Below, one piece after another: positions 1-64,000 of a DNA stretch of 64,000 nucleotides. Every line of letters starts with the position of its first letter. Position 1 is the stretch's first letter. The notes beneath the pieces were generated by a model. That model saw nothing but the letters and a program-made list of their open reading frames with translations. It made no database searches and was not told where the DNA came from. The stretch covers positions 496,001 to 560,000 of the forward strand of contig WSYJ01000186.1 in assembly GCA_020186115.1 (NCBI GenBank), given 5' to 3'. The stretch is from Histomonas meleagridis. Its lineage: Eukaryota > Parabasalia > Tritrichomonadida > Dientamoebidae. Both the position numbers and the translations under genes were made by a program.

Positions 1-181
1 TGTTGTGTTTAGCATTGACGCAACAAGGCTCCTTGCCGTGAGCTTTCTATTGCTCGAAATTATTTATTTTCTTTTGAAGACTCATCTTGTTGGAACAAGT
101 CATTTTTTTGTGGGTATGACAAAACGGTTTACGATTAATATCATCTGAAAAAATCGAATAGCAGTTTCTTCAATCTACCAG
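1..181. other. Upstream region of the karyopherin gene
   Basis: No complete gene is visible. A short open stretch at the left edge could be the end of a neighbouring gene, but it is too short to support. The right half holds the karyopherin promoter, with a Myb-type core at 121-130. Confidence 0.4.
121..130 (+). promoter_or_regulatory. Myb-type AACGG element before the karyopherin gene
   Basis: AAAACGGTTT lies about 50 bases before the start codon at 182 and fits the Myb consensus YAAC[G/T]G. The same core precedes many genes in this window. Function is inferred from position and recurrence only. Confidence 0.45.
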
Positions 182-2920
182 ATGAACTTTACAAAAGAAA
201 ATGTTTTACAAGCTATAGAAGCAGCATCAGGACAAAACCCAAATGATATACAAAATGCTTTAAACTATCTACAAGAATGGAGGGAATCACCTCAAGGAAT
301 TCAAGTAGCTGTTGATATTTTAATATCTTCTAATAATTTAAACGCAAGACTTTACTCTGCTTCCTTAGTTAATCACCAAATTCAATATGTATGGCATAAT
401 GTACAGACAGAATCAAAAGCACAAATTCGCCAAGGTTTTTATTCTCTTATTCTTTCTAATGCTCAATTTCCACCAATATCTTCACTTCTAACAGAAGCTC
501 TATCACAGATAGCCATATTAGATTTTCCAGATGAATTTCCCGAATTTGAATCTGTAATCTTTCCAGGTAACTATGAAGAACTTGAACAAGTTCAATGTGT
601 TACTTCCACCTCATTACTTGGTTCTTTTGGTAACATGGTTGAAGAATCCACACAGATAACAACAGCACGCAAACAATCTCTTCGAAATTATCTATTAGAC
701 AAAAACCAAGAGCTTTCAATGGCGGCCAATTTTTGTTTTGTCAGTCAAGATGTTTCCCTCAATTTAAATGGTCTTAAGATCTTCAACATATTATTACAAT
801 TATTACCCTTAAATCAAGTCATCACACTTAAACCATTTTTACAAAAGGTATGTTTTGAGTTTGTATATAAAGACGAACTTATTGATGACAGTGCCAAATG
901 TTTACGCACATTATTTTCTAAGCGTATTGATAGTCGAGAAATGTATCCACTTGTACCATTAATTTTATTTTCATTTACATCGCCTAATGCATTATTACCG
1001 AGCGGATTACCTATTTCATCCAAGCAACAAATCATTAATATAATTATGTTATTATTATCACAATTCTTCTTAATGATTTTACCGATATTTTATACACAAC
1101 AAATGGAGCCAAGTCCAACAACACAAACGATACTTAACACATTAAATGAAGAACAAATTTCGATCAATGATTTTTATGTCAATATTATGCATATTTTCGA
1201 GGTAATCATCTCATTAAGGAAAGTCGAAGAACTTTCTACTGAATATTGGGGAATGTGGACAATATTACTCCGGACAATGATTAGTGAGAAGAAGATCTCA
1301 CGCGGCTTATTACATAATTTCATTGCGCCAATTATTGGTCATATCAGGGAAAGTTTATTTGAAGTTATCCCAAATGATTTAATCGATGACTTTACATGTA
1401 GTGCACGTTCTAAGAATGTATGGAATTGTTTAGCATTATATGACTTCGAATCGATGAAACAATTTTTATTAGAAAAGACGCCATCGATATCATTATGTTA
1501 TGCACTTGGTAACTTAGATGATTCATTACCAATTGGCTTTGACTTTTCTATCTTCAATCAATTAATATTTGAAACATTCCAACAATTTTCGAATGAAACA
1601 AACCCTAAGTGTCATGTAAGTTTATTATATTGTTTATCACATGTTAAAACTATTTCAAATCCACAAATATTTAATATGTTTTTCGAATATGCACTTAAAT
1701 GTATATCAGAGACAAGTGGAACAATATTACCAGCTGCTGTTAACGCATTATATTATGCATTTCGGAAAGACATAGAGAATAAACTTGGTACAACATATCA
1801 AAACTTACTCGAAAATGATTGCGCTAAAATGTTATGTCAGTATAGTGAGTTATACTTAAAACAACTTGACTTTAATGACGGAGTTAAAATGTATGTAATA
1901 TCTATCACTTTAACTTCTTATGAAACTGATAAAGATAAAGTCATCGAATTATTGAAGTTACTCATCGACCCGTTAATGGAAGCAATTTCGGTTACTTATC
2001 AGCCTGAAAAAACATTCGAAATCATAACGCAATGTTCAATGGCTGCTGGAAGTCTTTCGAAGAAATTCTTCGAACATTTATGGGATCCGTTATTAAGCGC
2101 ATTAAGTATCATGTTGAGCTCCAACCCAAACGTTCATTATCTTGAAGGCGCTCTAAAAGCTATAGCAGCTGGAATGACTCATGAGCCATTAGACCTCGCG
2201 AAGTTCGAAATGATTTGCGGTTGGATGTCAAACCACTTCACTATTCAAGACTGCTTCTTCGACTTTTTCGCTGCTTTACGTAGAGAATTCGTTGACATTA
2301 ACCGATACTTGGCCCAAATTGTGAATACGTTTGTTTTGCCGCTGGCAAACTTTGAAAGGATTTGCTTCCCCTCAATTTTCAATATGTTCTCTCAATTCGG
2401 CTTCGGTTTCTTCGATTTTGAATGCTTCTTGCCGCTGGCCGATAGAGGGCTGAGTTCACTTTTCAACGATGACGTGAAAGCCGTTTGTGAATGTTTAATA
2501 ACACTTATTTCTAAGATGGATAATATGCAAGCAAAAGAAACAATTTATAGGACATGGGGCACATTCATCTCAAGGATATTCGTTTCTTTAACTGATACTT
2601 TACATCAGAACGTTATTAATTCGTTAATTAATTTGTTACGATGTTTCTTCCTTAAGGCTAACAATTTACAGATTTTAAATGATGAATTATTAAATGGAGT
2701 TCTTGCTGCGTTACAAAACGTTGTGGGACAAGAACAAGAACAAGGAATGTTTATGAAATTTATATTGTATATGAAAGATGTAGTGATTTCTTCTTCAAAA
2801 TTCGCTAAAGCTGTTTGCACATTTTTGATAATTATAAGAAAGCTGTCGCCAAGTGATTATGACGCATTTGAAATCAAAATAGAAAACAAACCGTTTTCTT
2901 TCTCAGGCCCATTCAAATAA
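182..2920 (+). CDS. Importin-beta/exportin-family karyopherin
   Basis: This 912-aa protein is predicted to carry cargo through nuclear pores in a Ran-dependent way. Residues about 25-75 look like the importin-beta N-terminal Ran-binding repeat. Residues about 80-135 fit the exportin-1-like region, with the family-typical pattern of late-repeat leucines followed by DFPDEFPEFE. The rest is a helical, HEAT-like solenoid rich in Leu, Ile and Phe, and the length matches transportin-3/importin-13 or exportin types. The ATG at 182 is the first in frame and a Myb-type promoter core lies at 121-130. The gene is tail-to-tail with APC2, with only 92 bases between their stops. The exact subfamily cannot be set from sequence reading. 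Confidence 0.75.
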   Translation: MNFTKENVLQAIEAASGQNPNDIQNALNYLQEWRESPQGIQVAVDILISSNNLNARLYSASLVNHQIQYVWHNVQTESKAQIRQGFYSLILSNAQFPPISSLLTEALSQIAILDFPDEFPEFESVIFPGNYEELEQVQCVTSTSLLGSFGNMVEESTQITTARKQSLRNYLLDKNQELSMAANFCFVSQDVSLNLNGLKIFNILLQLLPLNQVITLKPFLQKVCFEFVYKDELIDDSAKCLRTLFSKRIDSREMYPLVPLILFSFTSPNALLPSGLPISSKQQIINIIMLLLSQFFLMILPIFYTQQMEPSPTTQTILNTLNEEQISINDFYVNIMHIFEVIISLRKVEELSTEYWGMWTILLRTMISEKKISRGLLHNFIAPIIGHIRESLFEVIPNDLIDDFTCSARSKNVWNCLALYDFESMKQFLLEKTPSISLCYALGNLDDSLPIGFDFSIFNQLIFETFQQFSNETNPKCHVSLLYCLSHVKTISNPQIFNMFFEYALKCISETSGTILPAAVNALYYAFRKDIENKLGTTYQNLLENDCAKMLCQYSELYLKQLDFNDGVKMYVISITLTSYETDKDKVIELLKLLIDPLMEAISVTYQPEKTFEIITQCSMAAGSLSKKFFEHLWDPLLSALSIMLSSNPNVHYLEGALKAIAAGMTHEPLDLAKFEMICGWMSNHFTIQDCFFDFFAALRREFVDINRYLAQIVNTFVLPLANFERICFPSIFNMFSQFGFGFFDFECFLPLADRGLSSLFNDDVKAVCECLITLISKMDNMQAKETIYRTWGTFISRIFVSLTDTLHQNVINSLINLLRCFFLKANNLQILNDELLNGVLAALQNVVGQEQEQGMFMKFILYMKDVVISSSKFAKAVCTFLIIIRKLSPSDYDAFEIKIENKPFSFSGPFK

Positions 2921-3012
2921 TACGTTAACTTCAACGGGTTTAATAAACGTCTGTCTGTAAATTATTCAATTATGCGTATCGGATCAGTTGGCAAAAACGA
3001 TCGGAAATAATC

Positions 3013-5073
3013 TCATTCAATTATCTTTCTATGATTTTCCAAATTTTGGATATCAGTTGCAACATTTTCATCTAATAATTTCACAACTTCTTCTTCTTCA
3101 TCGACAGATATCAAACCTTTCTCGACTAAGAACATTATCATTTTCATATATTGTTCATAAGTTCGATTAAACTTAGGGAACTGAATGAACTTTTTCATAA
3201 GCTCATACAATCTTTTCAATGTGATAATTTCTTTGATTCTGTTTTGTAAAATTGACACAACAAATCTGACAAACAACGCAGCGTCTCTGATGTAAGGATC
3301 CTCTTCTTCCTCTTCTTCGACCATTTCATCGTTGTTGTTATCAAATTCTTCTTCATATATGTTCTTGAACAAAGGCTTGGTTTCACTCATCATATATTCG
3401 TTGCCATCTTTCACAAATATATTATTAGAAACCCAAAAGTTTAATGCGCTTTCAGCTAACTTCCGTGTGACTTCAAGTTCTTTAATTACGATATCAGTCG
3501 TAATTTTATCATATTCGTTCATTAACAAAATTACACTTGCATACAATGGTGAAACATTAATTTTAATTGTTTCATCCTCTTCAAATTCCAACTCTAGTTC
3601 AACAGTACCAACAGTATTATGCCATTTAAGTTTTCGTGGATGCTTTAAATGTTCAAACTCTTCAGTGTATCGATGGATTTCTTCTGATATTTCATTCGGA
3701 AGTTTTAATGATTCATTTGGTATCGGAGGCCAATACATGTGCGATATGATAAGTGGTTGGACATTGTCACAATCAAATGTTATAGCAAGGTGTTTCGAGT
3801 CTGCAACATCTTTCAGTATCACTTCACATTTCATGAAGCTTTGACTTCCGAAGCGTTTCTTCAGGAGTTCAATAGCTCGAACTTCATTGTCGAATCTAAA
3901 CCCTGCGGAGGTCTCAATTCGACGCGAAAGTTCTTTCTCGAGTTGTGTTATAAATGATGAGACTGATCCGTAAACATGGAGAAGTAAGGCAAGCGCATCA
4001 GAATCAGATGCGCCATGAATAAGTGATTCCGGATCTTTGATGTGTGAGTGTAATGGTTCTGGATTCCATGAGAGATCTAAATCTTTTTGTGCATTAGCTT
4101 CTCGAATAACATCGTCGTCATTAGGCTTTTGAGCTGAGATATCTGAGGCTACAAGTGTGTCGTCTTCAAGAATTCGATTGACAATTGTATCTAATAGATC
4201 ATTTCGTGTTGTTAAATATTGTTGAATAGGTGGCGAAACTGCACGTGTTAAACCACCGCTTTCATCAACAATGTTTAACGCTTGGATGGCACTAATGTAT
4301 TGTGTAACAATGTCAGATGTAGAAGCACCTAAATGAAGTAAACGGGTGATAAATATTTTAACGGTCGTTTCGGCGACCGTTTTGAACGCGGACGTTTGTG
4401 AACAGCACTTTTTAAGATCAATTAAAGCGGGTTCAGAATCTGGATACAATGTAACAATATCAAAGATTTGATTGGAGCGAAGGGAAATGACCTTCTTATA
4501 TATGGATTGTTTTAAATGTCTTTTTTCTTTTATTATATCAGGAAATCGGTTTTGATATTTTTTAATTAAATTTGAAAGTGCTTCAAGTGACGCTGCTAAA
4601 GCTGATTCTTCATAATTATCAGAAAATTTATCAACGACTGTGAGACATTCATTTTTGATGTGCTTAACAATTAATGAACGAAATTGTGGAATCAAACCAC
4701 AAAATGTGAAAGCATCATAAATTTCTTGATTCAAAGATATATCATTGTTGTTAAAAAACTTAAAGTCATTGATTCCATTTTCAAAATTGATGAGAAGAAG
4801 TGAGAGAAGAAGAGATTGAATTTCATTATCTAAATCTGGATTAAATAAAACAACTGCTGTTTTAAACTCATGAAGGTTATTCATAAGCTTGATTGCAATT
4901 TGAGTTATGCTTTGTCCTGGATTTGAATTAATGAGATTTGTTGAAAATCTTCGGATAGATGTGAGAATTAACTTACAAACCAGATTAAAATTTTCTTCAG
5001 TAATATGGCCAATTACGTTTTGCTGAAATAGATTTGTATCAAGTTTAAGAATTGGATCAACAAAAGAGAGCAT
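3013..5073 (-). CDS. APC2: Anaphase-promoting complex subunit 2 (APC2 cullin)
   Basis: This is the cullin-like scaffold of the anaphase-promoting complex, which with the RING subunit APC11 ubiquitinates mitotic cyclins and securin. The C-terminal half carries the cullin homology region: a block with YWPPIPNESLKLP, then LKHPRKLKWHNTVGTVELEL, the segment that distinguishes APC2 from other cullins. The last 80 residues are a winged-helix domain typical of APC2 C-termini. An acidic stretch (EEEEEED) precedes it. The open frame extends upstream to 5169 but begins at TTG. The first ATG is at 5073, giving 686 aa, somewhat shorter than animal APC2, and a TAAACGTTC element sits just upstream at 5083-5091. 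The N-terminal half is diverged. Confidence 0.85.
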   Translation of the reverse strand: MLSFVDPILKLDTNLFQQNVIGHITEENFNLVCKLILTSIRRFSTNLINSNPGQSITQIAIKLMNNLHEFKTAVVLFNPDLDNEIQSLLLSLLLINFENGINDFKFFNNNDISLNQEIYDAFTFCGLIPQFRSLIVKHIKNECLTVVDKFSDNYEESALAASLEALSNLIKKYQNRFPDIIKEKRHLKQSIYKKVISLRSNQIFDIVTLYPDSEPALIDLKKCCSQTSAFKTVAETTVKIFITRLLHLGASTSDIVTQYISAIQALNIVDESGGLTRAVSPPIQQYLTTRNDLLDTIVNRILEDDTLVASDISAQKPNDDDVIREANAQKDLDLSWNPEPLHSHIKDPESLIHGASDSDALALLLHVYGSVSSFITQLEKELSRRIETSAGFRFDNEVRAIELLKKRFGSQSFMKCEVILKDVADSKHLAITFDCDNVQPLIISHMYWPPIPNESLKLPNEISEEIHRYTEEFEHLKHPRKLKWHNTVGTVELELEFEEDETIKINVSPLYASVILLMNEYDKITTDIVIKELEVTRKLAESALNFWVSNNIFVKDGNEYMMSETKPLFKNIYEEEFDNNNDEMVEEEEEEDPYIRDAALFVRFVVSILQNRIKEIITLKRLYELMKKFIQFPKFNRTYEQYMKMIMFLVEKGLISVDEEEEVVKLLDENVATDIQNLENHRKIIE

Positions 5074-5185
5074 TGGAAATATTAAACGTTCTTTATTTTC
5101 ACAGTGTTTGTTTGGATATTTGAGGCTAAAACAATCGTTACAAAAAAAAGAATCATTTTTTGAAAACAATTTAATTACAAATATA

Positions 5186-5725
5186 TTACGCTCCCCAATA
5201 AAATGTTCTACATGAAGACCTGGTTCTTGTGGTTATTTCAGGTGGAAGAACCCGAGAACATACATATGGTTTTTTAGGTTGTTGATTTAGATCTGGCTGT
5301 GATGACAAAAAAGAGCTTCTTTGGCTAATTATATCTTCAATAACATGGTTGTCTTTAGAACTTCTGTTCACTTTAATTCTTTCTTTCTCTTTCTTTCTTT
5401 TCCATTTTCCATAACGAATTTTATCTTCCCATTGCTTTTCTGCTTGTTTAATTGCTTCTTGGCGTTTGATTTCGTATTTAACTTCAAATGCTCTTCTTCT
5501 ACCAGAGTAAATATCATCACTTGTTGGTGCCTTTTTTGTCTCATTTTGTCTGGTTAACTTTGGTGCTGTTTTTGGTCTGCGTGGGGTTTGAAAATGATTA
5601 TTATTGATATTTGGAGAAAATGATTCCAATCTGATAGGTGTCTGTAAAAAGTTTGCTAAGTCTGTTTCGAATTGATCTGAAGTATTTAAATTACGTCTCG
5701 CAGATAAAGGATATTTTTTTTTCAT
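5186..5725 (-). CDS. Small basic coiled-coil protein, unknown
   Basis: I do not recognise this 179-aa protein. It is highly charged and basic. Residues about 70-125 form a Lys/Glu/Arg-rich helix that is probably a coiled coil (YEIKRQEAIKQAEKQWEDKI). The flanks are low-complexity, rich in Ser, Pro and Gln, and contain a TPRRPKTAP segment. No membrane segment or enzyme motif is seen. It ends about 110 bases before the APC2 start on the same strand, so the APC2 promoter must be very short. Two Myb-type elements lie directly upstream at 5745-5775, which supports a real gene. Confidence 0.6.
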   Translation of the reverse strand: MKKKYPLSARRNLNTSDQFETDLANFLQTPIRLESFSPNINNNHFQTPRRPKTAPKLTRQNETKKAPTSDDIYSGRRRAFEVKYEIKRQEAIKQAEKQWEDKIRYGKWKRKKEKERIKVNRSSKDNHVIEDIISQRSSFLSSQPDLNQQPKKPYVCSRVLPPEITTRTRSSCRTFYWGA

Positions 5726-6118
5726 GATTTAGAGAGAAATGTGTTTTAACGGATTAAAAAGAAATTTAAACGGTCAATAAAAAATAATGTTTTTTGAAAA
5801 CATCATAATATTTAATTCATAAATGGAAATGGTTTTCTTTAGTGTTATGCTAATAGATTTGTTAATAAAACCATAGAACTTGCCAACGCATTCTAAAATT
5901 TAGTGATTGAAATTTGTCGACAAATGCAATTTTTATTAGCTTAGGAAAAATAACACATAGAAACAGCGCATGATTATTAAGTCAATGATATATGGCTGGA
6001 ATTAATAAAAATTCATATGAATTAAATTTGTACTTGAAAACTTGCCATTTCATGAAATTTCTTTTTTGACAAAACCGATAATGTTTTTCAAAAGTTTATT
6101 TTGTACTTTTTCGATCAA
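5726..6118. promoter_or_regulatory. Divergent promoter region
   Basis: This stretch separates the unknown gene (minus strand) from the DENN gene (plus strand). It carries TTTTAACGGATT at 5745 and TTTAAACGGTC at 5765, both Myb-type cores pointing to the minus-strand gene. The remainder is AT-rich with nothing else recognised. Confidence 0.4.
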
Positions 6119-7360
6119 ATGTTTCGATTTCGCCCTCCTGAAAATGATAACTTATTTGAATTTGTAGGAAAGTTAGAACTACCCACAAAAGATGAACAAA
6201 ATAAAATCACAATAATTTTCCCTTCAGATGGACAAGAGTACGAAGATTTCAATGATTCCATATTAAATTTAGTGTTTCCTCTACCAAATAATGTATTTAT
6301 CAAAAAGGGCGACAAAACATGGATTAACCTCCTTGAGAATCAAGTTATAAATGATCTTCCACAAACTTTATTTATTTACATTCATTATCATTTCAATGAA
6401 TCAGTGTTAGAAGCATATTTTCTTGTCTCAAAATATCTTCATCCCAAGCTTCTGACTAAACTTGTTGAATTAGCACCAACTGAGAATGCAAATAATATTT
6501 TTTCACAATATCGTAATATTCCATTCAAAGCAACACCATATGATGTTGTTTGTGAAAATTGTCCCGAACCTGTAATCCAAAAGCAAGGATTTTCTGGGCA
6601 ATGCGAAACCACATATTTCCTTAATTTTTTCCTATCCAATTACCCACCCTTTTACATCTGTATCTTTATTTACTTCCTTTTCTTGAAGCAAAAAGTTGCT
6701 ATTGTTTCTTCTTCATTTGAACTCGCATCAAAAACCGTTCTATCGATTTTAACGTTCCTCTATCCGATAGAGCTATCGTGCGTTGGGATACCCCTTCTCA
6801 GCCTCAAAGACTTAAGTCCACTCCAAACTAAAGATCCCATTGTTATTGGAATCCATTCTTCAGCACTTCTCCAATTATACTCCGATAATGCCTTCAAGGA
6901 TTTTATTATTTTCAATGCTGATGATCCATACATTTTTTCAAGGGCAAGTAACAAACATCTCTTCACAAGCAAAATAACTGAATTGATCACTACCTTCCAC
7001 GACAATGTTACCTCTCTCTGCATAGCCCAAAAACCAATTTTTCCTGGAATCTTCATTTTGAAAGAGATTGACATATTTGTTGTCAATATGCTAAAAGAAG
7101 TTTGTAACGCAACTCAGACAGATTACGAAAGCATTAAGTACGATTGGAACAAAGGTGTAAATCTGTTTTGTAAATCTGATGTAATGAAATCATTAATCGA
7201 TCAAGCAAGCGAAACAAGCGCAAATAGAGAAGCAAGAAATGCGTTTTGGCCCGAGAGCGACGAGTACGGAAGGAACTACAAAAACGTGCGAAGAGTACCA
7301 AATCCGCCGAAAACGAAATACGAAATCACATCAAAGAAGAAGAAAGACAAGAAAAAGTAA
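6119..7360 (+). CDS. DENN-domain protein (putative Rab GEF)
   Basis: The 413-aa product is predicted to be a DENN-domain protein, a class that activates Rab GTPases in vesicle traffic. The central DENN core is clear: a hydrophobic strand KQKVAIVSSSFELASKTVLS, then FLYPIELSCVGIPLL, then DPIVIGIHSSALLQL and FIIFNADDPYI, in the family order. An upstream-DENN-like region occupies about residues 10-130. The C-terminus is Lys-rich (SKKKKDKKK). It lacks long extra domains. The frame opens at a TTG at 6101; the first ATG at 6119 gives MFRFRPPEND and is preferred. The stop is followed by A, forming TAAA, the trichomonad polyadenylation signal. Confidence 0.75.
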   Translation: MFRFRPPENDNLFEFVGKLELPTKDEQNKITIIFPSDGQEYEDFNDSILNLVFPLPNNVFIKKGDKTWINLLENQVINDLPQTLFIYIHYHFNESVLEAYFLVSKYLHPKLLTKLVELAPTENANNIFSQYRNIPFKATPYDVVCENCPEPVIQKQGFSGQCETTYFLNFFLSNYPPFYICIFIYFLFLKQKVAIVSSSFELASKTVLSILTFLYPIELSCVGIPLLSLKDLSPLQTKDPIVIGIHSSALLQLYSDNAFKDFIIFNADDPYIFSRASNKHLFTSKITELITTFHDNVTSLCIAQKPIFPGIFILKEIDIFVVNMLKEVCNATQTDYESIKYDWNKGVNLFCKSDVMKSLIDQASETSANREARNAFWPESDEYGRNYKNVRRVPNPPKTKYEITSKKKKDKKK

Positions 7361-8048
7361 AATGTTTGAACTGATTTTGGTGTGCACACACAATAAATAA
7401 ATAATAATTCAAGCGTAAGTTCTGTATTTGAAATTGAGGTTATTTTTGAACAATACCTGATAAGTTATGTTACAATGTGTTTTTACAGTTAATAAAAGTA
7501 AATTTGAAATATCAAACATTTGAAATTTTTAGTTATTATATTAAATTGTATCATTTTTTCATCTATAAATTAAATTAATGAAGGCGTTGCTAGAATTTGT
7601 GTTTTATGTAAAAGTGTTGGCGAATATGTGAATGCATTTGATTTCAAATTTAATTTTGAATTATTTCTTAAATCAAAATTTAATCGACTCCAATTACTAA
7701 AACAATAACCTCATATTTAACAAAATTCGATTCAATAATGTACATGATGAAATTGCCAATAGATTCAATGTTTTCATCAAATATAACGTTGATCAAATTT
7801 GAAAAAAAGAAAATGCATAATTTCCAATTGAAACATCATTTGAAACATTTACTTCAATGAGTGAATTCCACTATGTAATATTCATTATTTTCGATTTTTC
7901 TTAAGTTTTGAGAAATACAAAAACATTTGATAGATTTTTTGAATTGTATTATTTTTATATTGATCAGTTACCTAAGAAATATTTCTTGTTATCATTTAGC
8001 TGTATTCGACAAGAATATTAAATAATTGATACAAAAGTGGCAATTTAA
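7361..8048. other. AT-rich gap, no gene seen
   Basis: Very AT-rich sequence between the DENN gene and the decayed ankyrin copy. No promoter-like Myb core, repeat or RNA gene was recognised. Confidence 0.4.
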
Positions 8049-9493
8049 ATGGAATATCAAATAAAAAGCGAAATTCATGAAAACGAATGGGAAACATTAA
8101 TATATATTAAGAATTTAATTTTTAGTTTAAACAAAGAAAATATTATTCAGTCTTCAAAATCAATCATAAGTAAATATTTATCCATTCTCTTTTAATTTAA
8201 TTATTGTTAGGATTACATATGCAACTACTATCATACGAATGAAAGATGTTGATTTATATTTGGATTTTCTTAAAGAAATCAAAAAACTAGAAACAAGCAT
8301 TCAGAAAGATATTGATATTTTTGATTTATATGGAAATTTTCTTGTTTGTAAAAATACACAAGAATCATATTATCTTCTTGCGAAAATGATTGAAGATAAT
8401 ATACTCGATAAAAAAAGCATTAAAAACATAAAACACCCATTTACTTCTAAAGGATATTTTATACAGTACATGCCAAATGAAACAATTAAAGAATTAAGGG
8501 ATCATAAATTTGCTGAATATAAAGAATTATGAAGAACTTAAAAAGAATGATTGGGAACTTCATAAGAAATTAATTAATGAAGGGCATAGTCCAAACGAAA
8601 TTGCTGTAATAATTCGGAATGATGAAATAGAAAAACTTCAAGAAATATCATCAAACAAATTTTGATTTTAATCAATTTATTATGCCATCACTTTATGAAA
8701 GATGTGATTTTGTTAATCAAGAAAATGTTACATTAATTGATTATGCAGCATTTTTTTCTTCGATTAAATGTTTTAGATATTTACTTATGAATGGCTCTAA
8801 CATAAATAATACAGGTAAATATGCAATTGCAGGTGGGAATGAAGAAATCATTCATTTATGTGAACAGAATCATTCAACATTTGAAGGTGCATATGAAGCT
8901 TCAATAGAATTTCATCGAAATGATATCTTTAAATATCTTTATGAAAACAAATTAGAAGAAATACGACCAAAGTCAATGCTTCAAACGCCTGGAGATAGAA
9001 CTAATCATTTGGTAAGTTTCTGTATTCAAAAAGATAATTATGAAATTCTAAAATATTTTGAAGAAAAAGGAATTAATGTTGATGTTGATAATATAAATGA
9101 ATCAGCAAGAAATGGAAATTTATATCTCGTGAAGTATTTCCTTCAAAATAATCAAATTCCAAAAAATATTTTGCCATTTGCTTCAGAATCAGGAAATATT
9201 GAACTTGTGAAATATGTTTTAGAACAAAAAGGAATTGATGTTAATGAAAAACATATTCATTTTAATAATTTTGGATTTATTTTAATAATTTTATATATGT
9301 TTTAATAAATTGGAATATGTTTTAATAATTTTATATATGTTTTAATAATTTAGAATATGTTTTAATAATTTGGAATATGTTTTAATAATATTTGACTGCA
9401 ATTCAAATTGCACAACAAAAAGGTTTTAAAGAAATTGTAAATTTACTATTTGAAAAAAGTACAAATAAAAATTCTGATTGTCTTCTTCTATAA
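8049..9493 (+). pseudogene. Decayed DUF3447/ankyrin-repeat gene, copy 1
   Basis: This is a broken member of the trichomonad DUF3447/ankyrin family. It aligns with the intact paralogue at 31033 but carries frameshifts near 8190, 8525 and 8660. The start fits ATG 8049, then the pieces 8239-8532 and 8682-9305 remain open. The second piece holds the DUF3447 core (YAAFFSSIKCFRYLLMNG) and ankyrin-like units ending in DVNEKHI. From about 9245 the frame enters an AT-rich spacer built on a 20-base unit, then resumes at 9395 with a final ankyrin unit (TAIQIAQQKGF) and a stop at 9491-9493. Bases 8955-9331 are nearly identical to 32101-32477. The proteins of this family have no established function. Confidence 0.85.
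9250..9394 (+). repeat. 20-base AT-rich minisatellite spacer in ankyrin copy 1
   Basis: Imperfect tandem copies of a unit like AATATGTTTTAATAATTTGG lie between two ankyrin units and contain stop codons. The spacing from one ankyrin unit (9165) to the next (9395) is 230 bases, the same as the first spacer interval in the paralogue at 32311-32541. Confidence 0.8.
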
Positions 9494-9807
9494 ACATCAA
9501 ATATTCATTTTCAATAAGAAATGATAATGGTAATGAAGCATATATTGCTAATAATCAAATCAACTCGAAGATCAAATTTTCTCAGGAAATAATAGAAAGA
9601 AAAGTATCAAAACAAAAGTTAATATAAACATTCAAACATATGAAAATCATCAAAATTACATATACATAATAATATTTTTACATATTATCAAATATATTCA
9701 CAAAGCTGAATTCATGGAAATATAAAAATACAACAATATTTTTTCAATTACATTATAAGAAAAACTTCAACAAAAAATTGTTGATAACAACATAACAAAG
9801 ATCAGTA
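9494..9807. other. AT-rich gap
   Basis: The first 170 bases resemble the 3' flank of the ankyrin paralogue at 32943-33090, so the copied unit extends past the stop. Nothing else is recognised before the mariner end. Confidence 0.5.
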
Positions 9808-11089
9808 TAGGGGGGGGGGGGACGGAAATGTTTTATCCTAAATATATCGGAATAAAAGATTTTAATTATTTTTTTTAAATTTACTTATTGTAGTAGTTAC
9901 CTTTGTTCTTTATCACCCATTGACATCTTTCAATCCATTCTTCAAAAACTTTTGCTAAAGTATCCTTTGAAATTTCCAAAATTTCAGTTATTTTATCGTG
10001 CAATTGTCGAAAATCATCAAATTTTTCTCCTTCTAGTTGATTTTTTAAAAAATCAAATAAAAAGAAATCTGAAGTAGCAAGATCTGTGAATATGATGGCT
10101 GTGGAGCTCTTTTAAAACCATTATCAACCAATAATTTAGTTGAAGCATTCGAGGTATGGGGAGATGCATTATCGAAATGTAATACATATGGGTCTTCATT
10201 GGGTTTTTTTTTTTTTGTGGGTATACAATTTGCTTCAAGGGTTTAATTATATTATTAATAAAATACTTTGAGTTAAATTTTTCACCATCTTTCATTAGAT
10301 CAACTATAATAAATTGATCAATATTCCAAAAAATGATTACCATATATTTTATCGTGTCAATTTTTGTATCGATAATTTCAGGTAAATTATCTCTCGATAG
10401 TGACCACATATGCTTGTGATCAAATGATAAGAAAAACCATGATTCATCCCCAGTTATGATTCTATGGAAACCTTTTCCCTTGCTAATTTTTAAAATATCA
10501 ACAAGCTAAGTTGCTTTTCGCACTCTATCATATTTCATTTCACATGACAGTTCATATGGATCAATCCTTAAATTATGATAATGGAAGCCGAATTTATTAA
10601 GGTGATCATTTATGGTGGATCGTGGTATAGACAAGGTATCGCTTAATGTATATGTTGAATGAAATGGTTCCATTTCGAGTGCAGCTAAAATTATTGAATC
10701 AATGAAATCAAGTACAGGTCTTCCTGGACTTTGAATATTCGTTATTCCAGATCTCCCTAATTTAAATTGATGCACCCAATATTTTATGGTATTAATATTG
10801 AGTGCATCTTGGTGATAAACATCATCTAATTCTTGTTTAATTTGGCTGAGTTTAAAGCCTTTTCTTTTCAGGAAAAATATGACTGCTCTTTGTTCGACTT
10901 CCATAAAAATGATAAATGTTTAAAAAGATTGACAATATGAAAGTTTATTTTTGACATTTTCTTGATATATAAAATATTTCTGATCTCAAAAATTATATCA
11001 TTATTTTTACAATCTTTTATATTTTTATATATATAATTTTTATTAAAAAAAATAAAACTATCATATTTATAAAACATTTATCTACCCTA
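9808..11089 (-). mobile_element. Mariner-family transposon remnant
   Basis: A 1282-base element flanked by TA on both sides (9806-9807 and 11090-11091). Its ends are short, imperfect inverted repeats: both begin TAGGG and share AAATGTTTTAT a few bases in. The left end has an expanded run of G. The size, the TA target duplication and the enclosed DD34D-type transposase remnant all fit mariner. The transposase is broken, so the element cannot act on its own. Confidence 0.8.
9880..10904 (-). pseudogene. Broken mariner transposase
   Basis: Mariner transposases cut and paste DNA at TA sites. The N-terminal part (10904 to 10506) holds the paired helix-turn-helix region: MEVEQRAVIFFLKRKGFKLS, then a GRPVLD linker and a second helix-turn-helix. 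A stop ends it at 10506. After it the frame resumes with ITGDESWFF (first catalytic Asp) and runs to 10053. A frameshift then separates HFDNASPHTS (second Asp) and SDLATSDFFLFDFLK (third Asp), which read on to about 9890. The catalytic triad is therefore still visible but is split over frames. No intact protein can be made. Confidence 0.85.
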
Positions 11090-11847
11090 TAGTAAGCACA
11101 TAAAATAGACATACTATTCGTTTACTAAAATCGCTATTGAGGATATTGCGTGAAATAATAATATGGGCCTTGAAAAGGATGTAAATAAAATGATTAAGGA
11201 AGTAGCAAAACGATGACATAGTATGTGCGATATGGTTTGATTGTTATTATATCATCGAAAAACGAAGTTGTCAGTACAACAAGAAAAGAATACGCATAAA
11301 TTCATGACTTTGTAGTATAAATTCATATTGTACACATGTATATATTTTAATTTTTATAAATTTTACCATAGATTTTTTTGAATAACACGATATATTATAC
11401 GATATAAAATGTCTTAATATTTAATAATGAAATTATTAAAAAATTTTTACAATAATTGTTATCAAAAATATGGTAAAACAATATATAGAACTTAATTGAA
11501 TGATTATCATTCAAAAAATTAAATTAAGGATATAATGAATAAGTAATCAAGATATGGAAATCATATACATGTATTTCGGTTGTTTCATTATCAAGTTAAT
11601 TATATAAATATAAATTTCTATTGTAGATATTTAACATTTAATTTATTTTTTAAAATAAATGCCATGAAAAATCCATAGAGTGACAACAAAATTATAGATA
11701 AATCACAAATTTTTATATAGTTTGTTAGCAAATAGAAATTTTAACATATTTTCGGTACCAAAAACATGAATTAATTCATGTATTCTATTTAATTTACTTT
11801 TTATAAAACATATTATGAAAACCAAATAATTTACCCGATGTATCTAT
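11090..11847. other. AT-rich gap, no gene seen
   Basis: Strongly AT-rich sequence between the mariner remnant and the 813-aa gene. No coding trace, RNA gene or clear repeat was recognised. Confidence 0.4.
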
Positions 11848-14289
11848 TTATTTAAAATAATCCTTTATCAACTTCTTAAATCTGTTTTCGATATATGTAT
11901 GATAAGGCACTTGTCCTTGTTGAATCAATTTCAACAATTGCTTTGACAACTTATGAATATTTATCACAGATCCCACAATATTAAAGAACTGAATCTTTTC
12001 ATTATTTGGCAAGTTACATTCAGCTATTTCAGACAAAGCTGTTGCGAAAGGCAAATAATGCATCGGTGTCACTTTTTTCAGTTGACAAATGAATTCACTT
12101 TTGAACTTTTTGTTTGATATGAATTGTTTGAATGAAGGGTCGTTGAACGTTAACCACTTTGCGAATATATTCCAGGAAGTATAAGTAATACTTTCAGAGT
12201 CAGAAAGCATCAAATTCATCAGCTTACTAAAGTTATTTTCGTTAGTGAAAAAGAATGAGCAATCGAATTTCTCGCAGAACAAATTCAAACAATTCAAAGA
12301 AAGTTGTATTGTGTCATTATTCTTTGATATATTTAACATGTTTTCGATCATCAAAAGTGTTCCAGTGAATGCATCATTTAAAGGTTCTCCCGAAATCACT
12401 TTCTCATTCATTTCTCGGTATAACAAATCGCAGAACGAATAAAACAAAAGCAATTGTGGAATCGTCGACTTTTCGGGCGAAATTTTTGGAATTTGATATA
12501 TTAAGAATGACAATTGTTCAATTGGTATATAATTCTTTGAGACTTGTAACTTCAAAATAGACGTCATGAAGTTTACCATTGGTATTTGCATACAATCGAT
12601 TAACGCATGACATATCAAAACGTTGTTAAACATTTTATATATAATCATTGCATTATCAACGTCATATATCAAAAGTATTGATAACGTATGGAACATATTT
12701 AAGTCAGTTTCCGAGATTTTCTTGAACATGTGAAATATCGTTTGGTTCTCCGTATTAAAGCGATTAAAAAACCCTTCTAAATAAGGAGACTTCGAATTTA
12801 ATAACAACAAAAATAATGTGCCTAAGAACGTCGGATCTTTCTCTGCGACTTGTTGCATCCATGGAATGATGATTTCATGTAATTGTCCCAACAAATTCTT
12901 CAGAGCTTCTTTATGAGTAATGTCATCCATTTGTAATTGCTGTAATAAGTTGGAATATACTTTTGGTCGTTCTTGACAATAACTTTGTAATATGTTTGTT
13001 AAATGTTGTCGAACTAATGTGTGATAGAATAAGTCAATGATTTGATCCTTGTTATTAGTTGTAATCGCTTCATAACGTGTGAACATTGGATCATAGATAT
13101 TACTTTTGATGTTGGAAAACATTTGGATAAGTGTAACAACTTTGTACATCGATTTGTTGTCTTTAAGTAATTGTTTCCATAAACGAATGTCATTAGAAAA
13201 GATATAGTTAATTAAGGACCATAAATAAAGAGCATTACATGCATAATGTTTCCGAACTAATGCATTAGTTTCGATTTCGTGAAGAATTAACTTAGAATTG
13301 AAATTCTTGTCTTTGAAGTCAAATAGTTGTTTGCCACTTGACTCAATGGCGCGTACTGAGTCTGAAATATGGCGTGAAACACAAGTGATATGGAACCTTT
13401 GACGAGTGGCAAAGCAGCCATATAGTTTTAATGACGCAATGAAATCATCCGGATATACTGAAAATGAAATTCCGCGGTTACGACCAAGATTTTTCGTTTC
13501 CTTGTAGAAAAAGGTGGTCGGAAGCTTTATTGTGATGAATAGTTGTTGATAAACATTTTGATGTGAGGGATCAGATGGACGATGTGGACGAGCTGAATGA
13601 CGTCTATGTGTCTTACGTCGCTTGGAGTTACGATGTTTACGATTGTATTGAACTGATACGGGCGCGGTCTCACCGGTGAATCTAAATATATCAGGAACAG
13701 AATGTCCTTGATTGTCATTGATTTCTAAGTCAATCACTTGCGGGAAATGATCTGGATGTTCTGGAATTGATCTGATGTTTTTGCAAATTTTTGTCCAATT
13801 TGTAACAGCAGTAAAATAAGAAGAATAACTATCATAATTCTGAGGATCTGGTTCTGGGGGAATAGTGTAATATAGTGATTGGTGAGGTTTTGTGAAATGC
13901 TCTTTAACTGGTACTTTTTTCTTAAATCGACCTTCAACTGGGAAAAAATTGCCTGATTTATATTCCCCACCTTGAAGTACTTGTTTTTCAAGTGAAAGTT
14001 GATTCTCGGGACCAAGGAAACCATGTGGAACTCGGTTAGGATATTTTGCATCAACGTACGGTGGAAAAGGTTTTGGAACAGAACCCCAAACTGGTAACGG
14101 AAGTGTTACTTTGCATGAAAACGTTATAGCTTTTTCTTGCCATTCGAGAATTGCATTTTTATAATCTTCGAATGTATCAAAATCTTGGGGAATAGGGAAC
14201 TTGAGGTCGACTTTGGGAGTTCCGATGTTTAATGGATTGTACATTATGTCATAACATCTGCTATATTTTGTATACAAATCGGATTCCAT
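11848..14289 (-). CDS. Conserved-looking 813-aa protein, unknown
   Basis: I do not recognise a named family. The N-terminal 250 residues are Pro/Tyr/Phe-rich and contain two similar segments, FDTFEDYKNAILEWQEKAIT (about 37-56) and YDSYSSYFTAVTNWTKIC (about 153-170), each followed by a Pro-rich stretch, suggesting an internal duplication. A basic run (KHRNSKRRKTHRRHSARPHR, about 219-238) could act as a nuclear signal or RNA contact. Residues about 340-813 are helical and Leu-rich, resembling an ARM/HEAT solenoid. No membrane segment is apparent. The ATG at 14289 begins a well-behaved frame. Intact length and codon use like its neighbours suggest a functional gene. Confidence 0.65.
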   Translation of the reverse strand: MESDLYTKYSRCYDIMYNPLNIGTPKVDLKFPIPQDFDTFEDYKNAILEWQEKAITFSCKVTLPLPVWGSVPKPFPPYVDAKYPNRVPHGFLGPENQLSLEKQVLQGGEYKSGNFFPVEGRFKKKVPVKEHFTKPHQSLYYTIPPEPDPQNYDSYSSYFTAVTNWTKICKNIRSIPEHPDHFPQVIDLEINDNQGHSVPDIFRFTGETAPVSVQYNRKHRNSKRRKTHRRHSARPHRPSDPSHQNVYQQLFITIKLPTTFFYKETKNLGRNRGISFSVYPDDFIASLKLYGCFATRQRFHITCVSRHISDSVRAIESSGKQLFDFKDKNFNSKLILHEIETNALVRKHYACNALYLWSLINYIFSNDIRLWKQLLKDNKSMYKVVTLIQMFSNIKSNIYDPMFTRYEAITTNNKDQIIDLFYHTLVRQHLTNILQSYCQERPKVYSNLLQQLQMDDITHKEALKNLLGQLHEIIIPWMQQVAEKDPTFLGTLFLLLLNSKSPYLEGFFNRFNTENQTIFHMFKKISETDLNMFHTLSILLIYDVDNAMIIYKMFNNVLICHALIDCMQIPMVNFMTSILKLQVSKNYIPIEQLSFLIYQIPKISPEKSTIPQLLLFYSFCDLLYREMNEKVISGEPLNDAFTGTLLMIENMLNISKNNDTIQLSLNCLNLFCEKFDCSFFFTNENNFSKLMNLMLSDSESITYTSWNIFAKWLTFNDPSFKQFISNKKFKSEFICQLKKVTPMHYLPFATALSEIAECNLPNNEKIQFFNIVGSVINIHKLSKQLLKLIQQGQVPYHTYIENRFKKLIKDYFK

Positions 14290-14987
14290 CCTGCTTCCTA
14301 AAACCTTAACCTATGAATTTTCAGAGCTAAAACAATTTTCAGAAGATTACAAGAAAATAAAGTACGTTGAATAATTTTTGACGACTTTTGATAAATCTGG
14401 GATTTTTATTCTCAAATTTATCAGAATTGTAATATCTCATATAATTTATTCTGTGCATCAAAATATTGATCATCTTATTAAAAAGTGATATGGTGATGTG
14501 GCGTATTCCAATGTCATTTTTGCATCGAAGTTATATTTTTATAAATTTATTTTGCATTTCAAGCTATACATTAAAAATTATTTAAATAATTGATTGCATA
14601 AAAATATCGTGTCAAAAATTTCATCAAATGCAAAATTTAATAAAATTACGAATAAAATGCTTCGAATATGTATTAATTTTATCTTAATTACTTCAACATG
14701 ATGTCACATACTGAAATATATCATTATCCATCATATTTCACTAAAATTATGTTACCTCCATGTTGAAAACAATTAATCTCAAATTTTCAATTGAATATAC
14801 AATATTGACTGTTGTAAAACGTGGTAGTTATTTTTGTTAACTTTATGGTTGGCCAACAACCGTTGGCCAGATGGTGTGAAGTGACCCATCCATTTTGTGC
14901 ATTAAAGAACGGTTTGAAAAAATCTTGTAACATTCAAATTAAACGGCTAATGGGGACGTTTAATCTTTGGTCGGAAACGAAAATTTT
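14290..14987. promoter_or_regulatory. Divergent promoter region before Hel2-like gene
   Basis: The stretch is AT-rich except near its right end. There an 8-base inverted repeat (TGGCCAAC / GTTGGCCA, loop AACC) lies at 14850-14869. Myb-type cores GAACGGTTT (14907-14915) and TTAAACGGC (14939-14946) follow, within 80 bases of the ATG at 14988. Confidence 0.5.
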
Positions 14988-16400
14988 ATGAATTCAAATC
15001 CCGAATGTGAACTTTGTTCCAAACCAATAAAATATAGAATGCTCTTCCCGTGTGAGCACAACAATATTTGCCTTCCATGTTTTATTCGTTATCGAAAACT
15101 TTATAATCATAATACTTGCTATTTCTGTCAAAAAGAATTAACTGCTGATCCAATAGTAACTACTGACATGAAAATTACTTATGCCCAAGCTAAAGCAGAA
15201 AAACCATTGAGTAGTGAATATCATATATATTATTTTGATGATGAAGTTAACGATTACATAGCATCACTGTTTCTATTTCAATGCCCAGTATGTACAATGC
15301 GTTTCAGTTCTTTTGATATTTATACTCAACATATGAAGACACATAGAATGGGAACATGTTCAATCTGTTATGAATCTGGTCGATTTCTTCAAAGCGACGT
15401 TCCAACTTTACCATTTAAGAAGTTAAATGAACACATGAAACAACATCCTAGATGTATTTGCTGCAATCAAATCATTTTTGATCAAGCTTCATTAGCCAAA
15501 CATATGCTTGAATATCATCACCGTTGTGACATTTGTGCCCAGAACAACAAAATTATCTGGTTTAAAGATGCTGCAGATCTTGTTGCTCATCATGAGAAAT
15601 CACATTTCATCTGTCATTACCCATCATGTTCATCAGACTCTCTTATTGCCTTTGCTACACGTGGGGAACTTTTGATGCATTTACAAGCCGTCCATCACGA
15701 AAAAGCAGAGATTGATTTCCAAACAGATTTCAAGGAAAAGAAGCAAGATGACTATAAAAAGATTGCACACAAGCGAATGGTTGAACTTAATCGACGATTT
15801 ACCACTAAACTTAACACAGTATTTAATGGTAACAAGAACATAATTGACAATCTAAAAGGTATTGCACGTAAATATATGAACAACGAACTCGATGCGAATG
15901 AATTCTATTCGCAATTTAGTAAAATATGCGGAAACAAAAAAGACCAAATCTTCATTGACATGGTCGCAATATTACCAGACGCAAAGAAAAGAGCAGATCT
16001 CGTGCACATACACGACTACACGTCAAGCGCGCCTTATGTTGTCGAACAACAAAGAAAAGAAGAACAAAAGAAAACTCAAAAGAAGCGAAACAACAACAAA
16101 AAGAAGAAAAATAATCCGTTTGTGTATGTTGCTGAAGAACACGAGCACGAACTCGAAAATAAACAAGAAAAAGTTCAAGTGCAGCCGCCAAACAACAAGA
16201 AAATAACAATAGAAACGGCACATAACAATAATAATAACAATGCACAGCAACAAAATAATGAAAATGAACAAAAGAAAGAACAAAATAATGAAAATAATAA
16301 TAATCAAAAGAAAGAACAAAATAATGAACAACAACAGAAACCTCAAACAGATAGAAAGCCAAGGAAAAAGAAACAAAACAAAATTTTGTTGTCTTTTTAA
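14988..16400 (+). CDS. Hel2/ZNF598-type RING E3 ubiquitin ligase
   Basis: Predicted ribosome-associated E3 ligase that marks collided ribosomes by ubiquitinating small-subunit proteins, starting ribosome quality control. A RING finger begins at residue 7 (CELC ... CEHNNICLPC ... CYFC), with the spacing of Hel2/ZNF598. It is followed by a series of C2H2-type fingers (CPVC..H..H, CSIC, CICC, CDIC, CHYPSC) through about residue 235, as in the family. A conserved helical segment follows near 255-340, and the last 110 residues are Lys/Asn/Gln-rich low complexity. The frame opens at TTG 14967; the ATG at 14988 gives MNSNPECELC, 470 aa. The Asn/Gln tail is coded by AAT/CAA runs and may vary in length between strains. 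Confidence 0.8.
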   Translation: MNSNPECELCSKPIKYRMLFPCEHNNICLPCFIRYRKLYNHNTCYFCQKELTADPIVTTDMKITYAQAKAEKPLSSEYHIYYFDDEVNDYIASLFLFQCPVCTMRFSSFDIYTQHMKTHRMGTCSICYESGRFLQSDVPTLPFKKLNEHMKQHPRCICCNQIIFDQASLAKHMLEYHHRCDICAQNNKIIWFKDAADLVAHHEKSHFICHYPSCSSDSLIAFATRGELLMHLQAVHHEKAEIDFQTDFKEKKQDDYKKIAHKRMVELNRRFTTKLNTVFNGNKNIIDNLKGIARKYMNNELDANEFYSQFSKICGNKKDQIFIDMVAILPDAKKRADLVHIHDYTSSAPYVVEQQRKEEQKKTQKKRNNNKKKKNNPFVYVAEEHEHELENKQEKVQVQPPNNKKITIETAHNNNNNNAQQQNNENEQKKEQNNENNNNQKKEQNNEQQQKPQTDRKPRKKKQNKILLSF

Positions 16401-16642
16401 TATTGTAAGGTGAATAATAATAAAGAATAATAAATAAAATTTAACCTGGCTCAAAAAACACAAAAAGAAATTTGTAAAATTGAGAAACTTCGTTTGCCGA
16501 TAGAATATTAAGGATCTACAAAAGAAAAAATAAAAAAAAAATCAGTTTAAGAAATAATTAAATCATTTAAAAAGAGTTTCAAGAGAAAGGGTACGACGGG
16601 AATGTAGAAGGCTCTACAAAAGAAGAGGAATTCTAAACTAAA

Positions 16643-17302
16643 TTAGATTACGCCACTTTTTTTGATCATTATTGACCACAATGTTATGTTTTTGTACCCA
16701 GAATACATAACGTCATCAAAAACAGCTTTTAAAATGTTTCTGCTTCCAATGATATTTGTAACCAATGGTAAGAGTTGATCATGAATAACATTATCATCAT
16801 TTTCTCCATGCCATGGAGATATGATAATTTGGTTAAATGGTTGGAAGATACCCGATCCAGGGGCATCATCAATCATTATTGTTTTCTCAACAGGAATATG
16901 AATGATATTCAGATCTTTTACAGCAAACCCTTTATGGTTAGTGATTGACTTCTTATAGAACCGATTATCTTTGGAAACAAAAGGAGCAATTTTGTCAATA
17001 ATTGCATCTGCATATTCCTTTTGAGCTGCTGTAAATATGAAAACATTATAGAGCTTTGAAACCTTTTTCATAAAATCCGAAAGGCCTGGTCTTATGTGAA
17101 GAAAGAATTTCTGATTGCCCGCATAAATTTCTTCACAAGGTTCTTTTGTTTTTATTCTTGTTGTATAAACAAGCGTTTCATCAAGGTCAAGAACCAAGTT
17201 AGGCCGGTTGTCATTGAATGTCTCGGCAACACTGGGTTTCATCCTTCGACTTGATAAAATAACGATAAGCATTGAAAAAATGAAAAAAAGACAAGAACTC
17301 AT
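16643..17302 (-). CDS. Membrane-anchored SCP/FCP-type phosphatase
   Basis: HAD-superfamily Ser/Thr phosphatase of the CTD small phosphatase (NIF) type. The DxDxT nucleophile motif DLDETLV lies at residues 39-45. Further family blocks follow: IRPGLSDFMKKVSKLYNVFIFTAAQKEYAD and MIDDAPGSGIFQPFNQIIISPW, which holds the second acid pair. The N-terminus MSSCLFFIFSMLIVIL is a hydrophobic segment that looks like a membrane anchor or signal, so it resembles dullard-like phosphatases rather than soluble FCP1. The open frame extends upstream from TTG 17455, but the first ATG is at 17302 (219 aa). An ACCACTTTTTGAA element lies at 17365-17377. The substrate is unknown. Confidence 0.8.
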   Translation of the reverse strand: MSSCLFFIFSMLIVILSSRRMKPSVAETFNDNRPNLVLDLDETLVYTTRIKTKEPCEEIYAGNQKFFLHIRPGLSDFMKKVSKLYNVFIFTAAQKEYADAIIDKIAPFVSKDNRFYKKSITNHKGFAVKDLNIIHIPVEKTIMIDDAPGSGIFQPFNQIIISPWHGENDDNVIHDQLLPLVTNIIGSRNILKAVFDDVMYSGYKNITLWSIMIKKSGVI

Positions 17303-17614
17303 TTTGCCAAGCACAGAAAAATCAGTAAGACAAAGAAAACAATTCAAAATTTGAGGTCTCAATACCACTTTTTGAATGAAAATTAAATTGTAATCGATCA
17401 AAAGCAATTTTCGATAGCATCGGAACGTTTGCCTTTCATCACACAAACGCTTCAAAAAGTGAAATTCCGTGAAACACAGCTTTTAACCGCCGAAAACGAT
17501 GAACGAATTTTTTCATCTTTTGCTCAATGACTAAACAATTTCATCATCTTCTCAATATATTAAATCCAAATCTCTTAAATTTAAACCGCGGCAACAAAAA
17601 ATAACTTTTGACCG
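17303..17614. promoter_or_regulatory. Upstream region of the phosphatase gene
   Basis: Contains two copies of the recurring CACTTTTT/AAAAAGTG element: ACCACTTTTTGAA at 17365-17377 and TTCAAAAAGTGAA at 17451-17463. The remainder is AT-rich and leads into the tandem repeat. Confidence 0.4.
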
Positions 17615-17958
17615 CAACGCAAATTCCTCATCAAAATGTAATTCCATTCACCAAAACAACGAAAACAAAAAATAAAATTTTTCCACAACGCAAATTCCTC
17701 ATCAAAATGTAATTCCATTCACCAAAACAACAAAAACAAAAAATAAAATTTTTCCACAACGCAAATTCCTCATCAAAATGTAATTCCATTCACCAAAACA
17801 ACAAAAACAAAAAATAAAATTTTTCCACAACGCAAATTCCTCATCAAAATGTAATTCCATTCACCAAAACAACAAAAACAAAAAATAAAATTTTTCCACA
17901 ACGCAAATTCCACATCAAAATGTAATTCCGTTCGCCAAAACAACGAAAACATTTAAAG
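17615..17958. repeat. 71-base tandem repeat, about 4.8 copies
   Basis: Units begin CAACGCAAATTCCTCATC at 17615, 17686, 17757, 17828 and 17899, an exact 71-base period. The three middle units are essentially identical; the outer ones carry a few substitutions (for example CCACATC and CCGTTCGCC in the last). The array sits between the 5' side of the phosphatase gene and the 3' end of the LisH/HEAT gene. It is non-coding in all frames inspected. Confidence 0.95.
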
Positions 17959-17999
17959 TTTCAGTAACAAAAAGTGAATTTTACCAAATAAATTTCGCG

Positions 18000-20600
18000 T
18001 TACTTCTGCCCGAACATTTTGGTGAAAGCGTTTTCGGTTTTCTGCTCCACCAAATTGTACTTCTCGAGGAGCTGCTTTAGCTTTGGGTCATTTTCCGTCA
18101 TTTCGCACTTCTGCACTATCTCCAGCGTCGGCGCCACGTAATCCTTTACTACTTGGTCCGGGATGTCGCTCACGTTATACAGTGTGTGTAGTATCAGCAT
18201 CATCGCCTGCTCCTTCTCTCCTTGCTCGCTCCAACTCGTTGCGCTGTTTGCGATTTCCGATACTTTTGGTATCACGTACCCCAATTGGAAGTCGATGTCC
18301 ACGTCGTTCACTATCACGTTAAACACACGTAAGCATTGCAGCTTCAAATTGTTTGATTTCTCGAACCAATTGTTGAACAATTCGCGTATTGACTTGAGCA
18401 CATTTATATCAGATGCAAAACGTGTCATGACGCCAGTGCAATTGATCACTTCCAATTGTAATGTCTCGTCTTCATCTGTGGACAACTTAAGGATGATCGG
18501 TAATATGTTTTTGGTTATTTCGCTTTGTTCAAGTGTCGGTAATATTTCGCTGATCACTGTGACAGCACAATTACGGATTGCGACGCGTGATGACTTACTA
18601 AGTTCTTCAATTAACTTAAAGATCATTAAACGCTTCTCAGGTTCGCGACTTGAAAACAAGTTAAAGGATGGCGCAATGAAGTCTTGGATATCACGCGACT
18701 TAAAGCCTCGTAATTCATTCGTTGCATATGTTAAGAAGTTCCGAGAATGTGTATAAAAGGTTTCACGATCACATGATGGAGATACGGCAGATAGGAATAA
18801 TGTAACATGTTGACCTTTGGTTTCACCTTCTGTTTTATCAATGACTGTAAGGAACTCAGGAACAATGAACTCGGACACAAATTGTTGGCCTAAGATTTTA
18901 CAGCATTGGGCAACAATTCGATCGACTTCTTTACGAATATTAATTTGGACATATAACATTGGTGAGAATTTCGGTAATTGTGGAACTAATGTATTAGTAA
19001 TCCATTCATATTCCGATTTGGGGATAATTATCGAATCATTCGTTGTTGTTGTACCTTCTGGGATAAGTTGTTGATCTTCTTTTGGTGGATTTGGGACAAT
19101 TGCTTTCATGGCTGTCTCTAATATTATGGCGCACGTCTTAAATCGAATGGTTGCTAACATCGATGAGCCTGTAAGGCCAAAAGTAAACGCATGTTTGATC
19201 CAAAAGTCACAAAATCCATGCCCGATATTACAACGAAGTTGAGTGAATTTCACAACCGCCGGGATGAAGTAATTCAATGCCGCTGAATGAACTGATGCGT
19301 CTTGATCGAAAGCAAATAATTTGGTGAGATCAAGTAAATCAGGGAACTTATCATTAGCTTCACTTTCGTTTTGAAATGCTAAAACTAACTTAGAGCCATC
19401 AATTGCTGCTGATGATCGGACTAATGGATTACTATGTTCACTTAATTGCTTTAATATCGATAATAAAAATGAACATCGAAGCTGAATAGTACATAATGGA
19501 GCAATACTTGCGACTATTGATGAAACTAAACATAATACATTTGGATTGGTTTGGCCAAGTAAAAGTGACACAGCAGAAAGGACTTCGGACTCAATTCGCT
19601 CGGGATCTGTACAGGATTCAAGCATTGCATTAACTATTGCATTACGTTGTTCTTCATCTGGTTCATCCCATAAACTAAATAATAATGATAAACATTGAAT
19701 TCGTGTTTCTTTGTTAGGATGGAACTTAATGATTGTCTCTAAGGGTTTGATTACACGTTTTCTTTCAGAAGGTTCAATGACATTTGCTAATTGCATCATA
19801 TCTGAAAAGATGGAATCAAGTAATTCTACTTCTGGTGGTGCTTGTTGTATTTGAACAACAGGTGCTACAGATGGCTCTTTGTCCTTTTCCTGTGGTTTGT
19901 TAGTTTCGTACGAATTGACTAAGTTTGTCAGCTCGGCGTTTTGTTGTTTGATGTGATTAATGTCTTGAGTGAGTTGCATGATAGTGTTCTTCATCTTGAT
20001 TTTGTCATTGCGGAGAGATTTGATCTCATCTGCCATTTGTGGGGAGTTTTCAAGTAGTCGGAATGATCTAAGAAGTTGAACTAAATCAACATCTTCCGAA
20101 ATATTGACTTTCTTAGTTTGATTAAAATCACTAGTTTCGTTATTAAAAGCAATTGCAGAAAGTTTGTATCCTTTGCTTTGTAAATAACGACGAATTAAAA
20201 TTGTGATAATTAGATCTTCATCATTTTCAGCTGGAGCTTCAAGATTAGTAGTAGAACTTTGAACAGTTTCAATTGGGGCTGTTTCTTGTTTCTTTAATTG
20301 TGCTTTTGCTTCTTCAAGAGAATCACGAAGAACTCGAATATCATGTTCTAAAACAGCAATTCTATCATCTTTAATACGAATAGCATCATTAGATGATGCA
20401 ATTGGTTCACTTGTATTGGAAGAAATCTCTGAAACACTTTTCATGTCTTCAAACATTAAAAAATTTGCTGAATCTTCGAAAAATTGAGATAATTCATCTA
20501 TAGTTGTGCCTGTGCGCTCGTAGTTTTCGCACATAAATTCTAATGCTGTTAAACTATAGTTATTTTCAACAAGATATTTTGAAACTGTGTGTTCATTCAT
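18000..20600 (-). CDS. LisH/coiled-coil/HEAT protein, RELCH-like
   Basis: The 866-aa protein has the layout of RELCH (KIAA1468), a Rab11-binding protein linking recycling endosomes to trans-Golgi sterol transport in animals. A LisH-like helix pair occupies residues 1-35 (VSKYLVENNYSLTALEFMCE). A coiled coil follows at about 80-110, a second LisH at about 130-165 (IRRYLQSKGYKLSAIAF), another coiled coil at about 190-235, and HEAT repeats from about 255 to the C-terminus. The ATG at 20600 is preceded by two CAAAAAGTG-type elements at 20620-20643. The 3' 350 bases are visibly richer in G and C than the remainder. A trichomonad LisH/HEAT paralogue with another role cannot be excluded. Confidence 0.65.
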   Translation of the reverse strand: MNEHTVSKYLVENNYSLTALEFMCENYERTGTTIDELSQFFEDSANFLMFEDMKSVSEISSNTSEPIASSNDAIRIKDDRIAVLEHDIRVLRDSLEEAKAQLKKQETAPIETVQSSTTNLEAPAENDEDLIITILIRRYLQSKGYKLSAIAFNNETSDFNQTKKVNISEDVDLVQLLRSFRLLENSPQMADEIKSLRNDKIKMKNTIMQLTQDINHIKQQNAELTNLVNSYETNKPQEKDKEPSVAPVVQIQQAPPEVELLDSIFSDMMQLANVIEPSERKRVIKPLETIIKFHPNKETRIQCLSLLFSLWDEPDEEQRNAIVNAMLESCTDPERIESEVLSAVSLLLGQTNPNVLCLVSSIVASIAPLCTIQLRCSFLLSILKQLSEHSNPLVRSSAAIDGSKLVLAFQNESEANDKFPDLLDLTKLFAFDQDASVHSAALNYFIPAVVKFTQLRCNIGHGFCDFWIKHAFTFGLTGSSMLATIRFKTCAIILETAMKAIVPNPPKEDQQLIPEGTTTTNDSIIIPKSEYEWITNTLVPQLPKFSPMLYVQINIRKEVDRIVAQCCKILGQQFVSEFIVPEFLTVIDKTEGETKGQHVTLFLSAVSPSCDRETFYTHSRNFLTYATNELRGFKSRDIQDFIAPSFNLFSSREPEKRLMIFKLIEELSKSSRVAIRNCAVTVISEILPTLEQSEITKNILPIILKLSTDEDETLQLEVINCTGVMTRFASDINVLKSIRELFNNWFEKSNNLKLQCLRVFNVIVNDVDIDFQLGYVIPKVSEIANSATSWSEQGEKEQAMMLILHTLYNVSDIPDQVVKDYVAPTLEIVQKCEMTENDPKLKQLLEKYNLVEQKTENAFTKMFGQK

Positions 20601-20619
20601 TTGTAGCTAAATACGATGT

Positions 20620-20643
20620 CACTTTTTGATTTGGCACTTTTGA
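20620..20643 (-). promoter_or_regulatory. Paired AAAAGTG elements before RELCH-like gene
   Basis: On the minus strand TTCAAAAGTGCC is followed by ATCAAAAAGTGACA, ending about 20 bases before the start codon. The same element recurs before the CPSF30, profilin, kinase and membrane-protein genes, so it is a candidate core promoter motif. Confidence 0.5.
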
Positions 20644-20730
20644 ATAACACGTTATTTGTATCGTTCTAAAAAAGAGTTCTTTTGTCATTTATTTGTACAA
20701 AAATTAAAATCGCATTTATAAACAGTTTTA

Positions 20731-21891
20731 TTACTTTATTTCAAATTCTGAAGTTTCACTTAACCAATTCATTAGGAACTTTTGTGCTTTTTCTCTATAA
20801 CTATCTGTAGATTCAGCACCTGTATTAATACATAATGTCATAAAGTCCGACGAATATTTTTTCATGCCCTTAAACACGTCACCGATGACTGCTTGCTTGT
20901 TTACTACCCATGAATACCTATTAAATAATCCAACTCTAATTCTACGACATAATTTGGGGTGGGCCAAACAAGTGAATATCATCGACCGCTGATATTGTAA
21001 GTCATCTGACAGCCGAAATTGGTGATGTATTGTTTGGTTGACATAATCCCCAAACACTTCAATGCTTTTTGCCATTAATTGAAGTGAAGATGGAAATATA
21101 CTATGAACATTTGTATCATGTGGTTCAATAGATGCGAGCCGACGAAAGATACTTGCTGTGAAAAATCCTGCTGCGTTAAACTGTAGACGATCAGAATCAT
21201 TACGATTAGGATCTTTCCGTCGATCTATATAGTTTGATTCTGAATTTCGCCAACTTCTAAATTTTGTATATAATTTTGGTTCACCATTAAGACCAAAAAA
21301 ATCCGCTTTATTTAGTGGGCGTGAAAAAAATGTGTCGTCATTAAGATAAAGAAATTGATTAGAAAGACCAGGAATGTTAGAAAGTGAAAATTCAATAGCA
21401 TTGGAATTAAAAGATGGAAGTGCTGTTGGTGGGAAAATAGTGGAATGATCAACGTATACAATTTTGGGATTGCTGGAGTTAACATAAGGAATGGTTTGGT
21501 TAGCAGTAACAATGAATATTTTTCGAACCCATGGTGTGAATTTTTCAATGCTTCGGAGAGAATAACGCATTTCTCCATAGTCAACATAACGACCTGTATT
21601 GGCTTTCTTACTGATTGAAAGCATTGGATATTTTTTCTCTGCTAATTCTTTTTTAGCTAGCCATGCTGAATCGCCTCCATTAACCCAAGTATAAACAGCA
21701 TCAATGGCTAAATTTTCATTTTGAAAACCTATGGTATCAGGAACTTTAATGTATGATCGAAACCAAATTAGTGCAAAACCTAAGATAAAACAAAGTGTCT
21801 GAACCCATGGAGATTCGAAGTTTGCCTTATTCATAATCCTTACTGCTTTGCTTTGTTGATGAATTTCATCTGATTGCATGCAATGGTTCAT
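20731..21891 (-). CDS. Stealth-family glycosyl-phosphotransferase
   Basis: Member of the Stealth family, which includes the alpha/beta subunits of GlcNAc-1-phosphotransferase and bacterial capsule sugar-phosphate transferases. The conserved regions appear in order: CR1 (IDAVYTWVNGGDSAW), CR2 (GRYVDYGEMRYSLRSIEKF...RKIFIVTANQ), and the region with FLYLNDDTFFSRPL carrying the catalytic acids. A later block with DLQYQRSMIF and HPKLCRRIRVG follows. A hydrophobic segment (WVQTLCFILGFALIWF, about residues 30-45) makes it a type II membrane protein, probably Golgi. The frame opens at TTG 21936; the ATG at 21891 (386 aa) is preferred. It may build phosphoglycans such as the trichomonad surface glycoconjugate, which is inference. 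Confidence 0.8.
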   Translation of the reverse strand: MNHCMQSDEIHQQSKAVRIMNKANFESPWVQTLCFILGFALIWFRSYIKVPDTIGFQNENLAIDAVYTWVNGGDSAWLAKKELAEKKYPMLSISKKANTGRYVDYGEMRYSLRSIEKFTPWVRKIFIVTANQTIPYVNSSNPKIVYVDHSTIFPPTALPSFNSNAIEFSLSNIPGLSNQFLYLNDDTFFSRPLNKADFFGLNGEPKLYTKFRSWRNSESNYIDRRKDPNRNDSDRLQFNAAGFFTASIFRRLASIEPHDTNVHSIFPSSLQLMAKSIEVFGDYVNQTIHHQFRLSDDLQYQRSMIFTCLAHPKLCRRIRVGLFNRYSWVVNKQAVIGDVFKGMKKYSSDFMTLCINTGAESTDSYREKAQKFLMNWLSETSEFEIK

Positions 21892-22202
21892 TGGTTCATT
21901 AAAATTTATATACTTTACGTATATATTCAAAGGCAATATTTGAATGCTTTACCAATGATGGTGAACGTTAATCTAATTATTCGTTTTTAAGTAAAATTCT
22001 TTGGTTTATTACACTTTTTTTGGAAAAATTTTAATTAAAATAAACATTACAAATTTCTTGATTGGGATAAACTAGTCAAAAATTGAATTGAAATCATATC
22101 GGATCAGAAATATTTCAATATCTTCGGTTAAGCACTTTTACGGAGGTTTGAGGCGTTTTTCGACGGTTATTCTGAAGTTCAGAATTCTGAGTAAATTTTT
22201 TA
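21892..22202. promoter_or_regulatory. Divergent promoter, Stealth gene and Myb gene
   Basis: GTGAACGTTAATC at 21961-21973 serves the minus-strand gene by position. GCACTTTTACGG near 22131 lies about 70 bases before the Myb gene. The rest is AT-rich. Confidence 0.4.
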
Positions 22203-22736
22203 ATGCTGAACAACGAAAATAACCAAATTCAACAACAAGAAGCTGATATCCAAAATCAATACGCAAACCTACAGATAGATCCATCTCGGATGCCTGCGCT
22301 TTTCCAAGCGTTTTTCCAAAATCAGCTTCCTCTTGATGACGCTGGAAAGATATCAATTATGGGATCACGAGGATCTTGGACACAACAAGAAGATGACCTT
22401 CTAAGAAATGCCGTGCAACAAGTTGGAACAAGAAAGTGGAATGATATAGCTAAATTTGTACCAACCAGAACTGCAAAACAATGCCGTGAAAGATGGACCA
22501 ATAGGCTTTCCCCTGAGCTTAAACATGGCCCATTTGAGCAATGGGAGGATCAAGTTATTATTCAGAAACAAAAGGAAGTTGGAAATAGGTGGTCTTTAAT
22601 TGCTCAACTTTTACCCGGGAGATCATCAGGTTCCATTAAAAATCGATGGTATTCAAGTTTAAAGTCAACTTCACAAGAAATGAACATAGATCCAATATCA
22701 GAAATTCCTCCTCAACAGACAATGGACCAAATTTAG
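22203..22736 (+). CDS. R2R3 Myb DNA-binding protein
   Basis: Small transcription regulator of the trichomonad Myb type. Two Myb repeats are clear. R2 at about 58-104 has SWTQQEDDLL...KWNDIAKFVP...CRERWTN. R3 at about 109-153 has PFEQWEDQVI...RWSLIAQLLPGRSSGSIKNRWY. The spaced Trp residues are mostly present; Phe replaces the first Trp of R3, as is usual. The 57 residues before R2 are Gln/Asn-rich and the tail is short. Myb proteins of this size are known to bind initiator-distal elements in Trichomonas promoters. The many AACGG elements in this window are plausible targets, which is inference. Confidence 0.9.
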   Translation: MLNNENNQIQQQEADIQNQYANLQIDPSRMPALFQAFFQNQLPLDDAGKISIMGSRGSWTQQEDDLLRNAVQQVGTRKWNDIAKFVPTRTAKQCRERWTNRLSPELKHGPFEQWEDQVIIQKQKEVGNRWSLIAQLLPGRSSGSIKNRWYSSLKSTSQEMNIDPISEIPPQQTMDQI

Positions 22737-22922
22737 CCTAGCGCATTAACTCAGCTTGCGGTTTTAAATAATTTTCAGTTTATTAAAAATCATCATGATT
22801 TACAACAATTTTTTTTCTCACACATCCAAAAGTTCGTTAAAATCACGATCAAATTCGATTCAAAAAGTTCGGAAGAAAATTTTTGTGCAAAAGTGAAATT
22901 CACCAAGTTTGATGGAGTTTTT

Positions 22923-24338
22923 TTAGTAATCATGTAAGCTGTCTGGTGGACAGCCAATTCCGTGTGTGCAGAATCCAATCTTTCTTAGTTCTGCTCTGTC
23001 GAGTAAGTTACGACCATCGAATATGAACGCGGGCTTAACCATTGTCTTATAAATTGATTCATAATTATATGTCTTGAACTCTGGCCATTCTGTAAGAATT
23101 ACGATTGCATGAGTAGCAACAGCGCATTCTTCAGCGTTCTTAAATACCTTTACATGCTTATTGAATACTTCTCTTGTTACTGTTGTATTATATGTTGATA
23201 ATTCTAAGAACATTTGTTCTTCAGTTACTTGTGGATCATAAATATGTAACATAGCGCCTTCAGTAATTAAAAAGTCGCAAACATATATTGCTGATGATTC
23301 ACGTGTATCACCAGTGTCGGCCTTAAATGCAAATCCAAAGACTGCAATTCCTTTGTTAATTAATGTATCAAACATTGTATGTGCAATGTCGCGTGAAAAT
23401 CGCTCTCTTTGATAATCATTAATTGTAATAACCATTTGCCAATAATCTGCAACTTGTTTAAGACCTAATGATTCGGCAATGTAAACAAGATTCAAAACAT
23501 CTTTTTGGAAACAACTTCCTCCAAATCCAACGGATGCACGAAGGAAACGTTCTCCAATACGTTTATCAGCGCCAACAGCGCGTGCAACTTCATTAATGTT
23601 AGCTCCTGTTTTTTCACATATTGCAGATATCGTATTGATTGATGAAATCCTTTGTGCAAGAAATGCATTTGCTGTAAGCTTAGTAAGTTCAGAAGACCAA
23701 ACGTTTGTGAAAATAATCTTTTCGCGTGGTACCCAATGTTCATAAACAGATGAAAGAGTCTCAGCTGCTTTAACACCAAGCTCAGATTCTTCGTGGCCGA
23801 TGAGAATACGATCTGGGTTATGAAGGTCATCGATAGCAGTACCTTCTGCAAGAAATTCTGGATTTGATACAATTTGGAATCGAAGGCCATTAGTTGAATT
23901 TGCGTTCAAAACTGTTTGGATTGAACGTGAAACACCGACAGGAACAGTACTCTTTTCGACAATGATTGATGGCTTTGTTGCATATTGACCGATTGTTCTG
24001 GATGCTGATTCTACGTAGTCAAGAAGAGCTGTTTTACCAGCACCGAAACCTACTGCTTTCGTTGGTGTACCGACAGCAATGAAAATGATGTCAGCGTCAG
24101 CTATTGATGCCTTGAGATCAGTTGAGAAATGAAGATTTCGGTTTCTATACTTTTCGACGATCTCTTGAAGCTTTGGTTCTTTGATTGGAATTGGAGAGTT
24201 TTTCCAAGCATTAATTTTACGTTCATCAATATCAACAACTGTTACGTCTATATTGGGACATTTCTCAGCTATTACTGCCATTGTTGGACCACCGACATAA
24301 CCAGCGCCTACGCAGACTATTTTGCTCACGTTTTTCAT
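22923..24338 (-). CDS. UGDH: UDP-glucose 6-dehydrogenase
   Basis: Oxidises UDP-glucose to UDP-glucuronate with two NAD+, feeding glycoconjugate synthesis. The N-terminal Rossmann motif CVGAGYVGGPT is at about residues 9-19. The catalytic cysteine is Cys276 within GFGGSCFQKDVLNL. The second NAD-like domain has FGFAFKADTGDTRESSAI. The full length of 471 aa matches eukaryotic enzymes, and no part is missing. The ATG at 24338 opens directly on the Rossmann strand. AACGTTAAC lies just upstream at 24361-24369, and the stop is followed by A, giving TAAA. Confidence 0.95.
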   Translation of the reverse strand: MKNVSKIVCVGAGYVGGPTMAVIAEKCPNIDVTVVDIDERKINAWKNSPIPIKEPKLQEIVEKYRNRNLHFSTDLKASIADADIIFIAVGTPTKAVGFGAGKTALLDYVESASRTIGQYATKPSIIVEKSTVPVGVSRSIQTVLNANSTNGLRFQIVSNPEFLAEGTAIDDLHNPDRILIGHEESELGVKAAETLSSVYEHWVPREKIIFTNVWSSELTKLTANAFLAQRISSINTISAICEKTGANINEVARAVGADKRIGERFLRASVGFGGSCFQKDVLNLVYIAESLGLKQVADYWQMVITINDYQRERFSRDIAHTMFDTLINKGIAVFGFAFKADTGDTRESSAIYVCDFLITEGAMLHIYDPQVTEEQMFLELSTYNTTVTREVFNKHVKVFKNAEECAVATHAIVILTEWPEFKTYNYESIYKTMVKPAFIFDGRNLLDRAELRKIGFCTHGIGCPPDSLHDY

Positions 24339-24360
24339 GCAAACTTAAAAGACAATGAAA

Positions 24361-24369
24361 AACGTTAAC
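24361..24369 (-). promoter_or_regulatory. AACGTT element before UGDH
   Basis: AACGTTAAC lies 23 bases before the start codon. The AACGTT form recurs before APC2, the Stealth gene, the Kelch gene and the hydrolase. It is a candidate Myb-site variant. Confidence 0.4.
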
Positions 24370-24498
24370 TTTTTGAGGGATTATTAATCACACAATAACA
24401 TGACACCGACCCATTTGTCAGATTTTTTTGTGCTGTTGTATTCAATTGAATTTGATCGTTTTGTGAGATAATTACTTTTTTATTTTCATTTAATGTGT

Positions 24499-26223
24499 TT
24501 ATTGCATTGCCCCCATTTGCCATGAAACAAGTGCGTTTTCTAACGCTTCGAGTGCTTTGACTTGATCGCCTTCTGTTAGTTTTTGTATTGCTGTTTGTAA
24601 TAATCCTTGTACAGCAGAACGAGCTTCTTCACTTCGAACTTCGGGTACTTCAGTAATAATATCAACATGTAACTTCTCAAGAAGTGATAGGCCAGCGCTG
24701 AGATCAAAACCACTGTCAAAGTCATCAAGCTCTGGAATGGGTTCAATCTCCGGTATTGGCGCATGATGTTCGTTAGAAGCAAATTTGTCTGATGGTCCTG
24801 TGAAGGGACAATTGGGTGTAAACTTAGGAGGACCTTTTCTGATGGAAGGAGCGTTCGGAGTAAATTTGGGTGGACCGGTTGCAGATGGTGCATTAGGTGC
24901 GAACTTAGGAGGGCCATTGTCGACTGGGGGCGCGTTGGGTGTGAACTTGGGTGGACCGCCAACGGGAGGAGCGTTGGGTGTGAACTTGGGCGGACCGCTG
25001 ACCGGTGGTGCATTTGGTGTGAATTTAGGTGGACCTCCAACGGGTGGTGCATTAGGTGTAAATTTAGGCGGACCATTGTCGACTGGAGGTGCATTAGGTG
25101 TGAACTTGGGTGGGCCTCCTGCGTTAGCATTAGATTTTCCAGGAGGAGTGAACACTGGTGGACCTGTTAGACCTGAGCTATTGCTACTTCCGCCGCTTCC
25201 AGGAGGAGTGAACACAGGAGGACCTCCTGCGTTAGAATTCGATTTACCTGGCGGCGTGAACACTGGCGGACCGGTCAGACCCGAATTATTGCTACTTCCG
25301 CCGCTTCCTGGTGGTGTAAACACAGGAGGGCCTCCTGCGTTAGCATTAGATTTTCCAGGAGGAGTGAACACTGGTGGACCTGTTAGACCTGAGCTATTGC
25401 TACTTCCGCCGCTTCCTGGTGGTGTGAACACCGGTGGGCCTCCTGCGTTAGCATTAGATATTCCTGGAGGAGTGAACACTGGTGGACCTGTTAGACCTGA
25501 GCTATTGCTACTTCCGCCGCTTCCTGGTGGTGTAAACACAGGAGGGCCTCCTGCGTTAGCATTAGATTTTCCTGGCGGCGTGAACACTGGTGGACCTGTT
25601 AGACCTGAGCTATTGCTACTTCCGCCGCTTCCTGGTGGTGTGAACACTGGTGGTCCACTTGCGCTGGATTTTCCTGGCGGCGTGAACACTGGCGGCCCTG
25701 TCAGACCCGAGCTATTGCTGCTGCTGCTTCCCGGCGGCGTGAACACTGGCGGCCCGTTCAGCTGCGGCGCGGCGCCTCCCGCTGCGTGCCCTTCCCCTGT
25801 CACGCCGGCCTTCGCGAGCATCTTTTTGGCTTTGACGGAGACGACTTTGCATATCTTCTCTCTTTCCATTGACTCTTCGTCGTCGAGTGTTGAGTACACT
25901 TGCGCGCACATGAAGAACTGGCTCGGCATGTTCGCTCTGACTCTTCCGCTTTGGAATTGATTTGATAATTTTTCAAATAGATTGTCAGCAAATTGCTTTG
26001 TCACTTCCTGCGCGTTGTCTGGCATTTCCGGCGTTGTTGCTTCGATTTGGCGAATGTAATTCACTGCCGCAGGAGAAAGAGATCCGTCGTTCATATCTTG
26101 GATGAACATTAGGAAGCAGTTTCGCATAACATTCGATACAATCGGCTGCTCGTTTTTTAGAGCGTTGGATATTTGGAGATATGACGCGTATTGCTTGAAT
26201 TCTGGTGGTACTTGATTTGCCAT
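24499..26223 (-). CDS. VTA1: VTA1/LIP5 homologue with Pro-rich repeat array
   Basis: VTA1 activates the Vps4 ATPase that disassembles ESCRT-III. The first 140 residues form the tandem MIT-like domain (VPPEFKQYASYLQISNAL near the start is the family signature). The last 100 residues form the Vps4-binding VSL domain, with two helices including DQVKALEALENAL. Between them lie two minisatellite blocks. Residues 157-369 hold twelve copies of GPPVFTPPG separated by Ser/Gly/Asn linkers, and residues 370-471 hold eight copies of GPPKFTPNAP-like units. The linker in other VTA1 proteins is variable and short, so this repeat expansion is unusual. The start is ATG 26223, with a Myb core at 26251. Confidence 0.85.
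   Translation of the reverse strand: MANQVPPEFKQYASYLQISNALKNEQPIVSNVMRNCFLMFIQDMNDGSLSPAAVNYIRQIEATTPEMPDNAQEVTKQFADNLFEKLSNQFQSGRVRANMPSQFFMCAQVYSTLDDEESMEREKICKVVSVKAKKMLAKAGVTGEGHAAGGAAPQLNGPPVFTPPGSSSSNSSGLTGPPVFTPPGKSSASGPPVFTPPGSGGSSNSSGLTGPPVFTPPGKSNANAGGPPVFTPPGSGGSSNSSGLTGPPVFTPPGISNANAGGPPVFTPPGSGGSSNSSGLTGPPVFTPPGKSNANAGGPPVFTPPGSGGSSNNSGLTGPPVFTPPGKSNSNAGGPPVFTPPGSGGSSNSSGLTGPPVFTPPGKSNANAGGPPKFTPNAPPVDNGPPKFTPNAPPVGGPPKFTPNAPPVSGPPKFTPNAPPVGGPPKFTPNAPPVDNGPPKFAPNAPSATGPPKFTPNAPSIRKGPPKFTPNCPFTGPSDKFASNEHHAPIPEIEPIPELDDFDSGFDLSAGLSLLEKLHVDIITEVPEVRSEEARSAVQGLLQTAIQKLTEGDQVKALEALENALVSWQMGAMQ
24811..25755 (-). repeat. Coding minisatellite in VTA1
   Basis: Two adjoining arrays. 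Bases 25117-25755 repeat a 108-base (36-residue) unit about six times, each with two GPPVFTPPG motifs. Bases 24811-25116 repeat a 36-45-base unit encoding GPPKFTPNAP with short linkers, eight times. Neighbouring units differ mainly at silent positions. This explains the long open frame on the opposite strand. Confidence 0.95.
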
Positions 26224-26782
26224 TAAATTTCAAGTTTTTGGGGGGGACTGGTTTAACGGTTTTGTAGAAAAGGCACTTTTCCGGTGACGGTTTTGTAACA
26301 CACAATTTCGGCGGTTACAGTTTTGATCGTCTGGTGAAATCCAAATGTACTTTTTTTGATTAAAGACAAGAGTATCTCCTAATAACGCATATAAGTCAAT
26401 TCCTATTCTTTCGTTATTGTTTTTCAAGGGCTTTAATCCTGATCTCGTCGGGGAACGTTAGATGAATGTAATTCATCAGCGGACGTTCACTTTTTCTGTC
26501 AAAACTTCCTCGATAGACATTTTCTGAATGACATTTTGTGTTAGAAAATTGTTAAATTTATGATTTCGTATTTTATTTACGAATTGTTGTGAAAATGATT
26601 CTTTATTAAATTTCTGGTGATTGTTTTTAATTGTTTTGTGTTTTCTAATGTGAAATTGGGAAAATGCAAATCAAATTTTTTTAAACTCACAAATGTGATT
26701 CTAACTTTTTGTGTTGTTTATTTTTTAGATTGAAAGCTCCAAAATCGGAATGGCATTTTCCTAAATAAAAACCTTTGGATTC
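26224..26782. promoter_or_regulatory. VTA1 promoter and AT-rich gap
   Basis: GTTTAACGGT at 26251-26260 (Myb type) and GGCACTTTTCC at 26272-26282 (AAAAGTG type) lie close to the VTA1 start, together with a G-run at 26241. The rest up to the ankyrin fragment is AT-rich with nothing recognised. Confidence 0.5.
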
Positions 26783-27280
26783 ATGATTAAAAACAGTGCA
26801 ACAGACACCACAAATTGCCCTAAAAACGAAAGTAATGACTTACTTAACATGGAATTTATTGTTAAACTTGAAAAAACAATATTTTATTTGAACGAAAAAA
26901 ATTTTGATTATAATTATCCCTACACTTTAAATAAAGTAATATTCATTTTAGTTTATTATGCATTTGTTTCACAAAGAAATCCTTGTAATTTATATTTCAA
27001 ATATTTAAAAACAATTCAAACAAAAGAATTCGAAATTAATAAAAGCAATCCTAATATTATAGATATTTTTAGTAAACATATTAACTCTAAAATTGAATCA
27101 CAAGAATCGTATTATCTTCTTTCAAAAATGATTGAAGAAAATTTAGTTACGTCAAATATAACAAGAAATATTAATACTAAATATTTTGCACAATATAAGA
27201 ATGAAATAGAAAACAAACGAAAAAATCACGCAGATGTGAAATTACTCTGTTGCCGAAGGCAAAAATCAAATCCAATATAA
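26783..27280 (+). pseudogene. Truncated DUF3447/ankyrin family gene, copy 2
   Basis: The 165-aa frame matches only the N-terminal part of the paralogue at 31033: the LEKTIFYLNEKNF segment, the helical region around YYAFVSQRNPCNLYFKYLKTI, and ESQESYYLLSKMIEENLVTSNITRNI. It then ends after about YFAQYKNEIEN in unrelated residues and a stop, before the DUF3447 core. It could be transcribed as a short protein, but as a family member it is 3'-truncated. Its ATG at 26783 starts like the other copies. No Myb core is seen close upstream. Confidence 0.75.
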
Positions 27281-27859
27281 GATAAATTATTTGCTTTGCT
27301 TTTAATCTTTTTTAATAATGCATATCTTTTATTATACCAAATTCTTAATTATTAGTTTCACATAAAATTGAATATGGTTATTATTTATCTTTTTATTTTT
27401 CATTCGCTTAAAATCTTAATAACAAATTTAAGAACTTGTTCACAATGAAATTTGGGAATTATTTAATTTATATAAATCATTTATATAAAAACAGCTGCAT
27501 TAGACATGCAACTCAAAACAATCACCTTGAAATCGTCGACGATTCGAAATCCTGCGTAATAAAGGAGCAATACAATAACATACATAAACTTTCCCGACTT
27601 TATAAACAAGTAATAATATTTTTTTTTTAATTCTTTTGACGTTTTGAAGTTATATTTTTTTAAAAATTAGCACCAACAAAACAAATCGCACAAAAATTGT
27701 TAGAATTGTCGTGAAAAAGCTTCATGGTTAAATTTAACGAAAGCAACAGTTTCTATACGAATTTGTAGAAAATATTTACACAAAATATAAATACCTATCA
27801 AAAATATTTAGAAATTTGTTTAATAAAAATAAAATTTCTATTTAAATTTAAAAGTCATT
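27281..27859. other. AT-rich gap with a small ankyrin relic
   Basis: Bases 27489-27537 read as one frameshifted ankyrin unit (TAAL, then HATQNNHLEIV after a shift), so copy 2 probably once extended to here and lost its middle. The rest is AT-rich with no further feature. Confidence 0.5.
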
Positions 27860-30007
27860 TTATCCACAGAATATATTTTCGCTCGAATCTTTCTTAAACA
27901 ATGCACCAATATACCAACCAAAAGCTACCGCACCAAACAAAACAGTGATTTTCATCAGTTTTGTTAACAATTCGATAGTTGATCCATCGAGTACGATATC
28001 CAAATATTTATACATTTTTGTCATCCTAACGGCAATCATTCTTTTCCTCACGAATATCGACTCTTTGTGTGAAGTCTTTGTCTTTACTTCATGTAAAGTA
28101 GATAAGTATCCAGGTTTAATTTCAAACATTTCACCTAAATCACCATTACATTCGTCGATTACCTCATAAAGGAATCTATTTTTACTTTCCTCTGGTAAAT
28201 TCTCTGTAATTTCTGGGTCCAACAGTTTTGAAGCTTGAGTATATTTCTCCAACATTCTTTTCCTATGTTTTTTACCATGTTTCTTCTTATCATCAGCTCT
28301 TTCATCCTCTACCTTTTCAGCGTATTCCTGTAGTGTTGGGTCATCTTCCAAGTAAGTTTTATGTGGCAAAAACACCAAGCATATAACCGCCACAAATGGC
28401 AGAACGATAAGTAAAATCGATAGGAATTTGACTACGTTATTCGGGAGATTCAATCCTCTAGCGGTGAATAACGGATATATTCCAAAGAAAAAGTTCAGGA
28501 AGTACAGAATTATATCCAATACGTTATTCAAGTTGTAAAGGTACGGCCTGAGGATGATGTTGACGACAGCGAAAACAAAATAAATGATTGGAACAGCAAA
28601 GTATATATACTTGTTAACTCTTTGAGTTAATGTAGAAAAGAATAAAATGGACAATTTAACTCCAAACAAAACTAATTTCCATTTGCCACACTTATATTTA
28701 TAGACGGCAAACAAGAAAATCGCAGTGGTTTGCATCCTGTTTACCAGGGCTTTCCATTTTTGTTCATGAGTCAAACCATAAATGTTTACATTTTTGATAT
28801 AATTTCTATTTCTATAAAACAAATATAAATATAACGCTGGAATTCCAATGAATATGAATACAATAGTAAATAACATAATGCCTCCAACCGGAATTAACAC
28901 GTCATTAACATAATACAAATTTAAACTATCTGCCATTCGTAATTCTGTATTCCCTGAACATGCCACTGAACATACATTCGACAGGTTAATCAAATAGTCA
29001 TAACATTGTCGACATTCAGTTGTATGATTAACAAAATAAAATAATGAGTCACCAACAGATGGCACACGTTCATATTGTAAATATTGTCCAGCTCCGCACG
29101 TGTACTTAGCAGGCACTAACAATGACACAAAGTTTGTTAAAATTGGAATGTATAACATTTCCAATGCCAACATCAGCAAACGTAAGCCCCAACGCTTAAT
29201 AAATCGTTTTACAGCCATTATACCTGTGCGGCCGCACTCGGTGATGGACATGAACAAATAAATTAAGAGAATGATTCCAACCGGAAATCCAATATATGGC
29301 AAAAATGCAGTGATCGATGCGGGAAACTTATAGTCAAGAATCGTAAAGACATCGCATGCGTATAACGAAATTAATATTAAAATCGCGGAAATTAAAAAAA
29401 TAATTATCGTCATCCAAATCGGATTTTTGGTACGTTGGATTTCAACTGTTTTGGAATAACTCGATATTTCATCTTGTAAATCTTTCTTTGTCATAGAGGT
29501 TCGTACTCCGGGAATAATACCAGTCATATAATGTGATACAATCGCTTGCGATAAATCATTAAGTTCTAAGGTTCGCTTCTTTCGTCGGGCAAAAAACATA
29601 AAAATACGCATGATAAAATAAAAGCATGATAAGGCTATGGCGAATTCAGTTCCAAGTGTAAATTCATCAAGTATTGATCGAACAATTGAAAACGATATAA
29701 CAACCATAACTAAGATGTCTAATAAATGATAAAGAGTTTGAACAAAGGGTGAAATAAACCAAACACATAAGATATCTAATAAAAATGGAATTCCAAGTGA
29801 TAAAAACATTAATTGGGAACGTAAATCAAACTGTGGTATTTGTGGTATAAGGCTAATAAGATATTTAAGGAATTTTAAAATTGCTGTATAAATTGTTACA
29901 ATCTCGTCTGGAAGATGTAGATCTGGAAAATTAATAGATGAGCCAATGTTTTGAAGATACGTAAGAATAGAAACTAATGCACTCGATATCGCAGACGGAT
30001 TAAACAT
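27860..30007 (-). CDS. Polytopic membrane protein, unknown
   Basis: I do not recognise the family of this 715-aa protein. About ten to twelve hydrophobic segments are visible. Examples are MFLSLGIPFLLDILCVWFI, WMTIIIFLISAILILISLYA, IGFPVGIILLIYLFM, PVGGIMLFTIVFIFIGIPAL, YFAVPIIYFVFAVVNIIL, and a last one at about 690-708. Between them lies a Cys-rich loop (residues about 320-375: YTCGAG, ECRQCYDYL, NVCSVACSG) that is likely extracellular or lumenal and disulfide-bonded. A long charged cytoplasmic region (about 570-680) is Lys/Glu-rich. It may be a trichomonad-specific surface or channel-like protein; no pore signature was recognised. The ATG is at 30007, with AAAACCGTTTC and TCAAAAAGTGAC upstream. 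Confidence 0.65.
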   Translation of the reverse strand: MFNPSAISSALVSILTYLQNIGSSINFPDLHLPDEIVTIYTAILKFLKYLISLIPQIPQFDLRSQLMFLSLGIPFLLDILCVWFISPFVQTLYHLLDILVMVVISFSIVRSILDEFTLGTEFAIALSCFYFIMRIFMFFARRKKRTLELNDLSQAIVSHYMTGIIPGVRTSMTKKDLQDEISSYSKTVEIQRTKNPIWMTIIIFLISAILILISLYACDVFTILDYKFPASITAFLPYIGFPVGIILLIYLFMSITECGRTGIMAVKRFIKRWGLRLLMLALEMLYIPILTNFVSLLVPAKYTCGAGQYLQYERVPSVGDSLFYFVNHTTECRQCYDYLINLSNVCSVACSGNTELRMADSLNLYYVNDVLIPVGGIMLFTIVFIFIGIPALYLYLFYRNRNYIKNVNIYGLTHEQKWKALVNRMQTTAIFLFAVYKYKCGKWKLVLFGVKLSILFFSTLTQRVNKYIYFAVPIIYFVFAVVNIILRPYLYNLNNVLDIILYFLNFFFGIYPLFTARGLNLPNNVVKFLSILLIVLPFVAVICLVFLPHKTYLEDDPTLQEYAEKVEDERADDKKKHGKKHRKRMLEKYTQASKLLDPEITENLPEESKNRFLYEVIDECNGDLGEMFEIKPGYLSTLHEVKTKTSHKESIFVRKRMIAVRMTKMYKYLDIVLDGSTIELLTKLMKITVLFGAVAFGWYIGALFKKDSSENIFCG

Positions 30008-30054
30008 TATTTTTTATTTTTGGAGAATATTTATGAAGTTTTTGAGTAAACGAT

Positions 30055-30152
30055 TAAAACCGTTTCAATTTTATCTTCACAAAATTTGAACGGAAAAACA
30101 ATTATAGGGCTGCCCCGGCAAAAACACCGCTATTTTTTCATTCAAAAAGTGA
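30055..30152 (-). promoter_or_regulatory. Myb core plus AAAAGTG element before the membrane protein gene
   Basis: AAAACCGTTTC (30057-30067; AACGG on the minus strand) and TCAAAAAGTGAC (30141-30152) lie 50-145 bases before the start codon. They are the same pair of motifs seen at other genes, here with the AAAAGTG type farther out and in the opposite orientation. Confidence 0.45.
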
Positions 30153-30540
30153 CTAAATAAATGAAAATATCTCGATAAAAAATTGTTAAAATCATTGATC
30201 TTAATCTGTAATAATCACAATTCGAAGGGAATTAAATTTTTATCAATCGATTTCAAAATGTTTTTAACATATCAATGCATAAAGTCTCATTTATGAAATT
30301 TTTGATTATTTCAGAAGTACATCTACAGATTTGGATTAGATTTCAATTGTTATAAGATATTTTACTAAAGATTTTAGATCTGAATATCATCTTGCTATCC
30401 GATGCTTATTGAATTCATTATTTTATTTTGACTATTTTACAAAATATTTTGTGTGAAAATCATTCAATATTTTGAGAATAGTAATTATCTGTCTGGCCAG
30501 ACACTAACAAAAAAAACAATTAGGAAAAAGTGATGTTTCG
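30153..30540. other. AT-rich gap
   Basis: AT-rich intergenic DNA between the membrane-protein promoter and the RNA candidate. Nothing else is recognised. Confidence 0.4.
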
Positions 30541-30580
30541 ACCGTTTAAAAAAGTACAAAGATTTATCAGTAAAAAGTGT
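30541..30580 (+). promoter_or_regulatory. Promoter-like pair before the RNA candidate
   Basis: ACCGTTTAA at 30541 and TTTATCAGTAAAAAGTGT at 30563-30580. The CPSF30 gene has the same arrangement (TTAAACGGT at 58192, then TTTACTAGTAAAAAGTGA at 58209-58226) with nearly the same second element. This suggests a transcription start just after 30580. Confidence 0.5.
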
Positions 30581-30581
30581 A

Positions 30582-30690
30582 CATATGTAAGTTCGGCTCC
30601 AAAGGAAAAATTCCGGGGCTGAGAACATATGCTTGACGCCTCTTCGGACCTGGATTACCCTTAAAGATTGGAATTTTAAGATTTTTTTTT
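30582..30690 (+). ncRNA. Structured non-coding RNA candidate
   Basis: A short GC-rich island in AT-rich DNA folds into one long hairpin. CATAT (30582-30586) pairs with ATATG (30627-30631), GTTC (30591-30594) with GAAC (30623-30626), GGCTCC (30595-30600) with GGGGCT (30615-30620), and GGAA (30604-30607) with TTCC (30611-30614). After it come a TTCG-containing segment, GGACCTGGATTACCC, and a run of nine T at 30682-30690 that could end a Pol III transcript. No protein frame fits. It could be an snRNA, snoRNA or other small RNA; I cannot assign a class. Confidence 0.45.
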
Positions 30691-31032
30691 CATAAGCTAT
30701 AACTTATAATTACCATCAAATATGATGAATTTTATTGACTTATAAGTAAGCAAAGGAATTACTAAATTTCATGAAACCTATGATCCATTTTTGAGAAATT
30801 GAAAATTGTTTTTATTTTACATTTGTGTATTTTCATTTCCATATTTTGATTTTGATTTGAACTCGAAACAGGTAACATATATATTATTGAAAATTAAAAG
30901 ATACTTAGAATCACATTTGTACATTCTAATGTGTTTATTTTTTTCTTAAAAAATAATATTGTTCGTTATAAGACTTTCACAACCAATTGATGAAATTTGC
31001 TAAGTTCAAAAAAAGACGTTAAGTTACTTGAC
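30691..31032. other. AT-rich gap before ankyrin copy 3
   Basis: AT-rich sequence. An ATG at 30990 opens a short frame that is out of phase with the ankyrin gene and stops after ten codons. No clear Myb core was found. Confidence 0.4.
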
Positions 31033-32942
31033 ATGTCAATCAAAAAGTTACAAACGACTTTATTTTTTGACCTTTTTAAACTCAATTTAGTAATCATACA
31101 AAGATCATTTTTGCCAAAGCACATGTTTAATGATGATATTCATATCACAAACATTGGAGATAAAAATTTGAACAATCCATCAACCTTCTTGAAATTACTA
31201 ACTGAGCTTGGGAAGGCTGTGTTCAATTTAACTGAAGAAAACTTTCAGACGTCTATTAAAAAAGTATTGGAATTATTTGATTCAAATTTTCCCATTACAT
31301 TTAATATTGTTATAAGTAACATAATTTATAATGCATTCTCATCACGAAAGCATGTATTTGATATTTACATAAATTTTTTAAAAGCACTTGAAATGAAAGA
31401 AGAAGAAATTAATCAAAATATCGTTCAACTAATACCAATTTTTACCAAATGTATATCTACAACGAGCACACAAGAATCATATTATTTAATCGAGAAAATG
31501 ATTGAACAAAATTTGATTGATAAAAATATCACTAAAAATATTAAATCAAAATATTTTGCTCATTATAAAACAGAAAAAGAAAATCATTTTTCATTTGGGT
31601 CTAATAGATATGATCCAATAGAAAAATACTTTTTTGATAATTATAAAGAACTTTCAAAGAATGATTGGGAACTTCATAAGAAATATATTAAAGAAGGACA
31701 TAATCCAAATGAAATTGCTAAAATAATTCGAAATGATGAAATCGAAAAACTTCAAGAAATATCATCACAAGAAAATTTCGATTTTAATCAAAAAATTGAA
31801 CCATCACTTTATGAAAGATGTTCATTTGTTAATCATGAAAATGTTAGATTAATTGATTATGCAGCATTTTTTGGATCTGTTAAATGTTTTAAATATTTAT
31901 TTATGAATGGAGCAAATATAAATAATACAGGTAAATATGCAGTTGCAGGTGGAAACGAAGAAATTATTCATTTATGTGAACAGAATCATTCATCATTTGA
32001 AGGTGCATATGAAACAGCAATTGAATTTCATCTAAATGATATCTTTAAATATATTTATGAAAATGAATCAGAAAAAATACAATCAACGCCAAAAATGTCT
32101 GAAGAAATACGACCAAAGTCAATGCTTCAAACGCCTGGAGATAGAACTAATCATTTGGTAAGTTTTTGTATTCAAAAAGATAATTATGAAATTCTAAAAT
32201 ATTTTGAAGAAAAAGGAATTAATGTTGATGTTGATAATATAAATGAATCAGCAAGAAATGGAAATTTATATCTCGTGAAGTATTTCCTTCAAAATAATCA
32301 AATTCCAAAAAATATTTTGCCATTTGCTTCAGAATCAGGAAATATTGAACTTGTGAAATATGTTTTAGAACAAAAAGGAATTGATGTTAATGAAAAACAT
32401 ATTCATTTTAATAATTTTGGATTTATTTTAATAATTTTATATATGTTTTAATAAATTGGAATATGTTTTAATAATTTGGAATATGTTTTAATAATTTAAA
32501 ATATGTTTTAATAATTTGTAATATGTTTTAATAATTTGAAACAGCACTTCATATATCAGTTAGAAATAATAATATAGAAATATTAAAATTACTTTTAGAT
32601 GAAGGAATTGATGTTAATGCAAAAAATATTCATTTCAATAATTTAGAATATGTTTTAATAATTTAAAATATGTTTTAATAATTTGAAACAGCACTTCATA
32701 TAGCAGTTAGAAATAATTATATAGAAATAGTAAAATTACTTTTAGATAAAGGAATTGATGTTAATGCAAAAAATATTCATTTGAATAATTTAGAATATCC
32801 TTTAATAATTTGGACTTTATTTTAATAATATTTTACTGCAATTCAAATTGCACAACAAAAAGGTTTCATAGAAATAGTAAGTTTCCTTCATGAAAAAAGA
32901 ATAAATGAAAATTTTAATTCAGAATCTCCCAATAAATATTAA
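31033..32942 (+). CDS. DUF3447/ankyrin-repeat protein, copy 3 (best preserved)
   Basis: The main frame runs from ATG 31033 to a stop at 32451 (472 aa). The N-terminal 190 residues are a helical region shared by all copies in this window. DUF3447 follows, with SLYERCSFVNHENVRLIDYAAFFGSVKCFKYLFMNG and GKYAVAGGNEEIIHLCEQN. Ankyrin-like units then end at DVNEKHI. Beyond 32410 lie AT-rich spacers with stops, but three further ankyrin units are intact at about 32541, 32688 and 32835 (TALHISVRNN, TALHIAVRNN, TAIQIAQQKG). A tail ends at 32942. Either the product is truncated in a spacer or the spacers are removed. TTG at 30997 extends the frame, but the ATG is preferred. Function is unknown. Confidence 0.75.
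32405..32834 (+). repeat. AT-rich minisatellite spacers between ankyrin units
   Basis: Three spacers built on the 20-base unit AATATGTTTTAATAATTTGG separate ankyrin units. The unit starts are spaced 230, 147 and 147 bases apart (32311, 32541, 32688, 32835). All spacers contain stop codons and sit at the same place in the repeat, after NAK-N/H-I-H and before the T of TALHIA. Confidence 0.85.
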
Positions 32943-33252
32943 ATCATCATTTTCAATAAGAAAAGAAGTATATTTTACTAATCATCATAAGCAACTCGAA
33001 GATCAAATGTACTCAGAAAACAATAGAAAGAAAAGTACCAAAACAAATGTTGATATAAACACTCAAGCATGTGAAAATCATTAAAATCACAATACACGAA
33101 AATATATCAGCTGAACGATGTAATATTTTACAATTTTCATTATGTTCCACTCGTAATTATAATTATTTTATAAAATCACATTTCCGTTTTCATTACCACA
33201 AGAACTTGACAAGAACTTTTTCCAGGTAAGAATAATTTTAAAATCATATATT
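32943..33252. other. AT-rich gap after ankyrin copy 3
   Basis: The first 150 bases resemble the 3' flank of copy 1 (9494-9650), showing that both copies derive from one unit larger than the coding part. The rest has no recognised feature. Confidence 0.5.
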
Positions 33253-33634
33253 CCATCAATCAAATCTATAGCTTCTTTAAATCACATGAACAACTCCATT
33301 TTACTCATGATTCAATAGCTAATTTGATTATTGCCTTATCGACAACATTGAAAAAGAATATATTGGCGCCAAATCCAGAGGCGTTGTTAGATGAAATCAT
33401 TGAATATCTTCTTGATTCAGATAATGCAAGGTCACAACTTGAATAACATTTTCCTAATGAACTGATCCTTTACAAACACTTAAAGAAATTACTTCTTTTA
33501 ATAACAAAACAGATCCAACACAAGCCAATTTCGTTTGTTGGTTTACACCAAACAATAAAATCGACACATATTTCTTGAAGGTACACTTTCGACGTGATGA
33601 CCCATACAATGAGATACCCAAACTGAGAAAATAA
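33253..33634 (+). pseudogene. Coding relic, unrecognised family
   Basis: Two adjacent open stretches in different frames read like real protein. The first includes IANLIIALSTTLKKNILAPN and PEALLDEIIEYLLDSDNARS. The second runs from TLKEITSFNNKTDPTQANFV to DDPYNEIPKLRK and a stop at 33632-33634. Amino-acid usage is normal rather than AT-driven, and a frameshift or small loss joins the two. I do not recognise the family. It is most likely the 3' end of a lost gene. Confidence 0.5.
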
Positions 33635-34766
33635 ACATATTTTGATGAATTTTTTGATTTTTATTGATTCTCTATCGTCACTTAAGTAAAAATCTGTTTT
33701 CAAATTGAGAGAAAAATATGAAGATCAAAATGGGAATTTCGAAATCAATTTTTTCAAATATATATATTTTTTGAGTCAAATATTGATGTATATTATATTT
33801 TATAAAAGGTAGTTCTTAGATCTTATCTTCAGGATGATTTTTTCATTAAATTTACTTCATTTTTTTATCAAGTGGCGATGGTCTTTTTTTTCTTGTTAAA
33901 AAATTAAAATAAGATAAATATTAATATATATATGATGATTTATCAAGAATTTAAATTTCGATGCCATAAAATTATCGTTGAAAAAGAGGATTTGAAGTAG
34001 CTCTATAAACTATTTAAATTTGGTGCAATTAAACGGAAAGAAACCACATATTGGAAAAAAAGTGAAAGAAAAAATACTCATATTATCTTGAAAGATTCTA
34101 ACTATACCTCATCAGTGAAAGAAAAAATCAATCATATAAAATTACCAAAAAAATAATTCAAACATAATTGTTCAAATAATGATTTCATTGCGAGCCACAT
34201 GACGGAGTTTCTTTAAGAAGGCAATCTCATGAAAAAAAAAAATAATTATTTAATTAGGGTAAGAAATAAAGAAAGAAATGAAATTAATGTGTGAGACGAT
34301 CATACCTCGGACCACGAGGACACAAGGTGCTTGAGAATCACATGTGTCGGTATTGTCTTATAGAACAGAAGAACCATCTTCCATACCCCAATACAATAAC
34401 ATTATGGCCCAACAATTGAACAGCTCTGTTTGACATTAAAATAATCGCCATTTGAAGTCGAAATAGCCAAATAGAAGAAATATGATATACAATTACGTGC
34501 CAGCAAACAAATATAAAATTATAAAGTAACAAAATTTGATTATCATAATAAAACATGAAAAATTCTATCGATGGAATTTTTATAAAGATTTTAAAATACA
34601 CATATGAGTATTCAGACAAAATTGAGCAGAATATCAAACGTAATTAATTAAAGGCTTACAAAATTCCTTTTTATATAATGTTTTGCGATTTCGAATCTTG
34701 CTCTTGATGAAAAAGTGATTGAAGTTTATCGTTTGAAAATTGACACCAATCGAGCGATAGGTTCTG
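33635..34766. other. AT-rich gap with one GC-richer patch
   Basis: Mostly AT-rich, with no coding trace I can support. A GC-richer patch at about 34290-34400 includes a perfect hairpin CCTCG-GACCA-CGAGG (34305-34319), but no tRNA or other RNA class could be assigned. No clear AACGG core precedes the PDI gene; TTTATCGTTTG near 34725 is the closest. Confidence 0.4.
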
Positions 34767-36158
34767 ATGCTTGGATTGTTTTTGTTATGCTTCAGGATAA
34801 AATTGCCTATAGGAGAGAGCACCAACATTCCTCTTTTTGATGGAAAGGAGCTTAAAGAAAAATTAAGAAAAACAAAAAGATCGATTGTATTTTTTACAGA
34901 CACGACTGATAGAATGGATTTTACAGATTTTGCAATCAAAAAATTCAAAAGGCAAATTAAATTTTTCCGGTCTAATGAAGAAAATGGAAAAGAGTACAAT
35001 TGTTTGATTTTCCCATGTTTTATTGCTTTTGCAAACGGAAAGAAAACTAGTGGATACTATGAACTTCCTAAGCCTACTTCATTTGCTCAATGGGTAGAGA
35101 CTACTTTAACTCCAGGATATGTTAAAATCAAAACATTAGAATCACTTCGCCAAATTATGGAAGGATTTGCACCTGCTGTAATTGGTGTTGACATTGACGA
35201 GAAGCCAGAAGATTTACCAAAAGAACTTAGTTTTTATTCAGTTAATAGTGATCTATTTTCTAATTTCAATATCACTGTCGAAAAAGGATATTATTTTTAT
35301 AGAACATGCGACCATGAGTTAGTTCCAGTTCAAGACATGGCAGACATCAAAAAAGCAAATGAATCAATTTATGACATGGTTTCCATTAGCATGTTAAACA
35401 CAACTTTCTTTGGCGGCTATTACATTGGCTTTGTTAACGAAACATCATCACAACTTGAATTACAAATTTTGAAGAAGATTGCACCTCAATTTCCAGACGT
35501 TGCATTTTCGATTTTTTATGGAAAATATGCCCACAAACACATCCAAAGTGCAGATTTATCAAACTTAGAAGCTCCGTTTTTCTTTGTTTTGTCTAGAGAA
35601 GACACTGATGGTGGAAGATGGATTATCTACAATACCTCAAAAATTCACGACGAACAATATATTTCCGAGTTTGTCAATGGAATTGTTAATGGAACGGAAC
35701 CATATTCAATAATTAGTGAACCAATTGAAAATGATTCTGATGTCGAATTCAAAAAAGTTGTTGCGCTTAATTTCCACGAGAGAGTCATAAACAACACAAA
35801 CGATGTACTCATTACGTTCACTGCACCTTGGTGTCATCATTGTCAACATTTCAAGCCTATTTTGAACGAAGCTGCAAAATTGGCATCTGGAACAAATGTT
35901 AAAATCTATTGGATTGATGCAACATCAAACGATTTGCCAGAGGAAGTTCCCTCGATTGACGGATATCCAACTTCTTTCTTTTGGCCTGGTAACGATAAAA
36001 AGAATCCAATCCCTTATGACGGTGCTCGCACTGTTACAAGCATATTCGAGTTCATCAAGAAACATAGCTCATCCCCATTTGAAATACCTGAATTTGATGA
36101 AAAAGAAATTAAGAGCAAGATTAAGATGCAGCAAGAGGCCAATGAAAATGGAGAGTAG
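34767..36158 (+). CDS. Protein disulfide isomerase-like thioredoxin protein
   Basis: Predicted secretory-pathway oxidoreductase. A typical thioredoxin domain lies at about residues 325-440, with the active site APWCHHCQHF (Cys356 and Cys359) and the cis-proline segment IDGYPTSFFW. The CHHC pair differs from the common CGHC of PDI but keeps both cysteines. A second thioredoxin-like fold without active cysteines probably fills the N-terminal region (RSIVFFTDTTDRMDFTDFA). The N-terminus MLGLFLLCF is a short signal-like segment. No KDEL-type ending is visible (it ends QQEANENGE). The 463-aa length is close to PDI with fewer domains resolved. It stands alone on the plus strand. Confidence 0.75.
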   Translation: MLGLFLLCFRIKLPIGESTNIPLFDGKELKEKLRKTKRSIVFFTDTTDRMDFTDFAIKKFKRQIKFFRSNEENGKEYNCLIFPCFIAFANGKKTSGYYELPKPTSFAQWVETTLTPGYVKIKTLESLRQIMEGFAPAVIGVDIDEKPEDLPKELSFYSVNSDLFSNFNITVEKGYYFYRTCDHELVPVQDMADIKKANESIYDMVSISMLNTTFFGGYYIGFVNETSSQLELQILKKIAPQFPDVAFSIFYGKYAHKHIQSADLSNLEAPFFFVLSREDTDGGRWIIYNTSKIHDEQYISEFVNGIVNGTEPYSIISEPIENDSDVEFKKVVALNFHERVINNTNDVLITFTAPWCHHCQHFKPILNEAAKLASGTNVKIYWIDATSNDLPEEVPSIDGYPTSFFWPGNDKKNPIPYDGARTVTSIFEFIKKHSSSPFEIPEFDEKEIKSKIKMQQEANENGE

Positions 36159-36513
36159 TGTGTATAAATAGTATTAAGGAAGATATTACCAATAGGACAT
36201 TCTTTTATCTAACTAAAGATTTTGATAACTGTTAGCGGTGTTTCAAAACATGGATTTTGTATCATTGATTCTCTTAATAGAGCGCTGGCTCACGGGTTAA
36301 GTTATTTTTTTAATTTGAATTAAGATTATTTGCTTATTATTGAAATTTGTGTGGATGACGTCAATGGTTTTGACCATAAAATAATCGTATAATTGAATTT
36401 TCAGATACTGGACAACCAGTGTTGAATTCACTTTTTGATTATTTTCAATTCAAAAGTGTCTTTTAAAGTGAAAAATATAAATAAAATTGAGTCAGTCGGC
36501 CAAATACTTTTAG
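36159..36513. promoter_or_regulatory. Promoter region of profilin copy 1
   Basis: Contains ATTCACTTTTTGATT (36427-36440), TTCAAAAGTGTC (36449-36460) and TTTTAAAGTG just after, all forms of the recurring AAAAGTG element, 70-105 bases before the ATG at 36532. The left part is AT-rich. This region is not part of the profilin duplication. Confidence 0.5.
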
Positions 36514-36953
36514 ATCATATCACATCTACAAATGTCTGGTTGGAACGCATATCTTGCTGATGTTAAAGATATCTGCTCAGGCTGTGCCATTGTTTCACTT
36601 CAAGGAGCACTTTGTGGCAAAGAAGGTAAGTGGGAAGCAAAACAAGCTGAAATGCAAAACTATGCAGCATGCCTTAACAACATTTCATCAGCACAATCAA
36701 AAGGAATTACATACAATGGTAAGAAATATATCATTGTTCGTGCTGTTGATGATTCTATTCTTGCACAACTTGGAAAAGAAGCAGTTGTTCTCCAAAAGGC
36801 CAAAACAGTTTTAGTAGCAGCCAAATGTGTTGATGGTCAAGTTCCAGCAGCAGCAGCGGCGGGTGTTTCTAAATGTGTTGCTAAGTTAATGGCAGCCAAT
36901 TGCTAAATTCTCTAAAGAATTTTCCCAACTTTCTTTTCTTTTATCAAAATTTT
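36514..36953 (+). repeat. 440-base profilin duplication, left copy
   Basis: Identical to 37575-38014 except for one base, with no gaps. It begins 18 bases before the ATG and ends 47 bases after the stop. Flanks on both sides differ. Confidence 0.97.
36532..36906 (+). CDS. Profilin, copy 1
   Basis: Profilin binds actin monomers and poly-proline ligands and promotes filament growth. The 124-aa protein has the profilin N-terminal helix (MSGWNAYLADV) and a central strand pair (GITYNGKKYIIVRAVDDSIL). It ends with the family's Ala-rich C-terminal helix (AAAAAGVSKCVAKLM). A trichomonad initiator-like TCACA lies at 36520-36524, eight bases before the ATG. The stop reads TAAA, the polyadenylation signal. 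The whole unit from 36514 to 36953 is repeated 1061 bases downstream with one silent change (AAA here, AAG in copy 2 at the Lys codon ending at 36621). Confidence 0.85.
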   Translation: MSGWNAYLADVKDICSGCAIVSLQGALCGKEGKWEAKQAEMQNYAACLNNISSAQSKGITYNGKKYIIVRAVDDSILAQLGKEAVVLQKAKTVLVAAKCVDGQVPAAAAAGVSKCVAKLMAANC

Positions 36954-37574
36954 TATGTAGTTTCACTTTCGCCAAGAAATGTATACCTTCAACCTCTTAA
37001 AAGATGGATATCCACCATTTTCGTAAGTAAAACGTTTAGGTTTTATCCTGTAAAATCGGTACTTTTTGAACGTCAGTTTCTGGAAGAGAAATAATTTCCA
37101 AGTTGCCATGACTTGCTTAATATGATGACTTTACAAGAATTGTAAACAAATAGAATGTGATAATGTTGTTATATATTCATTGTTTTCAAAGAAAAAACAT
37201 TAAATCATATACAATCTTTAAACAATTTTTCAAATCGAAAATTATTTTTTATAGTTATAAAAAAAATATTGTATTGTTTTGTAATGCCATATAATAATAG
37301 TATAGCTTTTTTACTTGAATATTGTAGTTTCGTTCTGATTGAAAAGAAAATCAATAAAAAAAATCAAAAAGATTAAGAGAATTTAAACATCAATGCATAT
37401 CACAAAACTTAGCATCTATTACCAAGTTTTTAATATTCAAAGTTTAATAAAATGATTTTTGATAAGATTATCTCCTTCACCTTTACATTTACATTTTATT
37501 TTTATAAAACCGCTACTTTTGAATGAATTCAAATATTTGAAATAAATCTACAGAATTGAGTGGCTGACAAACCA
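36954..37574. other. AT-rich gap between profilin copies
   Basis: AT-rich. Near its right end AAAACCGCTACTTTTGAATG (37507-37526) combines an AACCG-like core and an ACTTTTGA element, which may serve as the promoter of copy 2. No gene is seen. Confidence 0.4.
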
Positions 37575-38014
37575 ATCATATCACATCTACAAATGTCTGG
37601 TTGGAACGCATATCTTGCTGATGTTAAAGATATCTGCTCAGGCTGTGCCATTGTTTCACTTCAAGGAGCACTTTGTGGCAAGGAAGGTAAGTGGGAAGCA
37701 AAACAAGCTGAAATGCAAAACTATGCAGCATGCCTTAACAACATTTCATCAGCACAATCAAAAGGAATTACATACAATGGTAAGAAATATATCATTGTTC
37801 GTGCTGTTGATGATTCTATTCTTGCACAACTTGGAAAAGAAGCAGTTGTTCTCCAAAAGGCCAAAACAGTTTTAGTAGCAGCCAAATGTGTTGATGGTCA
37901 AGTTCCAGCAGCAGCAGCGGCGGGTGTTTCTAAATGTGTTGCTAAGTTAATGGCAGCCAATTGCTAAATTCTCTAAAGAATTTTCCCAACTTTCTTTTCT
38001 TTTATCAAAATTTT
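37575..38014 (+). repeat. 440-base profilin duplication, right copy
   Basis: Matches 36514-36953 base for base except at 37682 (G instead of A). No poly-A tract or target-site duplication is evident at its borders. Confidence 0.97.
37593..37967 (+). CDS. Profilin, copy 2
   Basis: The protein is identical in all 124 residues to copy 1; only one third-codon base differs. The frame extends upstream to a GTG at 37560, but the sequence homologous to copy 1 shows that the ATG at 37593 is the start. The initiator-like TCACA and the TAAA stop context are copied with it, but the farther upstream promoter elements are not. The near identity points to a very recent duplication or to ongoing gene conversion. 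Expression depends on its own upstream DNA. Confidence 0.85.
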   Translation: MSGWNAYLADVKDICSGCAIVSLQGALCGKEGKWEAKQAEMQNYAACLNNISSAQSKGITYNGKKYIIVRAVDDSILAQLGKEAVVLQKAKTVLVAAKCVDGQVPAAAAAGVSKCVAKLMAANC

Positions 38015-38436
38015 CTATGGTGTCAAATATTTTTGAGTTGAATTTCTATTAAATATTTTACGTTTCAATAGTTGTAAAAAAATCGAAAACTTTTCCTCTA
38101 TTTAAATCTCCAATTTTTTCCAAGCAAATTACGAATGAAACTTATACGCTATTCTTATGTGTCTTTAAATATATCTAAAACATTCCGTTATGATTCATCA
38201 TTTTTCATTCTTATACATTCTTTATACTTAAAGCCATCAAATTTTAGACTAAATTTCATAGGATGAATATTCGTCTGCACGCTGAACTGTTAAAGAAAAA
38301 CATTTAACCTAAAAATCAAATTTGATAATAAATTTGTTCTAATTTTTGAAAATAACAAAATAACCAACTTAACAATACCCTTGATTAACACAAAACAAGT
38401 GTTTGTATTTTTCATAAAAATTTATGAATGAGATAT
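38015..38436. other. AT-rich gap
   Basis: Tail-to-tail gap between profilin copy 2 and the V-ATPase gene. AT-rich, with nothing recognised. Confidence 0.4.
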
Positions 38437-38937
38437 TTATGTGCAACTTCCTTTCTTTGTGTTCAAAATGATGGATACAATGAAACCGTATAGACCTAAA
38501 ACTTCTCCAAAAATGAGAATAAGCATTGCACCCATAATTAATCTTGGTTGTTCTGCAAGAGCCCTTACAGCAACATTTCCTGCAACACCAATACATATAC
38601 CTGACGCCAATCCTGTGAATCCAACACTTAATCCGCCAGCAAAGTTTGCATATGCATTATATGATGGATATGGGATATTGATTGTAGGTGCTATGATAAC
38701 TGATGTAACAAGACCGTAAATACCTACAATACCTGCCATAATGATTGGCAATATGCATTTAAAAACCATATCTGGATGAACAGAGCAAACAGTAAAAAGA
38801 CCAATTGCAGATTTATATGTACCCACAGCACTGCCAATAGATGTTAACGCGAGCGCAAAAGCAACTCCAAGATATGAAAACATTGGTGCAATTGGTGGGC
38901 AGTCAGCTGGATAAGTTGGGGCTCCTTCTCCTCCCAT
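38437..38937 (-). CDS. V-type ATPase proteolipid subunit c
   Basis: Forms the proton-carrying membrane ring of the vacuolar ATPase that acidifies endosomes and lysosomes. The 166-aa protein has four membrane helices in the usual tandem-duplicated arrangement. The proton-binding glutamate is Glu145 in LILIFGEVLGLYGFIVSIIL of helix four. Family blocks FSYLGVAFALALTSIGSAVGTYKSA and GVAGNVAVRALAEQPRLIMGAMLI are intact. The ATG at 38937 is clear, and the stop is within TAAAT. GACCGTTTA (minus strand, 38986-38994) is a Myb-type core 50 bases upstream. Confidence 0.95.
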   Translation of the reverse strand: MGGEGAPTYPADCPPIAPMFSYLGVAFALALTSIGSAVGTYKSAIGLFTVCSVHPDMVFKCILPIIMAGIVGIYGLVTSVIIAPTINIPYPSYNAYANFAGGLSVGFTGLASGICIGVAGNVAVRALAEQPRLIMGAMLILIFGEVLGLYGFIVSIILNTKKGSCT

Positions 38938-39329
38938 TTGTTGATAAAAATTTGAGATGTTTGTTTGATTTGCTTGAATCGTATCTAAACGGTCTCCATA
39001 TGGACTTTTTGGTTATTCTATGAATTACATTTGGTTTTGGGGTTGGCGTGTTTACCCGATTCAAATTTCATGGGTGTGAAGATTTCGACGATAATTTTCC
39101 CCACTTTTGCATACAATTGATCCGTTTATTGGGGTTACCCTTTGCTGTATCGGCGGTATTTTTCTGTATCGTAATGACAGTATAAAGCATTCAATTTTAA
39201 TTCAAAAAGTTTAAATTGTTAAACGTACACTTTAAAGTGCCATATAAACAGACCCAAAAGTGAACTTCACTTCCTTTCAATTTTGATGCCCTCTATGGTT
39301 GATGGCCAATATCCCGACCACTTTTCACA
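38938..39329. promoter_or_regulatory. Divergent promoter, V-ATPase c and protein kinase
   Basis: For the V-ATPase gene there is a Myb core at 38986-38994. For the kinase there are TTAAACGTACACTTTAAAGTG (about 39224-39244) and CCCAAAAGTGAAC (39253-39265). The stretch 39000-39180 is less AT-rich than most gaps. An ATG at 39284 opens a short frame overlapping the kinase start in another phase. Confidence 0.5.
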
Positions 39330-40361
39330 ATGTGCTTTTCCTTTCGGCAGCCTTTCCAGCCAATCCAACCTAGGGTTGTGAATGATGTTGAGACTTCTCG
39401 GACTTTAAAGCTTAATCAATACCTTTTAGCTGCAAAAATTGAATCGACATCAAATGCAAAAGTATATATAGCTATTGATGTTAAAGGTTCAAAACAGTTT
39501 GCAGCAAAGGCCATAAAAATTAACCAACATATAGAATTAGGGGGCAGTACGAGTGGCTTGGAAAGAGAAATTCGATTGATGAGAGTATTAAATCATCCAA
39601 ACATAGTTAAGTTGCATGAAGTCCTTTATCGTAGCGAAATAGAAACAGCTTATTTAATAATGGACTATGCAGATTGTGGATCTTTAGCTAACGCAATTAA
39701 AACTGGAACGAATTTTACAGAGGCCCAAATCTTTACTATAGCTTATCAAATAGCTCAAGGTCTTAATTATTTACATTCCAGGGAAATTGTTCATCAAGAT
39801 ATCAAACCTTCAAATGTATTATTGTTTAAAAACGGAACAGCTAAACTTAGTGACTTTGGAATAGGCCATTCATTCCAAAGTGCTGAAATGGTGTTTGGCA
39901 CACCTGCTTATCAAGCTCCCGAATATTTCGATGAAGAATCAGAACTTGATCCTATCAAAGAAGATGTGTGGAGTTTAGGGGTTACGTTATATGAGATGTT
40001 AACACATCGCCTTCCATTTATTGGTAACTCTGCATATGAAATTGCATTTAATGCGCGTGAAAAAAAACTTGAAATTCCTCAAAATATATCACAACAACTC
40101 AAAAAACTTGTTCAAATGATGTTAGAAATTGATCCATCAAAGAGATGTACAGTTGATGAAATTATTGATTTCTTGACACCACTCGAACATAACGATTTCC
40201 CTAAGTTACCACAAATTAAGCCAAACTATAAAAACTATAAAAAGTTTACAGACGTCTCGGCCGAAATTTGTGGAGAAAATTTCTCTTTTTCAGCAGGCCA
40301 TCTTCGCTTGTCCAAAGATGGCTGCTCTCCATTGGTTCGATGTAGGAACCATTCCTATTGA
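39330..40361 (+). CDS. Serine/threonine protein kinase
   Basis: A 343-aa kinase with a domain at about residues 30-287. The ATP-anchoring Lys60 is in FAAKAIKI. The helix-C Glu is near residue 80. The catalytic loop is IVHQDIKPSNVLL (Asp157, Lys159, Asn162), so Gln replaces the usual Arg of HRD. The DFG Asp175 is in KLSDFGIG, followed by GTPAYQAPE. This pattern fits the CAMK/CaMKK-like branch, but no calmodulin-binding segment is identified. A short tail of about 55 residues follows the kinase domain. The HQD form suggests activation without a phosphorylated activation loop, an inference from RD-kinase rules. The glycine loop is weak (AKIESTSNAKVY). Confidence 0.85.
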   Translation: MCFSFRQPFQPIQPRVVNDVETSRTLKLNQYLLAAKIESTSNAKVYIAIDVKGSKQFAAKAIKINQHIELGGSTSGLEREIRLMRVLNHPNIVKLHEVLYRSEIETAYLIMDYADCGSLANAIKTGTNFTEAQIFTIAYQIAQGLNYLHSREIVHQDIKPSNVLLFKNGTAKLSDFGIGHSFQSAEMVFGTPAYQAPEYFDEESELDPIKEDVWSLGVTLYEMLTHRLPFIGNSAYEIAFNAREKKLEIPQNISQQLKKLVQMMLEIDPSKRCTVDEIIDFLTPLEHNDFPKLPQIKPNYKNYKKFTDVSAEICGENFSFSAGHLRLSKDGCSPLVRCRNHSY

Positions 40362-41110
40362 AAGGTGCTGCAGAAAGTGCACATTTGAAACCAATGAAAA
40401 TTTTATATAGTAAATTATAATTGAATTTCGTTTATTAATAAATCTTTGAAATGAGGTTCATCGTTTTCGTTATTCATAATTTGTGATTTAACATAAAGTA
40501 CGAAAAAAAAATATTTCTGAAATACATGATGTAATTTGCTGCATCAGGTCGTTCTTTTAGTCTCTGATCAGCTTTGGGCGATGTTAAAAATAAATACATA
40601 TAAGAAAAGTGTTTGTTGTGATAAGGAATTGTGGAATTGGAGAAGCACTTTAATGTTTCATCATGCGTGATTTATACATTATATGAAAGTTATTACAAAT
40701 GTGCACACATGATTAAATTATGAAATCTTTTTATGACTATAGTCACGCGATTTTTTCTTTTTTTAAATTGAGATTTTGATAGTTAAAGCGAATAAAAAGA
40801 CTTTTACTAAAGCAATCATGAAACGTTAATGATAGCATTAAACATTCTTTTGCCAAAAAAGCATGCTTTATTTAAAGAAACCTTCATCATTAAAAGAATT
40901 TTGGAAAAAATAATTTTAAAGTTCAATTAAAACAGTAAAAATTTAGAATAGCATTTCAAATATGATAAATTCCAAAAATTGATTCAAAACTTCATTCTTG
41001 AGGGAAACTTCAGATTCGAATCGCTAGAAGAACGTTACATAAAGTATTTAAAAAAAATGAAAACTTTTTCAGGCGAAACATATCGTACCATTCAGGATTT
41101 TTTGTGCTAA
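40362..41110. other. AT-rich gap, no gene seen
   Basis: AT-rich intergenic DNA between the kinase and the WD40 gene. No Myb core close to the next start, no repeat and no RNA gene recognised. Confidence 0.4.
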
Positions 41111-44071
41111 ATGAAGAATCTGCACACTCATATTTGTGTTCATAATTCTTTATCACAACTCCCAACAGATTTCGAATTTACTGTTCTTTGCAGAATTAGA
41201 GCATTTAAATATTTCTCAAAATATTTTTTTTCATCACCAAATATGATTGCAGCAGGTACAAAAGATGGTCCAATTGTACTATTTACAGACTCAACCCAAA
41301 AAATTGAACAAGTTTGTATTTTATGCTCTCATATTGATTCGGTAACTTCTATTGTTGAAATGCCAAATTTCGAACGTTTTGTTTCAGCATCAACTGATGG
41401 AACAATATGTGTTTGGTCATCTGTAGATTGTACGTGTTTATGTGAATATCCAAATATTGTACCTAAAGGAGAGATCCATTTGGAATTTAATAATGATGAA
41501 GTCAATACACTATTTGTTTGGACACTAGGTTACTCATTTATGTTATTAAATATTAATACAGGAGATATCATACAAAAATTACCAATATTTGGTATTACAG
41601 GATTTTCATTTTTGTCTCCAAAAACTTGTTCCTTCATTGAATCACCATCTATTATTTGTACTCAGATAAATTGCATTCGTTCATTTAATGAAAACTTTCA
41701 ACAAATTAAAGCAAGGCCAACAAATTTAAAACACAAATATTATATAAATCAATATGGTATAATTAAAACCACAGCAACCACATGGAGTTTAATATCTCCA
41801 ACACAATTCTTTGAAATGACAAATTATGAGCTCCAAAATCTTCGAAAAAATGACTTCATATCTGATGTAAAGTGGTCAAATCCCACATCGTTCTGCATTG
41901 GCACTTTTATGGGGACCTTTAACGTCTTTTCGTTCAATCCCCTCACATCACAAGACACTAATGTTGAATTTAAAAATGTTTTTTCTTTAAAAATTAGAGG
42001 CTCAAATTATATTCGAGCATTTTCATTTTATGATAGTAAAATTATTTATTCACCTAAACATTCAATTGTTGAATGTCAAACATTTCTCGAACCAGGTAAT
42101 AAAGCAACATCAACATATACAAAGCAACAAAAAATATTTCATTCGCCTAATGATAAATATTTGGGAATTCTATTTGAAGCCGAAAATAATAATTTTTCTA
42201 TAATTGATTTAGAAAATAACAAAAAAAATACATTTCAATCAGAATCAAAAATCACATCAATGACAACACGAAAGCTTAATGATAATAAAATTAATCAAAT
42301 TATCATTGGATGTGAAGATGGAACTATTTCGTTTTATGCGGAAAATATGGAAAACCCATATAAAACAATTGTTGTTCTTCCTTCTCCTATTATTGGATTT
42401 GCTCATGTTCCATTTATTTATAATGGCCGTCAACTAATGTTAGCGATTGGAAGAGATGGTTCTCTTTCATTAATTAAACATAATGATGTTTTAGTGCAAC
42501 TTGCAAATTCTGAATTTCCAATTACTAATATTTATTTTCATGAGTCTCTTCGTTTAATAACAATAAAACGGATTGACGGCCTTTTTATTGTATATGAATT
42601 TAATAGTACTCAACCTGTTTATAGAACAACACAGCTTCCAATTGGCTCAAAACTTATTTGGTCATTAAATGAAACAAAAATTGGACCCGATCCCATTTCA
42701 CTTAACATTTCCTGTTTCAGAAGCATTCAAATTCCGTTTATTTCATTTAACATGTCTTCTTTTGAAAGCATTGAATCAAATGTTATTGAAGAAGTTGTGG
42801 AACAACTTTTTGAAGTTCCTGTTAAACATAAAAATCAAACGCACCAAAAAACTACATCTGTTATAACTCGTTTTCATGAACGAAGTAATGATAAGAAACA
42901 TTCAAGTAGTATAATTTCTATGAAAGCAATTGAGGATATATTAAGTGAAGGATTTTTATCATTTGTTTTTCTTGGCATAAATCAACATCCAACATTTTTT
43001 TATCCTAATTTCTTTGTTAATTATTCTGCAACAAGTTATGCGTCACCTCTCATTGCGACGTTTCATTATTTATCTCGTTCGCTTTTTATTAGTTCTGTTA
43101 ATACTGAAAAACGTTTTGAATTTCTTCCATTTTTATGTGAATATATATTTTCACCTGGTAAAATATCATATTCAGCATCACGTGAATGTGAAAACATAAT
43201 CCAAACAATTCCGTCATCAATTGCTGAGACAATTGTTTCTAATATTAATTTGGAATCACAAAACATTGAGCCGAATAATATGTTTCTGTTGTCGATGATA
43301 TCATTAAAACATAATTCACTTTTCACAATTAATTTCCTACAAAAAATTTATAAATTTCTTTTGGAATATACAAGTAATGAAAATGAAATTGCTTGTCTTG
43401 CAATAACAATTATAATTCAAGGAATTTCGATTTGGTCTGAAGTTATTCATTCGAAAGTTAAAGTGTTTTCTGATTTAATAAAATGTTTCGCTGGAAAAGA
43501 AAGAACTGAATCTGTTGAAGCAATTTTCTTAAAATTAGCTGCTTCACAGATTGAAACTTACTATGAGGCTACGTATGACTTAATAGTAAAAGCACATTCA
43601 GAAAATGAAATTCGTGAAATTTTAGCGCTTTCAACTAAAATCGCAATAGAAAATCCTTTAGTTAAAAGTGGATTAAATACAATTTTAATGATAAAATTGG
43701 CTGACATTAAGGCAAACTTAATAACATTCATTAACGATGAATTAGAAATGCATTCATTATTGTTCCCTTTCGTAACGAAAAAAAATGATTTCATTGCAAT
43801 TGGTTTGGAAAATGGTTCTGTAAAAGTTTTTAAAAAATTTAAGCAGACATGTGATGTGAAATTGTTCAACACAACGATAACAACGGTTTCTATCGGACCT
43901 GGAGCAAAGTTTTGCACAGCTTTATCTGTTGTTGATAAAAAGGCAAAAGTGTTTGCTCTTTCGGGAAGGAATAAAGTTGTTGGTGAAATAGAATTGGCTG
44001 AGGAAGGTAAAAATTATGGGATTTATTGGGAAGGGCAAAAGCATTGTTATTGTACAGTGCTTCAGGAATAA
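41111..44071 (+). CDS. WD40/helical-repeat protein, WDR7-like
   Basis: A 986-aa protein with N-terminal WD40 repeats (GTKDGPIVLFTDS, then SHIDSVTSIVEMPNFERFVSAS and DGTICVWSS). A second set lies in the middle (IIGCEDGTISFYAEN, AIGRDGSLSLI). A helical region spans about 600-880. C-terminal WD-like blades follow (DFIAIGLENGSVKVFKKF ... VDKKAKVFALSG). This arrangement matches WDR7/rabconnectin-3 beta, which regulates V-ATPase assembly on endosomes. Another double-propeller trafficking protein is possible. The stop reads TAAAT. The ATG at 41111 is the first in frame. It is intact and stands between two AT-rich gaps. Confidence 0.6.
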   Translation: MKNLHTHICVHNSLSQLPTDFEFTVLCRIRAFKYFSKYFFSSPNMIAAGTKDGPIVLFTDSTQKIEQVCILCSHIDSVTSIVEMPNFERFVSASTDGTICVWSSVDCTCLCEYPNIVPKGEIHLEFNNDEVNTLFVWTLGYSFMLLNINTGDIIQKLPIFGITGFSFLSPKTCSFIESPSIICTQINCIRSFNENFQQIKARPTNLKHKYYINQYGIIKTTATTWSLISPTQFFEMTNYELQNLRKNDFISDVKWSNPTSFCIGTFMGTFNVFSFNPLTSQDTNVEFKNVFSLKIRGSNYIRAFSFYDSKIIYSPKHSIVECQTFLEPGNKATSTYTKQQKIFHSPNDKYLGILFEAENNNFSIIDLENNKKNTFQSESKITSMTTRKLNDNKINQIIIGCEDGTISFYAENMENPYKTIVVLPSPIIGFAHVPFIYNGRQLMLAIGRDGSLSLIKHNDVLVQLANSEFPITNIYFHESLRLITIKRIDGLFIVYEFNSTQPVYRTTQLPIGSKLIWSLNETKIGPDPISLNISCFRSIQIPFISFNMSSFESIESNVIEEVVEQLFEVPVKHKNQTHQKTTSVITRFHERSNDKKHSSSIISMKAIEDILSEGFLSFVFLGINQHPTFFYPNFFVNYSATSYASPLIATFHYLSRSLFISSVNTEKRFEFLPFLCEYIFSPGKISYSASRECENIIQTIPSSIAETIVSNINLESQNIEPNNMFLLSMISLKHNSLFTINFLQKIYKFLLEYTSNENEIACLAITIIIQGISIWSEVIHSKVKVFSDLIKCFAGKERTESVEAIFLKLAASQIETYYEATYDLIVKAHSENEIREILALSTKIAIENPLVKSGLNTILMIKLADIKANLITFINDELEMHSLLFPFVTKKNDFIAIGLENGSVKVFKKFKQTCDVKLFNTTITTVSIGPGAKFCTALSVVDKKAKVFALSGRNKVVGEIELAEEGKNYGIYWEGQKHCYCTVLQE

Positions 44072-44880
44072 ATGTTTAGTATTAGTTTTAATGTGTTCAA
44101 ATTTTCCATTTCTTTTTTATTTTTTTACATGTTAATTTTAATCACGAAAATTATTTTAATCTAGTGTATCTTTTAAATTGTACCTGCATTTAATTAAGAA
44201 TTCTTTGAAAAATGTGTTGTGAACAAGAGAGGAGTTTTAGAAAAAACTTGAATTAATTTGGAATGAGAACCGCCTTTTTGAAGGAATAAAATAAAAATAT
44301 ATTATTCCACAACTTACTTAATTCTGTAGCCTAATATATGGAAATAGTTTTATTTAGTATAAATATATTTCCTGAATGATGGTCTAATTTTGCTGTAATA
44401 AATAAAGTTATCATAATCATTAGTTTCAAATTTTTATGTGTATGATTTGAAGTATATGCATATCTTTCACCTATTAAAATATATTGAAATCTTTTTAACA
44501 TATCAATAAAAAGAGCAAATCATAATGTAGCATGTCAATAACTCAATCTGCATTGATAATATGTATATTAATTCCATGTTAAAATTGTAAAGTTAAAATG
44601 AAATTGCTGATATTGTGCATAGTTATTCCCAGGAAAATATTCTGCATTTAAAAATCTATTTCAAATTTTTAAACTTATTTGCTATAAAATTTATTGAATA
44701 AATTAAGGATGCAATAAGATTTCATTATTATAAATCTGAGTGCTGTTGCAGTTTGATTCCTCAGTTTACTTTGTTTGATGGGCTCCTTCCTCATCTTTTT
44801 ATGTAAAACAAATAATTCACAATAAGCAATGATTAACAAAAACAGAAAAAATATTTTATTACATATCAATATATTATTAC
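44072..44880. other. AT-rich gap, no gene seen
   Basis: Very AT-rich sequence between the WDR7-like gene and the BspA fragments. Nothing recognised. Confidence 0.4.
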
Positions 44881-45190
44881 TCAAATCCATTGGTCCTCAT
44901 CTTCTGTTATCAATTTATTAAATTCATTGGCCACTTCTTCGTGATTTCCTCCCGTAGTTGATGACGTATTATTATTTTGATTCGACAACGACTTTTTTTC
45001 TGTTGTTTGTTTCTTATTTCTCTTCAACATAATATTACGATTCCGACAATTATCAAAACTATCACAATAGAGCCGCATATAATACCAATTAACAATTCAT
45101 TTGATTTCGAATTATCTTTTGGTGTAACATCAGTTACAACTAATGTATGAAAGTCATAATAATAACTATAATACGAATAATAATTTTTTA
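44881..45190 (-). pseudogene. Orphan C-terminus of a BspA-like surface protein
   Basis: On the minus strand the sequence reads a short stalk (VTDVTPKDNSKSNELL), one membrane helix (IGIICGSIVIVLIIVGIVIL), then after a frameshift a cytoplasmic tail (RRNKKQTTEKKSLSNQNNNT ... EDEDQWI). This is the standard ending of trichomonad type I surface proteins. No leucine-rich repeats or signal peptide are left, so it is a 3' remnant. It lies head-to-tail next to another BspA-like fragment on the same strand. Confidence 0.65.
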
Positions 45191-45257
45191 ACATTAAATC
45201 ATATTTTATAGGTCATTAATAATTAATCATTAACGAAAATTTATTGAACAATGAAAT

Positions 45258-46805
45258 TTATACTTTTACAAATGTTTCTTCTTTAAAATCATTTGCAAAT
45301 GGATCATCTTCGACATAGTTTGTACTAAATACAGACTCAAAATTGTTTATTGAACTTCCTTCCTCATATTGTTTTGACTCTTTATTTTCGTATTCACTTT
45401 CATCTCCTGAACTAATCGTTTTATTATTTTTATTGTGGCGAATTACATAAACAATAACAATAACAATTACTATTAAAATTAAAATACAAACTACGATAAC
45501 AATTATCATATTTGTATTCATATTATTGTTATTTTGTTCCTTTAATGGATTAATTAATGTAAAGAAATTTGAATAAAAATTATAAATTGTTGAATAGTAT
45601 ATAACAGTATAATTATAATAAATTATATTGGTATAAATATAAGTTGCCTTTGAATTAATTATATAAAATGTAATAGTGCTAAAATAAAATGTTTTTTGAA
45701 TAATTGTTTCTGTAATTGAATATGAGCTATAATAAATAATTGAATTTGTTAATATTAAACCAAATGGAAAAGAATTCGTAAATGTATTAGAATTCGTAAA
45801 TGCATATGAGTTAGTAAATGAATTCGAACTTGTAAATGTATTTGATTGTGTAAATGAATTCGAAAGTGTGAATGGAATGGACTGAGTGAAAGTGAGTGTT
45901 GGCGGAAGACATTCATCAAGAATTGTTCCCTTAACAACAGCTAAATTACCAAATTTGGTACCATTATATGATTCCAGTGTCATAACATATTGAGCTTTAA
46001 TACCAAAAAAACCCATTCTAATAAATGGTTCTTTTTCCCCTAAAAAATAAATACATTGAAGATTGTTACAAAATTCAAAAGCAAGATGATAAATTGCCTT
46101 AACGCTTCTTCCGATTATGATCGATTCTAATTGCGAACAAAAAGAAAAAGTAGAGATTTCAATATTACTAACTTGGTCAGGAATTGTAAAATTTAATAAT
46201 GAAGTACAATAACCAAATGCACGAGAGTCAATGGATGTAACAGAGACAGGTATTATTATATATCTCAATGAAGTACATGAGCTAAAAGCACCAGAACCAA
46301 TGGAATTAACGGAGTTCGGAATTATCACATTTTTTAATGAAGTGCAAGAACTAAATGCACTTGAACCAATAGAAGTTAATTGAGGTGGGATTAAAATATT
46401 TATTAAATTTGTACATGAAATAAATGCAGATGATTCAATTGATTTTACCGATATTAAAATATTAAGTGTTTCAATTGAATTTCCTGGTGGAAAGCATACG
46501 ATTGAAGTAACTTCCTTATTATAAACAATTCCGTCATTTTCATAATTAGAATATTTTAGGTTTTCATCAGAAACATTAATAAACACAAGATTTTTGCAGT
46601 TTAAAAAGGCTCCGGCTCCAATTGATGTTACTGAGTATGGAATCGTGATATTTTCTAATGAAGAACAGGAAGAAAATGCTTCAAACCCAATTGATGTTAC
46701 TGAGCTTGGAATTGTGATATTTTCCAATAAAGAACAGGAAGAAAATGCTTCATCCCCAACAGAAATAACTGTATTAGGAATTGTGAAATTTGTAAATGAT
46801 GAGCA
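45258..46805 (-). pseudogene. BspA-like leucine-rich repeat surface protein, 5'-truncated
   Basis: The open frame has about ten TpLRR-type repeats (ENITIPSSVTSIGFEAFSSC form) over the first 240 residues. Next comes a low-complexity stalk of SNTFTN-like units. A membrane helix (MIIVIVVCILILIVIVIVIVYVI) and a 60-residue acidic tail ending DDPFANDFKEETFVKV complete it. BspA-like proteins are surface antigens thought to help trichomonads adhere. The frame begins right after a stop at 46806-46808, with no ATG before the repeats and no signal peptide. The upstream DNA does not continue the repeats. It is therefore most likely a truncated copy, though the rest is undamaged. Confidence 0.8.
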
Positions 46806-46888
46806 TTACAGATTTTTTGGAACAAAGCATTACAATCGTACTTACAGATTGCATTGTTTTTATAACAGTTATCAAACATATATTTTAT

Positions 46889-47138
46889 TTACCATAATGG
46901 GCACCATCTACTTTTGTGCTTAACATAATTCATTGGGTCCTTATCTAAAGATCTTAGATTAGCCACATGTTCCTTCACTGATGCTTCTTCCAATGCTAAA
47001 GAATTATCTCCCCATTTTACCATACATGTTACATTTTATTCTATTCAACAAATTCTTATCTCTTGTGGTTGTTATTTCATCTTTATCATAACCTTGTAAA
47101 GGATCACATAAAAACAAAGACAATTGAGCTGAAGTCAT
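46889..47138 (-). pseudogene. Coding relic, unrecognised
   Basis: On the minus strand an ATG at 47138 starts MTSAQLSLFLCDPLQGYDKD, which runs to NLLNRIKCN. After a one-base shift it continues as MVKWGDNSLALEEASVKEHV, then ANLRSLDKDPMNYVKHKSRW and a stop at 46889-46891. The combined residues look like ordinary protein. I do not recognise the family. It lies directly upstream of the truncated BspA frame and may mark the insertion that removed its 5' end. Confidence 0.45.
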
Positions 47139-47635
47139 GTCATTATTATCTTAAGACCGTCACTACATTTTGAGAGAAGATAATGCTTAAGTTTCAAGTG
47201 ATTTTCCAAGTATATGATCATATCATAACTTGGGATACGAAGAAGAATTTTTAACGAATTCCACATTGGTTTAAAATCCCCGTTTCATAAATTCATAACA
47301 TTAATTAATTTGTTTTACATAATTAAAAATATGATCGAAAGGACATTGTAGGACAAAAGTTCTTTCATACTAATTTTCATAAAGCTTTTGATTTTATTCA
47401 TTGTGATCTTCACATATAGAATGTTATGTATATTGTTGATTTTTAACATCTAAATCAACTATTTTAGAATGTACATGTTCGAGTTTTTTTATAAGTTTGA
47501 GAATGTTTTGAATCATTTTTTAAGAGATTTTAATGAATTTCTTTTTAAATTTTAATGAAGACTTCGCTTTGATAAAACTGCCAAAGTAATCATTGGCGAA
47601 CGTTAATATCGTTTACACCAAAATCCAGGCAAGGA
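47139..47635. promoter_or_regulatory. Gap and promoter of the Kelch gene
   Basis: AT-rich, with GAACGTTAATATCG at 47598-47611, about 30 bases before the Kelch ATG. Nothing else is recognised. Confidence 0.4.
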
Positions 47636-48790
47636 ATGGGGAATGACTTGAGTTCTCCAAATATAGAGCAAAATTTCTCTGATGTTTTCATACCAATGGG
47701 TGGTGTTCGTCTTGATAACGAAAAATCGAACGGAGCATACAAGTTAACTATCCCAATTCCTAGAATTCGAAAAAATTATATCGCTAAAACTGCCTTTGCT
47801 GGTGTTTGGTCACTTGAACAAACTGAGTCTGTTTCAGTTCCACCTCCACGCACAGGTCAATTCTCTTATCATTATAAAAATAAGAATTGGGCAATCACTG
47901 GATTTGGAATTGATAGCAATGCAAACTACTACAACGACATATGGATTCTTGATATCGAATCACACCAATGGACCCAACTCAATACATTTGGCGAAATAAT
48001 ATCACCTCGTTCTGGTTCTCTTGTCACTATTTATGAGGACATCTTATATATATTCGGTGGCGAATCCATGTCCACCTTTTATAATGACTTCTATGCAGTT
48101 AATCTCCTAAATGGCCAAACCATCAAAATTATTTCAAATGTAATGCCTACTCCAAGGTGCTCTGGTATATTCGGTTCTTATGATGGGCAACTTTTCCTTT
48201 GGGGTGGTTTTAATGGAATTTGGCCATCAGAATTATGTGTATATGACATCGCATCCAATCAATGGAATATCATTCCACAAGAGATTGGCGGACGCTCAAA
48301 TGTTGCCTACGAAATTGTAGACAATTTCATTTATGGTTATGGCTCATCTAAAACAGGCGGTTTATTAATCATTGATATGTGTGACAAAACTGTATCTATA
48401 CATCCCACAACTGGTCCAGAGCCATTTCCATCCATCACAGATGGCGCTCTTGTTCATTTTGATGAATATCTAATGTTCATTGGTGGAAAAGCGCCTTCAC
48501 ACACAATGTTTATATATGGGTTAAACTTAAAAAGGTTCCGTTGGTTCGTTTTTCACGTTCTACCTGATGGAACATCGGTTTCGGCTGCAGACGGCACCAT
48601 AAACGAACTCGGGATGTTCACTTTGCCAAGGATGTATTCAATGGGGGCCGTTTACGACAACAGGAAAAGAGAAATCTTAACGTTCATGGGACACCCCGCA
48701 TATGACCGTTTAACGCTATCTGTTGTGAATGTTGCTGAGGCTTTGGGATTTTTGCATCTAAGAAGAGATATGTATGAAATTATACAATAA
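47636..48790 (+). CDS. Kelch-repeat protein
   Basis: A 384-aa protein with at least five Kelch-type repeats, predicted to fold as a beta-propeller for protein binding. Recognisable blades include YYNDIWILDIESHQWTQLNT, SPRSGSLVTIYEDILYIFGG, TFYNDFYAVNLLNGQTI, PTPRCSGIFGSYDGQLFLWG and SELCVYDIASNQWNII. Each has the family's double-Gly and spaced Tyr/Trp. The first 60 residues and the last 40 are not repeats. There is no BTB, F-box or membrane segment. The start MGNDLSS has a Gly at position 2, so N-myristoylation is possible. An AACGTTAA element lies 30 bases upstream. Confidence 0.8.
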   Translation: MGNDLSSPNIEQNFSDVFIPMGGVRLDNEKSNGAYKLTIPIPRIRKNYIAKTAFAGVWSLEQTESVSVPPPRTGQFSYHYKNKNWAITGFGIDSNANYYNDIWILDIESHQWTQLNTFGEIISPRSGSLVTIYEDILYIFGGESMSTFYNDFYAVNLLNGQTIKIISNVMPTPRCSGIFGSYDGQLFLWGGFNGIWPSELCVYDIASNQWNIIPQEIGGRSNVAYEIVDNFIYGYGSSKTGGLLIIDMCDKTVSIHPTTGPEPFPSITDGALVHFDEYLMFIGGKAPSHTMFIYGLNLKRFRWFVFHVLPDGTSVSAADGTINELGMFTLPRMYSMGAVYDNRKREILTFMGHPAYDRLTLSVVNVAEALGFLHLRRDMYEIIQ

Positions 48791-49288
48791 TATAAGAAAA
48801 TAATCTTTTTTATATATGAATCTTTTTGGTTTTGAAAAAAATAATAAAGAATCTGTCTTTTATATATATATTTTTATCATGTTCTTTGTGGCACTAATGA
48901 TGGAATTTACACATATAAATAAAATGTTTAATTTAAAAGAACATTTTTTTAAGATAATTAAAAAAAGCTGATTCTTAATCAAAAGCGATTTTGAATTTAT
49001 ATCTTGGGTATTAGACCAGATATCAATAAAATTTCGAAATATAAATATCTCGATAAATAAAAAATATTTTATTCAAGTGATAGTTCAAAATATATTTATT
49101 ACATCTAATTTCAAAATCCATTTTCAATAATTTGGCATATCAATTTTTTTAGAAATATTACTGAGATTAATTTTGCTCGTTCAATTTGTTCATTGTTATA
49201 TGTAAAATCCTCTAATAAATATTTTTAATGATATTTCTGTTTTTTAATATCGGTTATTTAGAACGATAGCTTTGGTAGACTCTTAAAA
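48791..49288. other. AT-rich gap, no gene seen
   Basis: AT-rich intergenic DNA before the fourth ankyrin copy. AGAACGATAGC near 49260 is the only promoter-like core. Confidence 0.4.
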
Positions 49289-51084
49289 ATGAATGATAAT
49301 TCCATGCAAAAAATAGGCTCTTATCAAAAATTGATTTGGAATTTACCTCAAGAAGATTTTGGCGAATTAATCCATTCAACATTAAAAATGTTCGAAGAAA
49401 CAAATTTTCATTTTTCGCTTAGTATGATTATATGTCAGTTAATATATATTTCTCTATGTTCCCATATGGATAAAATTGATATATATTTCCAATTTATGTT
49501 AAAAATCGAAGAACTAAGTCAGAACAAATATAAAATTATGGATTTATTTTATAAATATGTTAAAAAAAAGGTTTCTCAAGAATCACTTTTCATTTTTAAC
49601 GAAATGATTAAACAAAATATCATTGAACCAAAACATGTAAAAGAGAAGGTTAGTTTACTTTTTGCTCATTACATGAATGATATGGAACTTAAACATATTG
49701 GATGGGTATCATTCCGCAAAGAATTTTTCGATAATTATGAAGAACTTTCAAAGAATGATTGGGAACTTCATAAGAAATTAATTGAAGAAGGAGTTAATCC
49801 AAATGAAATTGCAAAAATCATTCGAAATGATGAAATCGAAAAACTTCAAGAAATATCATCACAAACGAATTTTGATTTTAATCAAGAAATTGAACCATCA
49901 CTTTATGAAAGATGTTCATTTGTTAATCAAAGATATGTTACATTAATTGATTATGCAGCATTTTTTTCTGCTATTAAATGTTTTAAGTATTTACTTATGA
50001 ATGGTGCAAATGTAAGGAACACAAGTAAATATGCAGTTGCAAGTGGAAACATTGAAATCATTCATTTATGTGAACAAAATTATTCACTATTTGATAGCGG
50101 ACATGAAACTGCAATACAATTTCATCAAAATGATATTTTCCATTATATTTACGAAAATAAAACTAGAGAAATCAAAAATTTTGAAAAATTGGGAATGTTA
50201 TGTGTTAAATATCAGAATTATGAAATTTTATTATTCCTAATTAAAGAAGGGTTGAAAATAACTGATGTTATTAATACATCAGCAAAAATCGGAAACATAT
50301 TTCTTTTAAAGGATTTTCTTGAAACGAGTCAAATTCCAAAAAATATTTTGTTATTTGCATCAAAATCAGGAAATGATGAAATTGTTAAATATGTTTTACA
50401 CCAACAAGGATTTGATATTAATGTTAAAAATATTTAAATATTTTGTTTAGGATTTTAATTAATAATTTGATATTCCATAATGTTATTTGGAAAATATTTT
50501 TTATATTTCGTACACCACTTATATTAGCATCATTAAATTGTTATGTTAATATCGTTAAGTTACTTCTTGAACAAGAAGGAATTGATATTAATGCTAAAGA
50601 TTTTTATTTGTTTTCTTTATTATTTATTTTATTAATTATATATTTCAACGGAATATTTGGAAATTATTTGAATTATTTTTAACAACACTAATGAGAGCAT
50701 CTCAATTTGGTAGTATCGAAATAGTTAAATTACTTCTCGAAAAAGATGGAATTAATATTAATGCTAAAAGTATATGTTTTCTTGTTTTGATGATTAATTC
50801 AATGTATTACTGTTTAAAAATAAAATTTAATTTTTATACAAAATATTTTCTACAGCAATTATGATCGCAGCTCAAAATAGAAATACAGAAATTGTTAAAC
50901 TGCTTCTTAAACAAAAAGAAATTGATATCAATGTTATAGATGCGTTTTAATTTTATTTAAATTTTGTTTTAATAATTTTGGGATTAAAAATCATTTTTGG
51001 TGTTTATTCATTTAATAATGGACATTACTTACAATTGCTAAATCAAAGAATTTAAGTGAGATTTGTGAATTACTTACTGAATAA
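49289..51084 (+). CDS. DUF3447/ankyrin-repeat protein with interrupted 3' end, copy 4
   Basis: The first frame (49289-50437, 382 aa) is intact from ATG. It has the N-terminal helical region, DUF3447 (SLYERCSFVNQRYVTLIDYA, AFFSAIKCFKYLLMNG) and ankyrin-like units ending INVKNI. Four more ankyrin units follow: 50512 (TPLILASLNC), 50682 (TTLMRASQFG), 50852 (TAIMIAAQNR) and 51022 (TLLTIAKSKN). Each is intact inside, and the last ends at a stop (51082-51084). Between them lie 75-80-base T-rich spacers with stops and frame changes. Successive unit starts, including 50342 in the main frame, are exactly 170 bases apart. The feature may be a truncated gene or one whose spacers are spliced. Function is unknown. 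Confidence 0.65.
50434..51021 (+). repeat. 170-base period of ankyrin unit plus spacer
   Basis: Ankyrin units at 50342, 50512, 50682, 50852 and 51022 are separated by T-rich spacers at about 50434-50511, 50604-50681, 50773-50851 and 50945-51021. The spacers differ in sequence, yet the period is exactly 170 each time. The third spacer begins GTATATG and ends TTCTACAG, a GT-AG pair. The fourth contains TTTTAATAATTTTGG, as in the spacers of copy 3. Confidence 0.8.
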
Positions 51085-51369
51085 AAAATATATTCTGTTT
51101 TTCTTTAGTTTTAATGTTATATTGACCTTTTTATTTTTTCCTCAATACACTCCCTTTTGGATACCCTTCATTGGAAAAAGCATTCTTCTTACTAAAAGAT
51201 TGTTATAAAATGATATATGAAGAGATTATTTATCAATTTACATAACATTTAGCATTCCTTTTGATACACATGATGCAAAGATGGCGCTTTGAAATTCTTT
51301 TTAAACAATAAAATAAAATTCAAATTTACCCAAAAAACGTTTAAATTTCTCAACAACTTTCCAAATTAA
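51085..51369. promoter_or_regulatory. Gap and promoter of the hydrolase gene
   Basis: AT-rich. CAAAAAACGTTTAAATTTC (51331-51349) lies about 25 bases before the ATG and is an AACGTTTAA-type element. Confidence 0.4.
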
Positions 51370-52383
51370 ATGCTTGTAAATCTTTTAGATTATGCAAATT
51401 GCTCAGCAGTAAATTCAGTTATTCGTCCTCCTCGAGCTGAGTATAATTTAAGCCGTTTACCAACTCGAAGGGATATTAATGGATACGGACCAGTTTTTCG
51501 CCAAGGTGTTTCTTTCGAAAACAACAGAGGCCAAAAGATTGTTGGATCTTACTTTGCACCAAATGGAGATATTGCAAATCCTCCATGTGTAATTTATCTT
51601 CATGGAAATGCTTCATGTCAATTAGAAGGTTTCTTCCTTCTTCCAATATTTATTCCATTTGGATGCTCCGTTCTTTGCATTGATTGTTCTGGTTCCGGGA
51701 ATAGTGATGGTGAAGTAATTTCACTTGGTTATTTTGAAAGTGATGATGTTCTTTGCGCAATTAAATTTCTTAGGGAGCGCTATAAAGTCGGAAAGATTGC
51801 ACTTTGGGGGAGATCGATGGGTGCCGCCACATCATTATTAACAATTGCAAAAGATCCCACGATTTCAGCAGCTGTTGTTGACTCACCATTTGCCTCTCTG
51901 CATGATCTCATATATGAAATCGGATGCAATTTGCCATTTCCCAAATTCATGGTCAAAATTTATGTTAATTTTATGCGTTTTAAGATCCGAAAAATTGCTA
52001 ATTTCAACATAGATGATGTTGAACCCATCAAGTATTCTCCAAATTCCACTGTTCCTCTTTTCTTAATACATGGAGCAAACGATACGTTTATTAATTGCAA
52101 ACACTCAAGGCGAATTTATGAGGCTTATAGTGGTGAGAAACACATCGAAATTGTTCCTGGAAACCATAACTCAATACGGCCACAAGATGTAATGATTTTG
52201 GCCATTCTTCATATTGCAAATCAGCTCGGCATACAAATCGATATCGAAGCAATTCCACCTATAGAAGAGGAAGACAATGCAAATTATCACTTCGAAAACG
52301 CAATGGATATGGGCGCGTCAAGAGGAAATAATAATAAGGAACAACTACATGAAGTTCTCGTGAAAAGTGAAGAAATCGATTGA
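51370..52383 (+). CDS. Alpha/beta hydrolase, ABHD13/17-like
   Basis: Serine hydrolase fold related to the ABHD13/ABHD17 group. The oxyanion-hole region is YLHGNASC (residues 77-83). The nucleophile elbow is WGRSMGAA with Ser149. The acid is Asp238 in LIHGANDTF and the His is His266 in PGNHNSIR. All three sit at family spacing, so it should be active. ABHD17 enzymes remove palmitate from proteins, but this copy lacks the N-terminal Cys cluster, so the substrate is open. No signal peptide or membrane segment is clear. The last 50 residues are acidic and Asn-rich. The stop is closely followed by AATAAATG. Confidence 0.8.
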   Translation: MLVNLLDYANCSAVNSVIRPPRAEYNLSRLPTRRDINGYGPVFRQGVSFENNRGQKIVGSYFAPNGDIANPPCVIYLHGNASCQLEGFFLLPIFIPFGCSVLCIDCSGSGNSDGEVISLGYFESDDVLCAIKFLRERYKVGKIALWGRSMGAATSLLTIAKDPTISAAVVDSPFASLHDLIYEIGCNLPFPKFMVKIYVNFMRFKIRKIANFNIDDVEPIKYSPNSTVPLFLIHGANDTFINCKHSRRIYEAYSGEKHIEIVPGNHNSIRPQDVMILAILHIANQLGIQIDIEAIPPIEEEDNANYHFENAMDMGASRGNNNKEQLHEVLVKSEEID

Positions 52384-52685
52384 TAATAAATGTTTTCATG
52401 GTGTGCAAACAATTTGTTTTGTATGTATTTCGTTCATTAGTAATAAAAATAACAAATTCGGTTCTTTTTTGAGATTTAATTAAATTTAATTTTTCACAAG
52501 AAAATTCAAAATTAATATATAAAAAGTTGGTAAAATGTTGTAACTCATGTAACTTAATAACATATGTACATAAATTCATATTTAAAATATACTAAATTTT
52601 ATAAAATCAAGTTATAACTTGATTTTGAATTTTTTTAAAACTTCATAACATGTTCAGATTGAAAAGAATTTATACTTAAATAATT
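52384..52685. other. Tail-to-tail gap
   Basis: AT-rich sequence between the hydrolase and RLP24 stop codons. An imperfect inverted repeat (AAATCAAGTTATAACTTGATTT near 52606) could form a hairpin. No gene is seen. Confidence 0.4.
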
Positions 52686-53228
52686 TTATTGATTATTTTG
52701 CATGTTTTCTTGCTTTTCTTGTATCCGCTTTTGTCTTCTTTCTTCTAATATCATTGCTTTATGTTCATTGATTTCAGCTTCCGCACGTTGTGTCTGTTCT
52801 CTAACAACTTCAGGAACGTGTTCGATAAGATTAATGTTCTGTGCAATATCAAATAATTTCTGTCTTGTTTCAATTGTAGCTGCCGTTCTCATTCTTCTTT
52901 CCCAATGTGCAGCTTCACGTTGCTGACGAATTTCATCAATCAAACGAATGGAACGAAGTGTTTGAGCAACAATATTACGGTCATATTTGATTGGACGATT
53001 TCTTCTTTGTTCGAAGTCAAACGTTGAATCAACAACCAAATCTTTTCCTTGTGCTGCTCTGTAAGCTTTTGTCCATTTGAATTTACGAGGATTCTTTTTT
53101 TTCATCCAAAACTTTCTGCACTTTCCTCGACAGAAACGAAAAGTTTTGCAATCATTACGAACATACATAGTGCCATGGCCCGGCCAGACAGGTCCTCCAC
53201 AAAATGAGCATTTTTCTACCCTCACCAT
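52686..53228 (-). CDS. RLP24: Ribosome biogenesis protein RLP24
   Basis: RLP24 occupies the ribosomal protein L24 site on pre-60S particles until Drg1/AFG2 releases it in the cytoplasm. The L24e zinc finger is at the N-terminus (CSFCGGPVWPGHG ... FCRGKCRKFW), followed by the family block NPRKFKWTKAYRAAQGKDL. The 180-aa length and the charged C-terminal helix (EEIR/RRQKRIQEKQ type) separate it from the true, shorter ribosomal L24. The ATG at 53228 is unambiguous. It is divergent from the CCDC12 gene, with only about 100 bases between their starts. Confidence 0.9.
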   Translation of the reverse strand: MVRVEKCSFCGGPVWPGHGTMYVRNDCKTFRFCRGKCRKFWMKKKNPRKFKWTKAYRAAQGKDLVVDSTFDFEQRRNRPIKYDRNIVAQTLRSIRLIDEIRQQREAAHWERRMRTAATIETRQKLFDIAQNINLIEHVPEVVREQTQRAEAEINEHKAMILEERRQKRIQEKQENMQNNQ

Positions 53229-53331
53229 TTTGCTCGACCAAAATCGATTTTTTTCTAAGGAATCGGCGACATATTATATGAAAAATGCCATTTATTTAAA
53301 CAAACATTGTCAAAATTCCATTTTGGGAAAA
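53229..53331. promoter_or_regulatory. Very short bidirectional promoter
   Basis: About 100 bases serve both RLP24 and CCDC12. No AACGG or AAAAGTG element was found, so a different promoter type, perhaps initiator only, is likely. Confidence 0.4.
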
Positions 53332-53616
53332 ATGGAAAACCAACATATTGTTTTCCGAATTTACAAACCAGAAAATGAAGAGCTAAAGAAATTGTGTCAA
53401 CCAATTGAAACAGAGCCACGAGAAGCTCTTGAAACAGTTGAAAGACTAATCGAGGATTCAAAAAATCAAGCACCAGACGTTGAAGGTATTGACATTCAGC
53501 TTGCTCCACCTCGCCAAGACAACGATATCAAGCGAATTATGCAACCATCAATTGATGAACTCTTAGATGAGACTAAAGCAGCACTTATTGAACTTCGTAA
53601 AAGCAAAGCAAAATGA
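53332..53616 (+). CDS. CCDC12/Cwf18-type spliceosome protein
   Basis: A 94-aa protein matching the CCDC12/Cwf18 family, a component of the Prp19-related spliceosome complex. Diagnostic blocks are FRIYKPENEELKKL (family FRNYxPEDExLKK) and IDIQLAPPRQDNDIKRIM (family DLANLAPRKPxWDLKRDV). A C-terminal helix TKAALIELRKSKAK completes it. The open frame extends upstream through RLP24 DNA, so it cannot mark the start. ATG 53332 (MENQHIVFRI) begins at the conserved block; ATG 53278 would add 18 residues. The N-terminal coiled coil of animal CCDC12 is missing. Its presence fits a lineage with few introns that still splices. Confidence 0.8.
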   Translation: MENQHIVFRIYKPENEELKKLCQPIETEPREALETVERLIEDSKNQAPDVEGIDIQLAPPRQDNDIKRIMQPSIDELLDETKAALIELRKSKAK

Positions 53617-53817
53617 GCCACCAATATTAGCGTCAGACTTTCCTTTCAGATATTACACTGTAAACATAGATTTGGATTTTTCTTTTTTTTCTTCATTACT
53701 TTCTGCCAGAAAAAAATTGCCATCACAAAACAACACAATTTGTAATGTCACCTCAAAGCTCCACGATATCTATCGGATAAAATAAACGTTTCTATTTTTT
53801 TACATAAACATAAATTT

Positions 53818-55860
53818 CTATTTCGGAATTGTTTTCATGAATTCGATCAATTCCTTTAAAGAATCCTCATCTTTTACATTCTTTATAATTGACAACAACA
53901 TTTCTGTCTTCTTCGTAGCGTCGATGTTAATTGCTTTCCACATTTCCAAATAAAATATTTTAATTTCATCGATATAAGCGTAATAATCATTTTTGCAGTC
54001 GTCGAACTTCTTTTCGATGATTGCAGCGTCCAAAATAATTTGTTCAGCTTCTTCGCTACCGAATTTTGCGGTCGGCGAAGTGTTTCGTACTTCTTTCAAA
54101 GCCTTTAACTTGAAGTACAATGCTGCGTCCTTCATCACATTAATAAATTTTTTGCCCAAAGTTTCGAAAAATTTGTTAATGCAATTTTCGCCGATTTTCG
54201 TTTCGAACGAAACTTTTTGTTTTAATTTATTCATTTCTTTTATTATATAATTTCGTAACAAATTAATTATTGACAAAAAAACAGATTTCGCAATGAATTT
54301 ATCACCGCAAATATTTATAGTTACATTTGAACCAATTGTTCCATATTCGAATGTTTGGATTTCATCTTCTTCAATCGGAACAGAAAAACAATTTTCAAGA
54401 ATTGTTGTTGAATTAATTCCATTAATTTCAAGTACACATAAATCATTATTTTCAATGTTGTTAATTACGTCGTTATTAACTTTCTTAAATAACCCAAATG
54501 GCTTCAAGATAAAACTCTTGTTTTCCATATAATGAGAGTTCGAAAACATTATAAAACAATTTAACGTTCCGCTTTTCCCGATTTTATATGAAAAATCAAA
54601 TGCGATGCGAGTCAATGAACCATTCGATGGTTGAATAACAGTAGAAAATTGCTCCGATTTATATGATTGACATGGAATTATGACGATTTGGGAATCGTTA
54701 CGTGGATAATATGTTAATGAGATAGTTGATGAAATTGAAACTTTGGATATTGGATTTTGACTTTCAATAAGGAAATTGAATTTTTGGTTGTTTAAGTCAT
54801 TTCGAACTTCAACATTTGTTTTCCCTGAATATGTTACCAATTGAATGTGATTCTTTTTGGCCTCGATTTCAAGTTGTTCAATGCGAGATTTTAATTGCGA
54901 TATTTCGGATTCTGTGACTTTTGGAGCTTTGCCACTTAATAATGATTTGTCTGATTTAGGTTCAATAAATAGAATTCCTACTTGCCCTGTTTGGGATGTA
55001 ATAAGTGCTGAAATCATATCGGATGAGTATATTAAACCAATTCCGATGTTGGATATATTAAAACCAATTTGAATTGTTGAAACAATTTTGGGAGCATCAA
55101 GTAATGCAAGAGAAATTAATACTATAGAACAATCTTCTAATGAAATTAAAAGTTCAGTAAAACCATCGTGATCAAAATCATATGATGAAATTGCTGTAGC
55201 TGATGAATCTAATGTTATTGATGAAACATTTTGATCGTCTTTGTTGTAAAGTCGAATAACGGAATCGGAGCACCCCAAAACAATAAACGTCTCCTTATCG
55301 TCTTTTGTACGTTGTATTGTGGTGATGCAATTAATAGAGGCAGAAAGACGTGTTACAAGTTGAGCGTTATTACCAATTAAAGTATAAAGGGATCCATCAC
55401 TACATGAAATATATGGAATATCATTTAAACATGAGATACCTGTAATTGTGGATGAAAGATTAATAAATTGTGAATTTGGTGTAATTAATGAACACATAGA
55501 ATAAGAAGCTGAAACAAGTGTGGATTTTTGATAACATAAATAAGAAATATTATTTTCAAATGGAGAATCTTTGATTTTTGTTTGTTCACCCTTCCTTGAA
55601 AAAGATAAGATTTCGCGATTATTTGACATGATAAAAGAATTCCCATTTGAAATTAAAGCCTCTGAATTACCACTCTCATTGTTACTAACAAAGCGTAGAT
55701 TTAATGTTTTGTTATCATATCGATAAGATCTTAATTTTCCATCAGAACCAACAATTCCCCATTTTTGCGTTTTATGTCCTGATTTATTAAGTAATGCAAG
55801 TCCGCAAGGTTTGATTGATGGTAAATGAAGGATTGGATAATAAGAGAGATTAATTTCCAT
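53818..55860 (-). CDS. BBS7: BBS7-like BBSome subunit
   Basis: The BBSome moves membrane proteins in and out of cilia and flagella. This 680-aa protein has the BBS7 layout. An N-terminal beta-propeller spans about 1-310, with ILSFSRKGEQTKI and LVSASYSMCSLIT matching the family's RGFTKRGKQF and LFLSASY blocks. A coiled coil lies at about 315-340 (SEISQLKSRIEQLEIEAKK). A GAE-type beta-sandwich and a platform-like domain follow to about 570, and a helical C-terminus completes it. The order and length fit BBS7, and no other BBSome subunit has this pattern as closely. The ATG at 55860 opens in the propeller's first strand. No promoter motif of the common type is close by. Confidence 0.7.
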   Translation of the reverse strand: MEINLSYYPILHLPSIKPCGLALLNKSGHKTQKWGIVGSDGKLRSYRYDNKTLNLRFVSNNESGNSEALISNGNSFIMSNNREILSFSRKGEQTKIKDSPFENNISYLCYQKSTLVSASYSMCSLITPNSQFINLSSTITGISCLNDIPYISCSDGSLYTLIGNNAQLVTRLSASINCITTIQRTKDDKETFIVLGCSDSVIRLYNKDDQNVSSITLDSSATAISSYDFDHDGFTELLISLEDCSIVLISLALLDAPKIVSTIQIGFNISNIGIGLIYSSDMISALITSQTGQVGILFIEPKSDKSLLSGKAPKVTESEISQLKSRIEQLEIEAKKNHIQLVTYSGKTNVEVRNDLNNQKFNFLIESQNPISKVSISSTISLTYYPRNDSQIVIIPCQSYKSEQFSTVIQPSNGSLTRIAFDFSYKIGKSGTLNCFIMFSNSHYMENKSFILKPFGLFKKVNNDVINNIENNDLCVLEINGINSTTILENCFSVPIEEDEIQTFEYGTIGSNVTINICGDKFIAKSVFLSIINLLRNYIIKEMNKLKQKVSFETKIGENCINKFFETLGKKFINVMKDAALYFKLKALKEVRNTSPTAKFGSEEAEQIILDAAIIEKKFDDCKNDYYAYIDEIKIFYLEMWKAINIDATKKTEMLLSIIKNVKDEDSLKELIEFMKTIPK

Positions 55861-56152
55861 TTTTTGAAATAGGGTACCCTAATGATAAAGAAAAAATTAA
55901 TTTTTCTTTAACTAATTTTTATAGAACAGGGTAAACAATCAATCATTAAATATTGAAATATTTATTTCAAATTTAATCTATAGTCTGTTAAAAAAAATCA
56001 AATTAATTATTAATATTAATTTTTTTAAACGCAAAATAAACAAATAATACACATGAACATAGGTCAGATTTAGCATGGCTTTTTAACAGTCTTGTTTTAA
56101 TATTGATAATCACAGTTCAAAACGGATTAATGTATTCATCAGCAAATTGGTT
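55861..56152. promoter_or_regulatory. Divergent gap, BBS7 and Sel1 genes
   Basis: AT-rich. TTCAAAACGGATTAATG (56116-56132) is a Myb-type core about 25 bases before the Sel1 gene. Nothing clear serves BBS7. Confidence 0.45.
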
Positions 56153-58000
56153 ATGACCAAGAAACAGGGGAGCCGTTTAATACAACGTTTGCTGGGAATG
56201 GTCGAAAACCTTTTCCATTTTCTTCCGAAGCTAATGCAAATGTTTATGACAGTCCTAAGCAACCTCATTTTTAATATAAAAAATTATATTTCGAATTTTT
56301 TGCAAATTGGAAATACATCAAATAACCAATCACAAAGTGATGAAGAAAAATCAGAAGTGCCTCCAGAAGAAATTCCGAAGCAACTTAATTTCATTAATTT
56401 TTATTTTGCAAAAATTGGTCCAGAATTCTTAAAAGATCCTATGATAAATTTCGAATCTAACGATCCGAATGATATCTTTGAATATGCGATCAATCTTCAA
56501 AGTGAAAAATCAAAAACAAGGCAAGATTTACAATTATCGGCGGAGATAATCAAATTGCTAGCTGAAAATGGCTACGGCGAAGCTCAAATTGCTTATGCCC
56601 AGATATTAGAAATTAGCCAAAAATATGAAGAATCCGACATAATTTTTGAAAATTGCAAAGATCTCTCACCAAATGGTATGTACCACTATGGGCGAATTCT
56701 CGAACTCAAAGGCAATTACAACAAAGCCCTTGAATATTATCAAAAATCGAATAATCAATTCGCAAATTATCATTACTCTCTTCTTCTCGACCAAATGGAA
56801 CACAACAACGCTCAAGCCAATCCAGACAGATCTTCTTCAACACTAGTTCATTATGGCATGAATTATTTACTCATTCAAGATTATGAGTCATCTGCCAAAC
56901 TTTTTAAAGCCGCTTCCGATCTTGACAATACTGAAGCACAATATCAGCTCGGCAAAATGTTATATGAAGGAACTGGTCTCAACCGCAACATCGCACAATC
57001 AGCACATTATTTCCAACTTGCAGCAACAAAACATCACACTAAAGCACTCGTATACTATGGGCAACAACTTGAACATGGCAAAGGTATTCCAGTAGATCTT
57101 GAAAATGCGGCAATATGTTATCGACAAGCCGCACTTCAAAACGATGCCAAAGCTCAAGTACTCTATGGACAAATGATCGAATATGGGAAACTTTCATCAA
57201 GTTTTAGTATTAATCGCCGTTACATTGAAGCCATTTCTAAGAACAACGAAAGCGAGATCTTTAAATGCGAAATGTATTTTGAGTTTGGTAATGATCGCCA
57301 AAGTATTATAGCTACAGCACTTAACTATAAAGAAGCGCATAAGAATAATAACATCACATTAATGAATCGATATAAAGAACAACTAATAAAAGGAGAAGAA
57401 AAACAATCATCAATATCAAATGCAGCTAAGTATTATCATCTTAGTTCATTACAAAATGATTCCGATGGATTGTTTTTGCTCGGAATGTTAAATGAGTTTG
57501 GCGACGGGGTGCCCCAAAACTTTACAAAAGCTGCAGAATGCTATCAAGCTGCTGCAAACTTAGGCCATGATGGAGCTCGGTTTAATCTGTCACGTTTAGT
57601 GAAATATGGAGATGGAATTGAGCAAGACCAAAAGAGATATCTTCAATTGATACAAAAAGATTTCGATTTTAATTGCTTTAGACCATTCATAATATACTAT
57701 AGGAAAATGGCTGAAGATAACAGAAGTTGGGCATTCGCACGATATGGGATTTTACTTCAATATGGAATAGGAATCAAACAAGATGAACATTTGGCGGCTT
57801 TATATTATAAATTGGCCGCTGACGAAGGATCTGTAATAGGTTCTGTGCTGTTCGGTCACGCGTTGGAGTATGGCATTGGCGTGACAAAAAGCCAAAAGGT
57901 GGCGGAAATGTGGTATAAAAACGCAAACTATGCAAAAATGGCTGAAAGAAAAGGAATTTTGTATGCTATATACGAGTTGCTGAAAAAATACAGTGAATAA
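56153..58000 (+). CDS. Sel1-repeat (TPR-like) protein
   Basis: A 615-aa protein with about ten Sel1-like repeats, helical hairpins for protein binding. Clear repeats include EAQYQLGKMLYEGTGLNRNI, KALVYYGQQLEHGKGIPVDL, AKAQVLYGQMIEYG, DGLFLLGMLNEFGDGVPQNF and WAFARYGILLQYGIGIKQDE. The first 60 residues carry a hydrophobic, possibly membrane-associated stretch (LMQMFMTVLSNLIFNIKNYI). The family includes the Hrd3/SEL1L adaptor and many trichomonad paralogues; this one has no kinase domain. The frame opens at TTG 56147, but the ATG at 56153 is preferred. The stop reads TAAAA. Confidence 0.8.
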   Translation: MTKKQGSRLIQRLLGMVENLFHFLPKLMQMFMTVLSNLIFNIKNYISNFLQIGNTSNNQSQSDEEKSEVPPEEIPKQLNFINFYFAKIGPEFLKDPMINFESNDPNDIFEYAINLQSEKSKTRQDLQLSAEIIKLLAENGYGEAQIAYAQILEISQKYEESDIIFENCKDLSPNGMYHYGRILELKGNYNKALEYYQKSNNQFANYHYSLLLDQMEHNNAQANPDRSSSTLVHYGMNYLLIQDYESSAKLFKAASDLDNTEAQYQLGKMLYEGTGLNRNIAQSAHYFQLAATKHHTKALVYYGQQLEHGKGIPVDLENAAICYRQAALQNDAKAQVLYGQMIEYGKLSSSFSINRRYIEAISKNNESEIFKCEMYFEFGNDRQSIIATALNYKEAHKNNNITLMNRYKEQLIKGEEKQSSISNAAKYYHLSSLQNDSDGLFLLGMLNEFGDGVPQNFTKAAECYQAAANLGHDGARFNLSRLVKYGDGIEQDQKRYLQLIQKDFDFNCFRPFIIYYRKMAEDNRSWAFARYGILLQYGIGIKQDEHLAALYYKLAADEGSVIGSVLFGHALEYGIGVTKSQKVAEMWYKNANYAKMAERKGILYAIYELLKKYSE

Positions 58001-58190
58001 AAATATTTATTGTAAAAAATCTAGGTTTTAAAATTCGTCCTTTTTACATCTCAATATTGTCCATCAGATTTTCCTTGAGATTTGGGGTTCTTTATTTAGT
58101 ATAACTCAAGCATGTGTAGCTTTAAAAAAAGCGGTATTTGAATTGTCACCGCCTGTGTTTATATTTTTTAAATTTGCTGATGAAATATAT
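58001..58190. other. Short AT-rich gap
   Basis: Nothing recognised before the CPSF30 promoter. Confidence 0.4.
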
Positions 58191-58227
58191 GTTAAACGGT
58201 CGCAAAAATTTACTAGTAAAAAGTGAC
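58191..58227 (+). promoter_or_regulatory. Myb core plus AGTAAAAAGTGA before CPSF30
   Basis: GTTAAACGGT at 58191-58200 and TTTACTAGTAAAAAGTGAC at 58209-58227, ending 12 bases before the ATG. The same pair with the same second element lies before the RNA candidate at 30582. Confidence 0.55.
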
Positions 58228-58239
58228 AGAAATTTCTCT

Positions 58240-58716
58240 ATGTGGTTCTTCCAGCCATATCCACAGAGACAACTCCAATTTAACTTCGAACCAACAATCC
58301 GCGAAATAGACGAAAATGAAGAAAGGTGCCACCAACGTTATATTGACTCTTTGACACCTGAAGAACAAGCAAATTTCCAGAAAACAGTTTGTCTTCACTG
58401 GATACGTACTTTATGCAATAAAGGTGATCATTGCAAGTTCCTTCATGAAATTGACAGAGATAAAATGACAAAATGTTGGTTTTGGGAAAAATTTCATGAA
58501 TGCAGTAATTTTGAATGCATTTTCAAGCACGATGATATCGAAATGCACAATGAAAAGTGTAAGTTTTATGTACGTGGTTTTTGCAGACATGGAAATAAAT
58601 GTAGAAGGAAGCATGTTATGAAGGATTCTATATGTTTGAACTACCTTGCTGGCTTCTGTCCAGATGGTCCTAATTGTATCTTCTCTCATGCCAAGTGGGT
58701 TGAAGAAGATAATTAA
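58240..58716 (+). CDS. CPSF30/Yth1 polyadenylation factor
   Basis: The zinc-finger subunit of the cleavage and polyadenylation complex, which reads the poly-A signal. Four CCCH fingers follow one another: CLHWIRTLCNKGDHCKFLH, CWFWEKFHECSNFECIFKH, CKFYVRGFCRHGNKCRRKH and CLNYLAGFCPDGPNCIFSH. They match fingers 2-5 of CPSF30. Finger 1 is not present, and the C-terminal zinc knuckle of animal CPSF30 is absent. The frame extends upstream to 58138, but promoter elements at 58191-58227 place the start at ATG 58240 (158 aa). Trichomonads use UAAA in place of AAUAAA; this protein is a candidate reader. The stop itself reads TAAAA. Confidence 0.9.
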   Translation: MWFFQPYPQRQLQFNFEPTIREIDENEERCHQRYIDSLTPEEQANFQKTVCLHWIRTLCNKGDHCKFLHEIDRDKMTKCWFWEKFHECSNFECIFKHDDIEMHNEKCKFYVRGFCRHGNKCRRKHVMKDSICLNYLAGFCPDGPNCIFSHAKWVEEDN

Positions 58717-59522
58717 AATTTGTCAAAATGAACAATAAATACGATATGGATTTCACGAAACTTATTTATTCTGATTAAAGAATGAACATTCGTTATAATA
58801 AATTTTTTTTCATCATATTTTATTTTTATTATTTTTGAAATTTCAAAAAGCTTATATAAATTTGTTGTAGAGTGAAAGACTGTCTACCGTGATAAGAATG
58901 CCATTCATATAAGCTTTTTTTACAATCAAGTTTAATGAATAAATGCTAAATAATAACATCACATTTCACTAGGGTTGCTTTTGGGGAGTCTGTCGTTTGG
59001 GGAATTTTCGTTTTTCACAACTTCTGGTTTGGTACAATTGTAAAAATATTCTGTATTAAATATCTTGGTACAAGGATCATAATACATTTTTTTTTTTCAA
59101 GCAATTCTTTGTGGTTGTATGAAATTAGACAGTTTTTCAAGGTTTTATTTTTATATATAGAAAAATTTATCTTTATAGCTAATACAGAAAGCAGAATAAC
59201 TCCTGGAACAAGAAAGAAAATCATTGGAACCTTGGCATTTCAAGGAGCCTTTGATAAATTTTCTAAAATATGAATTATGTTGAAACATGTTCCCAAAGGA
59301 ATAGTATCAATTTTTACAAACTTTTAGTAAGCAAGCAAACAACATCATTATTTATTTAATGCATATACAATTCACTAACATATTTCTCAACAGATCAAAA
59401 ATAACTCTCCCAAAATTCGTGAGCAACTAAAAGACATTTACAACAACGAAGAAAACATTATATTCAAGAGTATTATAGATTTTTATATATATTCTATTTC
59501 TAAAATTTATTTCTTTATTTTA
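58717..59522. other. Gap, no gene supported
   Basis: AT-rich. GC-richer patches near 58870 and 58970-59010 were inspected, and no RNA class was recognised. A 69-codon minus-strand frame at 59015-59224 has hydrophobic residues but no promoter element. Confidence 0.4.
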
Positions 59523-60521
59523 TTACTCTATAAAAATCCCAAGTGCGTCCAGCACTGCGAACCACGCGATTATAATTGGGATGAAGAAAATATTTGTCCA
59601 AAATATCATTGTCGAAGATGCTCCAGTACCAATGTTCGCATTATACGAAAGCAAATACGATGCAACAGCAGTCGGCAATGTCGTGATTACTATTGCCTGT
59701 CTCGACTGCCTTCCCGACAAACCCAAAGCTGACGAGAATAGCCCGGTCAACAGTGGCATTATAATATGTCGTGAAACTGCGCAAATGATAAATTGAACCC
59801 ACGAGCAACTCAACAATGAATGATCGGCTAAAAATGATCCAACACAAAAACAAGAAAGCGCTAAAACACATTGACTCATAATGATAATTAATCGATCAAT
59901 GAAATAACAAGTTGGGATCCCAACGCCTGCCCAAAAGAAGCCGATGATATAACCGATAATAATCGGATTTTTGATGATGCCAATAATTATGTTTAAGATG
60001 ATTTTAAAGGAAAATTTTTCTTTTGGCTCGCCTTTTTTAACATGTTCTCGATTATTTGATAGATATGTATTAATGCCTGATAAAATAAGATATATGGGAG
60101 CCGCAATTAAATCATTGCACAATGTAATAACTGTAAGAATTTGGTTTTCTGAGGCATCCCAAATGCTATCAAAAATTGGAATACCAATGATAACATAATT
60201 AACATATGTAGATGGAAGTGTGGTGGATAGATAATATGCAAGGCGATTTTCATTCTTGAATATAAGGACAAATAACAGAAATACATGTGTGGAAATAATT
60301 GCCAACGCACATGCGCCAAATGGCCTAAAATCAATCTTGGAGAGGTCCTGGTAAACTACATTATTGGCAATTAAGGGAACAAAACAAGGTTTGAATATAA
60401 ATGTATTAATTCTATCAAAAGCATAACTTTTGATAATGCGAAACTTGCGGGCAATAAACCCAATGAAGATAAGTGTAATGACTGCGCATCCAACTGAAAT
60501 AACGTTGGAGTAATCAACCAT
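59523..60521 (-). CDS. Auxin-efflux-carrier-family membrane transporter
   Basis: A 332-aa protein of the AEC/PIN-like family, secondary transporters with ten membrane helices in two bundles around a central loop. Helices one to five lie at residues about 6-145 (VISVGCAVITLIFIGFIARK; YVNYVIIGIPIFDSI holds the family NxxxxGxP-type bend). A charged loop follows (NREHVKKGEPKEK, about 157-170), then five more helices (PIIIGYIIGFFWAGVGIPTC, SQCVLALSCFCVGSFLAD). The substrate is unknown; non-plant members are poorly studied. The ATG at 60521 has a Myb-type TTAAACGGT (minus strand) at 60554-60562. Confidence 0.8.
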   Translation of the reverse strand: MVDYSNVISVGCAVITLIFIGFIARKFRIIKSYAFDRINTFIFKPCFVPLIANNVVYQDLSKIDFRPFGACALAIISTHVFLLFVLIFKNENRLAYYLSTTLPSTYVNYVIIGIPIFDSIWDASENQILTVITLCNDLIAAPIYLILSGINTYLSNNREHVKKGEPKEKFSFKIILNIIIGIIKNPIIIGYIIGFFWAGVGIPTCYFIDRLIIIMSQCVLALSCFCVGSFLADHSLLSCSWVQFIICAVSRHIIMPLLTGLFSSALGLSGRQSRQAIVITTLPTAVASYLLSYNANIGTGASSTMIFWTNIFFIPIIIAWFAVLDALGIFIE

Positions 60522-61086
60522 TAAATTTTTTGTTTTTCAAGAACCAGAGAGAGACCGTTTAAAAATGTTGGAGGGCATTGAAAAAGTTCAGGATTTCAAT
60601 CGATGATAGATTTCTTTTTCAGAATAAATGCTGATAAACCAATCATCCATTGAATCAATATCGGCTCACTGAATTTTGATAGAGCAAGTTTTGTTCAGTT
60701 TGAATTCAATAAACAAACCAAAAGTTTTGTAAAAAAATTTACAGTAAGAGCACAAACATTAAATAATCAATTAGATATTCTTCTATTGATCAGATGCTTT
60801 ATGAACGCCTAAAGAAAAATGAAAAATCCAAAAGCATTAAGTTATTAAATGATGAAATAGTTTTTGAAAAAAATGGATCCATATCTACAAGTATACAAAA
60901 TCCTTAAAAAAAAATTAGAACACATAAAATTATGAATACTCTAAAGATATTCATACCTTTCGATCAAGACTTTGTCAATAAAAAATATCGGTCAAAACAT
61001 TGGAAATGTGAGATGATTCTTATCGTCAGATCACATGATAAACCGCCTTTTTAAAAAGTAAACTGAAAAAATAAAATTGTTGTTTA
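60522..61086. promoter_or_regulatory. Promoter of the carrier gene and AT-rich gap
   Basis: The Myb-type core at 60554-60562 lies 33 bases before the carrier gene start. The remainder is AT-rich with no feature. Confidence 0.4.
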
Positions 61087-61860
61087 TGGAGATTCTTATT
61101 CAACTTGAGCAAATTATTTTTAATTTAGACAAGGGAAATATTAATTTCTCAGTACAAATATTAAATTTATTTGATGAAAATTTGCAATACACATTTAACA
61201 TAAGTTATGACTCATAAGCAATATAATTTATTAAGCATTTTGCTTACAAAGTAAAATATCTGTTTCTTTAGCTAAAGAAAGAAATGATCGAAAAATGCTC
61301 AAAAATTATTAAACTTTTTCGATGCAATTATCAAAAATTAAATCATAGGAATCATTTTGTCTTCTTGAAAAAAAATGATTGAACAAAATTTAGATGTTTC
61401 AAATAAAACAGCAAATATCACATCAAAATATTTTACGCATGACAAAAGTAAAAGCGAAAACAAATGAATACTAAATTATGATTCACTGCCAAAACCATTT
61501 TCAAATGATTTTGAAGATTCGAATAAATTTTTTTAATACATTTTGGAAAACATTGAAGAACTTTCAAGTAATGACTATGAACTTCACAAGCAATATGTTA
61601 AAGAAGGAGTTAATGCAATTGCAATTGCGAAAATAATTCGAAATGCTGGCATCGAAAACTTTCAAGAAGCATGAACGCGAAATTATTTTAATCAAAAAAT
61701 TGAACCATTACTTTATGCAAGTTGTTCCTTTATAAAGGAAATCTAGAGGATATATCATTAATTAATTATACAGCATTTTTCAGATCAGTTAAATGCTTTG
61801 AACACTTACTTCTGAATGGTGTAAATGTAAATTAAACAGGTAAATATGTAGTTGCAGGTA
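61087..61860 (+). pseudogene. Heavily decayed DUF3447/ankyrin gene, copy 5
   Basis: Fragments in changing frames follow the order of copy 3. They are ATG 61087 with LIQLEQIIFNLDKGNINFSV; then MIEQNLDVSNKTANITSKYF; then ENIEELSSNDYELHKQYVKEGVNA with AKIIRNAGIENFQEA; then IEPLLYASCSF and GKYVVAG. Many stops and shifts are present, so it is the oldest copy in the window. Similarity stops sharply at about 61860, in the middle of DUF3447, where unrelated DNA begins. Confidence 0.75.
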
Positions 61861-62848
61861 TCAGTAAATTGCAAAAGTATTCTATAACAAAAGGTGTTAT
61901 ATAGAACTCACTGAGTGTTCTTTATGTTCCTTGTGTAGCTTCTCCAAGTTCTACAGCGGGAACTCTTCGAATTTCTTATTATTTCTCAATTTTTTTTTTA
62001 TCATAAAATCTAATAAAGCAGTCCGGTTTCGGCATAACTTCGAGCTGTGCCGCGTTTTCATATTCCACAACCAAGAATTGTGCAATTATTTCTTTGTGTT
62101 TGCAGTGTCCAAAATTGTGTATAACTCACCAACTCTTTGCCCCTCAGTCCAAAATAGTATAAAAATTCTTCCTTAATCAAACTTAAATTATTTCATCTGA
62201 AGCCACAAAAATTGAGGTGTAATTACCTTTAAAGTTTTGATGAATATTTCAAATGAATTTGGTTTCGTTGATAATATTGGTGATTGGATCAAACTTTAAA
62301 CAAAAACAGACACTTTCACCAATTAAAGATAAATCCTTGTGAAGCTTGTTTTCGTCTGTACAAAGCAAAAATCCGCGCTGCTGGAATTAAGTGTTTATTC
62401 ACGTATGCTAATGCTCACTAAAGAGAGTTTGCTATGTATAACGACGCGTCCGTCTGACCTTATGGCAGGTTGACCCTACTATTATTATCCATATTATTGC
62501 TGTTCTTCGGGGTGACCGTAACGGTTTTAACTGTTTGTAAAAGTCTTGACTGATGTCTAACTTTCATTTGTTTTCGTATTTCATCAATACTTTTTCTTTT
62601 AATTATTGAATTCATCTTCGTTAAGGTATCTTCTCTTTTCTTTGTTTTGTTCTTATCTAATATAAAAGATCTTTTCTTCTATTATAGATTTATGTTTATT
62701 ACCTTTTTTGATTGTTTTGTTGGGTTCTGAAATATTGTACTTATTTTCTGCTTCTTTTAATGTAAATTAAACATATTCTTTTCGTTCTTCTTCATTCGTA
62801 TCTGAAGGTTCTGGAATTAGAGAAAATATCTGAGAAAGGTACTTCTTC
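61861..62848. other. Unassigned DNA with coding-like traces
   Basis: It begins where ankyrin copy 5 is cut. On the minus strand between about 61900 and 62180 short stretches such as LRGKELVSYTQFWTLQTQRN and FEEFPL...LEKLHKEHKEHS look like protein, broken by stops. A GC-richer patch at about 62440-62530 lies beyond the retrotransposon end and may be its 3' untranslated region. I cannot name either part. Confidence 0.35.
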
Positions 62849-64000
62849 TTATGGATTATAATTATCTTCATATATAACATTAAAATCTTCTTCTTCTCTT
62901 TCTAAATTAATGTTTAAATTATTGTTAATATTCTTATTTTTATTTTTGTCTTTCTCGTATACTTTATAAAATATTGACATTGATTCTCTCAGTGCTGCAA
63001 TAACACATCTTTTAGATACTAGATGTATCAACCTTTTATTTCCATTGAATGATCTTTTCGAATCTTTAGTTGTTTGATATGGGATGATACCTAATGATGA
63101 GATAATAATTATATAAAGGTCGATTTCTATATTAAGTTTACGTTTGCATAATTCAACATAATCTTTGTATATATCTTCTTTTTCTTTACTTCTAATAACT
63201 AAAGTTAATTCTGGATTGTCATCAAGATTCCAAATTGTGCCATACGGGGAATTGACTTCAACTAGAGTCAATTTATTGTTATTGATATACCATATGTCCT
63301 GTTTTAATGTTCCAATAGTTTTGTGATCTTTGTCTATTATTTTAGTATTCCTGTTGAATATTATATTATTACCTTTATAATTATTTTCTTTGATTCCTTT
63401 GATTATTTCTTCTACTATTGCATTATGTCTTTTAGTAGTTATATTTTCAATTTTAATGCAATCATTAATTCTATGCATTAATGAATCATTTTGATTTAAG
63501 TTACATCTGTTACATTTAGGATTTATATTTGGATTATTCTTATTTAGGATTTTATTTGTTGGTAAATTATTGCATCTTGCTAGAATAACGAATTTAATAA
63601 TATTATTATATGTTGATGCTCTAAAATTAAATAAAAGAAGTTTGAATCCGCTGATTTATCTATTGAACAATAAGTATAAGCTTTAAATGATAATCTTTTA
63701 AGGATTGCTGAACGTTACTTTCGTATCATTTTATTTATATATTTCGTGATATTTTATTCATTGATACATTCTTCTATTTCTTCTTCTTCTTTTTTTATTT
63801 GTTTTTAACTTGATAAATAATACAATTGTTTTCTTTTTAATTTGGCTTAAAACCTACTTCTAGATTATATAATGATTTTGTTGCTCTACATTGTGTACTA
63901 TTTGTTTTTTTTTTCAGGATTTCGTATGGTTTTACCTTTCTACTCAGATGGAATTCCAAAATATAGTAAGTTTTCATCTACTTGTATTTTCCTATAATCT
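62849..64000 (-). mobile_element. Non-LTR retrotransposon, C-terminal part, broken
   Basis: On the minus strand, running in from the window edge, a fragment near 63930-63990 reads NLLYFGIPSE, like the YLGIP motif behind the reverse transcriptase fingers. After frameshifts, an open frame from 63655 to 62849 reads FKLLLFNFRASTYN and LARCNNLPTN. It continues with a Cys-Cys-His-Cys knuckle (CNRC..LMHRINDC) and RHNAIVEEI. An endonuclease-like strand pair (LKQDIWYI ... LTLVEVNSPYGTIW) follows. This order is typical of retrotransposons of the R2/NeSL/CRE type that use a restriction-like endonuclease. The last part is Asn/Glu/Lys-rich. The 5' part lies outside the window. Confidence 0.6.

Follow-up and report, generated by a model that had tools for sequence, protein, structure and literature searches.

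Tiny 17-nt inserts between the loop codons of Histomonas ankyrin genes: candidates for an extreme kind of micro-intron

Introduction

How can an ankyrin protein be made from a gene in which every repeat unit is open to translation and every spacer between the units bears stop codons? This question is raised by a locus of Histomonas meleagridis at positions 49289-51084 of the window, a term that denotes here the whole 64-kb stretch of DNA analysed (positions 496,001-560,000 of contig C120, in a genome of 43.28 Mb and 121 contigs). An earlier note on this DNA had described five ankyrin units that start at 50342, 50512, 50682, 50852, and 51022, exactly 170 nt apart, with stop-bearing spacers between them and a stop at the end of the last unit, and had offered two explanations, namely a module of ankyrin exon plus intron copied in tandem or a truncated gene with a recently duplicated array. 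The units, their spacing, and the closing stop (51082-51084) are confirmed, as is the stop-bearing nature of the spacers, which are four in number and measure 83 nt each. The interpretation, in turn, is partly supported: taking each spacer as a single intron missed that the loops are cut codon by codon, an arrangement found at many places in the genome.

Anatomy of the Ankyrin Array in the Window

The features of the locus are listed below with their window positions and strand.

49289..50428, + strand: N-terminal coding part with DUF3447 and ankyrin sequence (ORF listing, Pfam)
50342..50428, + strand: ankyrin unit 1, 29 codons, the last unit of the N-terminal coding part
50429..50511, + strand: spacer 1, loop N-R-D-G-R plus four 17-nt inserts
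50432..50448, 50452..50468, 50472..50488, 50492..50508, + strand: inserts 1.1-1.4, 17 nt each
50512..50598, + strand: ankyrin unit 2
50599..50681, + strand: spacer 2, loop D-I-Y-G-L plus four 17-nt inserts
50602..50618, 50622..50638, 50642..50658, 50662..50678, + strand: inserts 2.1-2.4, 17 nt each
50682..50768, + strand: ankyrin unit 3
50769..50851, + strand: spacer 3, loop S-D-T-N-S plus four 17-nt inserts
50772..50788, 50792..50808, 50812..50828, 50832..50848, + strand: inserts 3.1-3.4, 17 nt each
50852..50938, + strand: ankyrin unit 4
50939..51021, + strand: spacer 4, loop D-K-W-G-W plus four 17-nt inserts (fixed-register reading)
50942..50958, 50962..50978, 50982..50998, 51002..51018, + strand: inserts 4.1-4.4, 17 nt each
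51022..51084, + strand: ankyrin unit 5, C-terminal cap, with the natural stop at 51082-51084

Translated mechanically, the gene ends at a stop at 50435-50437, inside the first insert. Each spacer begins and ends with a codon and alternates five codons with four 17-nt inserts, and its five codons form the ankyrin loop D/N-x-x-G-x; in spacer 1, the loop codons, 3 nt each, lie at 50429, 50449, 50469, 50489, and 50509. When all sixteen inserts are left out, the loops read NRDGR, DIYGL, SDTNS, and DKWGW and a single frame runs to the stop at 51084. The insert-free array has the 33-34 residue ankyrin unit and the D-x-x-G-x-T-P/A-L loop, one of the four loops (SDTNS of spacer 3, the least typical of the array) being without glycine. 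Its score against the Pfam profile Ank_2 is 120.6 bits (cut-off 27.3), compared with 107.7 when whole spacers are left out and 98.3 when the first 15 nt of each spacer are read, and the same three readings give 110.2, 54.0, and 72.3 with Ank_5. Identity among the units of the array is 61-72% over the first 90 nt and 49-65% over the next 80 nt. Spacer 4 is missing from the parser listing described below, where unit 5 falls under the profile cut-off.

The earlier note had also drawn attention to the ends of spacer 3, GTATATG...TTCTACAG, as splice-like boundaries. These ends arise by chance: at the start, AGT is a loop codon that is followed by the insert ATATGTTTTCTTGTTTT, while at the end TCT is a loop codon that is followed by the ACAG of the T-A codons of the next unit. 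Insert 3.1 (50772..50788) is similar to the commonest insert of the genome sample, ATATGTTTTAATAATTT.

Spacer Lengths and Inserts across the Genome

An ankyrin profile made from the units was run on the six frames of 46 merged stretches (308,932 bp), a 309-kb sample picked for ankyrin loci, apart from the 64-kb window, and 332 ankyrin units were found. Besides the normal loop of 15 nt, the distances between units show recurring values of 32, 49, 66, and 83 nt and of 43, 63, 83, and 103 nt, up to 463 nt. The 245 spacer lengths divide into 123 of the form 15+17i, 92 further ones of the form 20m-17, 5 of the form 18+17i, and 25 others. The unit-spacer design is thus far beyond chance, recurring across the sampled stretches with spacer lengths on a fixed lattice. 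Ten gaps that contain a canonical gene or a hidden unit (117, 128, 219, 414, 417, 429, 305, 199, 193, and 259 nt) were left out of the parser set, and a few poor-scoring spacers that are probably not of this kind were retained (e.g., 123 nt on C24 and 75 nt on C7).

A 17-nt period was sought inside the spacers by autocorrelation, and 26 strongly diverged spacers of 83 nt gave peaks at 20 and 40 nt instead; the spacers were therefore read as codon plus 17 nt. Aligned in 20-nt steps, they resolve into 17 nt of nearly pure A/T and one triplet per step, and read together the triplets give the ankyrin loop. The common 83-nt spacer yields D-N-D-G-E before T-A-L, and the 66-nt class consists of two codons together and then three inserts, with loops such as D-N-D-G-E and D-N-Y-G-R.

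Two other readings of the spacers were tried and rejected. Read through as long loops, they hold a stop in the preceding frame in 65 of 83 cases at 83 nt, 50 of 51 at 63 nt, 9 of 9 at 103 nt, and 18 of 37 at 66 nt, and reading through the 83- and 103-nt spacers also shifts the frame. For one GT...AG intron per spacer, no choice of ends fits across the spacer types, as judged by inspection.

A parser that permits only inserts of 16-18 nt and forbids stops gave 17 nt for 1,010 of 1,033 inserts, 18 nt for 15, and 16 nt for 8 (245 spacers, 309 kb), with a score of 19.3 for real spacers and -7.3 for letter-shuffled ones. Since stops and other lengths are forbidden, the parser is no independent proof of insert length or of the absence of stops; independent support comes from the fixed-register slots, the stop depletion, and the lattice lengths. 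Parser, lattice lengths, and fixed-register slots together place the inserts in the narrow 15-17 nt range of ultra-short introns.

The commonest insert, type I, is ATATGTTTTAATAATTT, and the triplets that accompany it vary freely (GGA, TAT, GAA, AGA, and others). Among 381 type I 20-mers, selected by positions 3-7, the insert is 95-99% constant at positions 8-19 and the three slot bases are widely variable. The GC content is 29% in the triplet slots, 26% in the units, and 7% in the inserts. Genome-wide, the exact word ATATGTTTTAATAATTT occurs 2,213 times and its reverse 4 times, while ATTTCAAAATAATATTTGGA, the insert plus a glycine codon, occurs 1,801 times and its reverse 0 times, the placement of both words in ankyrin loops being checked in the sampled stretches only. 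Moreover, all 551 tandem matches of an insert-pattern profile (built from the 83-, 63-, and 103-nt spacers only) in the 309 kb chosen for ankyrin loci lie at most 700 nt from an ankyrin unit. The spacer has no counterpart in the phage records searched.

None of 157 non-redundant 17-mers carries the GT...AG terminal dinucleotides of spliceosomal introns. They start with AT in 64 cases and with GT in 38, and end with TT in 112, AG in 1, and AC in 3. An A is found at position 14 in 71% and at position 11 in 57% of them, either of which might be a branch point.

Individual loci of the sample show further variations. The longest loop (L014, C40:303000-311000) has a spacer of 463 nt with 24 codons and 23 inserts of 17 nt. 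On the reverse strand of C40:3011000-3020500 (L026), four spacers of 84 nt have an 18-nt insert common to four near-identical modules, a one-base length change that was probably spread by duplication. A mostly continuous ankyrin stretch with uninterrupted loops lies on the reverse strand of C66:479420-480220 (L064); its frame changes once between two units, not via a 17-nt insert as far as seen.

Selection on Units and Loop Codons

The claim that the units are kept coding and the spacers are not holds across the sample. In 300 spaced units, there are 0.003 stops per codon in their own frame versus 0.104 and 0.179 in the other frames, and the spacers have 0.074-0.129 stops per codon in all frames. 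Among 197 fully covered middle units, one stop was found, compared with about 84 stop-bearing units expected if they were neutral; a neutral simulation at equal divergence put stops into about 77 out of 146 units and 6 out of 51. Detection by DNA similarity alone yielded 225 units, two of them frameshifted, and a stop in 1 of 223. A search for stops and frameshifts in former coding units, as in an array of pseudogenes, thus came out negative.

Values of dN/dS between units range from 0.54 to 1.31, mostly 0.65-1.1, with one comparison undefined. Values this high would by themselves suggest weak constraint, and dN/dS is not decisive. Unit variation is greatest at positions 4, 5, 8, 9, and 11, which may reflect diversifying rather than absent selection. 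An archive of silent cassettes that would serve the first unit was also considered, but units in first, middle, and last position belong to distinct types, and the idea was dropped on these grounds.

The loop codons are likewise protected. Read in fixed register, with no parser, the codon slots contain stops in 0 of 415 cases in spacers of 83 nt, 0 of 185 at 66 nt, 1 of 204 at 63 nt, and 0 of 54 at 103 nt. For the 174 spacers of the 3+20n series, which leaves out one 123-nt spacer of a canonical gene, this amounts to 1 stop in 966 slots against 97.7 expected from the base composition of the slots themselves. Glycine occupies the fourth slot in 53 of the 83 spacers with 83 nt (26 of 36 without near copies) and in 30 of the 37 with 66 nt (11 of 12 without near copies), and it is present in 14 of 16 uninterrupted 15-nt loops of the sampled stretches.

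Orthologues with Uninterrupted Loops

Two Histomonas genes could be compared with continuous orthologues. The gene on C55 (G000:C55, L004) has an open stretch of 451 codons and then loops with 17, 51, 17, and 52 extra nt. Six hits were about 720-733 residues long, and four of these, continuous orthologues of some 730 residues that include Tritrichomonas foetus TRFO_28638 (P0025), were used for the comparison. All four have HKFDM where Histomonas has NKFD-17 nt-M, and DEEGW, DDEGW, or DDEKW where it has D-17-NE-17-G-17-W; the remaining two broken loops are also uninterrupted in all four. When P0025 is searched against C55 by tblastn, the match passes from frame 2 (residues 7-437) to frame 1 (residues 435-726) at the first insert. 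Placed one at a time, three Histomonas pieces (upstream of loop 1, from loop 1 to loop 2, and from loop 3 to loop 4) follow in order in 4/4 orthologues, and the last piece is placed in 3/4, with narrow margins; the lone unit that separates loops 2 and 3 finds its better match at another unit in 4/4.

In the gene on C74 (L008), the loops exceed the 15-nt length by 35, 51, and 34 nt, and the six orthologues (P0059-P0064) are continuous. The first and last pieces, which precede loop 1 and follow loop 3, are placed as expected in all six, and the piece that links loops 2 and 3 in five; the lone unit from loop 1 to loop 2 is placed in none by itself. At the second position, these orthologues have a loop of more than five residues. 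Because they differ from Histomonas at the loops, only the lengths and the order of the pieces speak for the reading of this gene. In both genes, insert removal restores a conserved in-frame protein, as expected of introns, to judge by the uninterrupted orthologues, and the codon slots of the sampled spacers are almost free of stops. The sequences themselves establish the anatomy, the near-fixed insert length, the uninterrupted orthologues, and the selection that keeps stops out of both the units and the codons of the loops.

Relatives of the window gene were compared at the protein level only. Twelve were used (P0001-P0010, P0012, and P0013, at 43-55% identity; P0028, P0029, P0032, and P0011 were left out), and most of them end shortly past the last ankyrin unit. 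The tails of P0002 and P0013 resemble a spacer that was read through, and P0009 has one uninterrupted loop. Judged from protein alone, P0024, P0031, P0056, and P0057 seem interrupted too, at other loop codons; if so, the inserts would be older than the splits from such relatives. An annotated Histomonas member of the family, P0058, appears to stop within a first insert (protein only).

Other Family Copies and Neighbours in the Window

Two more copies of the family lie in the window.

30997..32942, + strand: second family gene, with a DUF3447 part, units with spacers of 143, 63, and 63 nt, a cap unit, and a stop
32398..32540, + strand: spacer of 143 nt, 8 loop codons, 7 inserts of 17 nt
32625..32687, + strand: spacer of 63 nt, 4 loop codons, 3 inserts
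32772..32834, + strand: spacer of 63 nt, 4 loop codons, 3 inserts
9252..9394, + strand: spacer of 143 nt in the third copy, loop HWYGYRGL (8 codons), 7 inserts of 17 nt

The second gene has 7, 3, and 3 inserts of 17 nt in the loops HWYGGKVE, NRKE, and NRGF. In the third copy (8500-9493), the N-terminal frame seems broken near 8.65 kb, and the loop, cap unit, and stop are similar to those of the copy at 30.9-32.9 kb.

Other repeat genes of the window, of the BspA-type LRR, Sel1, kelch, and WD40 kinds, are long ORFs with Pfam matches. The window also contains a tandem array of period 71 (17593-17951, 5.1 copies, 96% matches), long tandem repeats of 39-108 nt at 24811-25719 inside an ORF with a weak Vta1 match (24499-26223), two adjacent profilin genes on the same strand (36532-36906 and 37560-37967), a Stealth-type protein (CR1 and CR2; 20731-21936) in a parabasalid, and a G run in AT-rich surroundings at about 9810-9821.

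How the Inserts May Be Removed

The inserts must be removed or skipped for a protein to be made. From the selection on units and loop codons and from the orthologues, we infer with good confidence that they behave as micro-introns, which the spliceosome, or a variant of this machinery, would excise from the transcript ahead of translation. The inter-repeat loop D/N-x-x-G-x is broken between codons (phase 0) by AT-rich inserts of 17 nt, typically three or four per loop, so that single codons would become 3-nt exons, and the joined message would encode an ordinary ankyrin protein. Tandem gain or loss of the 20-nt unit (codon plus insert) would make the loop longer or shorter by one codon, with the frame unbroken. 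Since this DNA unit is codon plus insert, 20 nt, loops could lengthen (up to 24 codons) and vary, and slippage of the unit would presumably drive the change. We lean slightly towards the broader proposal of a new class of intervening sequence, of 17 nt, without GT...AG, in phase 0, which would be recognised by its length and its RTTT...ATTT ends and cut codon by codon, leaving one-codon exons with up to 23 inserts in a row, and whose 20-nt unit would act as a frame-neutral engine that lengthens and varies loops across a large ankyrin family.

The organism has spliceosomal protein: a Prp8 domain (E 5.8e-84) is found in an ORF of 2,333 aa. Moreover, a small ORF with Torus and CCCH domains is located at 58138-58716 of the window, which we take to resemble the spliceosomal protein Cwc2. 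A point against splicing is that a run of up to 23 introns of 17 nt, with exons of 3 nt between them, would be hard for any known spliceosome. With a spliceosome protein in the genome and introns as short as 15-17 nt on record in Stentor and Mikrocytos, the inserts appear to work like micro-introns, but they are not filed as spliceosomal introns because GT...AG is found in 0/157.

The inserts could alternatively stay in the mRNA, the ribosome skipping each of them by translational bypassing. Bypass elements are short non-triplet stretches, and the inserts lie exactly between codons, which agrees with this explanation. However, bypassing follows a rule of matching take-off and landing codons, and here the codon ahead of an insert is identical to the insert's final triplet in 16 of 1,033 inserts, that triplet being TTT in 923 of 1,033; up to 23 hops would be needed, with one codon between each, and we consider bypassing unlikely. 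A different proposal is that the arrays past the first spacer are dead, i.e., that a truncated gene carries a recently duplicated unit-plus-spacer module. The end of the first ORF in the first spacer, the apparent end of P0058 in a first insert (protein only), dN/dS near 1 in several comparisons, and the many modules that are near copies would all agree with decay. This explanation, the second one of the earlier note, is unsupported and already refuted in large part, because stops are strongly depleted in both the units and the loop codons (a single stop among 197 middle units, with about 84 stop-bearing units expected, and 1 in 966 loop slots). In addition, the first and last units have remained distinct, the orthologues of the C55 and C74 genes are continuous, and, at the protein level, relatives at 43-55% identity either terminate at the same position or appear to be translated through a spacer of this type, which leaves a dead array very unlikely.

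The first explanation of the earlier note, an exon-plus-intron module in tandem, was a serious possibility, and its intron idea survives in altered form: the spacer is not one intron but four 17-nt inserts among five loop codons. In its original form, with each spacer an ordinary intron with degenerate splice sites that was copied in tandem with its exon, it would account for coding units and non-coding spacers, and removal of the whole spacer also keeps the frame. Against it, the five loop codons within the spacer are conserved and almost stop-free, removing whole spacers costs the ankyrin loop and Pfam score, and spacer lengths step by 17 or 20 nt. The Trichomonas-type pattern GTATGT...CTAAC...ACAG has 8 matches versus 11 in a reversed control, and the Trichomonas 3' motif quoted in the earlier note, ACTAACACACAG, has 3 matches in the Histomonas genome versus 2 in the control, in line with its reported absence from the spacers. 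One ordinary intron per spacer is consequently regarded as highly improbable. Removal of the inserts from the DNA of a working genome copy, as in ciliates, can hardly be credited: precise, short, AT-rich elements between codons would look alike in DNA, but no second kind of nucleus is known in parabasalids. In addition, the assembly, made from DNA of parasite culture (PMC8529796), contains the inserts.

Significance and Comparison with Known Systems

The inserts look like a new, extreme kind of tiny intron in the loops of many Histomonas ankyrin genes. The Histomonas genome paper reports 573 introns, with a maximum of one per gene (PMC8529796), and the word ankyrin is absent from its main text. 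A partial search of the literature (including PMC8529796, PMC12316389, PMC11978803, PMC9505925, PMC10245619, PMC6679479, and the proteome paper PMC10063853) gave no account of such inserts. If they are removed from RNA, they would be introns near the lower size limit, with single-codon exons, in a genome thought to be intron-poor. The finding of splice sites without GT...AG, and without exon or intron definition, would then have to be rethought, and a large ankyrin family of a poultry parasite would turn out to be annotated, at least partly, as truncated genes. Very many near-identical inserts with single-codon exons between them provide a clear test system, and they suggest how a non-triplet DNA repeat can alter a protein loop by exactly one residue per step.

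Several known systems share some of these traits. Bypass elements, known from phage T4 gene 60 and Magnusiomyces mitochondria, are likewise non-triplet stretches within coding sequence that are absent from the protein (as predicted for Histomonas), whereas the matching take-off and landing codons are absent in the Histomonas inserts. Trichomonas vaginalis, also a parabasalid, has short, T-rich Type B introns, which differ from the inserts in length, being about 25 nt and down to 23 nt long (PMC12316389). The introns of Stentor coeruleus, described as 15-16 nt long and mostly with a GU start and an AG end (PMC9505925), are similarly uniform, extremely short, AU-rich, and many per genome; unlike them, the Histomonas inserts have GT...AG in 0/157, lie one codon apart in tandem, and are found only in ankyrin loops. 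The closest in size are the introns of Mikrocytos mackini, of 16-17 nt, with 224 in 179 genes (PMC10245619), which share with the inserts a near-fixed length and a conserved sequence, whereas the Histomonas inserts number more than 1,000 in the sampled stretches, all of them in ankyrin loops and with single codons between them.
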